From Alphaproteobacteria bacterium SO-S41 (GTDB lineage: Bacteria; Pseudomonadota; Alphaproteobacteria; Micropepsales; Micropepsaceae): a stretch of 64,000 nt of DNA. A model generated the notes under the pieces. That model worked only from the letters and a program-made list of their open reading frames with translations. It had not been told where the DNA came from and searched no databases. The DNA lies in NCBI GenBank assembly GCA_019670725.1, contig AP024629.1:2108001-2172000 (forward strand), read 5' to 3'. The position numbers were made by a program, and so were the translations under genes. Numbering within the stretch: position 1 is the first letter of the stretch; each line of letters opens with the position of its first letter. Below, piece by piece: positions 1 through 64,000 of this stretch.

Positions 1-452
1 TCGCCGACGCCAAGGCGGCCAAGGGCGACGCCGCCGGCGCCATGGACGCCTATAAGCGATCGCTGGAGATCTCCAAGCGGTTGGCGGAGGCGAATCCCTA
101 CCGGTCGGACATCCAGCGCGATCTGGCGATCGGGTATGAGCGGATCGCCGGCCTGCTGAAGGAGCAGGGGGATTTCGACGGGGCGCTGGAGAATTACCGG
201 CTTTCGCTGGCGATCGGGCGGCACCTGGCGGCGCTGGATCCGGCGAACCCCTCGGTCCAGCAGGAACTGGCCATCACCCTGGAGCTGATCGGGGATACGG
301 AGGCGGCGGCGGGGCGGGCAGGGGATGCTCGGGCGGCCTATAGGGAGGCGCTGGCGATCGTTAACGCCCTGCTGACCGAAAACGCGGGAGATTCGGCTTA
401 TCAGCGACAGGCCGAGCGGCTTAACGCCGAGCTGGCGGCGCTGCCGCCATAG
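1..452 (+). CDS. TPR-repeat protein, C-terminal part (gene continues upstream of window)
   Basis: The reading frame is already open at base 3, so this is the 3' end of a longer gene. About 150 residues are visible. They hold three degenerate tetratricopeptide units of roughly 45 residues, each with a GD-A-GA--AY/NY-R-SLAI core, a linker of the ANPYRSDIQRDLAI or DPANPSVQQELAI type and a second helix. Repeats of this spacing are known at the C-terminus of large multidomain proteins whose N-terminal domain (enzyme, ATPase or signalling) differs, so the function cannot be read here. The frame ends at TAG 450-452. It is not coupled to rpsL, which lies 364 bp downstream behind its own promoter. Confidence 0.75.
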   Translation, partial: ADAKAAKGDAAGAMDAYKRSLEISKRLAEANPYRSDIQRDLAIGYERIAGLLKEQGDFDGALENYRLSLAIGRHLAALDPANPSVQQELAITLELIGDTEAAAGRAGDARAAYREALAIVNALLTENAGDSAYQRQAERLNAELAALPP

Positions 453-578
453 GGCGTGCCGAGGGGTTGCGCGCAGGGCTCCGGCTGCGATGTTTTGTTG
501 CGCCACGGGACCGGCCGGAGTCATATTCCTTAATCGCGGCCGCGGCGTGCAGGTCTTTGAAAGGACTGCAAAACTGCC

Positions 579-607
579 TTGACTGGTCCGGGGAGACTCA
601 CTAAAAG
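579..607 (+). promoter_or_regulatory. Predicted promoter of the rpsL-led ribosomal cluster
   Basis: TTGACT (579-584) and TAAAAG (602-607) are separated by 17 bp. The -35 is preceded by C, giving the CTTGAC form common in alphaproteobacterial housekeeping promoters. It is the best match in the gap before rpsL and would start transcription near 614. Prediction by eye only. Confidence 0.6.
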
Positions 608-730
608 CCGCACCTCTTGAGTAGCAGGCGGTAAGCGCATCCGGTTTTCGGGTCGTCTTAAACGCTGCTGAAGGCAAGAACGAAAAGTTTTGGGGCAAGA
701 CCTTCGGGAAACCGGCGGTCCTCTGAACGA

Positions 731-770
731 GACCGATGCGCGGCGCCATTGATGGCGAAGCGCACCGGTC
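731..770 (+). promoter_or_regulatory. Structured hairpin in the rpsL leader RNA
   Basis: Three stacked helices can be drawn: GACCG/CGGTC, GCGC/GCGC and CGCCA/TGGCG. They are separated by symmetric 2x2 internal loops and capped by TTGA. The hairpin ends 46 nt before the rpsL start. Leader structures in ribosomal operons often bind a product of the operon (S7 in the E. coli str operon), but no homology to a known leader was established, so a regulatory role is inferred. Confidence 0.45.
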
Positions 771-816
771 AAAGTGTTTTGCTTGGACGAAACGTAGGCC
801 TGGACGAAAGCGAAGA

Positions 817-1188
817 ATGCCCACGATCAACCAGCTGATCCGCAAGCCGCGGGAAGACAAGCGTACCCGCAACAAGGTGCCGGCCCTCGAGGGCTGCCCG
901 CAGAAGCGTGGCGTGTGCACCCGCGTCTATACGACGACGCCGAAGAAGCCGAACTCGGCGCTTCGCAAGGTCGCCAAGGTGCGCCTGACGAACCAGCAGG
1001 AAGTGGTGAGCTACATTCCTGGTGAGGGCCACAACCTGCAGGAGCACTCGGTTGTGCTCATCCGCGGCGGCCGCGTGAAGGATCTTCCCGGCGTCCGTTA
1101 TCACATCCTGCGCGGCGTTCTGGACACCCAGGGCGTCAAGGACCGCAAGAAGCGCCGCTCGCTCTACGGCGCGAAGCGTCCGAAGTAA
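817..1188 (+). CDS. rpsL: 30S ribosomal protein uS12
   Basis: This 123-residue protein of the decoding centre matches uS12 along its whole length ([11 protein letters not shown] start, [47 protein letters not shown]). Lys43 and Lys88, the usual streptomycin-resistance positions, are the wild-type residues, and Asp89, which is methylthiolated in many bacteria, is present. A longer in-frame reading from 736 exists, but ATG 817 gives the family N-terminus and length. It is the first gene of the cluster, 13 nt before rpsG and behind the leader at 453-816. Confidence 0.97.
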
Positions 1189-1201
1189 GGGGAGAGATCG
1201 C

Positions 1202-1672
1202 ATGTCACGTCGTCACGCCGCCGAGAAGCGCCTGATCAACCCGGACCCCAAGTTCGGCGATCTCATCCTGTCCAAGTTCATGAATTGCCTCATGTATGAC
1301 GGCAAGAAGTCGGTCGCCGAGTCGATCGTCTATGGCGCCATGGACTCGATCCAGAACAAGGCGAAGGCCGACCCGCTGAAGGTCTTCCACGAAGCGATGG
1401 ACAACGTCGCGCCGGCTGTCGAAGTGCGTTCGCGCCGCGTCGGTGGCGCCACCTACCAGGTACCCGTCGAAGTGCGTCCCGATCGCCGCAAGGCGCTCGC
1501 CATCCGCTGGCTGATCGCCGCGGCGCGCGCCCGCAACGAAACCACGATGATCGGCCGCCTCTCGGGCGAGCTGCTCGACGCCGCCAACAACCGCGGATCT
1601 GCCGTGAAGAAGCGTGAAGAAACGCATCGCATGGCCGAAGCCAACCGCGCCTTCTCGCACTACCGCTGGTAA
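1202..1672 (+). CDS. rpsG: 30S ribosomal protein uS7
   Basis: This 156-residue primary 16S rRNA-binding protein organises the 30S head. It is recognised from [20 protein letters not shown], the [10 protein letters not shown] helix, [16 protein letters not shown] and the C-terminal [20 protein letters not shown] 1202 follows the GGGGAGAG ribosome binding site at 1190-1197. It lies 13 nt after rpsL and 12 nt before fusA, so the three are almost certainly co-transcribed. In E. coli uS7 is the autoregulator of this operon; whether that holds here is not shown. Confidence 0.97.
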
Positions 1673-1684
1673 TCGAGACCTCCT

Positions 1685-3769
<2,085 letters not shown>

Positions 3770-3792
3770 CGATCAGCCTACGGAGCACGACG

Positions 3793-4983
<1,191 letters not shown>

Positions 4984-5002
4984 GCGGCAAATAAGAAAGT
5001 AG

Positions 5003-5018
5003 GGCGGCGCGAGCCGCC
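5003..5018 (+). other. Small intercistronic hairpin between tuf and rpsJ
   Basis: GGCGGC and GCCGCC form a 6 bp stem capped by GCGA, a GNRA-type tetraloop, in the 50 nt gap between tuf and rpsJ. There is no T-tract, so it is not a standard terminator. It may be a processing or stability element separating str from S10 messages. Confidence 0.35.
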
Positions 5019-5033
5019 GTCCCGGAGACCACC

Positions 5034-5342
5034 ATGCAACCGCAGAACATCCGAATTCGCCTCAAGGCGTTCGACCACCGCATCCTCGATACGTCGACGC
5101 GGGAGATCGTGAACACCGCGAAGCGTACCGGCGCCAAGGTGCGCGGGCCTATCCCGCTGCCGACGCAGTTCGAGAAATTCACCGTGAACCGTTCGGTTCA
5201 CACCGACAAGAAGTCGCGCGAACAGTTTGAAATCCGCACACACAAGCGGCTTTTGGACATCGTCGACTGGAATCCGCAGACCGTGGACGCGCTGATGAAG
5301 CTCGACCTCGCCGCGGGCGTCGACGTCGAGATCAAGCTCTAA
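5034..5342 (+). CDS. rpsJ: 30S ribosomal protein uS10 (also transcription factor NusE)
   Basis: This 102-residue protein has uS10 signatures: [27 protein letters not shown], and the extended loop [19 protein letters not shown]. uS10 packs in the 30S head and, as NusE, joins NusB in antitermination. ATG 5034 gives the standard length. It opens the S10 set, here transcribed straight on from tuf rather than starting a separate unit as in E. coli; no convincing promoter was seen in the 50 nt gap. Confidence 0.97.
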
Positions 5343-5355
5343 GGGCCGCCAGAAC

Positions 5356-6054
5356 ATGCGCACTGGAGTCATAGTCAAGAAGGTCGGAATGACGCGCGTC
5401 TTTGGAGACAAAGGCGAGCACATTCCGGTCACCGTGCTGCTCCTGGACAACTGCCAGGTCGTGGCCCGCCGCACCGTCGAAACCGACGGCTACACCGCCG
5501 TCCAGCTGGGTGTCGGCACGCAGAAGGCGCATCGCGTCACGCAGCCGATGCGCGGCCACTTCGCCAAGGCGAACGTCGAACCCAAGCGCAAGCTTCAGGA
5601 GTTCCGCGTCTCGACCGAGAACCTGCTCGATGTGGGTGACGAGATCACGGCGGCGCACTTCGTGCCCGGCCAGATGGTCGACGTCGCCGGCTTCGCCCAG
5701 GGCAAGGGTTTCCAGGGCGTCATGAAGCGCTGGAACTTCGGCGGTCTCGAAGCCTCGCACGGCGTGTCGATCTCGCACCGTTCGCACGGGTCCACCGGCC
5801 AGCGCCAGGATCCCGGCAAGGTGTTCAAAGGCAAGAAGATGGCCGGCCACATGGGCACGGACCTCGTGACCACGCAGAACGTCCAGATCGTCCGCACCGA
5901 TGTCGAGCGCGGCCTGATCTTGGTGCGCGGCGCGGTCCCGGGCTCGAAGGGCGGCTACGTCACCATTCGCGACGCGGTGAAGTCCGCGTTGCCGAAGGAT
6001 GCGCCGAAGCCGGCTGCGGTGCGCAAGCCCGAAGCCCCTGCGGCCGCCGCGTAA
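5356..6054 (+). CDS. rplC: 50S ribosomal protein uL3
   Basis: This 232-residue protein binds 23S rRNA near the peptidyl transferase centre. Motifs are [45 protein letters not shown], and [13 protein letters not shown]. The Gln in [10 protein letters not shown] is the usual PrmB methylation site. The last 20 or so residues form an Ala/Pro/Lys tail ([16 protein letters not shown]) beyond the conserved fold, typical of alphaproteobacterial uL3. It lies 13 nt after rpsJ and 12 nt before rplD. Confidence 0.96.
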
Positions 6055-6066
6055 GGAACTGGACAG

Positions 6067-6684
6067 ATGAAGATCCTCTCCAAGACCCTCGACGGCGCCG
6101 ATGCAGGCGAGATCGAACTGAACGACGAGATCTATGCGCTCGAAGTGCGTTCGGACATCCTGCACACCGTCATCAACTGGCAGCTCGCGAAGCGTCGCGG
6201 CGGCAACCGCCGCATCCTGACGCGCGCCGAAGTCAACCGTACCGGCAAGAAGCTGTACAAGCAGAAGGGCACGGGTAACGCCCGCCATGGCCCCGCGTCC
6301 GTGTCGCAGTTCCGCGGCGGCGCGAAGACCATGGGACCGGTGGTCCGCAGCCACGCCTACGACCTGCCCAAGAAGGTGCGCGCGCTTGGCCTCAAGCACG
6401 CCCTTTCGACGAAGGCCGCCGGCGGCAAGCTGATCATCGTGTCGGACGCCGTCGTGACCGAGATGAAGACGAAGTTGCTGGCCGAGAAGTTCGGCAAGCT
6501 CGGCCTCGGCGCCGCGCTGATCGTCGACAGCGCGCTCGATGCGGGCCTCGTCCGCGCCTCGCGCAACCTGCCGAAGGTCGACCTGCTGCCCGTGGCCGGC
6601 CTCAACGTCTATGACATTCTGCGCCGCGACACGCTGGTCCTCACCAAGGCGGCGGTCGCCGCCATCGAGGAGCGCCTGGCATGA
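6067..6684 (+). CDS. rplD: 50S ribosomal protein uL4
   Basis: This 205-residue protein lines the peptide exit tunnel with an extended loop. The loop is visible as [15 protein letters not shown] followed by [18 protein letters not shown], and the C-terminal domain ends [14 protein letters not shown]. In E. coli uL4 represses its own operon; that control was not tested here. The stop overlaps the rplW start by 4 nt (ATGA), so translation of the two is coupled. Confidence 0.96.
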
Positions 6685-6974
6685 GCGACCTGAAGCATTA
6701 CGGGGCGATCCTGTCGCCCGTCATCACCGAGAAGTCGACCGCTGCTTCCGAGCACAACCAGGTCGTCTTCAAGGTTCCGCTGGACGCCACCAAGCCCCAG
6801 ATCAAGGCGGCCGTCGAAGGCCTGTTCAAGGTCAAGGTCATGGCCGTGAACACGATCACGACCAAGGGCAAGGTCAAGCGGTTCAAGGGCTTCGTTTCGA
6901 AGCGGACCGATGTGAAGAAAGCCGTCGTGACCCTGGCCGAGGGCCAGTCGATCGACGTGGCGACGGGTCTCTAA
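6681..6974 (+). CDS. rplW: 50S ribosomal protein uL23
   Basis: This 97-residue protein sits at the tunnel exit and docks trigger factor and SRP. The family pattern is clear: [38 protein letters not shown], and [15 protein letters not shown]. It overlaps rplD by 4 nt and is separated from rplB by 3 nt. The Glu in the ITEKST helix, near the trigger factor contact, is present. Confidence 0.96.
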
Positions 6975-6977
6975 GTC

Positions 6978-7814
6978 ATGGCTCTGAAGAAGTTCAACCC
7001 GATCACCCCCGGCCAGCGCCAGCTGGTCCTGGTCGATCGCACGGGCCTCCACAAAGGCGGCCCGCTGAAGATCCTCACCGAAGGCAAGTCCGAGAAGGGC
7101 GGCCGCAACAATACCGGCCGTATCACGATGCGCCGGCGCGGTGGCGGTCACAAGACGTCCTACCGGATCGTCGACTTCAAGCGCCGCAAGTTCGACATGC
7201 CGGCGACGATCGAGCGTTTTGAGTACGACCCCAACCGGTCGGCCTATATCGCGCTGATCAAGTACACCGACGGCGAGCAGGCCTATATCCTGGCGCCGCA
7301 GCGCATGGCCGTTGGCGACAGCGTCGTCGCCGGCGCGAAGGTCGACGTGAAGCCGGGCAACGCGATGCCGCTGGCCGCGATGCCGGTGGGCACGATCGTC
7401 CACAATGTCGAGATGAAGCCCGGCGCCGGTGGCAAGATTGCGCGCTCGGCCGGCACCTATGTGCAGTATCTCGGCCGCGACAGCGGTTACGCCGTGCTGC
7501 GCCTGACCTCGGGCGAAACCCGCAAGGTCCACCTGTCGTGCTTTGCGACGGTGGGCGCGGTGTCGAACCCCGACCACGCGAACCAATCGCTCGGCAAGGC
7601 CGGCCGCAACCGCTGGAAGGGTATCCGCCCCTCCGTCCGCGGCGTTGCGATGAACCCGGTCGATCACCCGCACGGCGGCGGCGAAGGCCGCACCTCGGGT
7701 GGCCGTCACCCCGTCACGCCGTGGGGCAAGGGGACGAAGGGCATGAAGACGCGCAACAACAAGCGCACCGACAAGCTCATCGTCCGCAGCCGCCACAAGA
7801 ACAAGAAGCGCTGA
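6978..7814 (+). CDS. rplB: 50S ribosomal protein uL2
   Basis: This 278-residue protein is needed for subunit joining and peptidyl transferase activity. It shows the N-terminal [17 protein letters not shown] and [19 protein letters not shown] segments, the OB/SH3-like core, and the C-terminal [14 protein letters not shown] with the conserved His near the active site, ending RSRHKNKKR. It is the full family length, 3 nt after rplW and 7 nt before rpsS. Confidence 0.97.
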
Positions 7815-7821
7815 GGCAACC

Positions 7822-8100
7822 ATGGCTCGTTCACTCTGGAAAGGTCCGTTCGTCGACGGCTACCTCCTGAAGAAGGCGGACACCGCGCGCGCTTCCGGCC
7901 GCAAGGATGTCATCAAGATCTGGAGCCGTCGCTCCACGATCATGCCGCAGTTCGTCGGGTTGCAGTTCGGCGTCTACAACGGTCAGAAATTCGTGCCCGT
8001 GCTCGTGTCGGAAGACATGGTCGGTCACAAGTTCGGTGAGTTCTCGCCGACCCGTACCTTCTACGGCCACTCGGCCGACAAGAAGGCGAAGAAGAAATAA
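7822..8100 (+). CDS. rpsS: 30S ribosomal protein uS19
   Basis: This 92-residue 30S head protein binds near the A site with uS13. It begins [18 protein letters not shown] and contains [34 protein letters not shown] and [18 protein letters not shown], matching the family throughout. It lies 7 nt after rplB and 11 nt before rplV. Confidence 0.97.
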
Positions 8101-8111
8101 GGCCGCCGCTC

Positions 8112-8495
8112 ATGAGCAAACCCAAGACAGAACGGCGCTTGCCGGAAAACGAGGCCCAGGCCGTAGGGCGCATGCTGCGCACCTCGGACCGCAAGCTGAA
8201 CCTCGTCGCGCAGCAGATCCGCGGCAAGTCGGCAGCGAAGGCGATCGCCGAGCTGACCTTCTCGCCCAAGCGCATCGCGCAGAGCGTGAAGAAGGTCCTG
8301 CAGTCGGCCGTCGCCAATGCAGAAAACAACCACAACCTCGACGTCGACGACCTGATCGTCTCCGAGGCCTGGGTGGGCAAGAACATCGTGCTCAAGCGCT
8401 TCCACGCGCGTGGCCGCGGCAAGGGATCGCGTATCCTGAAGCCGTTCAGCGAGATCACGATCGTTGTGCGCCAGCCGCAAGAGGAGACCGCCTGA
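8112..8495 (+). CDS. rplV: 50S ribosomal protein uL22
   Basis: This 127-residue protein contributes the second tunnel-constriction loop beside uL4. It is recognised from [55 protein letters not shown] and the basic loop [16 protein letters not shown]-type segment (positions 8404-8450). The stop TGA shares its last base with the rpsC ATG. Confidence 0.96.
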
Positions 8496-9208
8496 TGGGT
8501 CACAAGGTCAATCCGATCGGCCTGCGCCTCGGCATCAACCGCACCTGGGATTCGCGCTGGTACGCGAAAAAGGGTGAGTACGGTCAGTTGCTGCACGAGG
8601 ATCTGAAGATCCGCGAGTTCCTGGAAGAGAAGCTGAAGGCCGCCGGCGTCAGCAAGATCGTCATCGAGCGCCCGCACAAGAAGTGCCGCGTCACCATCCA
8701 CTCGGCGCGTCCGGGCGTGGTGATCGGCAAGAAGGGCGCCGACATCGAGAAGCTGCGTTCCGAGCTTGCCAAGTTCACGGCGAGCGAAGTGGTCCTGAAC
8801 ATCGTCGAAATCCGCAAGCCGGAAGTCGACGCGAAGCTGGTCGCCGAGTCGATCGCGCAGCAGCTGGAGCGCCGCGTTGCGTTCCGCCGCGCGATGAAGC
8901 GCGCGGTCCAGTCGGCGATGCGCCTCGGCGCCGGCGGCATCCGCATCAATTGCGGTGGCCGTTTGGGCGGCGCGGAAATCGCCCGCATCGAATGGTACCG
9001 TGAAGGCCGCGTTCCGCTGCACACGCTGCGCGCCGACATCGATTTCGGCCGCGCCACCGCGAAGACCGCGATGGGCACGTGCGGCGTGAAGGTGTGGATC
9101 TTCAAGGGCGAAATTCTCGAGCACGATCCGATGGCGCAGGACAAGCGCGCTGAAGCTGCCGAAAGCGAACGTGGTGGCGATCGCCGTCCGCGCCCGCAGG
9201 CGGCCTGA
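8495..9208 (+). CDS. rpsC: 30S ribosomal protein uS3
   Basis: This 237-residue protein at the mRNA entrance has helicase activity together with uS4. It starts [20 protein letters not shown]. The KH domain carries [16 protein letters not shown], and the C-terminal domain carries [24 protein letters not shown] longer in-frame reading runs upstream through rplV, but ATG 8495 gives the family start and overlaps the rplV stop by one base. The last 25 residues are a charged tail. Confidence 0.97.
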
Positions 9209-9232
9209 CGGAAGGCATGAAGGCGTAGAACT

Positions 9233-9646
9233 ATGCTGCAGCCCAAGAAGACAAAGTTCCGGAAGGCCCACAAGGGCCGGATCCACGGCAACGCCAAGTC
9301 GGGCACGACGCTCGCCTTTGGTGAGTACGGCCTGAAGGCGGTCGAGCCGGAGCGCGTCACCGCGCGCCAGATCGAAGCCGCGCGCAAGGCGTTCGTCCGT
9401 CACATGAAGCGGGCAGGGCGCTATTGGATCCGCGTCTATCCCGACGTGCCCGTTTCGAAGAAGCCGGCCGAAGTCCGCATGGGCTCCGGCAAGGGCGCGA
9501 CGGAATACTGGGCGGCGCGCGTGAAGCCGGGCCGGATCCTGTTCGAGGTCGACGGCGTGAGCGAAACGGTCGCCCGCGAGTCGCTGGAACTCGCCGCCGC
9601 GAAGCTGCCGATCAAGTGCCGCTTCATCGCGCGGCAAGCGGTTTAA
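9233..9646 (+). CDS. rplP: 50S ribosomal protein uL16
   Basis: This 137-residue protein near the A-site tRNA elbow has [24 protein letters not shown]-like [19 protein letters not shown], and the loop [21 protein letters not shown]. That loop contains the Arg that many bacteria hydroxylate (YcfD target). It lies 24 nt after rpsC and 11 nt before rpmC. Confidence 0.97.
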
Positions 9647-9657
9647 GGACGAAGGCC

Positions 9658-9867
9658 ATGGCCAAGAAGAAAACGGTCGACGTCGCCGACATGACGCCCG
9701 ATCAGCTGAGCGAGGAACTCGTCAAGCTGAAGAAAGAACAGTTCAACCTGCGCTTCCAGAAGGCGACGGGCCAGCTCGAGAACACGCATCGCATCCGCCA
9801 GGTGCGCCGCTCGGTCGCGAAGGTCCTGACGCTGCTGAAGCAGAAGACCGCGCCCAAGGCCGCGTAA
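9658..9867 (+). CDS. rpmC: 50S ribosomal protein uL29
   Basis: This 69-residue two-helix protein at the tunnel exit is recognised by [40 protein letters not shown] and VAKVLTLL. The reading frame stays open into rplP, but ATG 9658, 11 nt after the rplP stop, gives the usual length. The N-terminus has a short [11 protein letters not shown] extension before the conserved helix. Confidence 0.95.
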
Positions 9868-9885
9868 GGGAATTAGGAGAGAAGA

Positions 9886-10119
9886 ATGCCCAAGCGCATC
9901 CTGCAAGGCGTCGTCGTCAGCGACAAGAACGAGAAGACCGTCGTGGTCGAGATCGAGCGCCGCTTCGCGCACCCGACCCTCGGCAAGACGATCCGTCGCC
10001 GCAAGAAGTATCACGCGCATGACGAAACCGGTCACAAGGCCGGCGACGTGGTGCGTATTCAAGAGTGCCGGCCCATGTCGGCTCTCAAGCGCTGGGAGGT
10101 CATCGGCAAGGTCGATTGA
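9886..10119 (+). CDS. rpsQ: 30S ribosomal protein uS17
   Basis: This 77-residue OB-fold primary binder of 16S rRNA has [39 protein letters not shown] and [17 protein letters not shown], all standard. A good AGGAGAG ribosome binding site precedes ATG 9886. A 43 nt gap to rplN follows. Confidence 0.96.
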
Positions 10120-10162
10120 TATCTGACCTTACCGATATGCCCCAAGCCAAAGGAACCGGACA

Positions 10163-10531
10163 ATGATCCAGCAAACCACGGAGCTCGAAGTCGCCGACAA
10201 TTCCGGCGCCAAGCGGGTGATGTGCATCAAGGTGCTCGGCGGCTCGAAGCGCCGCTACGCCTCCGTCGGCGACATCATCGTGGTGTCGATCAAGGAAGCG
10301 ATGCCGCGCGGCCGCGTGAAGAAGGGCGACGTCATGAAGGCCGTCGTGGTGCGCACCGCGCATCCCGTGCGCCGTCCCGACGGCTCCGTCATCCGCTTCG
10401 ACCGCAACGCCGCGGTCCTCATCAACAACCAGAGCGAGCCGGTCGGCACCCGTATCTTCGGGCCGGTCGTTCGCGAGCTGCGTGCGAAGAGCCACATGAA
10501 GATCGTGTCGCTCGCGCCGGAGGTGCTGTAA
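10163..10531 (+). CDS. rplN: 50S ribosomal protein uL14
   Basis: This 122-residue protein forms bridge B8 between the subunits. It contains [40 protein letters not shown] and the C-terminal [15 protein letters not shown], followed by [11 protein letters not shown]. It shares its last stop base with the first base of the rplX start, so translation is coupled. Confidence 0.97.
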
Positions 10532-10848
10532 TGGCCGCCAAGATCCGCAAGGGTGACCGCGTCGTCGTCACGACCGGCAAGGATAAGGGCAAGAAGGGTG
10601 AAGTGCTGCGCGTCTATCCCGACGACAGCCGCGTCCTGGTTGCCGGCATCAATGTCGTTAAGAAGCACCAGAAGCAGTCCCAGAAGCAGCAGGGCGGCAT
10701 CGTCACCAAGGAAGCCCCCATCCACGTTTCCAACGTCGCGCATATCGATCCGAAGTCGGGCAACCCGACCCGCGTCGGTTTCAAGACCCTGGCCGATGGC
10801 CGCAAGGTCCGCGTCGCGGCGAAGTCCGGAGAATCGATCGATGTCTGA
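10531..10848 (+). CDS. rplX: 50S ribosomal protein uL24
   Basis: This 105-residue assembly-initiator protein has an N-terminal KOW motif ([20 protein letters not shown]), then [17 protein letters not shown], the [20 protein letters not shown] segment and the final [17 protein letters not shown] 10531 overlaps the rplN stop by one base. The 3' end overlaps the unusual rplE start by 8 nt. Confidence 0.96.
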
Positions 10849-11557
10849 AGCCAAGGGCAAGAAGGCCAAGGCCGGCGCTGAGCCGAGCGCTGAGGACAAG
10901 GCCGCGAAGGCTGCCAAGGGCAAGGCCCAGGCCGCTGCGAACAAGGCTGCCGCCTCTGCAGGCGACAAGGGCGACAAGCTAGGCGAGCGTTTCGCGCCGC
11001 CGGCCGCCGGTGAATACAAGCCGCGCTTCAAGACGCGCTATGAGAGCGTCGTGCTGCCCGCGCTGATGGAGAAGTTCGGCTACAAGAACAAGCTCCAGGC
11101 GCCGAAGCTGGAAAAGATCGTCATCAACATGGGCGTTGGCGAAGCGACCGCCGACACCAAGAAGGTGCAGTCCGCGACCCGCGACCTGACGCTGATCGCG
11201 GGCCAGAAGCCGATCGTCACGAAGGCCAAGCAGGCCATCTCGAACTTCAAGGTTCGCGAAGGCATGCCGCTGGGCGCGAAGGTCACGCTGCGCCGCGACC
11301 GCATGTATGAATTCCTCGACCGCCTCGTCACGATGGCCCTGCCGCGCGTCCGCGACTTCCGCGGCCTGAACGGCAAGAGCTTCGACGGTCAGGGCAACTA
11401 CTCGCTCGGCCTCAAGGAACACCTGGTGTTCCCCGAGATCGACTACGACAAGATCGACGCGACCTGGGGCATGGACATCACCGTCTGCACCAGCGCGAAG
11501 ACGGACGAGGAAGCCCGGGAGCTGCTCGTTGGCTTCCAGTTTCCTTTCATCGCCTAA
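10841..11557 (+). CDS. rplE: 50S ribosomal protein uL5 with N-terminal Ala/Lys-rich extension
   Basis: From residue 61 on this is ordinary uL5 ([69 protein letters not shown]-type loop, [15 protein letters not shown]). uL5 contacts 5S rRNA and P-site tRNA in the central protuberance. Residues 1-60 are an added, low-complexity, Ala/Lys/Gly-rich segment, making 238 residues against about 180 usually. There is no ATG, GTG or TTG codon just before the core, so the extension appears genuine. The start overlaps rplX by 8 nt. Confidence 0.95.
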
Positions 11558-11582
11558 CCCCCCTGGTACAAGGACCCACCTA

Positions 11583-11888
11583 ATGGCCAAGACGGGAATG
11601 ATCGAGCGCAACAAGCGCCGTATCCTCCTCACCAAGCGCTTCGAGACCAAGCGCAAGGAACTCAAAGCGCAGATCGCCGATGAGAAGCTGGCGCCCGACG
11701 TGCGTTTTGCCGCTGTGCAGAAGCTCGCCAAGCTGCCGCGCAACTCGTCGAAGACGCGCATCCACAATCGTTGCGAACTGTCGGGCCGTCCGCGCGCCTA
11801 CTATCGCAAGCTCAAGATGTCTCGCATCGCGCTGCGTGATCTGGCCTCTGCCGGCCAGATCCCCGGCATGACGAAGTCGAGCTGGTAA
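11583..11888 (+). CDS. rpsN: 30S ribosomal protein uS14 (zinc-free form)
   Basis: This 101-residue protein is the long, zinc-independent version. It has one Cys only and lacks the CxxC pair of the short form. Motifs are [59 protein letters not shown] and the terminal [11 protein letters not shown] 11583 gives the family length. It lies 25 nt after rplE and 13 nt before rpsH. Confidence 0.97.
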
Positions 11889-11901
11889 GGAGAACCCGAT
11901 C

Positions 11902-12294
11902 ATGATGACTGACCCGATCGGCGATCTGCTGACCCGCATCCGCAACGCGCAGATGCGCGGCCTGCGCAAGACTGCTTCGCCCGCTTCAAAGCTGCGCGGC
12001 CTCGTTCTCGACGTGCTCGTGAACGAAGGCTATCTGCGCGGCTATGTCGAAGTGGAGAAGGACGGTCACCGCGAGCTGGAGATCGAGCTGAAGTATTACG
12101 AAGGCCGCCCGGTCATCAAGGAAATCAAGCGCATCTCGACCCCCGGTCGGCGCCAGTATTCCTCGGTGAAGGATCTCAAGCCCGTCCGCAACGGTCTTGG
12201 CATCGCCATCGTCTCGACGCCCAAGGGCGTCATGTCCGACAACTCGGCGCGCGACAACAATGTCGGCGGCGAAGTTCTCGCCCACGTATTCTAG
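11902..12294 (+). CDS. rpsH: 30S ribosomal protein uS8
   Basis: This 130-residue 16S rRNA platform binder (the spc operon repressor in E. coli) has [36 protein letters not shown] and the C-terminal [16 protein letters not shown] with [11 protein letters not shown]. Two adjacent ATG codons are possible starts. AAGGAG at 11887-11892 is better spaced for the first (11902, 9 nt) than for the second. Confidence 0.96.
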
Positions 12295-12304
12295 GGAGAG
12301 CAAC

Positions 12305-12838
12305 ATGTCCCGTATCGGCAAACTGCCGATCCCGCTGCCCAAGGGCGTGACCGCTACGGTCGCCGGGCGCGAGGTCAAGGTGAAGGGTCCCAAGGGCGAG
12401 CTGAAGCTCACTTTGGTGGAAGAGATTTCGGCGTCGGAAGTCGGCGGGCAGCTTGAAGTGAAGCCGCGCGACGACTCCACCCGCTCGAAGGCGATGTGGG
12501 GCATGAGCCGCACGTTGATCGGCAACATGGTCCACGGCGTTTCGACCGGCTTCGACGAGAAGCTGGAGATCAGCGGCGTCGGCTACAAGGCGGCGGTGCA
12601 GGGGCGCAACCTGCAGCTCCAGCTCGGCTACAGCCACGACATCATCTTCCCGATCCCGACCGGCATCGACATCAAGGCGGAAAAGCCGACCTCGCTGACG
12701 ATCAGCGGCGTCGACAAGCAGCAGGTCGGCGCGGTCGCCGCGAAGATCCGCAGCTTCCGTGGCCCCGAACCCTATAAGGGCAAGGGCGTCCGCTATGCGA
12801 CGGAGACGATCCGCCGCAAGGAAGGCAAGAAGAAGTAG
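12305..12838 (+). CDS. rplF: 50S ribosomal protein uL6
   Basis: This 177-residue protein near the sarcin-ricin loop starts [19 protein letters not shown] and carries [11 protein letters not shown] and the second domain [20 protein letters not shown], ending [20 protein letters not shown]. The ATG follows the rpsH stop by 10 nt with GGGAGAG as ribosome binding site. Confidence 0.97.
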
Positions 12839-12845
12839 ACCGGCC

Positions 12846-13202
12846 ATGACCAAGAACAACGAACTCTTCGCGCGCCGCCAGCGCCGCACGCGATACAAGA
12901 TCCGCCAGACCGCCGGCGGCAAGCCGCGCCTGACGGTCTTCCGGTCGGGACGTCACATCTACGCCCAGCTGATCGACGATTCGAAGGGCGTCACGCTCGC
13001 CTCGGCCTCCACGACCGAGAAAGAGCTGGACGTCACGAAGAGCTGGAACAAGGAAGCGGCGAGCGAAGTCGGCAAGCGGGTTGCGGAACGCGCCCTGAAG
13101 GCCGGCGTCACCGACGTCGTTTTCGATCGCGGCGGCTACATCTTCCACGGGCGCATCAAGTCGCTCGCGGATGCCGCTCGCGAAACCGGCCTCAAGTTTT
13201 AA
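12846..13202 (+). CDS. rplR: 50S ribosomal protein uL18
   Basis: This 118-residue 5S rRNA-binding protein has [51 protein letters not shown] and the C-terminal [20 protein letters not shown] followed by ARETGLKF. An in-frame upstream extension is rejected because ATG 12846, 7 nt after rplF, gives the family length. Confidence 0.96.
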
Positions 13203-13217
13203 AGGGAGCGCCTATCA

Positions 13218-13796
13218 ATGGCTGCTGAACGCGAACGTAGACCCCGCCGGAACGAAGAGCGCGAGCGCGACTCCGAGTTCACGGACAAGCTCGTCCACAT
13301 CAACCGCGTCGCCAAGGTGGTGAAGGGCGGCAAGCGCTTTGGCTTTGCCGCGCTCGTCATCGTCGGCGACCAGAAGGGCCGCGTCGGCCACGGTCACGGC
13401 AAGGCGCGCGAAGTGCCGGAAGCCATCCGCAAGGCGACGGAAGCCGCCAAGCGCGGCCTCATCCGCGTCGCGCTGAAGGAAGGCCGCACGATCCACCACG
13501 AAGCCGAAGGCCACTGGGGCGCCGGCAAGGTGAAGCTGCGTCCGGCCCCGACCGGTACCGGCATCATCGCGGGCGGTCCGATGCGCGCGATCTTCGAGGC
13601 CCTCGGCATTCACGACATCGTCGCGAAGTCGGTCGGCACCTCGAACCCCTACAACATGGTGCGCGCGACGTTCGATGCGCTGAAGAACGGCCACTCGCCG
13701 CGTTCGATTGCCGCCAAGCGCGGCAAGACGGTCGCCGAGCTGTTCTCCAGCAAGGACGCCGCTGCCGCTGCCGCCGCTGCTGAAGCGGCGGCCTGA
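13218..13796 (+). CDS. rpsE: 30S ribosomal protein uS5
   Basis: This 192-residue protein takes part in decoding fidelity and mRNA unwinding. It has [39 protein letters not shown], and [19 protein letters not shown] with [18 protein letters not shown]. The spectinomycin loop near VVKGGKRF looks wild type. The last 12 or so residues are an Ala-rich tail ([13 protein letters not shown]) outside the fold. Confidence 0.97.
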
Positions 13797-13813
13797 TCCA
13801 AGGAAACGGTGCG

Positions 13814-14002
13814 ATGACCGACTCGAAGAAGACCGTAACGGTCACCCAGCTGCGCAGCGCGAACCGCCGCACGGTTGATCAGGAAGCGACCTTGCGCGGC
13901 CTCGGCCTGCGCAAGATCCGCTCGACGTCGACCCTGGAAGATACGCCCGCGGTGCGCGGCATGATCACCAAGGTCGCGCACCTCATTAAGGTCGAAGGCT
14001 AA
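13814..14002 (+). CDS. rpmD: 50S ribosomal protein uL30
   Basis: This 62-residue small protein matches uL30: [40 protein letters not shown] and [15 protein letters not shown]. It lies 17 nt after rpsE and 4 nt before rplO. uL30 is absent from some bacterial lineages but normal in alphaproteobacteria. Confidence 0.95.
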
Positions 14003-14006
14003 GGCC

Positions 14007-14579
14007 ATGAAACTCAACGAACTCAAGGGCCAGCCCGGCTCGCACAAGCGCTCGAAGCGCCTCGGCCGCGGCATCGGGTCCGGCAAGGGCAAGACGTCGG
14101 GCAAGGGCGTGAAGGGTCAGAAGGCTCGTTCGGGCATCGCGATCCACGGCTTTGAAGGCGGCCAGATGCCGCTGCACATGCGTATGCCGAAGCGCGGCTT
14201 CAACAACATCTTCGCGCGCGAATTCTCGATCGTGAATGTCGGCGACGTGCAGAAGGCGCTCGACGCCGGTCGCCTGGAAGCGGGCGTCCTGCTGAACGCC
14301 GAAGTGCTCAACAAGGCCGGCCTCACGTCGAAGGCGAAGGACGGCATCCGCCTCCTTGCGCGCGGCGAGTTGAAGGCCAATGTCTCCTTCGAGGTGGCGC
14401 ATGCCTCCGCGACGGCGGTCGCTGCGGTCGAAAAGGCCGGCGGCACTGTCAAGGTGACCGGCGTGAAGGCGAAGGCCCCGAACAAGGGCCGCGTCGGCAA
14501 GCCGGCTGGCAAGCGTCAGGTGCGTCGCGAAGAGTCCGCCAAGAAGCGGGACGAGCGTCGCAACGGCGCCGTCGCCTAA
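14007..14579 (+). CDS. rplO: 50S ribosomal protein uL15
   Basis: This 190-residue late-assembly protein has the glycine-rich N-terminal arm ([20 protein letters not shown]), [20 protein letters not shown] and the L15/L18e-type C-terminal domain. It is about 40 residues longer than E. coli uL15 because of a basic tail ([20 protein letters not shown] and on), which is typical in alphaproteobacteria. A 45 nt GC-rich gap leads to secY. Confidence 0.96.
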
Positions 14580-14624
14580 CGACGGGTCGCCTGGCACCGG
14601 GCCGGGCGGGCGAGGGAGCGATTA

Positions 14625-15962
14625 ATGGCGTCAGCCGCCGAACAACTTGCCGCGAACCTGAATTTTTCCTCGTTCGCCAAGGCCACCGAACTGCGCCAGC
14701 GCATCTGGTTCACACTGGGTGCGCTGATCGTATTCCGTCTGGGCACCTATATCCCGATGCCCGGGATCAACCCCGATGCCTATGCCTCGGCCTTCGACGG
14801 CCAGTCGCAGGGCATGCTGGGCATGTTCAATATGCTGGCCGGCGGCGCGATCGGCCGCATGGCGATCTTCGCTCTCGGCATCATGCCGTACATCTCAGCC
14901 TCCATCATCGTGCAGCTGCTCGCGACCGTGTCGCCGCGGCTGGAAGCGCTGAAGAAGGAAGGCGAGGCTGGCCGCAAGGCGATGAACCAGTATACCCGCA
15001 TGGGTACGGTCATTCTCGCCGCGATCCAGGCCTTCGGCATCGCCGCGGGCCTGCAGAACTCGACCGGCGTCGTCACCAATCCAGGCTGGTTCTTCCTCGC
15101 TTCCAGCGTCATCACGCTGACCGGCGGCACGCTGTTCCTGATGTGGCTGGGCGAGCAGATCACCTCGCGCGGCGTCGGCAACGGCATCTCGCTGATCATC
15201 TTCTCCGGCATCGTCGCCGCCTATCCGGGCGCGTTCTATAATACGTTCGAGATGGGCCGGAACGGCTCGATCACGATCTTCGGCATCCTGCTGTTCTTCG
15301 CGATTATCGCCGCGACGATCTTCTTCATCGTCTATATGGAGCGGGCGCAGCGCCGGTTGCTGGTGCAGTACCCCAAGCGCCAGGTGGGCGCGAACAAGAC
15401 GACGGGCGGCGAGTCCTCGCACCTGCCGCTGAAGCTCAACACCGCCGGCGTCATCCCGCCGATCTTCGCCTCGTCGCTGCTGCTGCTGCCGCTGACCTTC
15501 CTGCAGTTCCAGACGAACGCGCCGCAGTGGCTGCAGACGATCACGATCTATGTGAACCACGGCAAGCCCGTGTACATGGTGCTGTACGGCCTGCTGATCG
15601 TCTTCTTCTGCTTCTTCTATACGGCCATCGTCTTCAATCCGACGGACACGGCGGACAATCTGAAGAAGTATGGCGGCTTCATTCCCGGCATCCGTCCCGG
15701 CAAGAACACCGCGACCTATATCGACCACGTCCTCACCCGTCTTACCGCCGTCGGCGCCGTCTATCTGGCCATCGTCTGCCTGGTGCCGGAATTCATCCTC
15801 AACACCTACGGCCAGGGTTTTGCCTTCCACTTCGGCGGCACCTCGCTGCTGATCCTGGTCAGCACGACCATGGACACGGTCGCCCAGATTCAGAGCCACC
15901 TGCTGGCGCACCAGTATGAAGGCCTGATCAAGAAGTCGCGGCTCAAAGGGCGGGGTCGATGA
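14625..15962 (+). CDS. secY: Protein translocase subunit SecY
   Basis: This 445-residue inner-membrane channel subunit of SecYEG should have ten transmembrane helices. Visible signatures are GTYIPMPGINPDAYA, the plug/TM2 region with GIMPYISASIIVQLLATVSP, EGEAGRKAMNQYTRMGT, the cytoplasmic loop ERAQRRLLVQYPKRQVG, and FIPGIRPGKNTATYIDHVL-type sequence in the C5 loop. The last 4 nt overlap the adk start (ATGA). rpmJ, which follows secY in E. coli, is absent here. Confidence 0.97.
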   Translation: MASAAEQLAANLNFSSFAKATELRQRIWFTLGALIVFRLGTYIPMPGINPDAYASAFDGQSQGMLGMFNMLAGGAIGRMAIFALGIMPYISASIIVQLLATVSPRLEALKKEGEAGRKAMNQYTRMGTVILAAIQAFGIAAGLQNSTGVVTNPGWFFLASSVITLTGGTLFLMWLGEQITSRGVGNGISLIIFSGIVAAYPGAFYNTFEMGRNGSITIFGILLFFAIIAATIFFIVYMERAQRRLLVQYPKRQVGANKTTGGESSHLPLKLNTAGVIPPIFASSLLLLPLTFLQFQTNAPQWLQTITIYVNHGKPVYMVLYGLLIVFFCFFYTAIVFNPTDTADNLKKYGGFIPGIRPGKNTATYIDHVLTRLTAVGAVYLAIVCLVPEFILNTYGQGFAFHFGGTSLLILVSTTMDTVAQIQSHLLAHQYEGLIKKSRLKGRGR

Positions 15963-16543
15963 ATCTGATACTTCTGGGCCCGCCGGGGGCGGGGAAGGGG
16001 ACCCAGGCGGAATTGCTGGAGGCCGGCCGCGGTCTCAAGCAGCTGTCCACGGGCATCATGCTGCGGGCGGCGATCGAGGCCGGCACGCCCATCGGGCTGC
16101 AGGCCAAGGCGATCGTCGATCGCGGCGACCTGGTCCCGGACGAGGTCGTGGTCGGCATCATTGCCGACCGGCTGGCCGAGCCCGACTGCGCCAAGGGCGC
16201 GATTTTCGACGGTTTTCCGCGGACCGCCGTCCAGGCGGATGCGCTGGACGGCCTGCTGGCCGGCCGGAACTCGAAGCTGGACGTCGTGATCCAGCTGGAA
16301 GTCGACGACAATATCCTGATCGAGCGGATCGCGCGCCGCGCGGCCGAGAATGAAGCGGCGGGCCGTCCGGTCCGCTCCGACGACCGGCCGGACGTGTTTC
16401 CGAACCGACTCGCCAAGTACCACCGGGACACGGCGCCCCTGATTGCCCACTACCGTTCCAAGGGTCTTTTGAAGACCGTGGACGGGATGCAAGCGGTCGA
16501 GACCGTCGCGGCCCAGATTTCTGCGATTCTGGAGGCCGTTTAA
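15959..16543 (+). CDS. adk: Adenylate kinase (short-LID form)
   Basis: This 194-residue enzyme interconverts 2 ADP with ATP and AMP. The P-loop is GPPGAGKGTQ (residues 8-17), the AMP-binding region includes STGIMLRAAIEAGTP, and FDGFPRT and RPVRSDDRPDVFPNRL are present. The LID is a short loop rather than the about 38-residue domain of E. coli Adk, and zinc-ligand cysteines are absent, as in the short form found in alphaproteobacteria. Translation is coupled to secY by a 4 nt overlap. Confidence 0.97.
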   Translation: MNLILLGPPGAGKGTQAELLEAGRGLKQLSTGIMLRAAIEAGTPIGLQAKAIVDRGDLVPDEVVVGIIADRLAEPDCAKGAIFDGFPRTAVQADALDGLLAGRNSKLDVVIQLEVDDNILIERIARRAAENEAAGRPVRSDDRPDVFPNRLAKYHRDTAPLIAHYRSKGLLKTVDGMQAVETVAAQISAILEAV

Positions 16544-16568
16544 GTCCGGATTTTCTTAAGGAATCGCG

Positions 16569-16596
16569 TTGACGGCGGGGGTTGCCTGAGTATACT
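16569..16596 (+). promoter_or_regulatory. Strong predicted promoter ahead of rpsM-rpsK-rpoA-rplQ
   Basis: TTGACG (16569-16574) and TATACT (16591-16596) are 16 bp apart, in the only gap over 100 bp inside the ribosomal cluster (16544-16718). Transcription would begin near 16603 and leave a leader of about 115 nt. It would let the alpha operon (uS13, uS11, RNA polymerase alpha, bL17) be expressed apart from spc. The rest of the gap shows no gene. Confidence 0.7.
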
Positions 16597-16718
16597 CCGC
16601 CGCTCAATTTTGAACCCCCGACTCTGGCGCCCGGAACAGGCGATTTGCGGCGTTGCGCCGCTGGTCGTGGTTTCGCTCATCGTCCGGCGAGCAGCCGGAA
16701 AGAACTAGGAGACTAACG

Positions 16719-17087
16719 GTGGCGCGTATCGCTGGCGTAAACATTCCGACGGGCAAGCGCGTTCACATCGCGCTCCGCTACATCCATGGCATCGGCGCCA
16801 AGCACGCTGACATGATCTGCAAGCAGCTCCGCATCGACGAGAGCCGCCGGGTCAATCAGCTGTCGGACTCCGAGGTCATCCAGATCCGTGAAGTCATCGA
16901 CCGCGACTTCGTGGTGGAAGGCGATCTTCGTCGCGAGACCGCGATGAACATCAAGCGCCTGATGGACCTCGGCTGCTATCGCGGCCTGCGTCACCGCAAG
17001 AACCTGCCGGTTCGCGGCCAGCGCACCCACACGAACGCCCGCACCCGCAAGGGTCCCGCCAAGCCGATCGCCGGCAAGAAGAAGTAA
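16719..17087 (+). CDS. rpsM: 30S ribosomal protein uS13
   Basis: This 122-residue 30S head protein contacts P-site tRNA and uL5. It begins with [23 protein letters not shown]. The GTG start at 16719 is chosen because AGGAG (16707-16711) is 7 nt upstream and the resulting N-terminus is the family one; the frame itself is open further upstream. It also has [34 protein letters not shown] and [12 protein letters not shown]. Confidence 0.96.
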
Positions 17088-17090
17088 GCC

Positions 17091-17480
17091 ATGGCCGAGA
17101 AGAAAGCGCGTATCCGCAAGAAGGAACGCAAGAACATCACGTCGGGCGTCGCCCACGTCGTTGCGTCGTTCAACAACACGATGATCACCATCACCGACGC
17201 GCAGGGCAATGCCATTGCGTGGTCGTCGGCTGGCACGATGGGCTTCAAGGGGTCGCGCAAGTCGACCCCGTACGCTGCCCAGATGGCCGCCGAAGATGCC
17301 GGCCGCAAGGCCGCCGAACATGGCGTGAAGCTGCTCGAAGTCGAAGTCTCGGGCCCCGGTTCGGGTCGCGAGTCGGCGCTGCGCGCGCTGCAGGCGACCG
17401 GCTTCACCATCACCTCGATTCGCGACGTCACGCCGATCCCGCACAACGGCTGCCGTCCTCCGAAGCGCCGCCGCGTTTAA
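17091..17480 (+). CDS. rpsK: 30S ribosomal protein uS11
   Basis: This 129-residue platform protein near the E site has [60 protein letters not shown], and the C-terminal [18 protein letters not shown]. The PHNGCRPP motif, including the Asn-Gly that can form isoaspartate, is intact. It lies 3 nt after rpsM. Confidence 0.97.
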
Positions 17481-17517
17481 GGCGTCCGCTTCCTTTCTCG
17501 TTTCTTAGGAGTTGCCC

Positions 17518-18534
17518 GTGGTCCAGGCCAATTGGCAGAATCTGATTAAGCCGGCGAAGCTCGCGGTCGAAACTGGCCACAGCACCTCGACGGCCTCGAT
17601 GGTCGCGGAGCCGCTGGAGCGCGGCTTCGGCCTGACGCTCGGCAATGCGCTGCGCCGCGTGCTGCTGTCCTCGCTGCAGGGTGCGGCCGTCACCTCGATC
17701 CAGATCGATGGCGTGCTGCACGAGTTCTCGTCGATCCCCGGCGTCCGCGAGGACGTGACCGATATCGTTCTCAACGTGAAGTCGCTGGCGATCCGCATGC
17801 CGGCCGATCAGGGCGTGAAGCGCCTGACGCTGCGCGCCACGGGCCCCGGCGAGGTCAAGGCCTCGCAGATCACGCCCGTCGCCGATGTCGAAATCCTGAA
17901 CCCCGACCTCGTGCTGTGCACGCTGGACCAGGGCGCCTCGATCCGCATCGAGTTCACGGTCACCTCGGGCAAGGGCTATGTCCCGTCCGACAAGAACCGC
18001 CCGGAAGACGCGCCGATCGGCCTCATCCCGATCGACAGCCTGTTCTCGCCGGTCCGCAAGGTTTCCTACAAGGTCGAGAACACCCGCGAGGGCCAGATCC
18101 TCGACTATGACAAGCTGACACTGAACGTCGAGACGAACGGCGCGCTGTCGGCCGAAACCGCTGTCGGCCTCGCGGCCCGCATCCTGGTCGACCAGCTCGG
18201 CACCTTCATCGGCTTCGAAGAGCCGACGGAAGCCAAGAAGGACGAGCCCAAGCCCGAACTCGCGTTCAACCCGGCGCTGCTGAAGAAGGTCGACGAGCTC
18301 GAGCTCTCGGTCCGTTCGGCCAACTGCCTGAAGAACGACAACATCGTCTATATCGGCGATCTCATTCAGAAGACCGAAGGCGAGATGCTCCGCACGCCGA
18401 ACTTCGGCCGCAAGTCGCTGAACGAGATCAAGGAAGTTCTCGCCAATATGGGTCTCCACCTCGGCATGGAAGTGCCCGGCTGGCCGCCCGAGAACATCGA
18501 CGACCTCGCCAAGCGCTACGAAGACCAGTTCTGA
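17518..18534 (+). CDS. rpoA: DNA-directed RNA polymerase subunit alpha
   Basis: This 338-residue subunit dimerises to nucleate RNA polymerase assembly. The N-terminal domain shows [34 protein letters not shown] and [19 protein letters not shown]. The C-terminal domain, which binds UP elements and activators, shows [38 protein letters not shown] and [19 protein letters not shown] start at 17518 fits AGGAG at 17507-17511 (6 nt spacing). An in-frame TTG at 17512 abuts the ribosome binding site and is rejected. Confidence 0.96.
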
Positions 18535-18549
18535 GAGAAAGATTAGGCC

Positions 18550-18978
18550 ATGCGCCACGCTAACTCGGGCCGCAAGCTCAACCGTACCGCCTCGCACCGC
18601 GCCGCCATGTTCTCGAACATGGCCGCAGCGCTCGTGAAGCACGAGCAGATCAAGACGACGCTGCCCAAGGCGAAGGACCTGCGTCCGATCGTCGAGAAGC
18701 TCGTCACGGTCGCCAAGCGCGCCAATGATAAGACGAAGCTCGCGGCGCGCCGTCAGCTGATCGCCGAGATCGGCGATGAAGTCTCGGCCGCCAAGGTCAT
18801 CGACGTTCTGGCGCCGCGCTATGCCGGCCGCAGCGGCGGCTACCTGCGCGTGCTGAAGGCGGGCAACCGCATCGGCGACAACGCGCCGATGGCGATCATC
18901 GAATTCGTCGGCCGCGACGTCACCGCCAAGGGCAAGGACTCCGGTCCGGTCATGGTCAAGGAAGACGTCGAGGCGTAA
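18550..18978 (+). CDS. rplQ: 50S ribosomal protein bL17
   Basis: This 142-residue tunnel-exit protein starts [20 protein letters not shown] and has [37 protein letters not shown] and [20 protein letters not shown]. It is the last gene of the ribosomal cluster, 15 nt after rpoA, and is followed by a clear terminator. The C-terminal [16 protein letters not shown] tail extends past the conserved core. Confidence 0.97.
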
Positions 18979-19006
18979 GCTTCAGCGACTTCGCTGCGAA
19001 ACAGGG

Positions 19007-19040
19007 AAGGGGCGGCTTTCGGGCCGCCCTTTTCGTTTGT
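19007..19040. terminator. Terminator at the end of the ribosomal cluster
   Basis: GGGCGGC and GCCGCCC form a 7 bp GC stem, extendable by AAG/TTT, with loop TTTCGG followed by TTTTCGTTT. It lies between rplQ (+) and a convergent membrane-protein gene (-), which ends at 19048. It is a strong rho-independent terminator for the plus strand. The minus-strand tail is less T-rich. Confidence 0.85.
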
Positions 19041-19047
19041 GCCGCGC

Positions 19048-19875
19048 TCAGAGCCGATGCGCTTCCCAGCCTTCTGGAGCGGGCACTGGCAGGGCGTTGA
19101 AGTGCGCGTAGAGCAGCGAGACGTAGCTGACGAAGACCGTCGCCACGACGAATTCGGCGAGCAGCTGCAGGGCATCGTCGATGAAGAGGCCGGTCCCGTC
19201 CGGCCAGAGCGCGACGAAATAGCGGCCCGCCAGTCCGAGGACGATCGCGAGCAGCAAGGTCGTCGGCACCGTCACCTGGACCGTGCCGAGGAAGATCCGC
19301 CAGCCATTGCCGCGGGTGGCCCGCTCGGCGCTGACCAGCGTCGTCTGCCGGTCGCCGATGGCGATTGCGGGAAACACGAGAATGGCGCGCAGCACCAGCA
19401 TGCCGACGACAATGATGCCGACGAGCGCGATGAGATAGAGCAGGGGGCGGGACACCGTTCCGAACACGAGGCCGACGGTGAAACCGATCAACATCAAGAT
19501 CACGGCGAAGGTAAGTACGGTCAGCAGCCAGTAGCCAAGATAAGGCGGCAACGACGCGGCGGCCGAACGGTTGAGCGGCGTTATGCCGGCCAGCAGATCG
19601 CGATGACGCAGAACGGAGAATCCGGCGAGGCAGGCGGCCCTGATGACCACGGTGGCTGCGCCGTAGACGATGATGAATCCGTTGAGCCCGATCGTTCGCA
19701 CGAGAAAGCTCGTGAACGCCATGAAGCTCTCGTTGAGGAAGATCGGCCAGGCGGTCCAGGCCATCGCCGGCAGGCTCCAGAGCAGGATGGACGGAACAAC
19801 GCGCCAGAACCGATCAAAGGCAAAACCATAGGCGCGCCCGACATAGTCGGTGCCCTTCAGACTCGGCGCATCCAT
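19048..19875 (-). CDS. Multi-pass membrane protein of unknown function
   Basis: This is a 275-residue hydrophobic protein with about six predicted transmembrane segments (for example VVPSILLWSLPAMAWTAW, GFIIVYGAATVVIRAACLAG, LLTVLTFAVILMLIGFTVG, LLYLIALVGIIVVGMLVLRA). A cytoplasmic-looking stretch DRQTTLVSAERATRGNGWRI occurs before the last pair. The layout resembles uncharacterised integral membrane proteins with a repeated six-helix domain. No catalytic motif is seen, and I do not recognise the family with certainty. It is a single gene, convergent with rplQ. Confidence 0.8.
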   Translation of the reverse strand: MDAPSLKGTDYVGRAYGFAFDRFWRVVPSILLWSLPAMAWTAWPIFLNESFMAFTSFLVRTIGLNGFIIVYGAATVVIRAACLAGFSVLRHRDLLAGITPLNRSAAASLPPYLGYWLLTVLTFAVILMLIGFTVGLVFGTVSRPLLYLIALVGIIVVGMLVLRAILVFPAIAIGDRQTTLVSAERATRGNGWRIFLGTVQVTVPTTLLLAIVLGLAGRYFVALWPDGTGLFIDDALQLLAEFVVATVFVSYVSLLYAHFNALPVPAPEGWEAHRL

Positions 19876-19980
19876 TCAAGCCCCCGCTTGCTATCGCCGC
19901 AGCCCCCTACGCGCGATGGGAGGATACTGGCAGGGTGAGGCGCGCATGGCCAATGCGACGACGGGTCTCAGTGCCCGCCA

Positions 19981-20020
19981 AAAAAGAACGGAAAGGACAG
20001 CGGCCAGGCTGTCCTTTCCG
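19981..20020 (-). terminator. Terminator of the secreted repeat-protein gene
   Basis: CGGAAAGGACAGC and GCTGTCCTTTCCG form a perfect 13 bp stem with a 6 nt loop (19989-20020). On the minus strand it is followed by TTCTTTTTT. It lies 50 nt past the stop of the minus-strand gene at 20071, and supports real transcription of that small gene. Confidence 0.85.
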
Positions 20021-20070
20021 AGGTAGGCGGACCAGGTCTGGGGGACTAGGTGAGGCCCGGTCCACCGCCA

Positions 20071-20397
20071 TCAGTGGTTGCCGACGCCGCCACCGACCTT
20101 TGCATCGAGATCCAGCAGGCCGCCGCGACCGCGCTTGTCGGCGCCGACCTGGGCGTCGAGATCCACCAGCGAACCTTTGCCGCGGTTGTTGTTGAGCACG
20201 CCGACATTGAGGTCGAGCAGGCTGCCGCCGCGCGAATTGGAGTTGCCGACATTGGCGTCGAGATCGACGACGCTGCCGCGCTTGCCGACATTGAGGTCGA
20301 GACTGACAAGACCGCCGCGGCCGAATTCGCGACCGCCCGCAAAGCTGGTGCCGGCGAGGACAAGCGCCGCAGCGGCGATGAGGTAAATGCGCTTCAT
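20071..20397 (-). CDS. Small secreted protein with five GSLLDLDANVG-type repeats
   Basis: This 108-residue protein has a clear signal peptide (MKRIYLIAAAALVLAGTSFA, cleavage after Ala20) and a mature part made almost wholly of five imperfect units of about 17 residues. The cores are GGLVSLDLNVG (28-38), GSVVDLDANVG (41-51), GSLLDLNVG (58-66), GSLVDLDAQVG (75-85) and GGLLDLDAKVG (92-102), joined by Asn/Arg/Lys-rich linkers. The alternating hydrophobic/Asp pattern suggests short beta strands stacked as a solenoid or fibre, which is inference. AGGAG lies 7 nt before the ATG and a strong terminator follows. No cysteines are present. I do not recognise the family. It is divergent from the htrA-type protease gene. 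Confidence 0.85.
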   Translation of the reverse strand: MKRIYLIAAAALVLAGTSFAGGREFGRGGLVSLDLNVGKRGSVVDLDANVGNSNSRGGSLLDLNVGVLNNNRGKGSLVDLDAQVGADKRGRGGLLDLDAKVGGGVGNH

Positions 20398-20711
20398 GGT
20401 GTTTCTCCTGTTTACCCGCTTGGTGGGGCAATCCCGGATTGCAAGCGGGGGACCGGAAGCGCGCTAGGAAGAAAAGCGCGCAAATCCGCGGGCCTTTACC
20501 ATGCGGACTTGAATCCTATGTATTTTGCGGTGCCGGCTCGAGTCCATGAAATGCGTGTAATGGCGGGGGGCGTTACGCGATGGCACGGCGGGTGTGCCAT
20601 GGACGCGCACAGCCTTGGCCGGCCACATTAATTCGTCGTGACCTGATGCTGCACCGCACGACGGTGCGTTATAATTCCCATACCAGCTTTGTTCGTCTCC
20701 AGGATTGCACC
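20398..20711. other. Divergent intergenic region, repeat-protein gene / htrA-like gene
   Basis: This 314 bp region has no convincing gene. On the minus-strand side, CCCGCTTG (20415-20422) and CAAGCGGG (20442-20449) can form an 8 bp stem in the untranslated leader of the repeat-protein mRNA, just upstream of its ribosome binding site. On the plus-strand side is a perfect TATAAT box. A longer in-frame upstream reading of the protease (from 20580) is rejected in favour of the signal-peptide start. Confidence 0.5.
20647..20675 (+). promoter_or_regulatory. Candidate promoter of the HtrA-type protease gene
   Basis: A perfect TATAAT lies at 20670-20675, 36 bp before the start codon. The 17 bp-spaced -35 position reads TGCTGC, a poor match, so an activator or an alternative sigma factor may be involved. 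TATAAT is uncommon by chance in DNA of this base composition. Confidence 0.45.
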
Positions 20712-22076
20712 ATGCGGAATTGGTTTCTCCTTGCCCTCGCTCTCGCCGTGACGCCCGCCGCGGCGCAGGACGCAGCGCCGCCCAAGACCCAGGTCGAGCT
20801 CACCGCCACCTTCGCGCCGGTGGTGAAGCGGATCGCGCCGGCGGTGGTGAACGTCTACGCCAAGACGATCGTCCATAACCCCTATGCCGGCGATCCCTTC
20901 TACGAGGAGTTCTATGGGCCGCAGCAGGACCGCACGCAGAACTCGCTAGGCTCGGGCGTCATCGTGCGGCCCGATGGGCTGATCGTCACCAACAATCATG
21001 TCATCGACGGCGCCGACGAGTTGATCGTCGTGCTCTCCGACCGCCGCGAGTTCGAGGCGAAGGTGCAGGTCGCCGATGCCCGCACCGACATCGCGCTCTT
21101 GAAGATCGAAACCAATGGCGAGCAGTTGCCGACCTTGCCGTTCCGCGATTCCGACAGCGCCGAGGTTGGCGATCTCGTGCTCGCCGTCGGCAATCCGTTC
21201 GGCGTCGGGCAGACCGTGACGATGGGCATTATTTCCGCTGTCGCGCGCACCAATGCCGGTATCTCGGACTACCAGTCGTTCATCCAGACCGACGCCGCAA
21301 TCAATCCCGGCAATTCCGGCGGCGCGCTCGTGACGGCGGACGGACAGCTGATCGGCATCAACACGGCGATCTTCTCGCGCTCGGGCGGCTCGATCGGCAT
21401 CGGCTTCGCCATCCCCTCCAACATGGTCCGCGCAACGATCGACGGCGCGGGCACGGGCGGCAAGATCGCGCGCGCCTGGCTGGGCGCCGAAACGCAGGAG
21501 CTGACGCACGACATCGCGGCCTCGCTCGGCCTCGACCGGCCGCAGGGTGTGATCGTCCGTTCGATCTTCTCAGGCGGCCCGGCGGACAAGGCCGGGCTCA
21601 AGACCGGCGACGTCGTGATGAAGATCGACGGGTTCGAGGTGAACGACCCGCAGGCCGTGCGCTATCGTATCGCGACGGCGGGGCTCGGCAAGGTCGCGAA
21701 GCTGGAAGGGCCGCGCGACGGGACCTGGACGACCTGGAACGTCACGCTGGAATCCCCGCCCGATGGCGACCGCAAAACGATCACCATCGACGGCCGCAAC
21801 CCCATGGCCGGCGCGAAGGTCGCCAACCTGTCGCCCGCCTATGCCGATGAGCTGGGCATCGCCGACATGTCCGGCGTGGTCGTGCTCGACATCGACCGCC
21901 GCTCGCTGGCGCGCCGCTATGGGTTCCGTCCCGGCGACATCATCGCCAAGGTCAACGATGCCGAGACCGCCGACGTCGCAGCATTGGACGGCGCGCTGAA
22001 GGCCGGCGAGCGCAAGGGCTGGCGCATCGCGGTGAAGCGCGGCGGCGAAGTTCTGACGCTGGAAGTGTCGCCGTAG
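20712..22076 (+). CDS. Periplasmic Do-like serine protease (HtrA/DegP family)
   Basis: This 454-residue protease/chaperone is probably periplasmic. The signal peptide is MRNWFLLALALAVTPAAAQ. The trypsin-like domain has the triad His96 (NNHVIDG), Asp126 (ARTDIALL) and Ser202 (GNSGGAL). Two PDZ-like regions follow, the first around GVIVRSIFSGGPADKAGLKT and the second around GVVVLDIDRRSLARRYGFRP with GDIIAKVND. The length fits DegQ/DegP-type Do proteases. It ends TAG 22074-22076, overlapping the GTG start of rarA by one base. Its neighbour on the other strand is the small secreted repeat protein, a possible substrate by location only. Confidence 0.92.
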   Translation: MRNWFLLALALAVTPAAAQDAAPPKTQVELTATFAPVVKRIAPAVVNVYAKTIVHNPYAGDPFYEEFYGPQQDRTQNSLGSGVIVRPDGLIVTNNHVIDGADELIVVLSDRREFEAKVQVADARTDIALLKIETNGEQLPTLPFRDSDSAEVGDLVLAVGNPFGVGQTVTMGIISAVARTNAGISDYQSFIQTDAAINPGNSGGALVTADGQLIGINTAIFSRSGGSIGIGFAIPSNMVRATIDGAGTGGKIARAWLGAETQELTHDIAASLGLDRPQGVIVRSIFSGGPADKAGLKTGDVVMKIDGFEVNDPQAVRYRIATAGLGKVAKLEGPRDGTWTTWNVTLESPPDGDRKTITIDGRNPMAGAKVANLSPAYADELGIADMSGVVVLDIDRRSLARRYGFRPGDIIAKVNDAETADVAALDGALKAGERKGWRIAVKRGGEVLTLEVSP

Positions 22077-23386
22077 TGAGCGACCTCTTCGACGCCGCCG
22101 GCTTTCAGGACGACGCGCCGCGGCCGCTGGCCGACCGGCTGCGGCCGGCTGAACTGGCGGAGGTGATTGGGCAGGATCACCTGTTGAAGCCCGATGGGCC
22201 GATCGGCCGGATGGCGGGCGCGCACCGGATCACCTCGATGATCCTGTGGGGTCCCCCGGGCACCGGCAAGACGACGATCGCGCGGCTGCTCGCCAAGGCG
22301 ACCAAGCTGGACTTCGTTCAGATCAGCGCGATCTTCTCGGGCGTCGCGGAATTGAAGAAGCTGTTCGAGACGGCGCGGGCGCGACGCAAGACAGGGCAGG
22401 GGACGCTGCTCTTCGTCGACGAGATCCATCGCTTCAACCGCTCGCAGCAGGATGCCTTCCTGCCGGTTATGGAGGACGGCACCATCGTCCTCATCGGCGC
22501 GACGACGGAGAACCCGAGCTTCGAGCTGAACGCCGCGCTGCTGTCGCGGTGCCAGGTGCTGGTGTTGAAGCGGCTGGACGACACGGCGCTTGAGGCGATC
22601 CTGAAACGCGCTGAAGTGGTGACGGGGCAGGCCCTCCCGTTGGACGCGGGTGCGCGTGAGGCGTTGATCGCGATGGCCGACGGCGACGGGCGCTATCTGC
22701 TGAACCTTGCCGAGGACCTGCTGGCGCTGCCGGCGGGCAGGCCGACGCTGACGCCGGCGGGACTGGCGGACGTCGTGCAAAAGCGTGCGCCGGTCTACGA
22801 CAAGGATCGCGAGGAGCACTACAATCTCATCTCGGCGCTGCATAAGTCAGTGCGCGGGTCGGATCCCGATGCGGCGCTTTACTGGTTGGCGCGCATGCTG
22901 GCGGGGGGCGAGCAGCCGCTCTATCTGATGCGCCGCATCGTGCGCATGGCGATCGAGGATATCGGCCTGGCCGATCCGCAGGCGCTGACCATCGCGATCG
23001 CGGCCAAGGATACCTATGATTTCCTGGGCAGTCCGGAGGGCGAACTCGCGATCGCCGAGGCGCTCGTCTATTGCGCGACGGCCCCGAAATCGAATGCGCT
23101 CTACAAGGGCTTCGGCGCGGCGCGCGGGGCGGCGAAGGCGACGGGCTCGCTGATGCCGCCCAAGCATATCCTCAACGCGCCGACGAAGCTGATGAAGAAC
23201 GAGGGTTACGGCGCCGGCTATAATTACGACCACGACGCCGAGGACGGCTTCTCCGGCCAGAACTACTTCCCCGACGGGATGGACCGGCCGGCGCTCTACC
23301 AGCCCAAGGACAAGGGTTTCGAGCGCGAGATCGCCAAGCGGCTGGCGTTCTGGTCGAAGCTGAGGACCGAGCGGAACGGCGAATAG
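22076..23386 (+). CDS. rarA: Replication-associated recombination protein A (AAA+ ATPase)
   Basis: This 436-residue clamp-loader-like ATPase acts at stalled replication forks with SSB and RecA. The N-terminal RPLADRLRPAELAEVIGQDH leads to Walker A GPPGTGKT (59-66), Walker B LLFVDEIHRF (111-120) and sensor 1 IGATTENPSFELNAALLSRC. The C-terminal half has the MgsA/WHIP-type helical region (EDIGLADPQAL, GSPEGELAIAEALVY, LMPPKHILNAPTKLMK). Translation starts at a GTG overlapping the protease stop, which is unusual and suggests translational coupling of unrelated functions. Confidence 0.95.
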   Translation: MSDLFDAAGFQDDAPRPLADRLRPAELAEVIGQDHLLKPDGPIGRMAGAHRITSMILWGPPGTGKTTIARLLAKATKLDFVQISAIFSGVAELKKLFETARARRKTGQGTLLFVDEIHRFNRSQQDAFLPVMEDGTIVLIGATTENPSFELNAALLSRCQVLVLKRLDDTALEAILKRAEVVTGQALPLDAGAREALIAMADGDGRYLLNLAEDLLALPAGRPTLTPAGLADVVQKRAPVYDKDREEHYNLISALHKSVRGSDPDAALYWLARMLAGGEQPLYLMRRIVRMAIEDIGLADPQALTIAIAAKDTYDFLGSPEGELAIAEALVYCATAPKSNALYKGFGAARGAAKATGSLMPPKHILNAPTKLMKNEGYGAGYNYDHDAEDGFSGQNYFPDGMDRPALYQPKDKGFEREIAKRLAFWSKLRTERNGE

Positions 23387-23457
23387 GCGGCTTCACTTCC
23401 CCCGCGCCTTGAGGCTTGATGCGCCCATTCGTCATAAGAGCTGGGTAGGGGACTTCC

Positions 23458-24435
23458 ATGAAGACACGCATCACCGAAATGTTCGGCATCGAGCATCCGA
23501 TCATCCAGGGCGGCATGCACTATGTCGGCTTCGCCGAGATGGCGGCTGCCGTCTCGAACGCGGGCGGCCTCGGCATCATCACGGGCCTGACGCAGGGCAC
23601 GCCCGAGAACCTCGCCAAGGAGATCGAGCGCTGCAAGGGCATGACCGACAAGCCGTTCGGCGTGAACCTGACCTTCCTGCCCTCCGTCAACACGCCGGAC
23701 TATCCGGGCTTCGTGAAGGCGATCATCGACAGCGGCGTGAAGGCGGTCGAGACGGCCGGCAACAACCCGGCCAAGTGGCTGCCCGCACTGAAGGAAGCGG
23801 ACATCAAGGTCATCCATAAATGCACCTCGGTCCGCCACTCAGTGAAAGCGGAATCGATCGGCTGCGATGCCGTGAGCGTCGACGGCTTCGAATGCGGCGG
23901 CCATCCCGGCGAGGATGACGTGCCGAACTTCATCCTGCTGCCGGCGGCGGCAGAGAAGCTGAAGATCCCGTTCGTCGCCTCCGGCGGCATGGCCGATGGG
24001 CGCAGCCTGGTCGCCGCGCTGGCGTTGGGCGCCGAGGGCATGAACATGGGTACGCGCTTCATCGCGACCAAGGAGGCGCCGGTCCACCAGAACGTCAAGG
24101 ACGCGCTGGTGAAGGCGAGCGAGCTGGACACGCGCCTGATCATGCGCCCGCTGCGCAATACCGAGCGCGTGCTGACCAATGCCGCGGTCGAGCGGCTGAT
24201 CGCCAAGGAAAAGGAGATGGGCGACAAGCTCAGCTTCGGCGACATCGCGGCCGAGGTCGCGGGCGTCTATCCCAAGATCCTGCGCGACGGCGATATGGAC
24301 GCGGGCGGCTGGAGCTGCGGCATGGTCGCGGGCCTCATCCACGACGTGCCCACGGTGAAGGAACTGATCGACCGCATCATGGCCGAGGCGGACGAGATCA
24401 TCACCCAGCGGCTGCAGCGCTTCCGGGCGGCCTAA
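23458..24435 (+). CDS. Nitronate monooxygenase family flavoprotein
   Basis: This 325-residue TIM-barrel FMN enzyme of the NMO/2-nitropropane dioxygenase family oxidises alkyl nitronates. It shows MFGIEHPIIQGGMHYVGFAE, AAAVSNAGGLGIITGL, the ECGGHPGEDD loop with His149 as the conserved active-site residue, and the FMN phosphate site VASGGMADGRSLVAALALGA then EGMNMGTRFIAT. Related barrels include enoyl-ACP reductase FabK, so the true substrate is uncertain. It stands alone, 71 bp after rarA. Confidence 0.85.
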   Translation: MKTRITEMFGIEHPIIQGGMHYVGFAEMAAAVSNAGGLGIITGLTQGTPENLAKEIERCKGMTDKPFGVNLTFLPSVNTPDYPGFVKAIIDSGVKAVETAGNNPAKWLPALKEADIKVIHKCTSVRHSVKAESIGCDAVSVDGFECGGHPGEDDVPNFILLPAAAEKLKIPFVASGGMADGRSLVAALALGAEGMNMGTRFIATKEAPVHQNVKDALVKASELDTRLIMRPLRNTERVLTNAAVERLIAKEKEMGDKLSFGDIAAEVAGVYPKILRDGDMDAGGWSCGMVAGLIHDVPTVKELIDRIMAEADEIITQRLQRFRAA

Positions 24436-24452
24436 CCTCCGCAAGTCCTTGT

Positions 24453-24472
24453 GGCCGCCTTAGGGGGCGGCC
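24453..24472 (+). terminator. Hairpin after the nitronate monooxygenase gene
   Basis: GGCCGCC and GGCGGCC form a 7 bp GC stem with loop TTAGGG, 18 nt beyond the stop. No T-run follows, so it may be a weak or factor-dependent terminator, or an RNA stability element. Confidence 0.4.
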
Positions 24473-24550
24473 ATGGGGATGTGGGGTGGACTATCTGTTG
24501 TCGCCCGCCGCCCTGCGCTACACCGGCGCTCCCATAGTAAGGAGCGTCTC

Positions 24551-24856
24551 ATGATCCGCCTGACCTTCGCCGCCGCTGTCGCGGTCTTTGCTGCCGCGCC
24601 CGCGCTGGCTTCCAGCTCTGACGCCTGGGCCGAGTACGAAGCCAAGGTCACGGAGTCCTGCATCGCCGCCACCGGCTTCAAGGACGCCAAGGCGCACACC
24701 GCCCTCATCCAATTCGACGACAGCGTCGGCATGGACGCGCTCGTCATCGAGGGCGCCTATCCCCAGGAACACATGAAGGGCGAGCACGGCATGATGCTGT
24801 GCCTCTACAACAAGACGACCGAAACGGCCGTCGTCTCGGAAATGCAGCACAAGTGA
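24551..24856 (+). CDS. Small secreted protein of unknown function
   Basis: This 101-residue protein has a signal peptide (MIRLTFAAAVAVFAAAPALA, cleavage before SSSDAW). The mature domain of about 80 residues has two Cys (VTESCIAATG and GMMLCLYNK) that could pair. ATG 24551 is chosen over an in-frame upstream start because AAGGAG is 6 nt before it and the signal peptide begins there. The stop overlaps the crcB GTG start by 4 nt. No family was recognised. Confidence 0.8.
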   Translation: MIRLTFAAAVAVFAAAPALASSSDAWAEYEAKVTESCIAATGFKDAKAHTALIQFDDSVGMDALVIEGAYPQEHMKGEHGMMLCLYNKTTETAVVSEMQHK

Positions 24857-25233
24857 TCCCGGTTCTCGCCGTCGCGAGCGGTGGGGCGATCGGCGCGGTC
24901 ATGCGCTATTTCATGGCTTCCGGCATCCAGCGCCTGACCGGTGCTGGATTTCCCTGGGGAACGCTGGCGGTGAACATGATCGGCGCCCTGCTGATGGGGC
25001 TGATCATGGAGGCGGCAGCGCGGTTCTGGACGATGTCGTCCGACCTCCGCCTGTTCCTCACCACGGGCATTCTCGGGGGCTTCACGACCTTCTCCGCGTT
25101 TTCGCTCGAAACTGCCCTGATGATCGAGAAGGGCGACTTTGGCCCCGCGGCCCTCTATATAACCGCTTCGGTGGTCTTGACAGTTCTCTTTTTGTTCTGT
25201 GGACTCTGGCTGGTACGGAGCTTTGCGGGATGA
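24853..25233 (+). CDS. crcB: Fluoride-specific ion channel CrcB/FluC
   Basis: This 126-residue, four-helix membrane protein dimerises to export fluoride. It has ASGGAIGAVMRYFM, the FPWGTLAVNMIGALLMG helix with its conserved Asn, and the TTGILGGFTTFSAFSLE motif that carries the phenylalanine box and central sodium site. The start is GTG 24853 overlapping the previous stop (GTGA). The end overlaps rluC by 4 nt (ATGA). No fluoride riboswitch is visible because there is no leader. Confidence 0.93.
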   Translation: MIPVLAVASGGAIGAVMRYFMASGIQRLTGAGFPWGTLAVNMIGALLMGLIMEAAARFWTMSSDLRLFLTTGILGGFTTFSAFSLETALMIEKGDFGPAALYITASVVLTVLFLFCGLWLVRSFAG

Positions 25234-26231
25234 GCGGCGTCAGAACTCAAATGGTGGCCTCGGACGAGGGCGGGGTGCGCGTGGACCGGTGGTTCAAGCG
25301 CCACTTCCCCGGCCTGAACCATGGCGCGCTGGAGAAGCTGCTGCGCACCGGCCAGGTACGCGTGGACGGCGGCCGGGTCAAAGGCAGCGACCGACTGACG
25401 GCCGGCGCGGCCGTGCGCATCCCGCCGCTGCCCGACGACGCGAAGACGACTCCTGTTCGCGCGACCGATGCACCGCTGAACCAGGCTGACAGGATCGCGG
25501 TCGAAGATCTTGTTATTCATATGGATTCCGAGATCATCATCCTCAACAAACCGCCGGGTTTGCCGAGCCAGGGCGGACCGGGGATCACGCGCTCGGTCGA
25601 TCACCTGCTGGGCGGGCTGACGTTCGGGAAGAAGCAGCGGCCGCGGCTCGTCCACCGGCTCGACAAGGATACGAGCGGCGTTCTCGTGATCGCCCGGACC
25701 GTGCCCGCAGCCGCCGCGCTGGCCGAGTCCTTCCGCGAGCGCGACACCAAGAAGATCTACTGGGCGCTCACCGTGGGGGTGCCGAAGCCGCACCAGGGGA
25801 TCATCAAGGCCGCGCTCGCCAAGGTGGCGCACGGACCGGGACGCACCGACGAGCGCATGGTCATCCGGACCAAGGAAGAGGACGACGAGGCCAAGCGTGC
25901 GGTGACCCGTTACAAGGTCATGGAACACGCGGCGCAGACCGCGGCCTGGGTCGCGATGATGCCGATCACCGGCCGGACCCATCAGCTCCGCGTCCATGCG
26001 ACCTCGCTGGGCACGCCGATTGCCGGCGACTTCAAGTATGGCGAGGAGGGCGCCCGGATGACCGGGGCAATCTCGACCAAGATGCATCTCCATGCCCGCT
26101 ATCTGAGGGTCAAGAAGCCGTCCGGCGGCTATCTGGAGATCACCGCGCCGCTGCCTACCCATATGCAGAAAACGTGGGACCTGTTCGGCTGGAACGTCGA
26201 CGACACCAGCGATCCGTTCCCCGACGCCTGA
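25230..26231 (+). CDS. rluC: Ribosomal large-subunit pseudouridine synthase, RluC/RluD type
   Basis: This 333-residue enzyme isomerises uridines in 23S rRNA. An S4-like RNA-binding domain (GVRVDRWFKRHFPGLNHGAL, residues 15-34, and VRVDGGRVKGSDRLTAGAAV) precedes the catalytic domain with RLVHRLDKDTSGVLVIART. Asp145 is the nucleophile. Motif III appears as MPITGRTHQLRVHATSLGTP. RluC and RluD are hard to separate by eye; the crcB-rluC linkage is common in alphaproteobacteria. It is coupled to crcB by a 4 nt overlap. Confidence 0.9.
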   Translation: MSGVRTQMVASDEGGVRVDRWFKRHFPGLNHGALEKLLRTGQVRVDGGRVKGSDRLTAGAAVRIPPLPDDAKTTPVRATDAPLNQADRIAVEDLVIHMDSEIIILNKPPGLPSQGGPGITRSVDHLLGGLTFGKKQRPRLVHRLDKDTSGVLVIARTVPAAAALAESFRERDTKKIYWALTVGVPKPHQGIIKAALAKVAHGPGRTDERMVIRTKEEDDEAKRAVTRYKVMEHAAQTAAWVAMMPITGRTHQLRVHATSLGTPIAGDFKYGEEGARMTGAISTKMHLHARYLRVKKPSGGYLEITAPLPTHMQKTWDLFGWNVDDTSDPFPDA

Positions 26232-26234
26232 GCC

Positions 26235-27275
26235 ATGCCGAAGCGCCCGCCCTTTGTCCGCCACTGGACCGAGCTGGAGGCCGCCGAACAAGGCCGGCAT
26301 CCCGCGACAGGCGAAGCGCGGGCGTTTGGGGCCAATCTCGGTGCGGCGGCTGAACTGACGCGCCTTGGTGTCCGGCACGAGCGTCTGCCGCCCGGCCACC
26401 GCTCCTCGCCGCCCCATGCGGAGCGGGACGAGGAGGAGATGGTCTTCATCCTGGAGGGGACGCCGGACCTTTGGCAGGATGGGCATCTCTATCCGCTGAG
26501 GCCCGGCATCGGCATCGGCTGGGCGGACCGGACGGGCATCGCGCATTCCATCATCAACAACAGCAACACGCCGGTCCGTTACCTCACCATCGGTGAGGCG
26601 TCGCGCTACAACTCCAAGGTCAGCTTCCCGCACGATCTGGAGGCGGCCGAATTTTTCGCCAAGCGTGGCAAAATCTGGAGCGATCCGCCGAAGCGACGGC
26701 TGGGACCGCATATCGGTCTGCCGAACGAGGCTGGAGCTCCGCTGCCGAAAGGCGCGGTGAAAAAAGGCCTGCCGGCGAATGCGGTCGACTGGCGCGCGCT
26801 GAAGCCGATCACCGGCAATACCTATCCGAACGATTCCGAGCTGCTGTCGGATTTCGCGCATCTGTTTCCAAAGATCGGGATGGCGCGGATCGGCGGCGGG
26901 GTCGATCTGCTGGCGCCGGGACGCCGGACCTCGTGGCCGCATGCCGAGGGCGATGAGGAGGAGTTCACCTTCGTGCTGGAGGGGACTCCGGATGTCTGGC
27001 TCGACGGCCGGCTCTACCGGCTGACGCCGGGCGACTTCGTGGGCTGGCCGAACGGAACGGGGATCGCCCATACCGTCATGAACAATACCGACGCGCCGGT
27101 CCGGCTGCTGACGGCGGGCGAGGCCTCACGCAAGAACGCGCGGGTCTTCTATCCCTTCCATCCCAAGCACGCGAAGACGCTGGGCGAACGCGCCTGGACG
27201 CCGGCGAAGCGAGCGCGGCAGGGCGTGCATGACGGCCTGCCGGATGCGCAGCGCAAAGCCAGGCGACGCCGCTGA
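26235..27275 (+). CDS. Tandem-cupin protein of unknown substrate
   Basis: The 346 residues contain two homologous cupin halves. The first has HRSSPPHAERDEEEMVFILE, GTPDLWQDGHLYPL and TGIAHSIINNS. The second has RRTSWPHAEGDEEEFTFVLE, GTPDVWLDGRLYRL and TGIAHTVMNNT. Each half carries the H-x3-5-D-E-E and late His pattern of metal-binding cupins. It looks like an internal duplication of a single-cupin sugar- or metal-binding protein; dioxygenase or isomerase activity is possible but unproven. The C-terminus is strongly basic. It starts 3 nt after rluC and overlaps the next gene by one base. Confidence 0.85.
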   Translation: MPKRPPFVRHWTELEAAEQGRHPATGEARAFGANLGAAAELTRLGVRHERLPPGHRSSPPHAERDEEEMVFILEGTPDLWQDGHLYPLRPGIGIGWADRTGIAHSIINNSNTPVRYLTIGEASRYNSKVSFPHDLEAAEFFAKRGKIWSDPPKRRLGPHIGLPNEAGAPLPKGAVKKGLPANAVDWRALKPITGNTYPNDSELLSDFAHLFPKIGMARIGGGVDLLAPGRRTSWPHAEGDEEEFTFVLEGTPDVWLDGRLYRLTPGDFVGWPNGTGIAHTVMNNTDAPVRLLTAGEASRKNARVFYPFHPKHAKTLGERAWTPAKRARQGVHDGLPDAQRKARRRR

Positions 27276-27784
27276 TGGAGATGCACTGGATATTTCTAGG
27301 GATCGCCGCCTTTACCGGCGGTCTCATCACATTGATCGTCTACGACAAATGGACGACCCGGCGGCGGCTTCTGTTGTGGGCGATTCTCACCGTCGCGTTC
27401 TTCGGATTCATGCTGCTGCTAGAGTATCTGTGGGGGTACGGCGCGGCCTGGAACATCTTTGCCTTCGTGTTCATCGGCCTGACGGCCTTTCATTCGCAGA
27501 AGGTGCTGCAGAAAACTTTCATGCGCGAACCACAGTTGTGGGAAGGCCATCCCACGCAGAACCCCGAGACGGAAGAGTTCAGCGACGCCCTGAAGCTGAC
27601 GACCAACCACCTCACCGGGCATCGCAGCGGTCTCGTCCTCGCCGGTCCCTTTGACGAGCGCTATCTCGCCGATCTCACCGCGGTTGAGCTCGATGCGCTC
27701 GCCGGCGACTTGGCGGCCCGCGATCCAAAAGCGGCTGGGTTGCTGACGGCTTATCGCGAATGGAAGGATGCGAAGCCTGCATGA
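27275..27784 (+). CDS. Membrane protein of unknown function with soluble C-terminal domain
   Basis: This 169-residue protein has three hydrophobic segments in the first 80 residues (IFLGIAAFTGGLITLIVY, LLLWAILTVAFFGFMLLLEY, WNIFAFVFIGLTAF). A soluble domain of about 85 residues follows (EEFSDALKLTTNHLTGHRSG, LDALAGDLAARDPKAAGLLT). ATG 27275 overlaps the cupin stop by one base and its stop overlaps the ATP12 start by 4 nt, so it is part of the same tight operon. Family not recognised. Confidence 0.75.
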   Translation: MEMHWIFLGIAAFTGGLITLIVYDKWTTRRRLLLWAILTVAFFGFMLLLEYLWGYGAAWNIFAFVFIGLTAFHSQKVLQKTFMREPQLWEGHPTQNPETEEFSDALKLTTNHLTGHRSGLVLAGPFDERYLADLTAVELDALAGDLAARDPKAAGLLTAYREWKDAKPA

Positions 27785-28488
27785 GTACCCCCGATATCAA
27801 GCGCTTTTATACTGCAGCCTCCGCGCGCCCGGTTGATGGCGGGTTCGGCATCTGGCTCGACGAGCGCCGGTTGAAGACCCCTGCGCGGGCGAATTTCGCC
27901 GTGCCGTCAGTCGCGCTGGCCGAGGCTGTCGCCGCCGAATGGAATGCGCAGGCTGAAAAGCTCGATATCCCCTCGATGCCGCTGACCGCGCTGGTGAACG
28001 CCGCGATTGACCGGATCGCGCCGGAGCGCGAGGCGTTTGCGGGCCGGCTGGCGTCCTATGGCGGGAACGATCTGCTGTGCTATCGCGCCGCCTCGCCGAT
28101 TGAACTGGCCGTGCGGCTCGCCAAGGGCTGGCAGCCGGCGCTCGATTGGCTGGCGGAGACGCATGGCGCGCGGCTGATGCTGGCGGAAGGGGTGGTCCAT
28201 GTCGATCAGCCGCGCGAGGCGCTCGACCGGCTGAAGGCGGCGATCCTGAAGCTGGATGCGCTGCGGCTTGGCGCGCTCCATGTCGTAACAACCGCGACGG
28301 GGTCGCTCGGACTGGGCCTCGCCGTGCTGGGCGGACGGTTTACACCGCGTGAGGCGTTCGACCTGTCGCGGATCGATGAGGAATACCAAGCCGAGCGCTG
28401 GGGCCGCGATACGGAAGCCGATGCGCGGACCGCCCGGATCCGGGCCGAAGCCGAAAATGCCGGGCGGTTTCTGGACTTATTGGGCTAG
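27781..28488 (+). CDS. ATP12-family F1-ATPase assembly chaperone
   Basis: This 235-residue protein of the ATP12 family is known in mitochondria and alphaproteobacteria. In mitochondria ATP12 holds the F1 alpha subunit before hexamer assembly. Motifs are the N-terminal RRLKTPARANFAVPSVALAE, AVAAEWNAQAEKLDIPSMPL, the TYGTD-like SYGGNDLLCYRA, and the C-terminal DEEYQAERWGRDTEAD. ATG 27781 (ATGA overlap with the previous gene) is preferred over an in-frame ATG at 27760. The TAG stop lies in a CTAG shared with the convergent gene. Confidence 0.9.
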   Translation: MSTPDIKRFYTAASARPVDGGFGIWLDERRLKTPARANFAVPSVALAEAVAAEWNAQAEKLDIPSMPLTALVNAAIDRIAPEREAFAGRLASYGGNDLLCYRAASPIELAVRLAKGWQPALDWLAETHGARLMLAEGVVHVDQPREALDRLKAAILKLDALRLGALHVVTTATGSLGLGLAVLGGRFTPREAFDLSRIDEEYQAERWGRDTEADARTARIRAEAENAGRFLDLLG

Positions 28489-28661
28489 ACCGCTGGCGTG
28501 CCGGCGGGCGGCGGGTTGTTGAAGAAGAAGATGTAGATCAGCGCGAACAGGACCACGACCGCGATAGTCGAAATGACCAGAACGTGGGTGTTCATCATGC
28601 GCCGGTTGCCTTGACGGGCCTCGGTGACGGTGACGGTCGGATGGTCGCCTTCTATACGCAT
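28485..28661 (-). CDS. Small single-pass membrane protein of unknown function
   Basis: These 58 residues comprise a polar N-terminus of about 23 residues, then one strongly hydrophobic helix (THVLVISTIAVVVLFALIYI), FFFNN and a short Pro-rich end. The frame is open to a GTG at 28703, but ATG 28661 has AAGGAGG 8 nt upstream and is the better start. Its stop lies in the same CTAG (28485-28488) as the ATP12 stop. Small proteins of this layout often attach to larger membrane complexes; a partner is not evident. Confidence 0.65.
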   Translation of the reverse strand: MRIEGDHPTVTVTEARQGNRRMMNTHVLVISTIAVVVLFALIYIFFFNNPPPAGTPAV

Positions 28662-28725
28662 GGCCTGAGCCTCCTTGGACGGCGTTTGTTCTGAAACGTC
28701 CACACGCGGCCAATGTTCCGGTTGG

Positions 28726-28740
28726 CTGACTTTACGTCAG
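28726..28740. promoter_or_regulatory. Inverted repeat upstream of pccB (possible operator)
   Basis: CTGAC and GTCAG flank TTTAC, 80 bp before the pccB start and 65 bp before the divergent small membrane gene. It is short but lies where a regulator of either gene could bind. It does not match the TTTGCAAA-type sites reported for propionate regulators, so the assignment is tentative. Confidence 0.25.
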
Positions 28741-28819
28741 TGAAACTTCCGTTCGCGGTGCGTTGCGCGGGCGCAAGAAACGTGATTTCAGGCTGCGTCA
28801 CAGTCTTGCGGGGCCACCC

Positions 28820-30352
<1,533 letters not shown>

Positions 30353-30372
30353 GGACAGCATAAGATCGGCAG

Positions 30373-30885
30373 ATGGTCTCGGCCGCCTCTTCACCGCCGT
30401 TCCTCTTCTCGGAGCTGACATTCTCCGACCTGCTGGATGTGCGGACGGCGGCGGCGAAGGCGGATCCATCGCGTGATGCGGACGAGCTGGTTCGCCGCTA
30501 CGCGATCGACGTTCCCGTGATGACGCCCGGCGCCGCCCATGTCGTGGAGCGGCGCGTGACCGAGCCCTTCATCGATCGTTACAACGACGAGGTGCCCGGC
30601 GGTGGCCTCGCCGTGACGGTCTTCTTTCCCTTTACGGGCGACGTCGAACTCTTCCGCGTCCGACCTGACAGCGTTCGGGTGCCGCCGGGTTATGCGAGGG
30701 CGACCTCCGATGCGGTCATCATCAACTTTATCCTGCCCGACCAGGATGAAGAGCGCCTGGCCTCGACGATCGCCCGCAGCGCCGCCGAGCTCGTCGAAAT
30801 TCTCGGCTACCTACGCGCCGACGCCGAACCCGCCAATGCGGCGCTGGCGAGACGTCTCCGCGCGCTTTGCGTCGGCGCGGATTGA
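30373..30885 (+). CDS. Hypothetical protein in the pccB-pccA interval
   Basis: This 170-residue soluble protein begins 20 nt after pccB on the same strand. Visible segments are LFSELTFSDLLDVRTAAAKA, DELVRRYAIDVPVMTPGAAH, GGGLAVTVFFPFTGDVELFR and an Ala/Leu-rich helical end. The central beta-rich part followed by helices suggests an alpha/beta fold. There is no signal peptide, membrane helix or known motif. First of three consecutive plus-strand genes that I could not place; not recognised. Confidence 0.65.
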   Translation: MVSAASSPPFLFSELTFSDLLDVRTAAAKADPSRDADELVRRYAIDVPVMTPGAAHVVERRVTEPFIDRYNDEVPGGGLAVTVFFPFTGDVELFRVRPDSVRVPPGYARATSDAVIINFILPDQDEERLASTIARSAAELVEILGYLRADAEPANAALARRLRALCVGAD

Positions 30886-31047
30886 CGATTTCGGGATCCG
30901 ACCGCTGCACTTGATGCGATCGCCGCTGCTTCAAATGGTCGCTCGCCGGCGGGTGGATCGTCCGGGGCTTAGCCTGTCTCATCTCCGAAATGCGGTGACG
31001 TCGAAGGACGGCCCAACGCCGGGTCGCCGCGCCTGACCGGAGGATGC

Positions 31048-31716
31048 ATGACCAGTGAGGGGATTATCGTCGGCGCGCGATCAGGCCCGCCGATGGAAGG
31101 CATCGTGGCCGCGTTTTCGATCGACAGTGCGGTCTTGAAGCCGCGCCACTGCAAATGGCTTGATCTCAATATCATCTGGAAGATCAAGCAGGCAGGCAGC
31201 ACGAAGCCGGGCGGACCTGCCTGGCGCATCCATCTCTACGGTCTCGCCAGTCATTCCGGCAGCGATGCACACAATCTCGCTTTGTCGCAGCGCCGCGCGG
31301 AAGCGGTACGCGATTATATTCTGGGCGCGGTGCGCGGCGCGAAGATCGAATTTGCCATCTACCCGCGCGGCGAAGCCTTCGCTTCTCCCGCCTACGAGGG
31401 CGCGCTCGATCGTGCCGTGCATATCCAGATGTGGCTGGCACGGCCGGGCGACAAACCGCCGCCGCCACCACCGCCCATCGAGATTCCGCCCATCCCAGAG
31501 AAAGGCGACCCCTGGCTGGAGCCCGGGCCGACGCAATATTTCCGCCTTTGCGTGGAGGCGTTCGTGACCTTCAGCGCGGGGGTTTCGGGCCGCCTGAAGC
31601 TCTGGATCAATCTGGAAGAGCCGTTCCGCAAGAAGCACTGCTACTACCTCTTCGAGGGCTCCTCGATCGGTATCAGCCTGGGTGCGCCGGGCGACCTCAA
31701 CCAGTCCGGCCATTGA
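31048..31716 (+). CDS. OmpA-like domain protein with polyproline linker and unknown C-terminal domain
   Basis: The 222 residues carry, at 20-137, an OmpA/MotB-like fold: VAAFSIDSAVLKPRH, the second strand WRIHLYGLASHSGS, then DAHNLALSQRRAEAVRDYIL and the last strand HIQMWLA. That pattern normally binds peptidoglycan, but there is no signal peptide or lipobox, so export is unclear. Seven prolines (PPPPPPP) then separate a C-terminal domain of about 80 residues (TQYFRLCVEAFVTFSAG, LKLWINLEEPFRKKHCYYLF) that I do not recognise. GGAGG lies 5 nt before ATG 31048. Confidence 0.7.
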   Translation: MTSEGIIVGARSGPPMEGIVAAFSIDSAVLKPRHCKWLDLNIIWKIKQAGSTKPGGPAWRIHLYGLASHSGSDAHNLALSQRRAEAVRDYILGAVRGAKIEFAIYPRGEAFASPAYEGALDRAVHIQMWLARPGDKPPPPPPPIEIPPIPEKGDPWLEPGPTQYFRLCVEAFVTFSAGVSGRLKLWINLEEPFRKKHCYYLFEGSSIGISLGAPGDLNQSGH

Positions 31717-31763
31717 GCGATATCGGCCCGTGGAACTCGTTCTATTCTAAGGGGACGAAGGCC

Positions 31764-32015
31764 ATGCCGTTGACGACGGCCGACTTCGGCGGCGGCGCGA
31801 CCTATCACAAATATCTCAGTGGAAATAACACGTTCACGTTCGGCTCGAACGGCGCGCGTGCCGCCAATCTCGGGACGATCATGGATTTCAAGTCCATCGA
31901 TGACGGCATCTCGACGATCGACGTCCTTACCTCGATCGTGGGCGAGATGAAGCCGCTTTGCGAAGAACTGCCCAGCAACGAGTTCCGCAACTATGCCGGC
32001 AAGCAATGGGGCTAA
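31764..32015 (+). CDS. Small hypothetical protein downstream of the OmpA-like gene
   Basis: The 83 residues start at ATG 31764 behind AAGGGGACGAAG. Content: MPLTTADFGGGATYHKYLSG, NNTFTFGSNGARAANLGTIM, DFKSIDDGISTIDVLTSIV and GEMKPLCEELPSNEFRNYAG. It is Gly/Asn/Thr-rich in the first half and amphipathic in the second. There is no signal peptide. It lies 47 nt after the OmpA-like gene on the same strand, so the two are probably co-transcribed. Not recognised. Confidence 0.6.
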   Translation: MPLTTADFGGGATYHKYLSGNNTFTFGSNGARAANLGTIMDFKSIDDGISTIDVLTSIVGEMKPLCEELPSNEFRNYAGKQWG

Positions 32016-32016
32016 A

Positions 32017-33978
32017 TCACAGCCCCTTCACCGGATCCGGGTGGCCGTCGATGCGCATCTGGAAGAGGAAGTAGGTCGGCGAGCAGTAGCCGAACTTCTT
32101 GACCTTCTCGACGCCCGGCAGGTTCGGCGGCAGCGCCTGGCACATGAAGTCGTCGCGGCAGAACATGTCGCCGCCGCAGGTCTGGCGGTTGCCGCGCACC
32201 ACGGCGTCCTCAAGACAGCTCGCGAAATCGCCGGAGGCGACGCAGAGGTCGAACGCCTTTCCGCCGGCGAGGGCGCAGATCTCGTCGGGCACGGCGCCCT
32301 TGGCGAAGCCGCCGAAGATGCGTTCGTTGCCGGCGCATTTGCGATAGCCGGCGCCGCCGGGGACGCCGAGCTTGGGCGGGCGGCAGGCATGGGTCTTCTC
32401 GTTCACCTTGGCGGCGAAGCTATTCAGCGTCTTGCCGATCTTCATCTTGTCGTTGAACGGGAAGGCGGCGGTGGCGACCTCGCCGAACAAGCAGAGCTGG
32501 CCGGAATAGGCGCCGTCTTCGGTGGGGCGAAGGCATTGGCCCATGACCTCGCCCAGCACGGGATTGGCCGCCACGGTCTCGCAGACCGTGGTATTGTCGC
32601 AGGACCAGCCCGCGAGATCGGCCTGCGCCGCTTCCGGGATGCAGGACATGCCGGGCCGCGCCTTGGCATAGGCGGGGCCGGTGTCGCTCCACACGGCAGG
32701 CGGAGCGTTGGGGAGGGGGCGGAAGATATCGGGCGCGCGGCCATCCAGAAGCGCGTGCATATAGGAGGCGCGGCGGGGCTGTTCGGCGTTGAAGTGCGGT
32801 GACGTTCCGATCTTCACGGCGTTCAGCGGCGAGGTCTCGCCATCGTCATTGCCGATGAAGTGGAAGCCGGCCGTGCCGTTCGACTGGTGACAGCCCATGC
32901 AGGACATGTGGTCGAGCCGTTCGATCATGCCGCGGGTCGAGTGAACCACGCGGAAGTCGGCCGCCGGGACGCCGTCGAAATCCTCCGGCGTCAGCACGGC
33001 GGCGAAGAGGCGGTTGGCGGCGCGGAGCGGGCCGAAGGTCGAATAGGAGAGCGCCTTCACCGCGAGGAACTTGTCGGGGACGACGACAGTGCCTTCATCG
33101 GTCTTGGCGGCGTTCTCGCGGAGGAAGGCGACGAGCTCGCCGCGGAGTTCAGGGTCGGCCTTTAACTTCGGAACGTCGGGGGTGTTCTCGAGCGGCTTTT
33201 CCGAGAGGCTGAGTTTTCCGTCGACCTCAGCGGCGGCGAAGATGCGCAGGAGATAGACGGCCTGGCCGCCGAACTCGGTTTCTTGGCCGGAGGGGAAGCG
33301 GACGATCTGGAAGTTCACTTCGATCTGCTTCAGCCGGAAGCGCTTGGGGTCCAGTGCGTTGGCGGTGAGCCAGCCGGCGATGTCGCCGGGCGTCGCGAGG
33401 GCGGTCGTAGGCACCCAGGCTTCGGCGGCGGCCTTGCAGTCGCCGAGCTGCGCCAGGACGATGCTGAGCGAGAGCGGCATGCGCGAGGAGTAGAGCCGGC
33501 CCTTCTTGCCTTGGAAGCGATAGCCGAGGCGATAGATGAGGCGCGTCTCGCCGCACTCGCCCTCCGCCGGCACGAAGTCGCGGCGGTCGATGCGGTTGAT
33601 GACGCCGACGAGGCGGAAGCGGGCGAGCGGCGATTGCAGCCAGCGGGCGTCCATGACGCGGCCGACATTGCCGTCGGTGACCTCGTAGAGCTTGCGGCCG
33701 TTGGCGGCCATCTCCTTGCGCAGTTCGGCGACGTCCGAGAGCAGCAGCGACGACATCGCGGCGTAGGAGGGGCTGGCGGCGTAGAGCGCTTCAGTCGTCG
33801 CGGCGTCGGGCGCGTCGAAGAAAGCGGGGAGGGCGAACCCGGCGCCCTCAAGCGCGCTGAGCGTGGTCAGATCGTCGACGACGAGGACCGGCTCGCCGGC
33901 GGGCAGGGGCGCGGCCAGCGCGCCGCCTGCGAGCGTCAGAGCAGTGAAGAGGGCGAGCAGGAATCGCGGGCGCGTCAT
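32017..33978 (-). CDS. Secreted cysteine-rich protein with one c-type heme motif
   Basis: This 653-residue protein has a signal peptide (MTRPRFLLALFTALTLAGGA) and an N-terminal domain of about 350 residues with no known motif (LVGVINRIDRRDFVPAEGE, GQAVYLLRIFAAAEVDGKL). A single CMGCH heme-attachment site (Cys360, Cys363, His364) sits in DHMSCMGCHQSNGTAGFHF. The C-terminal about 230 residues carry 14 cysteines (for example QTCGGDMFCRDDFMCQALPP), an even number consistent with disulfides. It is probably periplasmic or surface-exposed and possibly electron-transferring. ATG 33978 is preferred over TTG 33984 because the signal peptide follows it. The family is not recognised beyond the heme motif. 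Confidence 0.8.
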   Translation of the reverse strand: MTRPRFLLALFTALTLAGGALAAPLPAGEPVLVVDDLTTLSALEGAGFALPAFFDAPDAATTEALYAASPSYAAMSSLLLSDVAELRKEMAANGRKLYEVTDGNVGRVMDARWLQSPLARFRLVGVINRIDRRDFVPAEGECGETRLIYRLGYRFQGKKGRLYSSRMPLSLSIVLAQLGDCKAAAEAWVPTTALATPGDIAGWLTANALDPKRFRLKQIEVNFQIVRFPSGQETEFGGQAVYLLRIFAAAEVDGKLSLSEKPLENTPDVPKLKADPELRGELVAFLRENAAKTDEGTVVVPDKFLAVKALSYSTFGPLRAANRLFAAVLTPEDFDGVPAADFRVVHSTRGMIERLDHMSCMGCHQSNGTAGFHFIGNDDGETSPLNAVKIGTSPHFNAEQPRRASYMHALLDGRAPDIFRPLPNAPPAVWSDTGPAYAKARPGMSCIPEAAQADLAGWSCDNTTVCETVAANPVLGEVMGQCLRPTEDGAYSGQLCLFGEVATAAFPFNDKMKIGKTLNSFAAKVNEKTHACRPPKLGVPGGAGYRKCAGNERIFGGFAKGAVPDEICALAGGKAFDLCVASGDFASCLEDAVVRGNRQTCGGDMFCRDDFMCQALPPNLPGVEKVKKFGYCSPTYFLFQMRIDGHPDPVKGL

Positions 33979-34027
33979 GGGCAACGCTTAGCACGCGGCC
34001 ATTGGCGCGTCGGTGCGTCCTATCCCC

Positions 34028-34768
34028 TCACTTCAGCTTCTTGATCAGTGCCTGCGCCGCCGCGGGATTGCGGACCTTCGCGCCCGAGATGAAGAAGGCG
34101 AAGACGTCGCCGCGCTTGGCCCAGTCCTTCGCCTGCTTGGCGAGGGCGGTCAGCTCGGCGGGGGTGACGCCTTGCGGGTTGTCCTCCTGGCTCGCCATGA
34201 AGCGGGCATAGGTGAAGTCGGCGGTCGGCTGGTCGATCTCGGGAAAGTCCTCGTCCTTCGCCCAGACGATCGCGACGTTGTACTTCCTGGCAAGGTCGTA
34301 GAACGCCTGGGTCTGGAAGCTGGGGCTGCGGACCTCGACGGCGTGGCGCAGCTTCAACCCGTCCTGGGTCTTGGGCAGGAGCTTCAGGAAACCTTCGAAG
34401 TCCGCCGGGTCGAACTTCTTGGTCGCCATGAACTGCCAATTGATCGGGCCGAGCTTGGGGCCGAGTTCGCTGAGACCCTGGCTCATGAACTTGCCGATGG
34501 ACTCGCCGGCGTCGGCGAGGACTTTGCGGTTGGTGCAAAAGCGCGAGGCCTTCACGGCGAAGACGAAATCGTCCGGTGTCTCGTCATGCCATTTGCGCCA
34601 GCTATCCGGCTTGAAGGTCGAATAATAGGTGCCGTTGATCTCGATGGTCGTGAGCGCCCGGGAGGCGAATTCCAGCTCGCGCTTCTGGGTGAGGTCGTCC
34701 GGATAGAAGACGCCGCGCCACGGCTCGAACGTCCAGCCGCCGATGCCAACCCTGATCTTGTGCGCCAT
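34028..34768 (-). CDS. DUF72 family protein
   Basis: This 246-residue TIM-barrel-like protein of the DUF72 (YecE) family is widespread and of unknown function. Characteristic parts are RVGIGGWTFEPWRGVFYPD, EFASRALTTIEINGTYYSTF, WHDETPDDFVFAVKASRF, the strand HAVEVRSPSF, and TADFTYARFMASQEDNP. The conserved Glu and Trp/Tyr cluster suggests a sugar or nucleotide pocket. It lies 49 bp upstream (in its own direction) of the secreted heme-motif gene on the same strand. Confidence 0.9.
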   Translation of the reverse strand: MAHKIRVGIGGWTFEPWRGVFYPDDLTQKRELEFASRALTTIEINGTYYSTFKPDSWRKWHDETPDDFVFAVKASRFCTNRKVLADAGESIGKFMSQGLSELGPKLGPINWQFMATKKFDPADFEGFLKLLPKTQDGLKLRHAVEVRSPSFQTQAFYDLARKYNVAIVWAKDEDFPEIDQPTADFTYARFMASQEDNPQGVTPAELTALAKQAKDWAKRGDVFAFFISGAKVRNPAAAQALIKKLK

Positions 34769-35175
34769 GATGCCCCTCTTGCCTGGCTGTCAGTATAGTC
34801 CGGGATTGCGCCAGTGAGACCGGCCGGTTTCGGCCGTCCTCAGCCACGTCGGCGCCCAAACCCATTCAATTCGCTTCCGAGGCGGAAAAATCGCGGTTTT
34901 CCGGGCCGCGGGTAGAGGAATTGAACCGCGCATTTCGAGTTGAACCTCGATTTTTTGGGTAATCGGCATGTCCTGTTCCCTCCCGTTCGGGCTTAGGTAG
35001 GCCTTTGCCAACCATCCAAGGCCCATTATAGGAATTATTTCCAGAAATGCCAGATGATCCTGCGCGCGGGCGTCCTAATGACGTTGACGGAAACTCCGCG
35101 ATTTGCGCGTGACACAGCCCCCGGTTCTGCTATGCGGACGCGTCACTTTATTGCGTCCAACGGCTGCCGGGGCAC
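34769..35175. other. Intergenic region before pccA
   Basis: This 407 bp region lies between divergent genes (DUF72 protein and pccA). A minus-strand frame 34790-34969 could encode a 59-residue peptide (MPITQKIEVQLEMRG start, GGGAGGG 9 nt upstream), but its composition and lack of homology make it doubtful. On the plus strand TTGACG (35084-35089) lacks a partner -10, and GTGACA (35109-35114) with TATGCG (35131-35136), 16 bp apart, is only a weak promoter candidate for pccA. Short inverted repeats occur near 34821-34840. Nothing else is evident. Confidence 0.45.
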
Positions 35176-37200
35176 ATGTTCAAAAAAATCCTGATCGCCA
35201 ACCGCGGTGAAATCGCCTGCCGCGTCATCAAGACCGCCCGCAAGATGGGCATCAAAACGGTCGCGGTCTATTCGGACGCGGACAAGGACGCCCTGCATGT
35301 CGAGATGGCCGACGAGGCCGTCCATATCGGCCCGCCGCCCGCGGCGCAGTCGTACCTCGTCATCGAGAAGATCATCGGCGCTTGTAAACAGACCGGCGCG
35401 GAAGCCGTGCATCCGGGTTACGGCTTCCTGTCCGAGCGCACCGCGTTTGCCGATGCACTGGCCGAGAACGGCATCGCGTTCCTAGGGCCGAACCCCAAGG
35501 CGATCGCCGCGATGGGCGACAAGATCGAATCGAAGAAGCTGGCCGCCGCCGCGAAGGTGTCGACCGTGCCCGGCTTCATCGGCGAGATCGACGGCATCGA
35601 GCATGCCGCGAAGATCGCCGAGGAGATCGGCTATCCCGTCATGGTCAAGGCGTCCGCCGGCGGCGGCGGCAAGGGCTTGCGCGTCTGCAACTCGGCCGAG
35701 GAACTCGCGCAGGCGATCCAGTCGTCGCAGAACGAGGCGCGCGCCAGCTTCGGCGACGATCGCATCTTCATCGAGAAGTTCGTCACCGAGCCGCGCCACA
35801 TCGAAATCCAGGTGCTGGGCGACAAGCACGGCAACTGCATCTACCTGAACGAGCGCGAGTGCTCGATCCAGCGCCGCCACCAGAAGGTCATTGAGGAGGC
35901 GCCGTCGCCGTTCCTGGACGAAGCGACGCGCAAGGCGATGGGCGAGCAGGCCGTGGCCCTCGCCAAGGCCGTCGGTTACGACAGCGCCGGCACGGTCGAA
36001 TTCATCGTCGACGGTGGCCGCAATTTCTACTTCCTCGAGATGAACACCCGCCTGCAGGTGGAACATCCCGTTACCGAACTGATCACCGGCGTCGACCTGG
36101 TCGAGCAGATGATCCGCGTTGGTTACGGCGAGCATCTCGCGATCAAGCAGTCGGACGTGAAGATCGACGGCTGGGCAATGGAAAGCCGCATCTACGCCGA
36201 AGACCCGTATCGCAACTTCCTGCCGTCGATCGGCCGGCTCGTGAAATACCGCCCGCCGGCGGAAGGTCCGGTGGGCAAGGGGCTCATCCGCAACGACACG
36301 GGCGTGTACGAAGGCGGCGAGATCTCGATGTTCTACGATCCGATGATCGCGAAACTCTGCACCCACGCGCCGACGCGCGACGAGGCGATCGCGCTGATGG
36401 CCGATGCGCTGGACGCGTTCTACATCGAGGGCATCCAGCAGAACGTGCCGTTCCTTCAGGCCGTGATGGGGCATGCGCGCTTCAAGTCGGGCAACATCAC
36501 CACCGGCTTCATCGCCGAGGAATTCCCCGACGGCTTCCACGGCGTCGATCTGCCCAAGGACGCGTCGGAAAAGCTGGCGGCGGTCGCGGTGTTCGCCCAT
36601 GCGCGCGACAATGCCCGCGCCCGCGAGGTCTCGGGCCGCATTCATCCGAACAGCGCCTATCCGCCCGAATGGGTCGTCAATCTCGGCGGCGTCGATCACG
36701 CGCTGTCGGTGTGGCTGACCGCCGATCCGCTGGGCCCGGCGACCTTCCGCTTCCACGACAGCGGCAAGGACGGCTTCAAGGACACGATCGTCGTCGAGAG
36801 CGAGTGGGTGCCGGGGCAGAACGTCTTCAACGGCTATATCGACGGCGAGGCCTTCGTCGCGCAGATCCAGAAGACGCTGGACGGCTATCGCCTGTGGCAT
36901 CGCGGCGCGTCGATCCCGGCCAAGGTGATGACGCCGTTCGCGGCGACGCTCTCGCACCACATGATCGAGCGCGTGCCGCCGGATACCTCGAAATTCCTGC
37001 TGTGCCCGATGCCCGGCCTCGTCGTTTCGATCAATGTCGAGGAAGGCCAGGAAGTGCAGGCCGGCGAGGCGCTGGCCGTCGTCGAGGCGATGAAGATGGA
37101 AAACGTGCTGCGCGCCGAGAAGAACGGCACGGTCTCAAAGATCAACGCCAAGAAGGGCGACAGCCTGGCGGTTGATGCGGTGATCCTGGAGTTTGCGTAG
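35176..37200 (+). CDS. pccA: Propionyl-CoA carboxylase alpha subunit (biotin carboxylase plus biotin carrier)
   Basis: The 674 residues comprise biotin carboxylase (FKKILIANRGEIACRVIKTA, ATP-grasp KASAGGGGKGLRV, EKFVTEPRHIEIQVLGDKHG, RRHQKVIEEAPSP, MNTRLQVEHPVTE), then the BT linker domain, then a C-terminal biotinyl domain with biotinylated Lys640 in EAMKMENVL. It carboxylates biotin with ATP and bicarbonate and hands CO2 to PccB. The architecture and the BT domain fit propionyl- rather than acetyl-CoA carboxylase. It is separated from pccB by six genes and ends directly before a 113 bp palindromic repeat. Confidence 0.92.
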   Translation: MFKKILIANRGEIACRVIKTARKMGIKTVAVYSDADKDALHVEMADEAVHIGPPPAAQSYLVIEKIIGACKQTGAEAVHPGYGFLSERTAFADALAENGIAFLGPNPKAIAAMGDKIESKKLAAAAKVSTVPGFIGEIDGIEHAAKIAEEIGYPVMVKASAGGGGKGLRVCNSAEELAQAIQSSQNEARASFGDDRIFIEKFVTEPRHIEIQVLGDKHGNCIYLNERECSIQRRHQKVIEEAPSPFLDEATRKAMGEQAVALAKAVGYDSAGTVEFIVDGGRNFYFLEMNTRLQVEHPVTELITGVDLVEQMIRVGYGEHLAIKQSDVKIDGWAMESRIYAEDPYRNFLPSIGRLVKYRPPAEGPVGKGLIRNDTGVYEGGEISMFYDPMIAKLCTHAPTRDEAIALMADALDAFYIEGIQQNVPFLQAVMGHARFKSGNITTGFIAEEFPDGFHGVDLPKDASEKLAAVAVFAHARDNARAREVSGRIHPNSAYPPEWVVNLGGVDHALSVWLTADPLGPATFRFHDSGKDGFKDTIVVESEWVPGQNVFNGYIDGEAFVAQIQKTLDGYRLWHRGASIPAKVMTPFAATLSHHMIERVPPDTSKFLLCPMPGLVVSINVEEGQEVQAGEALAVVEAMKMENVLRAEKNGTVSKINAKKGDSLAVDAVILEFA

Positions 37201-37221
37201 AGCCTACCCGAGTAATCAATT

Positions 37222-37334
37222 GTCATCCCGGGCGAGGCCGCCGGAGGCGTCCGAGACCCGGGACCCAGGAGCGGCAAGCATCGGCGTCCAGTCACCTGGG
37301 TCCCGGCTCTCCGCTACGCTGCGGCCGGGATGAC
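37222..37334. repeat. 113 bp palindromic intergenic repeat, copy 1
   Basis: It begins GTCATCCCGG and ends with its exact complement CCGGGATGAC. Inside, CCGGGACCCAGG (37258-37269) pairs with CCTGGGTCCCGG (37295-37306). It lies between the convergent genes pccA and the DUF6265 gene. A second copy of identical length is at 55743-55855. Repeats of this type are common between genes in alphaproteobacteria. The fold would be able to end transcription from both sides. Confidence 0.85.
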
Positions 37335-37360
37335 ATTCAGTGGTTTCGCGAGGATGGACC

Positions 37361-37846
37361 CTACTTCGCGATCCGCGTGTAGTGCCACTCCATCGCGGCT
37401 TCCTTGCCGTCCATGGTACCTTCGATGCGGGCGTTCAGCGTGTCTTCGCCGTTGAAGGTGTAGATGACGCGCTGGGGGAAATCGTGGTCGGGGTTTTCGA
37501 ACATGGCGTAACCGTTATCGGCTTCCTTGAGCGTGAAGACGGTGGTGGGCTGACCGTCCAGACGCGCCACGAAAACGAAAGTGTTGTCGCGCACCTCGAT
37601 GGTCATGAGTTCGACGGTCGTCTTGGCGCCATCGCTGTACGTGATGGTGGTGCCGGCCATCAGGCCGCCGACCGGGCCGATCCAGTGTTCCTCGGTCGTC
37701 TTGCCGTCCTTCACCTCGCGCCAGTTGCCGGTGAGAAAGCTCATCTGCACGATCTTGGGCGGCCCGCCGTGTTCGTCCTCGGCGTTTGCACCGCCAGCGA
37801 ACGCCGCCAGAGCGGCGGCGAACGCGATCGATTTCATGCTCCCCAT
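37361..37846 (-). CDS. Secreted DUF6265-type protein
   Basis: This 161-residue protein has a signal peptide (KSIAFAAALAAFAGGANA). The mature domain has the lipocalin-like pattern FLTGNWREVKDGKTTEEHWI, GPVGGLMAGTTITYSDGAK, MTIEVRDNTFVFVARLDGQP and PDHDFPQRVIYTF, typical of DUF6265. Function is unknown; the fold suggests a small-ligand binder. ATG 37846 has GGGGGA upstream; an in-frame ATG at 37837 is also possible. Minus strand, 22 nt downstream of the VOC gene and probably in the same operon. Confidence 0.8.
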   Translation of the reverse strand: MGSMKSIAFAAALAAFAGGANAEDEHGGPPKIVQMSFLTGNWREVKDGKTTEEHWIGPVGGLMAGTTITYSDGAKTTVELMTIEVRDNTFVFVARLDGQPTTVFTLKEADNGYAMFENPDHDFPQRVIYTFNGEDTLNARIEGTMDGKEAAMEWHYTRIAK

Positions 37847-37868
37847 AGCTGTCCCCCGAGCGGCGCGA

Positions 37869-38531
37869 TCAGCGCCGGAAATTGTTCTGCGAGCGGCCCT
37901 TGAGCGCCGCGGTGCGGCCCTTGGCGGCCGCAGTATCGCGGGCGACCTTAGTGGCGGTCTTCAGGCCGACAACAGATTTCTTCGCGGCCTTCAGTGCGGC
38001 CTTGCGGGGCTTTGCCTTGGGCGAGGCTTTCGGTGCCTTTTTCGCTTTCACGGCCGGCTTGGCGGCGGGTTTGGCTTTCGCGGCGGGTGCGGTCTTGGCC
38101 GCTGGTTTCGCCTTGGCTTTGGGCTTCGCGGTCTTGGTGGGTTTGGCTGTCACTTGGGCCTCCATCGGGATGGGGAACATAACGACGAACTGCGCGCCGG
38201 TCGGGTCCTCCGCCGTGAACATGCGGCCTGCGCCGGGGATTTCGGTGATGTGGGTGAGGGCCTTGCCGCCGAGTTCGGTGACGCGCGCATAGTCGCGGTC
38301 GATATCGTCGCTCTCAATATAGAGCAGCCAGCGGGGCGGATCGTTTTCAGCGCCGGGGCCGCCGGTCGGCCAGAGGCCGCCAATGCCTTCGCCGCCCTTC
38401 TGCCAGATCGTGTAGTTGCCGTCCGGCATGGGCGCGTCGACCGCGGTCCAGTCGAACAGGGCTTCGTAGAAGGTCACCGCCCGTTGCTTGTTGGGGGTGT
38501 GCAGCTCGTGCCAGACCCATTTGCCAGCCAT
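37869..38531 (-). CDS. VOC (glyoxalase-like) protein with histone-H1-like basic tail
   Basis: Of the 220 residues, 1-120 form a VOC/glyoxalase-bleomycin resistance-like domain (WVWHELHTPNKQRAVTFYEA, LFDWTAVDAPMPDG, IWQKGGEGIGGLWPT, RWLLYIESDDIDRDYARVTE, FTAEDPTGAQFVVMFP). Residues 124-220 are a low-complexity Lys/Ala/Pro tail with PKAKAKPAAK-type repeats, like bacterial histone-H1-like proteins. AAAGGAGG lies 5 nt before ATG 38531, which rules out the longer frame. The pairing of a metabolite-binding domain with a DNA- or polyanion-binding tail is unusual. It lies between lipB and the DUF6265 gene, same strand. Confidence 0.85.
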   Translation of the reverse strand: MAGKWVWHELHTPNKQRAVTFYEALFDWTAVDAPMPDGNYTIWQKGGEGIGGLWPTGGPGAENDPPRWLLYIESDDIDRDYARVTELGGKALTHITEIPGAGRMFTAEDPTGAQFVVMFPIPMEAQVTAKPTKTAKPKAKAKPAAKTAPAAKAKPAAKPAVKAKKAPKASPKAKPRKAALKAAKKSVVGLKTATKVARDTAAAKGRTAALKGRSQNNFRR

Positions 38532-38581
38532 GAGATCCTCCTTTGATATCCCATCGTAACGCGCGATGAGGGCCGCAGGTT

Positions 38582-39235
38582 TCAGCCGAGCACCTCCGCA
38601 AAGGCGGTCTTCAGCGCGGCGTCGACGGTGGCCATGTCGGTCGTGCATCCCAGCGCCTTGAGGCTGGTGACGCCATGGGCGCTGATGCCGCAGGGCACGA
38701 TGCCGTCGAAATGGGTGAGATCGGGCGCGACGTTAAGCGAGACGCCGTGGAAGCTGACGCCCCGCCGGATGCGGAGGCCGAGGGCGGCGATCTTGTTTTC
38801 AGCCCCGGTGACGGGGTCCGCGACCCAGATGCCGACGCGGCCTTCGCGGCGCTCGCCGGTGACGCCGAGGGCGGCCAGCGTGCGGATCAGCCACTCCTCG
38901 AGGCTATGGACGAACTTGCGGACGTCGCCACCACGCGCCTTCACGTCGAGCATGACATAGCCGATGCGCTGGCCCGGGCCGTGATAGGTGTACTGCCCGC
39001 CACGGCCGGCCGCGAAAACGGGGAAGCGGTCGGGCGCGAGCAGGTCTCCGGTCTTCGCACTGGTGCCGGCGGTGTAGAGGGCAGGGTGCTCCAGCAGCCA
39101 GACGGCCTCGCCGGCGGTGCCGGCGGCGATCGCGGCGACTCGCGCCTTCATGACTGCGAGCGCGTCCGGATAGGCGACAGGGGCGGCGCTTTCGAGCCAT
39201 TCCGGCGCGCGGGCGGGGGGCTTAGTAAGATTCAT
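38582..39235 (-). CDS. lipB: Octanoyl-[acyl-carrier-protein]:protein N-octanoyltransferase
   Basis: This 217-residue enzyme transfers octanoate from ACP to lipoyl domains, the first step of lipoate synthesis. Motifs are [35 protein letters not shown], the catalytic Lys in [37 protein letters not shown] with the active-site Cys, and SAHGVTSL. The length is typical. It heads a minus-strand run lipB, VOC protein, DUF6265 protein and is divergent from the FliN-like gene. Confidence 0.95.
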
Positions 39236-39297
39236 TAACCCCCAAGTAAGCGCGTGGCCCTAGCGTCGCAATCCTGGGGCAATTGCATTTGACCGAT

Positions 39298-39528
39298 ATG
39301 GCCGTCGATTCCGTCAAAGTCGAAATTTCCGTCGTGCTGGGGAAGTCGGTGATTCCGATGCACCAGTTGCTGCGGATGGGCCGCGGTGCGGTTATCGAGC
39401 TCGACGCCAAGCAGGCGGACGAGGTGTGGATCCTCGCCAACGGTCAGCCCGTGGCGCGGGGCGATATTGTCATCCAGGGCGAGAAGATCTGCGTCTCCGT
39501 CACCCGGACGCTGGCCGCCGCCGCCTGA
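39298..39528 (+). CDS. Stand-alone FliN/SpoA-domain protein
   Basis: The 76 residues consist of one SpoA domain: VDSVKVEISVVLGKSVIPMH, QLLRMGRGAVIELDAKQADE, VWILANGQPVARGDIVIQGE, KICVSVTRTL. It matches the C-terminal domain of flagellar motor switch FliN, which forms the C-ring with FliM. No other flagellar or type III secretion gene is nearby, so it is an orphan copy. The start is uncertain: TTG 39289 has better spacing to GGGG at 39276-39279 than ATG 39298. Confidence 0.8.
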   Translation: MAVDSVKVEISVVLGKSVIPMHQLLRMGRGAVIELDAKQADEVWILANGQPVARGDIVIQGEKICVSVTRTLAAAA

Positions 39529-39569
39529 CAGGCGTTGAACGCGTCCGCCGTTGACGGCAGTGTGCCCGC

Positions 39570-40394
39570 GTGCGGTCCGCGATAATCCTCATACTGGCCT
39601 GGTTTATGGGCGGTTTCGCCTGCGCGGGCGGCTGTCCTGACGTGCCCGCGTTCAAGGCCGCGGCGGCCGACAATGCGCAGTCGGTGAGCGGTTCGACCTG
39701 GACCTTCACGGAGGGGCGCGAGGGCGCGCTGGAGGGGCCGGGATGGGCGGTCTATCTGCCGCTCACGCAGCATACAATCGGCACGGATTGCGGCGTGGGG
39801 ACGACGGCGTTCGCCGCGGCGCTGGCGGGTTGGCAGAAGAAGAACGGGTTGAAGCCGGTCGGGCGGATGACCCCGGCGACGGCGAGCGATCTGACACAGG
39901 TCTGGCACGCGCAGCGCCGTCATGCCCAGAAGGCGCGGACCGAGGCCTGCCGCCATGCGGAGGAGGGGCGGCTCGTCGAGGTCGCCAAGGGCGATGTCTG
40001 GGGCAAGCCCGAAAAACTGCTGCCCGGCGCCTATCGCGCCTATCGGGCGATGATCGAGGCGGCCAAGCGCGAGGCGCCGGCGATCTTCGCGGGCAATGTG
40101 AACCTGAAGATCGTCTCCGCCTGGCGGACGCAGGAACGCGATGCCGAGACCTGCAAGACGCGCAAATGCTCGAAGGTCTCGATGGCGCCGTCCTGCTCGG
40201 CCCATTGGAGCGGGACGGCGATGGACCTGAATGTCGGGTTCATCGAGGGGCATAGTCCGGCCGACATGGACTGGGGGAATCGCCTGTTCATGGTCCAGCA
40301 GCCCGCCTATCGCTGGCTGCTGGAGAATGCGGGGCGGTTCGGCTTCGCCAACTATTTCGCCGAACCCTGGCACTGGGAGTGGAACGGGGATTAG
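39570..40394 (+). CDS. VanY/M15-type D-Ala-D-Ala carboxypeptidase, secreted
   Basis: This 274-residue protein has a hydrophobic leader (RSAIILILAWFMGGFACAGG). A peptidoglycan-binding-like helix region (AALAGWQKKNGLKPVGRMTP) follows, then an LAS-type zinc peptidase domain with SAHWSGTAMDL (zinc ligands His212 and Asp219) and EPWHWEW (His268 third ligand, Glu265 nearby). It would trim peptide stems of peptidoglycan in the periplasm. Extra Cys pairs (DAETCKTRKC, PSCSAH) suggest disulfides. The start is GTG 39570. A tRNA gene follows. Confidence 0.85.
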   Translation: MRSAIILILAWFMGGFACAGGCPDVPAFKAAAADNAQSVSGSTWTFTEGREGALEGPGWAVYLPLTQHTIGTDCGVGTTAFAAALAGWQKKNGLKPVGRMTPATASDLTQVWHAQRRHAQKARTEACRHAEEGRLVEVAKGDVWGKPEKLLPGAYRAYRAMIEAAKREAPAIFAGNVNLKIVSAWRTQERDAETCKTRKCSKVSMAPSCSAHWSGTAMDLNVGFIEGHSPADMDWGNRLFMVQQPAYRWLLENAGRFGFANYFAEPWHWEWNGD

Positions 40395-40464
40395 GGCGCG
40401 TCGGCCGGGAAATCTACGGTTCTGCGGGGGCTAAAAACAAGTTCGTCCGGACATGAAACGGCGC

Positions 40465-40493
40465 TTCACAACCCCGTCCCGCCTTGCTATACG
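40465..40493 (+). promoter_or_regulatory. Promoter of tRNA-Leu
   Basis: TTCACA (40465-40470) and TATACG (40488-40493) are separated by 17 bp. The predicted start lies near 40500, about 28 nt before the mature tRNA. Confidence 0.65.
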
Positions 40494-40527
40494 CGCGCCC
40501 TTGCTTCGCCTTCGGGCGGAACTGGAT

Positions 40528-40612
40528 GCGGCCATGGCGGAATTGGTAGACGCACTACCTTGAGGTGGTAGCGGGGAAACCTGTGGAAGTTCGAGTCTTC
40601 TTGGCCGCACCA
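40528..40612 (+). tRNA. tRNA-Leu (anticodon GAG)
   Basis: This 85 nt gene has a full cloverleaf. The acceptor stem is GCGGCCA/TGGCCGC, the D arm contains GCGGAATTGGTAGACGC, and the anticodon stem CTACC/GGTAG has loop TTGAGGT (anticodon GAG, reads CUC and CUU). A long class II variable arm (CGGGGAAACCTGT) and the TTCGAGT T-loop follow. The 3' ACCA is encoded. A promoter and a terminator flank it, so it is a single-gene unit. Confidence 0.97.
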
Positions 40613-40642
40613 ATTCTTTTAGCGAAATGAGTTGATGCCATC

Positions 40643-40673
40643 GGGCGACCGCGCTGAGCGGTCGCCCTTTTGG
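40643..40673 (+). terminator. Terminator of tRNA-Leu
   Basis: GGGCGACCGC and GCGGTCGCCC form a perfect 10 bp stem with loop GCTGA followed by TTTTGGTTT, 31 nt after the mature tRNA end. Confidence 0.9.
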
Positions 40674-40688
40674 TTTCTCATGGGCGCT

Positions 40689-40748
40689 TCAGGCGCAGCC
40701 TTCGACATACTATCGAGGTATCGCCGGCATAGGCGTGCGGCGTCACCA
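40689..40748 (-). pseudogene. Decayed fragment of the secreted-protein gene at 42592
   Basis: From 40689 the sequence repeats the 3' end of the gene at 42592-43161 (TCAGGCGCAGCCTTCGA identical over 17 bp, then close similarity with a 2 bp gap). It then joins, at CATAGGCGTG, to a match with 42762-42771 of the same gene. The reading TPHAYAGDTSI thus fuses two parts of the intact protein (TPHAYAG and YAGDTSI), and the 2 bp gap breaks the frame. It looks like a remnant of an old duplication with internal deletion. Confidence 0.55.
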
Positions 40749-40818
40749 TCCCCGATTTCGAGAGGTTGTCCGGCCAAGGGGCGCGTGGATCATTCAGGTC
40801 GAATGACGGGAATGCGCC

Positions 40819-41013
40819 ATGTCCTTGTTCGGCCGGATTTCGCTTGGGCTGCTCTGCGCGGGTCTGCTCGGCTATGCCGTGCTGGCGGCGATCGACGATG
40901 TCGGGCTCGTCTATGAGGCCCTGTTCTGCATCGTGGTCGCGTTCGCCGGGGGCATGATGTCGGTGGTCTGGGCGATCCTTGAATCGCGGCGGATCGGAAG
41001 AGCCAGATCCTGA
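40819..41013 (+). CDS. Possible small two-helix membrane protein
   Basis: The 64 residues have two hydrophobic segments (ISLGLLCAGLLGYAVLAAI and VYEALFCIVVAFAGGMMSVV) and a basic end (ESRRIGRARS). GGGA lies 6-9 nt upstream. The last third overlaps the 3' end of the opposite-strand glycosyltransferase gene by about 100 bp, which weakens the case. It fits a real small inner-membrane protein by hydropathy only. Confidence 0.4.
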   Translation: MSLFGRISLGLLCAGLLGYAVLAAIDDVGLVYEALFCIVVAFAGGMMSVVWAILESRRIGRARS

Positions 41014-42500
41014 TCGAGCCCGGGCTGCTTGTCCCCTTGCAGGCCGGCCGGCGCGGCGGTGAAGCTGATCCGCCGCAGGCCAATGCCCAATTGCCGGACA
41101 TCGGCGGACGGTCCGAGCGCGCTCGGTGCGACGGGATTTTCCATCAGGAACTCGATGAGCGCGGTGGGCCGTCCGTCCGTGGTCAGTTCGAGCGTGTAAT
41201 CGCGGGGGTCGACAAACTCCTCGAAGATCCATCGCCCGAGTTCGACGCCGTTCGCGCGAACCCGCACGACGCTCTTCTCCGTAAGATCCTTCAAGCCGTA
41301 TGCCTGGCAGGTGAAGACGAGGTGGGTGCGCTCACCGCGGGGCAGGGGCAGTTGGACCGCCGCCCATCGCCCGTCGCTCCATACGCCCCACGGTTCGAGC
41401 GACGACCAGCCACCGCCGAGAAAGATGCCGCCGGTTCCGCCCTCGCTGAAATCGAGCCCCGTCACATGTCCGTCCGCGACGCGCTCGGCGAGCGAGCCGC
41501 GCGCCTGCAGGGCGCTGAACGCCGCGAGGCAGGGGCTGGAGGTCTCACCGGCGCCATCGATGAGGCGGCGCGCGAGGTGCGCGTGGAGTTCGCGGGCGTA
41601 GGTTTCGAGCGCGGGCGTCGCGAGCACGAGCTGGAGGAAGTCGGCGGCGAAGCGCGTATCGTCGGCGCGGCAGGCATAGAGCTGCCACACGGCGCCTTGT
41701 GAGGCCGTCAGGCGCGCGAGCACGGCGTCGATCACGTCCATCCGGTCGCGCGGCGGGACGATCCTGAACAAGGCTTCGACAAGTCCGACGCCATAGGTGA
41801 GCCAAGCCGCCCGCCGCTGGTCTTCCGGCCAAGCGTCCCAGATGCGGTGCGTCTGGGCCTTGTGGGACCGTTTGAAGTAGAGGATGCCGGTGACGCGATG
41901 CAGCTCGCCCTCGACGGCAAGCTTCAGGATCCACGCCATGTCCTCAAGACTGCTGAGGGCGTGCCCGGTGCGCAGCGGGCCGGCAGCCTGGATGGCATCG
42001 CGGCGCATCAGGCCGAGGAAAGGGACATAGGCCGTGTCCGCGGCCATGAGTTCCAGCGCGCGCGACAAGCTGAAGCCCCGCACGCTCGGCTGTTCGGCGC
42101 GGTCAATATGCGCGCCGAACCACTGGACGTCCGCATAGGCGCAGACCGCTTCCGGGTGCGCGGCGCAGTGCTCGACCAGCCGCGCGAGGAAATTGACGTC
42201 GGCGAGATCGTCCTGTTGCCAGAAGCAGAAGAACGCGCCGGTGCATCGGCTCATCAGCCAATTGACGTTGCCGGCCCAGCCGAGCTGCGTGGGCTGGATC
42301 ACGAGTTCGAAACGCGGGTCTTCGAGAAACGGCTGGCAGAGCTCGGCCGACTCCAGATCGTGGCCGTCCACCGAGATCAGGACGCTGTAGTCCTGAAACG
42401 CCTGGTTTGAGATCGAGCGCAGCGTCTCCGCTATGAAATCGCGGCCGCGATAGACTGGCACGCCGATCGTGACCAGGGCGGAAGTTTTACTGTTGGACAT
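40911..42500 (-). CDS. Family 2 glycosyltransferase with C-terminal beta-rich domain
   Basis: The 529 residues carry at 1-230 a GT-A type transferase (VTIGVPVYRGRDFIAETLRS, VLISVDGHD, FFCFWQQDDLADVNFLARLV with the metal-binding acidic motif, and SSLEDMAWILKLAVEGELHR). The C-terminal part (FLGGGWSSLEPWGVWSDGRW, VVRVRANGVELGRWIFEE) looks like a beta-sandwich seen next to glycan-modifying domains. It probably acts on surface polysaccharide or glycoprotein. No other polysaccharide gene is adjacent. Confidence 0.8.
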   Translation of the reverse strand: MSNSKTSALVTIGVPVYRGRDFIAETLRSISNQAFQDYSVLISVDGHDLESAELCQPFLEDPRFELVIQPTQLGWAGNVNWLMSRCTGAFFCFWQQDDLADVNFLARLVEHCAAHPEAVCAYADVQWFGAHIDRAEQPSVRGFSLSRALELMAADTAYVPFLGLMRRDAIQAAGPLRTGHALSSLEDMAWILKLAVEGELHRVTGILYFKRSHKAQTHRIWDAWPEDQRRAAWLTYGVGLVEALFRIVPPRDRMDVIDAVLARLTASQGAVWQLYACRADDTRFAADFLQLVLATPALETYARELHAHLARRLIDGAGETSSPCLAAFSALQARGSLAERVADGHVTGLDFSEGGTGGIFLGGGWSSLEPWGVWSDGRWAAVQLPLPRGERTHLVFTCQAYGLKDLTEKSVVRVRANGVELGRWIFEEFVDPRDYTLELTTDGRPTALIEFLMENPVAPSALGPSADVRQLGIGLRRISFTAAPAGLQGDKQPGLDQDLALPIRRDSRIAQTTDIMPPANATTMQNRAS

Positions 42501-42591
42501 CGATCCCAGGCATTCGACAGGCTGACCTCGGACGCCGCAGTCCGGACCTGCGACGTGCAGGTCCGGGCGGCGAGGATGAGCCTTCCCTAAA

Positions 42592-43161
42592 TCAGGCGCA
42601 GCCTTCGATATACATGATCGAGGTGTCGCCGGCGTAGATGGCGACGACGATCTGGTTTTCGTCGGTCACGAACTGGATGCCGCGGGCTTTCGGATCTTCG
42701 GCATTTTCGTCCTTCGGCGCGTTCTCGAACCAGACGGTCAGGTATTTCGCGGGCGGACCTGCATAGGCGTGGGGAGTGGCACGGACGTCCTTGCCGTAGG
42801 CCGCCATGACCTGTGCCTCGGTCGAGCCGACATGGATGCCCTTATCGGTGTTGATCTCGTTGCCGCCGACTTCGATGCGCGTGACGATGCCGTCCTGCGC
42901 CATGAAGGTCGGGGTCATGCCGGCCCAGATGCCGTCCTGCGAGATGTGACCGCAGCGGGGATCGTTGTCTTCCTCCATGCCGCGATAGGACCAGCCGGCG
43001 CCGAGCGCCTTCACCGCGTCGGCGACCTTCATGCCGACGGTAACGGGGCCGAGAGTGGAATAGGTGAGCGTGTAGGGATCTGGCGCGTCGGCGGACTGTG
43101 CGGGGAGCACGGCGCCGAGTGCGAATGCCGAAGCGAGGAGGGCGGCGATGGTCTTCTGCAT
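42592..43161 (-). CDS. Secreted protein of unknown function
   Basis: This 189-residue protein has a signal peptide (MQKTIAALLASAFALGAVLPAQSA cut near residue 24, positions 43090-43161). The mature part has GPVTVGMKVADAVKALG, RCGHISQDGIWAGMTPTFMA, IVTRIEVGGNEINTDKGIHV, GSTEAQVMAAYGKDV and the C-terminal GDTSIMYIEGCA. The two conserved-looking Cys (RCGH and EGCA) may pair. The GM-V--A--ALG and GSTEAQV-AAYG pattern recurs in small secreted lipoprotein-like domains. A broken partial copy lies 1.9 kb away at 40689. Family not named with confidence. Confidence 0.75.
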   Translation of the reverse strand: MQKTIAALLASAFALGAVLPAQSADAPDPYTLTYSTLGPVTVGMKVADAVKALGAGWSYRGMEEDNDPRCGHISQDGIWAGMTPTFMAQDGIVTRIEVGGNEINTDKGIHVGSTEAQVMAAYGKDVRATPHAYAGPPAKYLTVWFENAPKDENAEDPKARGIQFVTDENQIVVAIYAGDTSIMYIEGCA

Positions 43162-43269
43162 ATCGAATTCTCCCGAAGTGTTGTCGGTAACGCGCTTGCC
43201 GGGAGCGTAAAGGGTGTCGGGGCAGGGTGAAATCCCCGAAAGCCAGGCGAGGCGAGAGGCCGCAGGCGC

Positions 43270-43425
43270 CTAGGCCGGGTCCACGGTATCGGCGAGGTCG
43301 CGGAGCGCCGCGGCCAGGCGGCGTTTCATCGCGACGGCCTCGCGGGCATGCATCGACGCATCGATGTCCTTCAGCATCGCGCTGACGATGATGCGCAATT
43401 GATCCCGGAGATCGTCGGCTTCCAT
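43270..43425 (-). CDS. Possible small hypothetical protein
   Basis: About 51 residues from ATG 43425 (MEADDLRDQLRIIVSAMLKD, IDASMHAREAVAMKRRLAAA, LRDLADTVDPA), alpha-helical and charged. The frame is open to GTG 43461. No good ribosome binding site is visible for either start. It could be a small regulatory or structural protein or chance coding. It lies between the secreted protein and the DNA glycosylase, all on the minus strand. Confidence 0.35.
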   Translation of the reverse strand: MEADDLRDQLRIIVSAMLKDIDASMHAREAVAMKRRLAAALRDLADTVDPA

Positions 43426-43478
43426 GAGGAACAAAACGCCGAACGATCGGGGCGGTTGCACGGTACCTGCACGGCACT

Positions 43479-44090
43479 TCAGCCGGCGTTCAATTTGCGC
43501 GGGCCGCTAAGGAAGGGGTTGCCGCGTTCGAAGAAGCGGAGGGGGCGGTGGGCCTCCTTCGTCAGGCCGATGCGGGTGGAGACGCCGATCTCGCCGGTGG
43601 GGGCGATGGGGGCGGCAAGGAAGAGTTCGCCGCGGGCGCAGAGATCGAGGCCGCTATGCTGCGGCCCGATGCCCATGGCGAGGGTCAGCTTGCCGGGTCC
43701 GTTGGTGAGGTCGGGGCCGGACTTGCCGGGGCGGCGCGCCTGCATGAGCGGTACCCCGAAGAGCGGCTCGACAGCGCGGACAAGGACGCCCGCGCCGATG
43801 CCGGCCTTCTCGCTGGAGACGTTGAAGAGCCAGAAGACGCCGTAATTGAGATAGACATAGGCGTGCCCGCGCTCGCCGAACATCGGGCGGTTGCGCTTGG
43901 TCTCGCCGCGGAAGGTGTGGCTGGCGGCATCGTCAGGGAGGTAGGCCTCGGTCTCGACGATGCGAGCGGCGACCGGACCCTCGGGCAGCTCGTGAACGAT
44001 TGTGGCGCCGATGAGGAAGCGTGCGAGCGCAACCGTTTCGGTGGGCAGATCTGCGCGCTTCAGGGGTTTTGGTTTACGCACTTTAACCAT
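43479..44090 (-). CDS. 3-methyladenine DNA glycosylase (AAG/MPG family)
   Basis: This 203-residue base-excision repair enzyme removes alkylated purines. It shows VARIVETEAYLPDDAASHTF with the catalytic Glu of the ETEAY motif, RGETKRNRPMFGERGHAYVY with the DNA-intercalating Tyr region, LNYGVFWLFNV, GVLVRAVEP and TNGPGKLTLAMGI. Length and motifs fit the single-domain bacterial AAG family. It starts with MVKVRKPKP and is divergent from the hybrid kinase gene. Confidence 0.93.
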   Translation of the reverse strand: MVKVRKPKPLKRADLPTETVALARFLIGATIVHELPEGPVAARIVETEAYLPDDAASHTFRGETKRNRPMFGERGHAYVYLNYGVFWLFNVSSEKAGIGAGVLVRAVEPLFGVPLMQARRPGKSGPDLTNGPGKLTLAMGIGPQHSGLDLCARGELFLAAPIAPTGEIGVSTRIGLTKEAHRPLRFFERGNPFLSGPRKLNAG

Positions 44091-44193
44091 GGCCGGCGCG
44101 GGTGTTGCGCGGGGCAGTTTATTTACCTCGATGCGCTATCTCCAAGCCGTATTCGGCCGCGGCATCGCGCGGCGCTGTAGTAAGGCATACGGC

Positions 44194-46608
44194 ATGGTCC
44201 CGGCTGAAGACGCTCGGCTCCGCGATCTCAAATCCTTCCAGGTCCTCGACACCGCCCCGGAACCGGCCTTCGACCGGCTGACGGCGCTGGCGACCGAGCT
44301 GTTCGATTGCCCAATTGCGGTCGTGTCGCTGATCGACGAGGAGCGGCAGTGGTTCAAGTCGCGCCAAGGGCTGAGCGACAGCGAAACGCCGCGTGAAGTG
44401 GCATTCTGCTCTCATGCCATCGAGGGCGCGCCGAACTCGGTGATGGTGGTCGAGGACGCCTCGACCGATGCGCGGTTCAGTGACAATCCGTTCGTCACGG
44501 GCGATGCCAATATCCGGTTCTATGCCGGCGCGGTGCTGACGACCTCGGACGGGTTCAACCTTGGCACGCTCTGCGTCATCGACACCAAGGCGCGGCCGCG
44601 GCCCAGCGAGCGCGACCTGTCGCGGCTGGCGACGCTGGCGCGGATTGTGGTGGACGAGCTGGAGTTGCGCCGCACCAATCGCATCGCGCTGAACCGGCAG
44701 CATCAGCTTGAGATGGCGGAGTCGATCGCCGCGATCGGAACATGGCGCTATGGCATCCCCGACGGAGCGATCACCTGGTCGGACGAGGTCTATCGCATTC
44801 ACGGCGTGAAGCCGGGCGAGTTCGATCCCAATCTTAGCGAGGCGCTGGACTTCTATCATCCCGAAGACCGGCCGAAGGTGGCGCTCGCGATGGAGCGAGC
44901 GATGGCTGAGAAGGTCGGGTTCGAATTCCAGATGCGCCTGCAGCAGCGCAACGGCGACCTGCGCGAGATCGTCTCGAAGGCGACGTGCGAGCTCGACGAG
45001 AAGGGCGAGCTGGTCGCCATCATCGGCGTGTTCCAGGACATCAGCGACAGCGTGCGCGCGCACAAGGCGGTGCAGCAGAGCGAGGCGCGCTATCGCCATA
45101 TCGCCGAGACCGCGCCGGACATCATCACCGAGGCGCAGCTCGACGGCACGCTGACCTTCGTCTCGCCCGCCGCCCTGGCGGTCACGGGTTTCACGCCGGA
45201 CGAACTGCTCGGCAAGACCGCGTTCTCGCTGATGTCGGCGGCCGACGCGAAGGCGCTGCAGTCGATGTGTGCGACGGTCATCCGCTCCGGAGGGGCGATC
45301 AAGCCGTGGCCGATCGAGTTCAAGGCGACGCACAAGGCGGGGCACGAAATCTGGCTGGAGTCGCGTGCGACACCGGTCTACCTGCCCGGCAATCCGCAGC
45401 CGATCGGCCTGACCGATGTGCTGCGCGACATCACCACGCACAAGGCGCTGGAAGATGAGTTGAAGTCGGCGCGGCGCGAGGCCGAAAAGGCGGCGGCGGT
45501 GAAGGCCGACTTCCTGGCGAATATGAGCCACGAGCTGCGAACGCCGCTGACGGCGGTGCTGGGCTTCTCGCGCCTTGTCGCCGAGCAGCCGGAACTGACA
45601 GTCGAGAGCAAGATCTTCGCCGAGCGCGTGCTGACGGCCGGCAAGGCGCTGCTCGCGACGGTCAACGACATTCTTGATTTCTCGAAGCTGGAAGCCGGGC
45701 AGGTGGAGATCCGGCCGCAATCGGTCGCGGTGGCGCCGATCCTGCGCGAGACGCTGGATCTCTTCGAGGAGATGGCCGAGCAGAAGCAGATCGCGCTGGA
45801 ACTGAAGACCGAGACGCTGCCGGCGCATCTGTCGTTCGATCCGGACCGGGTGCGGCAGATCCTGCTGAACCTGATCGGCAATGCCGTGAAATTCACCGAG
45901 TGTGGCAGCGTACGGGTCTCGGCGACCTATGACGGCACGGCGCTGACCGTGCGGGTGAAGGATTCCGGTCCCGGCATCGCCGCCGAGCGGGTCGGGGAAT
46001 TGTTCCAGCGCTTTTCGCAGGTCGACGGATCGTTGACGCGCCGCCATGGCGGTACGGGTCTTGGCCTCGCGATCTGCCGCGGACTGGTCGATGTGATGAA
46101 CGGCGAGATCGGCGTCGAGAGTTCGCCGGGCGCCGGGTCGTCGTTCTGGTTCCGCATTCCCGCGCCCGCGCTCGACCAGAGCGTGGCGCGCCGCGCATCC
46201 GCCGGCGGACTGCCTGCGCTTTCGGAATGCCGCGTGCTGGTCGCGGACGACAATGACGTCAACCGCAAGCTCGTAAGCGCCATGCTGGCGGGCCATGACG
46301 TGCAGTTGACCGAGGCGGTCAACGGCGCCGTGGCGGTGGAGCTGTGCGCCAAGCGGCCGTTCGACGTGATCCTGCTGGACATGCGCATGCCGGTCATGGG
46401 CGGCGAGGATGCGGCGAAGGCCATTCGCGCTGGAAACGGTCCCAATGCGGCGACGCCGATCATCGCCTTCTCGGCCGATCCGGATGCGATGTTCGACGCC
46501 TCGCTGTTCGACGGCTCGCTGCTGAAGCCGGTGGCGGCGACTGAGTTGATCGCGACGCTGGCCAACGCGGCCGCCGGCAATCTGGGGAAGCTCCATGCAG
46601 CTGCATGA
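44194..46608 (+). CDS. Hybrid sensor histidine kinase (GAF-PAS-PAS-HisKA-HATPase-REC)
   Basis: This 804-residue protein has no transmembrane segment, so it is probably cytosolic. GAF spans about 15-160 (RLTALATELFDCPIAVVSLI, GFNLGTLCVID), followed by PAS domains at about 175-290 (WRYGIPDGAITWSDEVYRIH) and 300-420 (TLTFVSPAALAVTGFTPDEL). HisKA has phospho-acceptor His446 (FLANMSHELRTPL). The ATPase has N box RQILLNLIGNAVKFTE, G1 KDSGPGIA and G2 HGGTGLGLAI. A receiver carries Asp729 (VILLDMRMPVMGG). ATG 44194 has AAGG 8 nt upstream and starts just before the GAF domain; the frame is open further upstream. It overlaps the response regulator gene by 14 nt. Confidence 0.9.
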   Translation: MVPAEDARLRDLKSFQVLDTAPEPAFDRLTALATELFDCPIAVVSLIDEERQWFKSRQGLSDSETPREVAFCSHAIEGAPNSVMVVEDASTDARFSDNPFVTGDANIRFYAGAVLTTSDGFNLGTLCVIDTKARPRPSERDLSRLATLARIVVDELELRRTNRIALNRQHQLEMAESIAAIGTWRYGIPDGAITWSDEVYRIHGVKPGEFDPNLSEALDFYHPEDRPKVALAMERAMAEKVGFEFQMRLQQRNGDLREIVSKATCELDEKGELVAIIGVFQDISDSVRAHKAVQQSEARYRHIAETAPDIITEAQLDGTLTFVSPAALAVTGFTPDELLGKTAFSLMSAADAKALQSMCATVIRSGGAIKPWPIEFKATHKAGHEIWLESRATPVYLPGNPQPIGLTDVLRDITTHKALEDELKSARREAEKAAAVKADFLANMSHELRTPLTAVLGFSRLVAEQPELTVESKIFAERVLTAGKALLATVNDILDFSKLEAGQVEIRPQSVAVAPILRETLDLFEEMAEQKQIALELKTETLPAHLSFDPDRVRQILLNLIGNAVKFTECGSVRVSATYDGTALTVRVKDSGPGIAAERVGELFQRFSQVDGSLTRRHGGTGLGLAICRGLVDVMNGEIGVESSPGAGSSFWFRIPAPALDQSVARRASAGGLPALSECRVLVADDNDVNRKLVSAMLAGHDVQLTEAVNGAVAVELCAKRPFDVILLDMRMPVMGGEDAAKAIRAGNGPNAATPIIAFSADPDAMFDASLFDGSLLKPVAATELIATLANAAAGNLGKLHAAA

Positions 46609-47008
46609 TCCCCGCGACTACAAGATCGTCGTGGCCGAGGACGACGAGGCGGTGCTGGACCTCGTGCGCACGCGCCTGATGCTGGCGGGCTATGCCACCA
46701 CTTACGCCCGCAACGGGCTGGAGGCGCTGAAGGTCATCGGCACGACGCGGCCGTCGGCGATTATCCTGGACGTCAACATGCCGGAACTGGACGGCTTCAG
46801 CGTGCTGAAGATCCTGAAGGATAAGTCCGCGACGATGAACATCCCCGTCATGATGCTGACGGCGCGCAATGCGCCGCAGGACGTCGAGAAGGCGATCTCG
46901 CTCGGCGCGGCGGACTTCCTGACCAAGCCGTTCAAGGACGAGACGCTGCTGCTGCGCGTCGCGCGGCTGGTACGTGTGCGGCCAGCCGGCGATACCGTGC
47001 AGGTCTAG
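46595..47008 (+). CDS. Single-domain response regulator
   Basis: The 137 residues form one receiver domain with acidic pocket EDD (15-17), phospho-acceptor Asp59 (IILDVNMPELDG), Thr/Ala switch MLTARNAP and Lys111 (FLTKPF). There is no output domain, so it must act by protein contact or as a phosphate relay, most simply with the hybrid kinase whose gene it overlaps by 14 nt. The stop lies within a CTAG shared with bdhA on the other strand. Confidence 0.92.
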   Translation: MQLHDPRDYKIVVAEDDEAVLDLVRTRLMLAGYATTYARNGLEALKVIGTTRPSAIILDVNMPELDGFSVLKILKDKSATMNIPVMMLTARNAPQDVEKAISLGAADFLTKPFKDETLLLRVARLVRVRPAGDTVQV

Positions 47009-47790
47009 GCGGCGGTCCAGCCGCCATCCATCGAGATGTTCGCGCCGGTGATCGACTTCGCCGCGTCGCCACAGAGGAAGACGGCGAGGGCGGCGACCTG
47101 TTCGACCGTGACGAACTCCTTCGTCGGCTGGGCCTCCAACAGCACGTCGTTCATGACCTGCTCCTTGGTCATGTTCCGCGCCTTCATCGTGTCAGGGATC
47201 TGCTTTTCAACGAGCGGCGTCCAGACATAACCGGGGCTGATGCAGTTGACCGTCACGCCGAAGGTCGCGAGCTCCAGCGCCGCGGTCTTGGTGAGGCCGG
47301 CGATGCCATGCTTGGCGGTGACATAGGCGGACTTAAACGGCGAGGCGACAAGCGAGTGCGCCGACGCCGTCGAGATGATGCGGCCCCATTTGCGCGCCTT
47401 CATGCCGGGGATGGCGGCGCGGATGCCGTGAAACGCCGAGGAGAGGTTGATCGCGATGATCTGGTCCCATTTCTCGATGGGGAAGTCCTCGATCGGGGAG
47501 ACGAACTGGATGCCGGCATTGTTGACGAGAATGTCGGGGCCGTTGAACGACGTTTCGGCGAGCTTGATCATGTCGGCGATCTCGGCCGGCTTGGTCATGT
47601 CGGCGGGCGAATAGAGCGCCTTCACGCCGAACTCGGTTTCGATCTTGGCGCGCTCGGCCTCGATGTCTTCCGGCTTGCCGAAGCCGTTGATGACGACATT
47701 GGCGCCTTCGGCCGCGAAGGCGCGGGCATAGGCGAGTCCGATGCCGCTGGTTGAGCCGGTGACGACGGCGGATTTGCCTTTAAGAAACAT
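47005..47790 (-). CDS. bdhA: D-3-hydroxybutyrate dehydrogenase
   Basis: This 261-residue short-chain dehydrogenase interconverts 3-hydroxybutyrate and acetoacetate with NAD. It has GSTSGIG (12-18), NNAG (90-93), catalytic Ser143, Tyr156 and Lys160, and the family-specific ASAHSLVASPFKSAYVTAKH and ISPGYVWTPLVEKQIPD. The downstream-coupled pair patatin-acetoacetate decarboxylase on the same strand supports the assignment to polyhydroxybutyrate or ketone-body use. Gap to adc is 17 nt. Confidence 0.93.
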   Translation of the reverse strand: MFLKGKSAVVTGSTSGIGLAYARAFAAEGANVVINGFGKPEDIEAERAKIETEFGVKALYSPADMTKPAEIADMIKLAETSFNGPDILVNNAGIQFVSPIEDFPIEKWDQIIAINLSSAFHGIRAAIPGMKARKWGRIISTASAHSLVASPFKSAYVTAKHGIAGLTKTAALELATFGVTVNCISPGYVWTPLVEKQIPDTMKARNMTKEQVMNDVLLEAQPTKEFVTVEQVAALAVFLCGDAAKSITGANISMDGGWTAA

Positions 47791-47807
47791 GGCGAGGTCC
47801 TTTCGCT

Positions 47808-48551
47808 TCAGGCGAGGTAGTCGTGGAGAACGCGTCCGTAAGGCAGGACGAAATCGACGATCTGGTGCCGGCCGCCGACGATGCGCTTCACCGGCAGATC
47901 GGCGACGCGGCAGTTCACATGCGGTATGAGGTGGAGGCGGGCGGGGCCGTCCCAGGCACCTTTCACGCGGATCTCTTCCAGATTGTAGCCGACGAGCTGG
48001 GCGATGGCGGGCGAGCCGTCCGCGTTGGGGATGAGCTTCAGGTTGACGTTCAGCTTGCCGATTCCGGCGGCGACCTTGTCGAGCTGGTCGGCGAGCGAGG
48101 TGTATTTGTAGGTCATCGTGCCGACCGCGACGCGCTCGTCGGCGTAGTGCAGCGTGCCGGTCAATGTATCGCGGATCGTCTTCAGTCTCGGCTCGCCGTA
48201 TTTCTTGGGGAAGCCCCAGATCTCACGGCCGCCGGTGATCGGCGGTTCGTTGTTGAGATACATCTGGACGGAGAAGTTGCAGGGCTCGCCCTTGTAGGTG
48301 GCGAAGATGCCCGAGCCGCTTTCTTCGTAGTCACCGAAGCCTGAGGCGTCCGGCATCTTCATCCATTCGTAGAAGGCGAGATTGCCGGGCGCAGGTTCCA
48401 GCGGTTCGGGCAGGGCGGCGCGGATCGCGTCCGGGTCGGTCTCGTAGGTGATGATCAGATATTCGCGATCGACGAAGCGGAACGGCCCGTGCGGGTAGCT
48501 GGGATCGAAGGCCGGCATGGACGGGGTCTTGAGGATGTCCTCTGGCGTCAT
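47808..48551 (-). CDS. adc: Acetoacetate decarboxylase
   Basis: This 247-residue enzyme converts acetoacetate to acetone and CO2. The Schiff-base lysine is Lys116, followed by the pKa-tuning Lys117, in REIWGFPKKYGEP. Other conserved parts are YLIITYETDPDAIRAALPEP, LAFYEWMKMPDASGFGDYEE and the C-terminal GRHQIVDFVLPYGRVLHDYL. It overlaps the patatin gene by 4 nt (ATGA) and precedes bdhA by 17 nt. Some family members decarboxylate other beta-keto acids. Confidence 0.92.
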   Translation of the reverse strand: MTPEDILKTPSMPAFDPSYPHGPFRFVDREYLIITYETDPDAIRAALPEPLEPAPGNLAFYEWMKMPDASGFGDYEESGSGIFATYKGEPCNFSVQMYLNNEPPITGGREIWGFPKKYGEPRLKTIRDTLTGTLHYADERVAVGTMTYKYTSLADQLDKVAAGIGKLNVNLKLIPNADGSPAIAQLVGYNLEEIRVKGAWDGPARLHLIPHVNCRVADLPVKRIVGGRHQIVDFVLPYGRVLHDYLA

Positions 48552-49669
48552 GACTTCTGCTCCGAACGATGGACGTCGAATGTCTTGGCGCCGCCCGCGG
48601 CGGGCTTGGTCTTGATCTCGCCGCGGTGGTGCATGGTCTTCTGCATGTCGGCGAGGCCGGCGGCCCAGTGCTCGCGCATCGTCTTGCGCGAGAACTCGAA
48701 GTCCTTGGTGCCGCCCTCATAGGGTTTGTCGCGATAGATGAGCTGCACGACGGTCACCGCGTTCTCCTCCGCCGCCGCCTTTAGGACGGCGAGGTCGGGG
48801 TCCTTGTCGAAGGATTTGGGCAGCTTCTTCACGAGGTTGGCGAAGGCGGCGCGCATGCGGCGGAGGCGGAGATTCTGGTCGGTGTTGGCGCGCGTGCGGC
48901 TGGAATAGCGGATGTCCTTCTCGCGCTCGCCGGCTTCCTCAAGCGTGCGGGGCAGGGGACCTTGCGCGCTGAAGAGATCGACCTGGTAGATGGTGAGGTC
49001 GTGCTGGTGTTCCTGGTCGAGCACGTATTGCAGCGGCGTGTTGGAGACGAGGCCGCCGTCCCAATACCACTCGCCCTCGATCTCGACCGGCGGGAAGCCG
49101 GGCGGCAGGGCGCCGGAGGCCATGATGTGCTCCGGGCCGATGGTCTGCTGGGTGTTGTCGAAATAGACGAAGTTGCCCGTCTTGATGTTGACGGCGCCGA
49201 CGCTGAGCCGGGTCTTCTTCGCGTTGATCAGGTCGAAGTCGGCATAGGTTTCGAGCGTCTTTTTCAGCGGCGCGGTGTCGTAGACGCTGAGCGCCTGGGG
49301 CGCGCCGGGCGGGTAGAAGGACGGCGGCGGGATGCGCGGGGTGAAGAAGCCCTTTACGCCGACGGAGGCGGTCCAGTAGGCGCTGGCGGTGTTGAACATG
49401 GCGCGGATCTGGTCGCCGGGCAGCCAGGGATCGACGGTGACGCCAGCGGTGATCTGGTCCCAGAAGGCGCGGAGCTGGGTCACGCGGCGTTCGGGCGGAT
49501 TGCCCGCGATCAGCGCGGCGTTGATCGCCCCGATCGAGATGCCGGCGACCCAGTCGGGATGCTCGTTGGCGTCGGCGAGGCCTTCGTAGACGCCGCCCTG
49601 ATAGGCCCCCAGCGCACCGCCGCCCTGCAAGACCAGGACGCGTTCGGGATCGTGGACGTGGGGCGCCAT
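48548..49669 (-). CDS. Patatin-like phospholipase/esterase (DUF3734 type)
   Basis: This 373-residue hydrolase has the oxyanion loop LQGGGALGAYQGG, nucleophile Ser45 in GISIG and the dyad Asp204 in WYWDGGLVSNTPL. The C-terminal about 100 residues match the extension found in patatins linked to adc and bdhA. In that linkage it is thought to act on granule lipid or polymer, but the substrate is not proven. It is the first gene of a patatin-adc-bdhA operon and carries a TTGCA-G-TGCAA palindrome 13 nt before the start. Confidence 0.88.
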   Translation of the reverse strand: MAPHVHDPERVLVLQGGGALGAYQGGVYEGLADANEHPDWVAGISIGAINAALIAGNPPERRVTQLRAFWDQITAGVTVDPWLPGDQIRAMFNTASAYWTASVGVKGFFTPRIPPPSFYPPGAPQALSVYDTAPLKKTLETYADFDLINAKKTRLSVGAVNIKTGNFVYFDNTQQTIGPEHIMASGALPPGFPPVEIEGEWYWDGGLVSNTPLQYVLDQEHQHDLTIYQVDLFSAQGPLPRTLEEAGEREKDIRYSSRTRANTDQNLRLRRMRAAFANLVKKLPKSFDKDPDLAVLKAAAEENAVTVVQLIYRDKPYEGGTKDFEFSRKTMREHWAAGLADMQKTMHHRGEIKTKPAAGGAKTFDVHRSEQKS

Positions 49670-49681
49670 GTCAGCCTGATG

Positions 49682-49692
49682 TTGCAGTGCAA
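49682..49692. promoter_or_regulatory. TTGCAGTGCAA palindrome before the patatin-adc-bdhA operon
   Basis: TTGCA and TGCAA are separated by one base, 13 bp upstream of the patatin start. TGC/GCA-rich palindromes of this kind are reported as PhaR sites controlling polyhydroxybutyrate genes in alphaproteobacteria. The match was made from memory and is not proof. Confidence 0.4.
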
Positions 49693-49807
49693 TATCGAGG
49701 CTCTACATAGGCCCTTTGCCGGGGCGCAACCAGCCCCGGCCCCCACGTGACGCAAATTTCATCCGCCTTTGGCGGGCGGCCTGACTGAGCTAGAAACAAC
49801 CTTCGTT

Positions 49808-49873
49808 GTCATGCCCGCGCAGGCGGGCATCCATGCGACCGCTCAGGTGGATGCCCGCCTGCGCGGGCATGAC
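49808..49873. repeat. 66 bp perfect inverted repeat before ivd
   Basis: Two exactly complementary 26 bp arms (49808-49833 and 49848-49873) flank a 14 nt loop. Each arm itself holds GCCCGC and GCGGGC, so alternative folds exist. The element starts GTCATGCCCG and ends CGGGCATGAC. It resembles the GTCATGCCCGCGCAGGCGGG-type intergenic repeats common in alphaproteobacteria. It ends 12 nt before the ivd ATG. Confidence 0.85.
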
Positions 49874-49885
49874 ATAGAGGTGGTG

Positions 49886-51058
49886 ATGATCCCCAATTCC
49901 TTCCGCGGCCTCGATTTCGATCTCGGCGAGACCGCCGACATGCTGCGCGACACGGTGAAGTCCTGGTCGGACGACAAGCTCGCGCCCCGCGCCGCGGAGA
50001 TCGACAAGACCAACACCTTCCCGCGCGATCTGTGGCCGGAGCTGGGCGGGCTCGGCCTGCTCGGGATCACCGTGGAGGAAGAGTATGGCGGCACGGGGCT
50101 CGGCTATCTCGAGCACGTGATCGCGATGGAAGAGGTCTCGCGCGGGTCGGGATCGGTGGGCCTCTCCTATGGCGCGCATTCCAATCTCTGCGTGAACCAG
50201 ATCCGCCGCTGGGGCACGGAAGCGCAGAAGCAGAAATACCTGCCGGGTCTGATCTCGGGCCAGCATGTAGGCGCGCTGGCGATGTCCGAAGCGGGTTCGG
50301 GCAGCGACGTCGTGTCGATGCGGCTGAAGGCCGAGAAGAAGGGCGATCGCTACGTGCTGAACGGCACGAAGTTCTGGATCACCAATGGGCCGCATGCCGA
50401 CACGCTGGTCGTCTATGCCAAGACCGATCCCGAGGCGAAGTCGCGCGGGATCACCGCCTTCCTGATCGAGAAGGGGATGAAGGGTTTTTCGACCTCGCCC
50501 AAGCTGGACAAGATGGGGATGCGCGGTTCGGACACCGCCGAGCTGGTGTTCGACGATTGCGAGGTGCCGGAGGAGAACATCATGGGGCCGCTGAACGGCG
50601 GCGCCGGGGTGCTGATGTCGGGGCTCGACTATGAGCGCGCAGTGTTGAGCGCAGGGTGTCTGGGTCTCGCGCAGTCGGCGCTGGATGTTGTCATCCCCTA
50701 TCTCCACGACCGCAAGCAGTTCGGCCAGCCCATCGGCAATTTCCAGCTGATGCAGGGCAAGCTCGCCGACATGTATGTGAAGACCAATGCGGCGCGGGCC
50801 TATGTCTACACGGTCGCGAAGGCGTGCGACCGCGGGCAGACGACGCGGCAGGATGCGGCGGGGGCGATCCTGTTCGCGTCGGAGACGGCGGTGCAGGTGG
50901 CGCTGGAAGCGATCCAGTGCCTGGGCGGCAACGGTTACATCAACGACTATCCGACGAGCCGCATCCTGCGCGATGCGAAGCTGTACGACATCGGCGCGGG
51001 GACGAACGAGATCAGGCGCATGTTGATCGGACGGGAGATCTTCGAGGCGACGGCTTGA
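49886..51058 (+). CDS. ivd: Isovaleryl-CoA dehydrogenase
   Basis: This 390-residue FAD acyl-CoA dehydrogenase oxidises isovaleryl-CoA to 3-methylcrotonyl-CoA in leucine breakdown. It has [16 protein letters not shown] and [11 protein letters not shown] around the flavin, and catalytic Glu250 in [12 protein letters not shown] at the isovaleryl-type position. [40 protein letters not shown] and [20 protein letters not shown] match the family closely. ATG 49886, behind AGAGG, is chosen because the upstream in-frame extension runs through the inverted repeat. The stop overlaps the next gene. Confidence 0.93.
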
Positions 51059-51447
51059 GCGAGCGGCCGCGTGTCGGCTGCGGGGCAGCGATCGTTCGTG
51101 ATGGGCGTATCCTGCTGCTGCGGCGTGTGAAGGCGCCGGAGGCGGGGTGCTGGAGCCTCGCGGGCGGGAAGGTCGATTTCGGCGAGCCGTGGCGCGATGC
51201 GGTGGTGCGCGAGGTCGAGGAAGAGGTCGGTATCAGGCTGACCGAGACGCGGCTGCTCTGCGTCGTCGATCTGACGGCGGATGGGCAGCATTGGGTGTCG
51301 CCGGTTCTGCTCGCGACGGCGTTCGAGGGCGAACCGCGGAATGTCGAGCCGGAGAAGCATTCGGCGATGGGCTGGTTCGCGTTGGACGCGTTGCCATCGC
51401 CGCTCGCGAGCGCGGTGGTGCAGGCGGTGGCGGCGCTGAAGGGCTGA
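51055..51447 (+). CDS. NUDIX hydrolase
   Basis: These 130 residues have a complete Nudix box, [20 protein letters not shown] followed by VGI, matching GX5EX7REUXEEXGU. The N-terminal strands are [20 protein letters not shown]. It hydrolyses a nucleoside diphosphate linked to another group; the substrate is unknown, and the [12 protein letters not shown] form is shared with ADP-ribose and (d)NTP types. The start is TTG 51055, overlapping the ivd stop by 4 nt (TTGA). There is no in-frame ATG close by. Confidence 0.88.
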
Positions 51448-51450
51448 GCG

Positions 51451-52242
51451 TTATTCCTGCACCGGCGCCCGCGTCATGCGCCCCGCCAGCCAGCCGCCGT
51501 CGATCACCAGTTCGGCGCCGTTGACGTAGGCGCTTTCGTCGGAGGCGAGATAGAGGGCGGCGGCGGAGATGTCCGTCGTGATGCCAAAGCGGCCGACGGG
51601 GATAGTGGGGATGACGGCGTCGCTGACCGTGTTCACGACGCCGACGCCGTAATTCACGCGCGTCATCTCGGTCGCGACGATGCCGGGATGGATGGAGTTG
51701 CAGCGGATGGGGAGGCCGAGCGCGCCGGCCTCGACCGCGGCGGTCTTGGTCATCAGGCGGACCGCGCCCTTGGACGCGTTGTAGGCGATGTGGCCGGGCG
51801 AGCCCATGAGGCCGGCCACCGACGAAATGTTGATGATGTTGCCGCCGCGCGCGCCCATGGCTAGGAAGGCGGCCTTGATGCCGAGGAAGACGCCCTCGAC
51901 ATTGATCGCCTGCATGTGGCGGAAGTCTTCCAGAGTCTGTTCGGCGATCAGCTTCACCGCGAGGATGCCGGCATTGTTGACGACGATGTCGAGCGGGCCG
52001 AGATTTTTCTGCACATGCGCGACGGCGTCGGTCCATTCCACCTCGCTCGTGACGTCGTGGCGGAAGCCGATGGCCTTCGCGCCCGTCGCGGAGATTTCCT
52101 CGGCGACGGCGCGCGCGCCGGCCTCATCGACGTCGGAGACGGCGACGCGGGCGCCTTCGGCGGCGAAGAGGCGGGCCATTTCGGCGCCGAGTCCCTTTGC
52201 GCCGCCGGTGATGAAGGCGGTCTTGCCGTTGAGACGTGCCAT
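51451..52242 (-). CDS. Short-chain dehydrogenase/reductase (NAD type)
   Basis: This 263-residue classical SDR has GGAKGLG (13-19), Asp37 at the end of beta 2 (VAVSDVDE) favouring NAD over NADP, NNAG (89-92), Ser141, Tyr154 and Lys158 (AYNASKGAV). The motif NSIHPGIVATEMTRVNYGVG and the C-terminal YVNGAELVIDGGWLAG fit cyclohexanol or 3-beta/20-beta hydroxysteroid dehydrogenase-like enzymes. The true substrate is unknown. GGGGGAA precedes ATG 52242; the much longer upstream frame is rejected. Confidence 0.88.
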   Translation of the reverse strand: MARLNGKTAFITGGAKGLGAEMARLFAAEGARVAVSDVDEAGARAVAEEISATGAKAIGFRHDVTSEVEWTDAVAHVQKNLGPLDIVVNNAGILAVKLIAEQTLEDFRHMQAINVEGVFLGIKAAFLAMGARGGNIINISSVAGLMGSPGHIAYNASKGAVRLMTKTAAVEAGALGLPIRCNSIHPGIVATEMTRVNYGVGVVNTVSDAVIPTIPVGRFGITTDISAAALYLASDESAYVNGAELVIDGGWLAGRMTRAPVQE

Positions 52243-52397
52243 GGTCGTTCCCCCTGCCGCGCTCGTGGTGGCGCGTGCGGGCACTATGGCATGAGCGCGG
52301 TTACGCTCAAGCGGAGCTCTCTGCTGAAAGACTGAGGCATGTGTCCTCGGGTTCCGGCGCCTGCGGCGGCGGCCTCGAGGATGACAAGAGGTGTGAG

Positions 52398-53195
52398 CTA
52401 GCTGTTCAGCACCCGCTTGAAGACGGCGGCGTCGAGGGCGTTTTCGGCCATGGGGCCGAGGTCGCCGGCGAGGAAGGCGCGGGCGGCACGGTCGGTGACG
52501 CCCATTGCCGCGCGATGGATGCCGCCGCCGCCGCTGAGCCGGGCGACGCCGAGGCCGGCGAGGTCGCCGATCGGCGGCAGGCCGGGGAAGGTGAGGATGT
52601 TCACGGGCAGTTTCGTCGCCGCGGTGATGGCGCGGATGTCGTCGGGTTTCACCGCGCCGGGAACGAAGATGCCGCTGGCCCCCGCGTTCTCGTAAAGCGC
52701 GATGCGGCGGAGAGCCTCTTCGAGTGGCGTGGCATGGCCGCGGAGATAGGTGTCGATGCGGGCGTTGATGTAGAGGGGCGTCGCGTCCTTCTTCATCCGC
52801 GCGGCGATGGCGGCGATGCGCGCGGCGAGGCGCTCCGGCGGGTGGGTGCCGTCCTCGATGTTGAGGCCGACCGCGCCGGCGGCGGCGGCCTGCGCGGCGG
52901 TTTCGGCGACCTCGTCCGGCGTGTCGCCGAAGCCTTCCTCGAGATCGGCGGTGACGGGCACGGCGACGGCGAGCGCGATGCGGCGGACGGCGTCGATCGC
53001 GTCGGGACGGGGCAGGCGGTTGCCATCGGGAAAGCCGAGCGAGGTCGCGACGGCGACGCTGCTGGTGGCGATGGCCTTCGCGCCGGCATGGGCGATGATC
53101 CGGGCACTGGCGGCATCCCAGGCGTTGGGCAGAAGCAGCAGCGACGAGCGGTCGTGCAGCTTCACGAATGCGGCGTGGCGGTCTGATCTCGACAT
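52398..53195 (-). CDS. Isocitrate lyase/PEP mutase family protein
   Basis: This 265-residue TIM-barrel enzyme is of the ICL/PEP phosphonomutase superfamily. Motifs are LLLPNAWDAASARIIAHAGA, the metal-binding PVTADLEEGFGDTPDEV, GAVGLNIEDG and LYINARIDTYLRG. The KKCGH loop of true isocitrate and methylisocitrate lyases is missing, so it belongs to the uncharacterised branch that may cleave or hydrolyse other oxaloacetate-like compounds. GGAGG lies 6 nt before ATG 53195. Same strand as the SDR gene but 155 bp away. Confidence 0.82.
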   Translation of the reverse strand: MSRSDRHAAFVKLHDRSSLLLLPNAWDAASARIIAHAGAKAIATSSVAVATSLGFPDGNRLPRPDAIDAVRRIALAVAVPVTADLEEGFGDTPDEVAETAAQAAAAGAVGLNIEDGTHPPERLAARIAAIAARMKKDATPLYINARIDTYLRGHATPLEEALRRIALYENAGASGIFVPGAVKPDDIRAITAATKLPVNILTFPGLPPIGDLAGLGVARLSGGGGIHRAAMGVTDRAARAFLAGDLGPMAENALDAAVFKRVLNS

Positions 53196-53382
53196 GGCGG
53201 TCCTCCGGCGATGTGTCCGTTGCGGTGACGGACGACCTTCGATGGTGTGACTGTAGCGCCGCGCCGCATCCCCGGACACGCCGTTTTCGGACGGCAACGG
53301 GCCTCGTGTCGCATGGCGCCGTCACACAAGGGGGCTAGTCTTCGGCCAACCGGTTCCGCGAGATCCCGGAGAGGAGACCGTT

Positions 53383-53862
53383 ATGAGCAAAGCCCTGTCG
53401 ATTGCCGTCCTGCTGGTCGCCACGCTGCTGGCGCCGGTCGCGCTTGCCGCGGGGAGCAGTCCGCCGCCGGCGGCGCCGGGCGTGCCGGAGAGCGACGCCA
53501 AGGCCGACTACCGCCGCGCGGTGAAGCTGGTGAAGGCGGAGAAGTACGAGGAGGCGATCGTGGCTCTCGAGGCGCTGCTGAAGGACGATCCCTACAATGC
53601 GGATATCCTCAACTATCTCGGCTTCTCGCACCGCAAGCTGAACCATTTGGAGCTGTCGGAGGCCTATTACAAACAGGCGCTGAAGGCGGATGCGAACCAT
53701 CTGGGCGCGCTGGAATATGAGGGCGAATTGTTTCTGATGCAGAAGCGCCTGGCCGAGGCCGAGGCGAACCTCGCCAAGCTGGCGACGCTGTGCGATTCCA
53801 AGTGCGACGAGTACAAGGGGCTGGAAGAGGCGATCGCGGACTACAAGAAGCAGAACGGCTGA
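53383..53862 (+). CDS. Exported TPR-repeat protein
   Basis: This 159-residue protein has a signal peptide (SKALSIAVLLVATLLAPVAL, cut after ALAA), then two to three TPR units: YRRAVKLVKAEKYEEAIVAL, NADILNYLGFSHRKLNHLEL and SEAYYKQALKADANHLGALE. A short helical end follows with a CDSKCDE pair. It probably acts as a periplasmic scaffold for protein contacts. GGAGAGGAG precedes ATG 53383. It is convergent with the ion channel gene 7 nt away. Confidence 0.85.
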   Translation: MSKALSIAVLLVATLLAPVALAAGSSPPPAAPGVPESDAKADYRRAVKLVKAEKYEEAIVALEALLKDDPYNADILNYLGFSHRKLNHLELSEAYYKQALKADANHLGALEYEGELFLMQKRLAEAEANLAKLATLCDSKCDEYKGLEEAIADYKKQNG

Positions 53863-53869
53863 CGCTGAG

Positions 53870-54313
53870 TCAGTCTGGCTTCCTGGGCGTGCCGTGTTCG
53901 AAGCTGCGCAGGTTGCCCATCGCGGCGATTAGGAACGCCGCCGACCAGCCGAACAGCAGCATCCCTGCGGCCGCCTCGATCGCGCCGAACATCCGCCAGT
54001 CTGTCCCCAGCGTGACATCGCCATAGCCGACCGTCGTGAAGGTCACGGTCGAGAAGTAGAGCGCGGCTTCGAAATCCGGCATCGCCCCGATGGCATGGTA
54101 GACGAGGGCGTAGGCCCAGATCTCCACCGAGTGGATGAAGAAGAGGCCGAGCACGATCACCACGATGACGAGGCCCTGACCGGGCAGCGTGTTGCGGGGT
54201 CGCAGATGGCCCGCCCGGCCGCGCAGGATGTGCGCGAGGATCGTCAGGCCGAAGAAATGAACGGCCACGCAGAAGATGATCAGCACGCTGGAGAGGGCGA
54301 GGTTCTCGAACAT
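53870..54313 (-). CDS. Two-pore-helix type potassium channel (Ion_trans_2)
   Basis: This 147-residue membrane protein has an N-terminal helix (VLIIFCVAVHFFGLTILAHI), a helix pair (LVIVVIVLGLFFIHSVEIWA and IEAAAGMLLFGWSAAFLIAA) and, between them, the pore helix and K+ selectivity filter TVGYGD (94-99) in FSTVTFTTVGYGDVTLG. The single pore per chain implies a tetramer. No RCK or cyclic nucleotide domain is fused. It stands alone. Confidence 0.9.
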   Translation of the reverse strand: MFENLALSSVLIIFCVAVHFFGLTILAHILRGRAGHLRPRNTLPGQGLVIVVIVLGLFFIHSVEIWAYALVYHAIGAMPDFEAALYFSTVTFTTVGYGDVTLGTDWRMFGAIEAAAGMLLFGWSAAFLIAAMGNLRSFEHGTPRKPD

Positions 54314-54500
54314 GCGGGCATTGTTGCCGTCGCGCGCAGGTGCGCAAGGGTGGTGCGCGAAATGGGAGTCGGATCAGCAGGTTGCGGACTCCGGTTCAGA
54401 AAATGAGTCCGGCGCGGCGATCGTGCGATCACTGTTCACCCGTGCCGGAATTTCATCCACAATCGGCTCACGCACCGTCATGAGGGCGGTTTAAAAGCCG

Positions 54501-54529
54501 GTGACGGCTGACTATCTATGCGCTATACG
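54501..54529 (+). promoter_or_regulatory. Promoter of the thiolase gene
   Basis: GTGACG (54501-54506) and TATACG (54524-54529) are 17 bp apart and 30 bp before the GTG start. The -10 is identical to that of the tRNA-Leu promoter. Confidence 0.55.
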
Positions 54530-54558
54530 TGTATCTGCACAGTTCAGGAGATGCGTTC

Positions 54559-55734
54559 GTGACCGACACCTATATCCTCTCCGCCGCTCGCACCCCGATG
54601 GGTGGGTTCCAGGGTGAACTCAGCGGCCTGACCGCGCCGCAGCTCGGCAGCGCGGCGATCAAGGCGGCGCTGGCGCGGGCGAAGCTGACGGGGGCCGATG
54701 TCGGCGAGGTGTTGATGGGCAACGTGCTGCCGGCCGGGCTCGGCCAGGCCCCGGCACGTCAGGCGGGGATCGGCGCCGCCATCCCGGATTCGGTGCCGGC
54801 GACGACGATCTCCAAGGTCTGCGGCAGCGGCATGAAGGCGATCATGATCGCCGAGGACGCGATCCGCGCCGGCCATGCCGAGATCGTCGTGGCGGGCGGC
54901 ATGGAGAGCATGACGAATTCGCCCTATCTGCTGCCCAAGGCGCGGGGCGGGTTCCGCATGGGCCATGCCGAGGTCAAGGACCACATGTTCCTGGACGGGC
55001 TGGAGGACGCCTATGAGGGCCGCCTGATGGGGACCTATGGCGATGAGGCGGCGCGGGCCTATCAGCTGACCCGCGACGACCAGGACGCCTATGCGATGGA
55101 AAGCCTGGCGCGGGCGAAACGGGCGGTCGGCGACGGCTCGTTCACGGCGGAGATCGTGCCGGTCACCGTGAAGACCCGGGCGGGCGAGGTGGAGATTTCC
55201 GCCGACGAACAGCCGGGCAAGGCGGACCCCAAGAAGATCCCGAACCTGAAGCCGGCCTTCGCCAAGGACGGCACGGTGACGGCGGCGACGTCGGCCTCGA
55301 TTTCGGACGGGGCGGCGGCGCTGGTGATCGCCGGCGCGGCGGCGGCGGACAAGCGAGGGCTGAGCCCCATCGCACGGATCGTCGGGCAGGCAGCCTATGC
55401 GGGAAAGCCCGGTCTCTTCACCTCCGCGCCGGTCTACGCGATCCAGCGCCTGTTCGAGAAGACGGGTTGGACGGCGAAGGATGTCGACCTGTTCGAGATC
55501 AACGAGGCGTTCGCCAATGTCGCGATGATCGCGATGAAGGAACACGGGCTCAGCCACGATATCGTCAATGTGAATGGCGGCGCCTGTGCGCTCGGCCATC
55601 CCATCGGCGCGTCGGGCGCGAGGATCGTGGTGACGCTGATCAACGCGCTGAAGGCCCGTGGGCTGAAGCGCGGTGTCGCCTCGCTCTGCATCGGCGGCGG
55701 CGAGGCGACGGCGCTGGCGGTCGAGCTGGTTTGA
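54559..55734 (+). CDS. phaA: Acetyl-CoA acetyltransferase (biosynthetic thiolase)
   Basis: This 391-residue enzyme condenses two acetyl-CoA to acetoacetyl-CoA, reversibly. Active-site residues are Cys88 (ISKVCGSGMKA), His347 (GGACALGHPIGASGAR) and Cys377 (CIGGGEATA). NEAFANVAMIAM and GGMESMTNSPYLL also fit. The start is GTG 54559, placed 8 nt after CAGGAG; an in-frame earlier start lacks a ribosome binding site. Whether it serves polyhydroxybutyrate synthesis (phaA) or acetoacetate use (atoB) cannot be told from sequence alone. It is followed by palindromic repeat copy 2. Confidence 0.92.
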   Translation: MTDTYILSAARTPMGGFQGELSGLTAPQLGSAAIKAALARAKLTGADVGEVLMGNVLPAGLGQAPARQAGIGAAIPDSVPATTISKVCGSGMKAIMIAEDAIRAGHAEIVVAGGMESMTNSPYLLPKARGGFRMGHAEVKDHMFLDGLEDAYEGRLMGTYGDEAARAYQLTRDDQDAYAMESLARAKRAVGDGSFTAEIVPVTVKTRAGEVEISADEQPGKADPKKIPNLKPAFAKDGTVTAATSASISDGAAALVIAGAAAADKRGLSPIARIVGQAAYAGKPGLFTSAPVYAIQRLFEKTGWTAKDVDLFEINEAFANVAMIAMKEHGLSHDIVNVNGGACALGHPIGASGARIVVTLINALKARGLKRGVASLCIGGGEATALAVELV

Positions 55735-55742
55735 TCCCTGAC

Positions 55743-55855
55743 GTCATCCCGGGCGAGGCCGGCGTAGCCGTCCGAGACCCGGGACCCAGGGGCCGCAAAC
55801 GCCAGTGTCCAGTCACCTGGGTCCCGGCTCTTCGCTACGCTACGGCCGGGATGAC
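55743..55855. repeat. 113 bp palindromic intergenic repeat, copy 2
   Basis: It has the same ends (GTCATCCCGG, CCGGGATGAC), the same length and the same inner CCGGGACCCAGG and CCTGGGTCCCGG arms as copy 1 at 37222, with scattered differences in the loop. It fills the gap between the thiolase gene (+, ends 55734) and the convergent PAP2 gene (-, ends 55858). Confidence 0.85.
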
Positions 55856-55857
55856 GA

Positions 55858-56748
55858 TTATTTGGATAGCTGCGCCGCCCCGGCTTTCAGGAAGAGCCAG
55901 GGCGCGGCGGCGGTGATGAAGAGGGCGATGGCGGCGTATTGCAGCCATCGTGCCCACACCTTTTCGAGGCCGAGCGCCATCAGGCCCGGCTCGATGCGGG
56001 TGAGCGCGAGAAAGATGACTGCGATCGCCACCGCGGCGGCGGCGATGGCGATCAGCCAGTTCTCGTGACGGCGGAAGCCGATCGCGCGCTGCTCGATGAG
56101 GACTCCCATCCACCAGCCTGTCAGGAGGCCGCCCACCGCGAATTTCGTGCCGGGACCGTTGGGGCCGGGCCAGAAGACCCAAAGGGTTGCCTGGAGGGCA
56201 AAAATCGCCAGCAGATGGACGAACCAGGGCTGGGCGCGCCAGCCCTTGAAGGTGCCTGACAGGAAGAAGGCGAAGACGGGCAGGGTGAGGAGGCCCAATG
56301 TGGCGCCGACCATCACGTCCTCGACATCATGGACGCCGAGATAGAGACGGCTGGCGATGACGCCGAGCGCAACGATGACCGCGATGGGCCAGGCCCACCA
56401 GCGCCTGATCTCCCATGCCAGCCACAGCCACATCGCGACCGCGACCTGGGCGTGGCCGCTGGGCATGCCGTAGGAGGTGGTCGGGTCCACCCGGCCGTCG
56501 AGCGAGAAGGCGGCGTCAGGGCGCGGGTCCTGGAACAGGTCCTTGCAGAACCCGTTCAGCACGGCGGTGAAGATGATCAGCAGCGCGAGCCGGGTGCCGA
56601 CATGCTTGTCCCACAGCCAATAGGCGATGGGCAGGAAGGCGATGAAAAACTGGGCATAGCCGAGTTCGGTGAAGAGGTTGGCGAGATCGGTCCGGAAGGG
56701 GGTGCGTAGCGGCGGTACCCAACTCAGATCGTGCCAGAAAGTCTCCAA
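55858..56748 (-). CDS. PAP2-family membrane phosphatase
   Basis: This 296-residue polytopic protein has the three-part phosphatase signature: KDLFQDPRP (Lys69, Arg76), PSGH (96-99), and SRLYLGVHDVED with His140 and Asp144. Substrates of such enzymes include undecaprenyl pyrophosphate and phosphatidic acid; the specificity here is unknown. The C-terminal half has extra membrane helices (AIAAAAVAIAVIFLALTRIE). The start appears to be TTG 56748, with GAGG 5 nt upstream; no in-frame ATG fits. Confidence 0.88.
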   Translation of the reverse strand: METFWHDLSWVPPLRTPFRTDLANLFTELGYAQFFIAFLPIAYWLWDKHVGTRLALLIIFTAVLNGFCKDLFQDPRPDAAFSLDGRVDPTTSYGMPSGHAQVAVAMWLWLAWEIRRWWAWPIAVIVALGVIASRLYLGVHDVEDVMVGATLGLLTLPVFAFFLSGTFKGWRAQPWFVHLLAIFALQATLWVFWPGPNGPGTKFAVGGLLTGWWMGVLIEQRAIGFRRHENWLIAIAAAAVAIAVIFLALTRIEPGLMALGLEKVWARWLQYAAIALFITAAAPWLFLKAGAAQLSK

Positions 56749-56876
56749 AACGGGCCTCGGTTCGCGTGACGGGGCCCGGCAGGCCCAAGGGGGTTGCCGG
56801 GGCTAGGGGATAACGCCAAAACAGCATGCCGGGTTCAGAATAAACAGAGCGCCCGGGATTGAGGATTTGAGGGCGC

Positions 56877-58484
<1,608 letters not shown>

Positions 58485-58492
58485 GGCACACC

Positions 58493-59311
58493 ATGACCGA
58501 CGAAACCATCGCGCCTGAGCCTGCCGTCGACGAGGTTCTGCTGAACGTGACGCCGGAGGGTGTCGCAGTCGTGACGCTGAACCGGCCGCGCGTGCACAAC
58601 GCGTTCAATGCCGAGCTGGTGCAGAAGCTGGGCGAGATTTTCGACGACCTGGAAGATCAGGACGGCGTGCGCGTCGTGATCATCGAGGGAGCGGGGAAGA
58701 GTTTCTCGGCCGGCGGCGATCTCGCCGCGATGAAGAACGACGTCAACATCTCCGAGAGCGAGGTGCGGGACGAGAGCGGGAATTTCGCGTTCATGCTGAT
58801 GAAGCTGCGCGGCCTGCCGATGCCCAGCGTGGCGCTGGTGCATGGCGCGGCGCTGGCGGGCGGGATGGGCCTGGTCGCGGCGTGCGACATGGCGATCTGC
58901 ACGGCGGATGCGACGTTCGGCCTGTCGGAAGTGCGGATCGGCCTGATCCCGGCGATCATCTCGCCCTATGTGTCGGAAGCCATCGGGCCGCGCGCGACAC
59001 GGCGCTATGCGCTGAGCGGCGAGCGGTTCGGGGCGGACGAGGCGCTGCGCCTCGGTCTCGTCCATGCCGTGGTGCCCGACCAGAACGCGCTGGCGGCGGA
59101 GAGCGAGAAGCTGGTGACGGCGCTGCTGGCCGGCGCGCCCGGCGCGCTGACGGCGACCAAGGAGTTGCTCGATCTCGTCACCTATATGCCGATCGACGAG
59201 GACCTGCAGGAAGAGACGACGGCGATGATCGCCGAACGCCGGGTGTCCGATGAAGCCAAGGAAGGCTTTGCGGCGTTCCTGGAGAAGCGCAAGCCGGGCT
59301 GGGTCGTTTGA
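58493..59311 (+). CDS. liuC: Methylglutaconyl-CoA hydratase (LiuC type enoyl-CoA hydratase)
   Basis: This 272-residue crotonase-fold protein has oxyanion-hole loops AGKSFSAGGDLAAM and HGAALAGGMGLVAACDMAI, and Glu146 in LSEVRIGLIPAIISPYV. The first general Glu of standard hydratases (CEL motif) is replaced by GMGL, and SEVRIGLIPA-ISPYV is characteristic of the leucine/isovalerate operon hydratase. This and its place between mccB and mccA give the assignment. ATG 58493 is 8 nt after mccB; its stop overlaps the mccA start by one base. Confidence 0.93.
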   Translation: MTDETIAPEPAVDEVLLNVTPEGVAVVTLNRPRVHNAFNAELVQKLGEIFDDLEDQDGVRVVIIEGAGKSFSAGGDLAAMKNDVNISESEVRDESGNFAFMLMKLRGLPMPSVALVHGAALAGGMGLVAACDMAICTADATFGLSEVRIGLIPAIISPYVSEAIGPRATRRYALSGERFGADEALRLGLVHAVVPDQNALAAESEKLVTALLAGAPGALTATKELLDLVTYMPIDEDLQEETTAMIAERRVSDEAKEGFAAFLEKRKPGWVV

Positions 59312-61293
59312 TGTTTCCGTCTGTCCTTGTCGCCAATCGCGGCGAGATCGCGCGCCGGGTGATGCGCACGGCGCGGCGGCTGGGCCTTCGGACCATCGCC
59401 GTCTATTCGGATGCGGACCGCGATGCCTGGCATGTCGCGGATGCCGACGAGGCCGTGCATATCGGCGGGTCGGCAGCGAAGGATTCCTATCTCAGGATCG
59501 ATGCGATCATCGAAGCAGCGCGGCAGACCGGCGCGGCGGCGATCCATCCGGGTTACGGGTTCCTGTCGGAGAAGGCCGAGTTCGCCGATGCCTGCGCGGC
59601 GGCGGGGATCGCGTTTATCGGGCCGCCGGCTTCGGCGATCCGCGCGATGGGGTTGAAGGACGCGGCGAAGGATATTGTCGGCAAGGCCGGCGTGCCGGTC
59701 GTGCCGGGCTATCAGGGCGACGATCAGTCCACGGAGCGTTTGCAGGCCGAGGCCGGGCGCACCGGCTATCCCGTGCTGATCAAGGCGGTGGCGGGCGGCG
59801 GCGGCAAGGGGATGCGGCGCGTCGATGCCGAGGCCGAGTTCGTCAAGGCGCTGGAAGGCGCCAAGCGCGAGGCGATGGCGGCGTTCGGCGACGACCGGGT
59901 GCTGATCGAGAAATACGTGACGCGGCCGCGGCATATCGAGATCCAGGTGTTTGCGGATGCCCATGGCAATGCGGTGCATCTGTTCGAGCGTGACTGCTCG
60001 CTGCAGCGCCGGCACCAGAAGGTGATCGAGGAAGCGCCGGCGCCGGGCATGCCCGAAGCCATGCGCGCGGCGATGGGCGATGCGGCGGTAAAAGCGGCGC
60101 TGGCGATCGGCTATCGCGGGGCGGGGACGATCGAGTTCATCGTGGATTCGTCGGAAGGGCTGCGCCCCGACGGGTTTTTCTTCATGGAGATGAACACGCG
60201 GCTGCAGGTGGAGCACCCGGTGACGGAGGCGATCACGGGGCTGGATCTGGTTGAGCTGCAATTGCGGATCGCGGCAGGCGAGGCGTTGCCGCCGCAGTCG
60301 GCGATCACGCTGTGCGGCCATGCGGTGGAGGCGCGGCTCTACGCCGAAGACCCCGCGAAGAACTTCCTGCCGTCCATCGGGACGCTGCGGCGGCTGCATC
60401 TGCCGGCGGCGGGCGACGGAGTGCGCATCGACGCCGGCGTGCGCGAAGGCGACGCCGTCACGATGTTCTACGATCCCATGATCGCCAAGGTCGTGGCGCA
60501 TGGCACGACGCGCGACGAGGCGCGGCAGAAGCTGGCGCGGGTGATGGAGGAGGTCGAGGTCGCGGGCGTGCGCACCAATGCGGCCTTTGTCGCGAAGTGC
60601 CTGCGCCATCCGGGTTTTGCCAGTGGCGACATCGATACCGGGTTCATCGACCGCCACATGAAGGAACTGGCGCCGAAGCCGGGCGCCGCGTCGGGCGAGA
60701 CGCTGGCGCTGGCGGCGGTCGCGACCTTGCTGGAGTCCGCCGGGAAGGCTGACGCCGCCTCGCCCTGGGCGGTCGAGGACGGGTTCCGGCTGGGCGGGGC
60801 GGGGTTCGACCTCGTCGAGTTCGTGTCGGGTGATGAAACGATCGGGGTGCGGGTGACGCGGCCGGCCGGCGGTTGGCGGGTCGAGGTCGGCGGCGCGGCG
60901 TTCGACGGGGCGCTGCGGCTCAACGGCAACCGGCTGACGGGGTCGCTGGGCGGCCGTTCGGTCCATGCCTGGGTCGAGCGCGCCGGCAACACCGTGACGC
61001 TGATCCGTGATGGCGAGACGCGCGTGCTGGCGCTGTTCGATCCGTTCGATGTGGACGACACTGCGGCGGATACTGGCTCGACCGTGCTGTCGCCGATGCC
61101 GGGCAAGATCGTGCAGGTGCTGGCCGAGCCGGGCCAGCAGGTGAAGCGCGGCGCGGCGCTGGCGGTGCTGGAAGCCATGAAGATGGAGCACACGCTGACC
61201 GCGCCGGCCGATCGCAAGATCGCCGAGGTGCCGGTAAGCGTCGGCGATCAGGTGACCGAGGGCAGCGTGATCATCCGTTTCGCCGAGGCCTGA
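59311..61293 (+). CDS. mccA: Methylcrotonyl-CoA carboxylase alpha subunit
   Basis: The 660 residues carry biotin carboxylase (FPSVLVANRGEIARRVMRTA, KAVAGGGGKGMRRV, EKYVTRPRHIEIQVFADAHG, MNTRLQVEHPVTEAITG), the BT-type middle region, and a biotinyl domain with Lys624 in EAMKMEHTL and GSTVLSPMPGKIVQV upstream. It supplies carboxybiotin to MccB. ATG 59311 overlaps the liuC stop (TGATG). It is a paralogue of pccA (35176) from the same window. A DUF1489 gene follows one base later. Confidence 0.94.
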   Translation: MFPSVLVANRGEIARRVMRTARRLGLRTIAVYSDADRDAWHVADADEAVHIGGSAAKDSYLRIDAIIEAARQTGAAAIHPGYGFLSEKAEFADACAAAGIAFIGPPASAIRAMGLKDAAKDIVGKAGVPVVPGYQGDDQSTERLQAEAGRTGYPVLIKAVAGGGGKGMRRVDAEAEFVKALEGAKREAMAAFGDDRVLIEKYVTRPRHIEIQVFADAHGNAVHLFERDCSLQRRHQKVIEEAPAPGMPEAMRAAMGDAAVKAALAIGYRGAGTIEFIVDSSEGLRPDGFFFMEMNTRLQVEHPVTEAITGLDLVELQLRIAAGEALPPQSAITLCGHAVEARLYAEDPAKNFLPSIGTLRRLHLPAAGDGVRIDAGVREGDAVTMFYDPMIAKVVAHGTTRDEARQKLARVMEEVEVAGVRTNAAFVAKCLRHPGFASGDIDTGFIDRHMKELAPKPGAASGETLALAAVATLLESAGKADAASPWAVEDGFRLGGAGFDLVEFVSGDETIGVRVTRPAGGWRVEVGGAAFDGALRLNGNRLTGSLGGRSVHAWVERAGNTVTLIRDGETRVLALFDPFDVDDTAADTGSTVLSPMPGKIVQVLAEPGQQVKRGAALAVLEAMKMEHTLTAPADRKIAEVPVSVGDQVTEGSVIIRFAEA

Positions 61294-61294
61294 T

Positions 61295-61711
61295 TTGGCG
61301 CTGAACATCATCAAGTTGAGTGTCGGGTCGGAGAGTGTCGAGGACCTGGCGGCGTGGCAGGGCATGCAGTTGGCGCGGCAGAAGAAATCGCCGCGCCTCA
61401 TGCATGTGACGCGCATGACGCCAAAGCGGCGCGACGAGGTGCTGGGCGGCGGCTCGATCTATTGGGTGATCAAGGGTTTTACCTGCGTGCGGCAGCGAAT
61501 CCTGGATCTGGTCGAGGCGAGCAAGGGCGGAGTGCCGGGGTGCGGGATTGTCTATGACCCCGAGATGATCCAGGTCGCGCGGCGGCCGACGCGGGCGTTC
61601 CAGGGGTGGCGTTATCTGAAGCCTGAGGCCGCGCCGCCGGATCTTGGCAGGGCCGCGCTGGATGCGCCGCCGGAGCTCCAGCAGGCGCTGGCGGAGCTGG
61701 GGTTGCTCTAG
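61295..61711 (+). CDS. DUF1489 family protein
   Basis: This 138-residue protein of DUF1489 belongs to a family largely confined to alphaproteobacteria and without known function. The diagnostic part is GGGSIYWVIKGFTCVRQRIL, then GCGIVYDPEMIQVARRPTRA and FQGWRYLKPEAAPPDL. The start is TTG 61295, one base after mccA. The stop TAG lies in a CTAG shared with panC on the opposite strand. Its place at the end of the mcc operon may be fortuitous. Confidence 0.88.
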   Translation: MALNIIKLSVGSESVEDLAAWQGMQLARQKKSPRLMHVTRMTPKRRDEVLGGGSIYWVIKGFTCVRQRILDLVEASKGGVPGCGIVYDPEMIQVARRPTRAFQGWRYLKPEAAPPDLGRAALDAPPELQQALAELGLL

Positions 61712-62571
61712 ACCGCCATGTTGTCGATCAGACGGGTGGCGCCGACCTTTACCGCCGCCAGGACGCGCATGGGGCGAGAGGTGTCCTTCACCGGCGCGAG
61801 CGTCTCCGCGTCGCGGACTTCGAGGTAGTCGACCTTGTCGAAGCCGGCGGTGAGGAGTTCGCCGAAGCCGAAGGCGGCGGCGTGTTCGGGTTTGTCGCCG
61901 GCATGGATGCGGGCGATGACGTCTTTCAGGATCAGGTTGAGCTTGCCCGCGACCTTGCGCTGGGCGGCGTCGAGATAGGCGTTGCGCGAGGACATCGCGA
62001 GGCCGTCGCTTTCGCGCTGGGTGGGGCCGCCGAGGATCTCGACGGGGATGTCGAGATCGGCGGCGAGGCGGCGGATGACCTGGAGCTGCTGGTAGTCCTT
62101 CTCGCCGAAGATCGCGAAATCGGGGAGGACCTGGAGCAGCAGCTTCGCCACCACGATGCCGACGCCGCCGAAGAAATGCGGGCGGAAGTCGGTTTCCAGC
62201 CCGGCTGACGGGCCGCCGACGGCGAGGGAGGTCGCGAAGCCCTCGGGGTACATTTCCTTGGCGTCGGGCATGTAGACGAGGTCGCAGACATCTTCGGTCG
62301 CGAGCTGGAGCACGTCGGCCTGTTCGGTGCGGGGATAGCGGCCGAAATCCTCGTGCGGGGCGAACTGGGTGGGGTTCACGAAGATCGAATAGACGACCGC
62401 CGCGCCGCGCGAGCGGGCGAGTTCGCCGAGCGAGATATGGCCCTCGTGGAGAGCCCCCATGGTCGGCACGAAGCCGATGGAGCGGCCGGCGGCCCGGAGG
62501 CCGGCAATCTCGAGCCGGAGCGAGGAGATGTCGCGGACGACGGGGATCGGGGCGGCGTGATCGTGACTCAT
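61708..62571 (-). CDS. panC: Pantothenate synthetase
   Basis: This 287-residue enzyme joins pantoate and beta-alanine with ATP. It has VPTMGALHEGHISLGELARS with the HEGH (HIGH-like) motif, FVNPTQFAPHEDFGRYPRT, the pantoate/ATP site GVGIVVAKLLLQVLPDFAIF, GEKDYQQLQVIRRLAADL and ESDGLAMSSRNAYLD. It is standard in length. The usual partner panB is not adjacent. It is divergent from the putA-like gene with 83 bp between the start codons. Confidence 0.95.
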   Translation of the reverse strand: MSHDHAAPIPVVRDISSLRLEIAGLRAAGRSIGFVPTMGALHEGHISLGELARSRGAAVVYSIFVNPTQFAPHEDFGRYPRTEQADVLQLATEDVCDLVYMPDAKEMYPEGFATSLAVGGPSAGLETDFRPHFFGGVGIVVAKLLLQVLPDFAIFGEKDYQQLQVIRRLAADLDIPVEILGGPTQRESDGLAMSSRNAYLDAAQRKVAGKLNLILKDVIARIHAGDKPEHAAAFGFGELLTAGFDKVDYLEVRDAETLAPVKDTSRPMRVLAAVKVGATRLIDNMAV

Positions 62572-62654
62572 GGGCGGGTTCCCTGCGGCGCGATCTCTTA
62601 GCGAAGCGGCGCGGGCTCCGCTACAATGGAACGGCCTTTTGAGGACTCAGTTGC

Positions 62655-64000
62655 ATGACGCTCGCGGCAGCCCGCGCCCGCCTGTCTCCGCTGTATCTGG
62701 CGGACGAACAGTCCCTGACAGCCGATCTCATCCACCAGGCGCGCTTCTCGCCCGACGAGGCGGTGCGGATCGACCGCACCGCGCGGGATCTCGTGACCAA
62801 GATCCGGGCGCGGCGGCGCGACGGCGGGATCGACGCCTTCCTGCAGGAATATTCGCTGACCTCGGACGAGGGCGTCGCGCTGATGTGCTTGGCGGAGGCG
62901 CTGCTGCGCGTGCCGGACGCCGATACCGCCGACAAGCTGATCAAGGACAAGATCGGCACGGCGGATTGGGAGCGGCATCGGGGGCAGTCGGATTCCTCTT
63001 TCGTGAATGCCTCGACCTGGGCGCTGATGCTGACCGGCAAGGTGCTGAAGCTGGAGGACACGGGCGTCGCGCGCTGGACCTCGGCGCTGCGCAAGGCCGT
63101 GACGCGTTCGGGCGAGCCGGTGATCCGACAGGCGATGAACTATGCCATGCGCGTGATGGGCGGGCAGTTCGTCCTGGGGCGGACGATCAAGGAGGCGCTG
63201 AACGAGGCGAAGAAGGGGACGGGGCCGCTCTATCGTTATTCGTTCGACATGCTGGGCGAGGCGGCGTTCACGCGCGAGGATGCGGGGCGGTATCGCACGG
63301 CATATGAGAACGCGCTGGATGCGGTGGCGAAGGGCGCGAAGCCCGGCACGTTGGCGGACCGGCCGAGCCTGTCGGTGAAGCTGTCGGCGCTGCATCCGCG
63401 CTATGAGATTTTCCGCAAGCACCAGGTGATGGACGAGCTGCTGCCCATCGTCGGCGGGCTGGCGGCGCGGGCGAAGGCGCATGGGATTGCGCTGACGATC
63501 GATGCGGAGGAAGCGGAGCGCCTGGAGCTGTCGCTCGATCTCTTCGAGGCGCTGGCGCGGGATACGACGCTCAGCGGCTGGGACGGGCTGGGGCTGGCGG
63601 TGCAGGCCTATCAGAAGCGCACCACGGCGACGCTGGACTGGCTGCGTGAACTGGCGGAGGCGACGGGGCGGCAATTGCCGGTGCGGCTCGTCAAGGGCGC
63701 CTATTGGGACAGCGAGATCAAGCGGGCGCAGGAGCAAGGCATTCCGGGCTATCCCGTCTTCACCCGCAAGCAGGCGACGGATGTCTCCTACATCGCCTGC
63801 ATGCGCCGGATGTTCGCGGCTGGGGCGGCGTTCTATCCGCAATTCGCGACGCATAACGCGCATACCGTCGCCGCGGCGCTGACGCTGGGCGAGGGGAAAG
63901 TGTTCGAGTTCCAGCGCCTGCACGGCATGGGCGCGCCGCTCTATGACACGATCGTTGCGGACGGCGCGAATGCACGGCCGTGCCGGGTGTATGCGCCGGT
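62655..64000 (+). CDS. putA: PutA-type proline dehydrogenase/P5C dehydrogenase, N-terminal part (continues past window)
   Basis: The 448 codons seen run off the window end. The N-terminal helical arm (SPDEAVRIDRTARDLVTKIR, FLQEYSLTSDEGVALMCLAE, ALLRVPDADTADKLIKDKIG) is followed by the FAD proline dehydrogenase barrel with SVKLSALHPRYE, IDAEEAERLELSLDLFEALA, VRLVKGAYWDSEIKRAQ and FATHNAHTVAAAL. The helical arm rather than a ribbon-helix-helix start suggests a PutA without the DNA-binding repressor domain. GAGGA lies 9 nt before ATG 62655. The aldehyde dehydrogenase part is not visible. Confidence 0.93.
   Translation, partial: MTLAAARARLSPLYLADEQSLTADLIHQARFSPDEAVRIDRTARDLVTKIRARRRDGGIDAFLQEYSLTSDEGVALMCLAEALLRVPDADTADKLIKDKIGTADWERHRGQSDSSFVNASTWALMLTGKVLKLEDTGVARWTSALRKAVTRSGEPVIRQAMNYAMRVMGGQFVLGRTIKEALNEAKKGTGPLYRYSFDMLGEAAFTREDAGRYRTAYENALDAVAKGAKPGTLADRPSLSVKLSALHPRYEIFRKHQVMDELLPIVGGLAARAKAHGIALTIDAEEAERLELSLDLFEALARDTTLSGWDGLGLAVQAYQKRTTATLDWLRELAEATGRQLPVRLVKGAYWDSEIKRAQEQGIPGYPVFTRKQATDVSYIACMRRMFAAGAAFYPQFATHNAHTVAAALTLGEGKVFEFQRLHGMGAPLYDTIVADGANARPCRVYAP

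Follow-up and report, generated by a model that had tools for sequence, protein, structure and literature searches.

A small, putatively exported five-unit repeat protein of an alphaproteobacterium, with short homologues and likely large glycine-rich relatives

The repeat gene and its locus

The window, by which we mean the whole 64,000-nucleotide stretch of Alphaproteobacteria bacterium SO-S41 DNA that was analyzed, contains a short open reading frame whose product begins with the features of a Sec signal peptide (K/R, a hydrophobic stretch, and S-F-A ahead of G-G), recognized by inspection only (Table 1). Homologous frames in two relatives, G044 (read on contig L013) and G133 (L019), keep the same strand and frame, and the first-pass annotation was right that the frame is real and that its product carries an export signal. 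It had also described the mature chain as free of cysteine, which the sequence bears out; the 88 mature residues include 21 Gly, 9 Asn, and a single aromatic residue, and their net charge is near-neutral.

Table 1. Features of the repeat gene, its neighbors, and the hfa locus of the same genome
Feature	Position	Strand	Remarks
Repeat-protein ORF	20071..20397	minus	108 aa; stop codon within coordinates
Putative Sec signal peptide, residues 1-20	20338..20397	minus	by inspection; two short homologues have similar N termini
Repeat core 1, LVSLDLNVG, residues 30-38	20284..20310	minus	
Repeat core 2, VVDLDANVG, residues 43-51	20245..20271	minus	
Repeat core 3, LLDLNVGVL, residues 60-68	20194..20220	minus	
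Repeat core 4, LVDLDAQVG, residues 77-85	20143..20169	minus	
Repeat core 5, LLDLDAKVG, residues 94-102	20092..20118	minus	GGGVGN tail comes next
Ribosome binding site AGGAG	20405..20409	minus	
Leader hairpin	20415..20449	minus	perfect 8-pair outer stem, CCCGCTTG/CAAGCGGG
Intrinsic-terminator-like site	19979..20020	minus	13-pair stem, then T-rich tail TTCTTTTTT
Do-family (DegP/HtrA) serine protease, divergent neighbor	20712..22076	plus	TIGR02037 over cut-off; PDZ/trypsin domains
275-aa membrane protein without family, neighbor	19048..19875	minus	G002 counterpart directly beside HtrA gene
hfaA-hfaB locus and HfaD-like gene, own genome	G000:C1 about 1549640-1552052 (L078:3641-6052)	minus	HfaB, HfaA over NCBIfam cut-offs

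Five 9-residue cores lie at spacings of 13, 17, 17, and 17 residues, and the tail behind the fifth recurs identically in G044 (GGGVGN) and nearly so in G133 (SGGVGL). A loose core pattern occurs five times in the protein, whereas 20,000 shuffles average 0.05 occurrences and never exceed 2, a comparison to be read knowing that both core patterns used were drawn up after sight of the window sequence. Self-similarity by lag, which is pattern-free, peaks at lag 17 (1.27) and lag 34 (0.59); the highest value in 300 shuffles, 0.58, falls short of the 17-residue peak. The description of the chain as five near-identical 17-residue units thus holds for the number of cores and for the period, but the 11-residue unit cores are 36 to 82% identical to one another and the first spacing is 13. 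At third codon positions the cores have drifted at least as far (identity 0.36 to 0.82, mean about 0.51), and, because the drift affects both residues and third codon positions, we take the array to be old rather than freshly duplicated. Divergence of the cores with the residue pattern kept suggests an old, selected repeat, for which this would be expected.

The ribosome binding site and the terminator announced by the first-pass annotation are both present; the 13-pair stem lies far above the minimum length, and terminator-like sites number 2 in 2 kb in our scan, compared with 1.5 in shuffles. The leader hairpin is likewise real, with its perfect outer stem, but the leader is no more stable than its shuffles (z -0.4). 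A sigma-70 scan of positions 19000-21000 gave no promoter-like site. The further expectation of high-level expression is not supported by codon use: the codon adaptation of the gene (0.574) is low-average, six of the 26 window genes being lower, and average codon usage reaches this value with a P of 0.35.

In G044 and G133, the leader of the repeat gene (L013:5750-5990 and L019:5560-5830, respectively) is conserved and folds stably (z -2.3 and -3.5); the ribosome binding site is predicted to be paired, and an upstream hairpin seems to preserve its pairing despite changes. We do not claim an RNA switch, because several ordinary genes likewise have paired ribosome binding sites, and the window leader is not stable beyond shuffles; no Rfam family was found at the leaders of L013, L019, L001, L059, or L054.

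A divergent HtrA-type protease gene does lie next to the repeat gene, as first noted, with a TIGR02037 match to confirm its identity; a link between the two is unsupported, because in a genome of the same genus (G002, contig L005) the HtrA gene directly adjoins the membrane-protein gene and the repeat gene is missing, and because the neighbors of the short homologues in G044 and G133 differ from those of the window gene. The protease is probably unrelated to the repeat gene. The G044 and G133 genes share a common genomic position, beside a gene for a FAD-dependent protein (its domain found in L013). An araD/IlvD-type dehydratase gene is present near the repeat genes of G133 (L010:2-919) and Sinorhizobium meliloti R11 (L059:1894-3633), and the two dehydratases are 39% identical over 252 residues; there is none among the neighbors read in G044 or the window, and coincidence is possible.

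Short homologues

A single-sequence search of 100 relatives returned one weak match besides the protein itself (G044, E 0.002), and a profile of the window and G044 proteins then found G133, which places the short exported version in 3 of the 96 genomes of the family, the window's own included. A three-sequence profile confirmed these three carriers, the order-level set consisting of the same 96 genomes. The G044 and G133 proteins (111 and 120 aa) also appear to be exported and end in the GGVG tail. Against the window protein they score 93 and 98, respectively; no score as high arose in 400 full shuffles or in 400 shuffles made separately for odd and even positions. A signal peptide, a mature chain of 88 to 99 aa, hydrophobic/polar 9-residue cores, and the GGVG tail are found in all three members, and on these sequence comparisons we regard the short family as established. 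G044 and G133 also match the window spacing in having 13 residues between the first two cores and 17 to the last core, where the G133 cores were located by pattern and the first G044 core, LLSALVNVG, missed by the pattern, was placed by eye. Self-similarity by lag gave no significant regular period in either homologue.

Beyond these carriers the short version is scarce. The repeat gene was matched in none of four same-genus genomes, and no paralogue appeared in the own or related genomes at E <= 10. Plasmids held no homologue with the window or G133 protein as query, viral contigs held none, and genome contigs held none with the window protein as query. Querying genome contigs with the alignment returned a single locus, L013 (Rhizobiales bacterium dw_265), which was rejected as an additional homologue, its protein being letter-identical to that of G044. 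Of 385 genomes sampled from the class, two matched, the own genome and G431 (E 0.0056), the latter dropped as the frame of a helix-turn-helix protein. Within the family, 26 of 96 genomes matched a unit profile at E <= 1, with 24 rows besides the three carriers; none of the 14 that were read is a short exported repeat protein. One unit-profile match, L038 in G045 (E 0.66), is an exported frame with stalk repeats of the GSLASLQALVG type and a C terminus that by eye resembles that of trimeric autotransporters.

The statement that the unit belongs to no named family agrees with searches of Pfam, NCBIfam, PHROGs, and PDB sequences, none of which gave a match above cut-off. Pfam had no match to the window protein at E <= 10; NCBIfam had one only, a lanthipeptide model (17.1 bits against a cut-off of 20, E 0.0074, over 10 residues); PHROGs and PDB sequences had nothing for the window protein. 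Among the three members together, PHROGs gave one weak match (E 0.17). Two PDB results were taken as chance: one chain that the three-sequence profile matched at E 0.55, and four glutamate dehydrogenases (E 0.49-0.98) matched by a profile of the large proteins described below. The literature searched offered no paper that could be tied to the window protein or to the related Sinorhizobium gene, for which the locus tag used may be wrong. The repeat family looks real and has no name in these libraries, but it is rare (3/96).

Large glycine-rich relatives

In the phylum sample, 9 of 398 genomes, the own genome among them, matched at E <= 0.05. Of the eight other rows, seven were dropped and one, G551 (E 0.023), was kept because its reading has several units and matches G044. 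G741, with a better E value (7e-4), was dropped as a frame opposite a MinD-like gene, and the remaining dropped rows, including G658 (E 0.007, also better than G551), show no second unit. The product of the G551 frame is an exported, glycine-rich protein of 407 aa, in which 21 of 32 aligned residues are identical to G044; none of 400 shuffles reaches the score of this comparison, and the same is true of the comparison with G133. In a direct comparison with the window protein, G551 stays within what chance gives: 3 and 13 of 400 shuffles score as high.

Around G551, 10 of 299 genomes gave a match, all within its genus; phages gave no homologue with the G551 domain as query. One of these ten large proteins is a fragment, and their common design comprises a glycine-rich region, a repeat region, a collagen-like stretch, and a conserved C terminus. 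The repeat region measures 128 to 193 aa in the seven that were aligned, and the short proteins for their part differ in spacing, which accords with the first-pass expectation of homologues differing in unit number. One large protein, L071, picked by eye among the ten, resembles the window protein significantly in direct comparison (score 93, reached by 0/1000 of both kinds of shuffle), and a profile-profile comparison of the short and large sets gave E 2.5e-5 (probability 75, 40 columns). In the reverse direction, a profile of the seven large proteins failed to match any family genome out of 96 at E <= 0.001, the three carriers being missed too. By these comparisons, the short family and the large proteins are likely linked.

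Like the window protein, the G551 group is exported and carries repeats, here of the GNIADVNANVLG-RRG-VKADVAVG / GLLDADARV type and variable in number. Unlike it, the complete members are about four times longer and have a long region of the GGAVSGVG type; on reading its sequence, the window protein has neither the collagen-like stretch (GGPGGPG) of the G551 group nor its conserved C terminus with Cys. Self-similarity by lag in two of the large proteins gave periods of 14 and 28-29, as against 17 in the window protein. The head repeats of YadA form a 14-residue beta-roll, and the large relatives have in common with them the 14-residue period, short strands, and Gly turns; the YadA family in Pfam matched neither the window protein, nor G551, nor the Sinorhizobium medicae protein described next, nor the repeats of the large proteins.

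The G551 repeat domain matches 62 plasmid records in Sinorhizobium, and the S. medicae protein as query matches 64, all Sinorhizobium; where annotated, these records read hypothetical protein. The S. medicae protein scores 191 against G551, a value that 0/400 shuffles reach, while its direct comparison with the window protein is not significant (11 and 101 of 400 shuffles reach the score), so that any link between the window and Sinorhizobium proteins would be indirect, running only through G551. The S. meliloti/medicae megaplasmid protein resembles the window protein in its signal peptide and alternating strands, which in Sinorhizobium are of the VNANV type with GG-S-R-G turns, and differs in its C-terminal domain with two Cys and in its period (14, with 28 as the second).

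Strands, disorder, and competing explanations

Our preferred reading, quite possible but tentative, is that the gene product, exported by Sec, is a chain of short beta-strands which assembles within the envelope or extracellularly. In this cysteine-free repeat protein each unit, nine residues of alternating hydrophobic and polar character ending in Gly, would form one short amphipathic beta-strand, with turns rich in Gly, Asn, Arg, and Lys between strands. The five strands may stack within one chain or between chains to give a beta-rich assembly, periplasmic or at the cell surface, whose role would be structural or that of a matrix. The window protein would then be the minimal, stand-alone form of a repeat that also occurs, at 14-residue spacing, in larger glycine-rich exported proteins, those of Sinorhizobium included. 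Strand formation, assembly, location, and function of the window protein are all matters that we infer.

Two AlphaFold2 models, each built from two sequences, bear on the strands. The full-length model (mean pLDDT 49.2) places strands at residues 30-36, 43-52, 59-71, 74-85, and 94-103, which are the units; the mature-only model (mean pLDDT 47.1) has no strand of 3 or more residues. The beta-solenoid, fibre, or coat proposed earlier is possible on these low-confidence models, which neither favor it nor speak against it, and a predicted disordered chain, which the first-pass annotation had named as counting against its proposal, is seen in part and at low confidence, in the mature-only model, while the full-length model has five strands. 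A Foldseek search with the pLDDT-49 model gave 254 matches, all with E above 0.001, and they were set aside. None of the three short proteins exceeds its shuffles in hydrophobic beta moment when the mature chain is taken as a whole: of 2,000 shuffles, 312 reach the value of the window protein, 538 that of G044, and 121 that of G133.

The mature-only model and the low confidence of both predictions also suit the strongest alternative, which we consider rather unlikely: a periplasmic, mostly disordered Gly/Asn-rich protein acting in stress, at the cell wall, or in ion binding, with the repeats as binding motifs rather than stacked strands. A composition in which Gly and Asn make up so much of a near-neutral chain points the same way, as does the finding that no exporter is conserved alongside the repeat gene. 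However, the hydrophobic/polar alternation in the 9-residue core is kept across the homologues, which is unusual for a disordered linker.

A functional amyloid like curli or HfaA, exported through the genome's own HfaB (CsgG-type) channel and working with a holdfast anchor, is improbable. Curlin and HfaA are similar in kind to the window protein, being small and Sec-exported with short repeated beta-strand units (predicted here for the window protein), and adjacent genes of the own genome encode HfaB (378.6 bits, cut-off 300), HfaA (85.6, cut-off 50), and, at 28 bits against a cut-off of 100, an HfaD-like protein, so that this organism has an outer-membrane channel of CsgG type. For Caulobacter, HfaA has been likened to curlins and amyloids, and HfaB has been presented as a putative translocon serving HfaA and HfaD (PMC6707917). 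On the other hand, the repeat gene is unlinked to hfaB, lying far from the hfa genes (2.13 Mb as against 1.55 Mb on C1); the window protein has no sequence similarity to the own HfaA and HfaD (936 and 502 of 1,000 shuffles reach the scores), and no curlin family in Pfam matched it. The sole standout among six such comparisons was G133 with HfaD, where 1 and 2 of 1,000 shuffles reach the score. No CsgG was found in G551 or in the carrier G133 (86% complete), and the best CsgG locus of G044, one of three and the one read, is by eye a different lipoprotein cluster. In that locus (L079:4649-7005), three lipoprotein-like genes lie next to one another and a CsgG domain is encoded by the first; by eye the context is not curli-like.

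A precursor cleaved into several short peptides, as a secreted signal or antimicrobial, is very improbable: five similar units, R/K in most linkers, the short length, and the sub-cut-off lanthipeptide match fit it, but Cys for lanthionine rings is absent, no modification, protease-export, or immunity gene was recognized among the immediate neighbors read (window, L013, L019/L010), and the linkers vary freely among homologues.

If the strand-forming reading applies, and the repeats do stack, an 88-residue chain built from five simple units would give a natural model of beta-repeat assembly on a very small scale. Small exported beta-repeat proteins are a known kind, and the window repeat, which comes in two size classes, seems not to have been described before; it adds a repeat family whose public records, where annotated, say "hypothetical protein." A broader proposal, slightly more doubtful to us than the disordered alternative, is that the window gene is the smallest and possibly self-assembling member of an unrecognized exported beta-repeat superfamily in the class, which would have five-unit chains at one end and large collagen-fused surface proteins at the other, take in the Sinorhizobium megaplasmid protein, and represent a new surface or matrix fibre repeat. 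The S. meliloti link makes a repeat protein of this kind testable in a tractable model symbiont. In S. meliloti R11, the repeat gene (L059:3814-4520) is apparently frame-shifted at both ends relative to strain 1021, through either decay or sequencing error.
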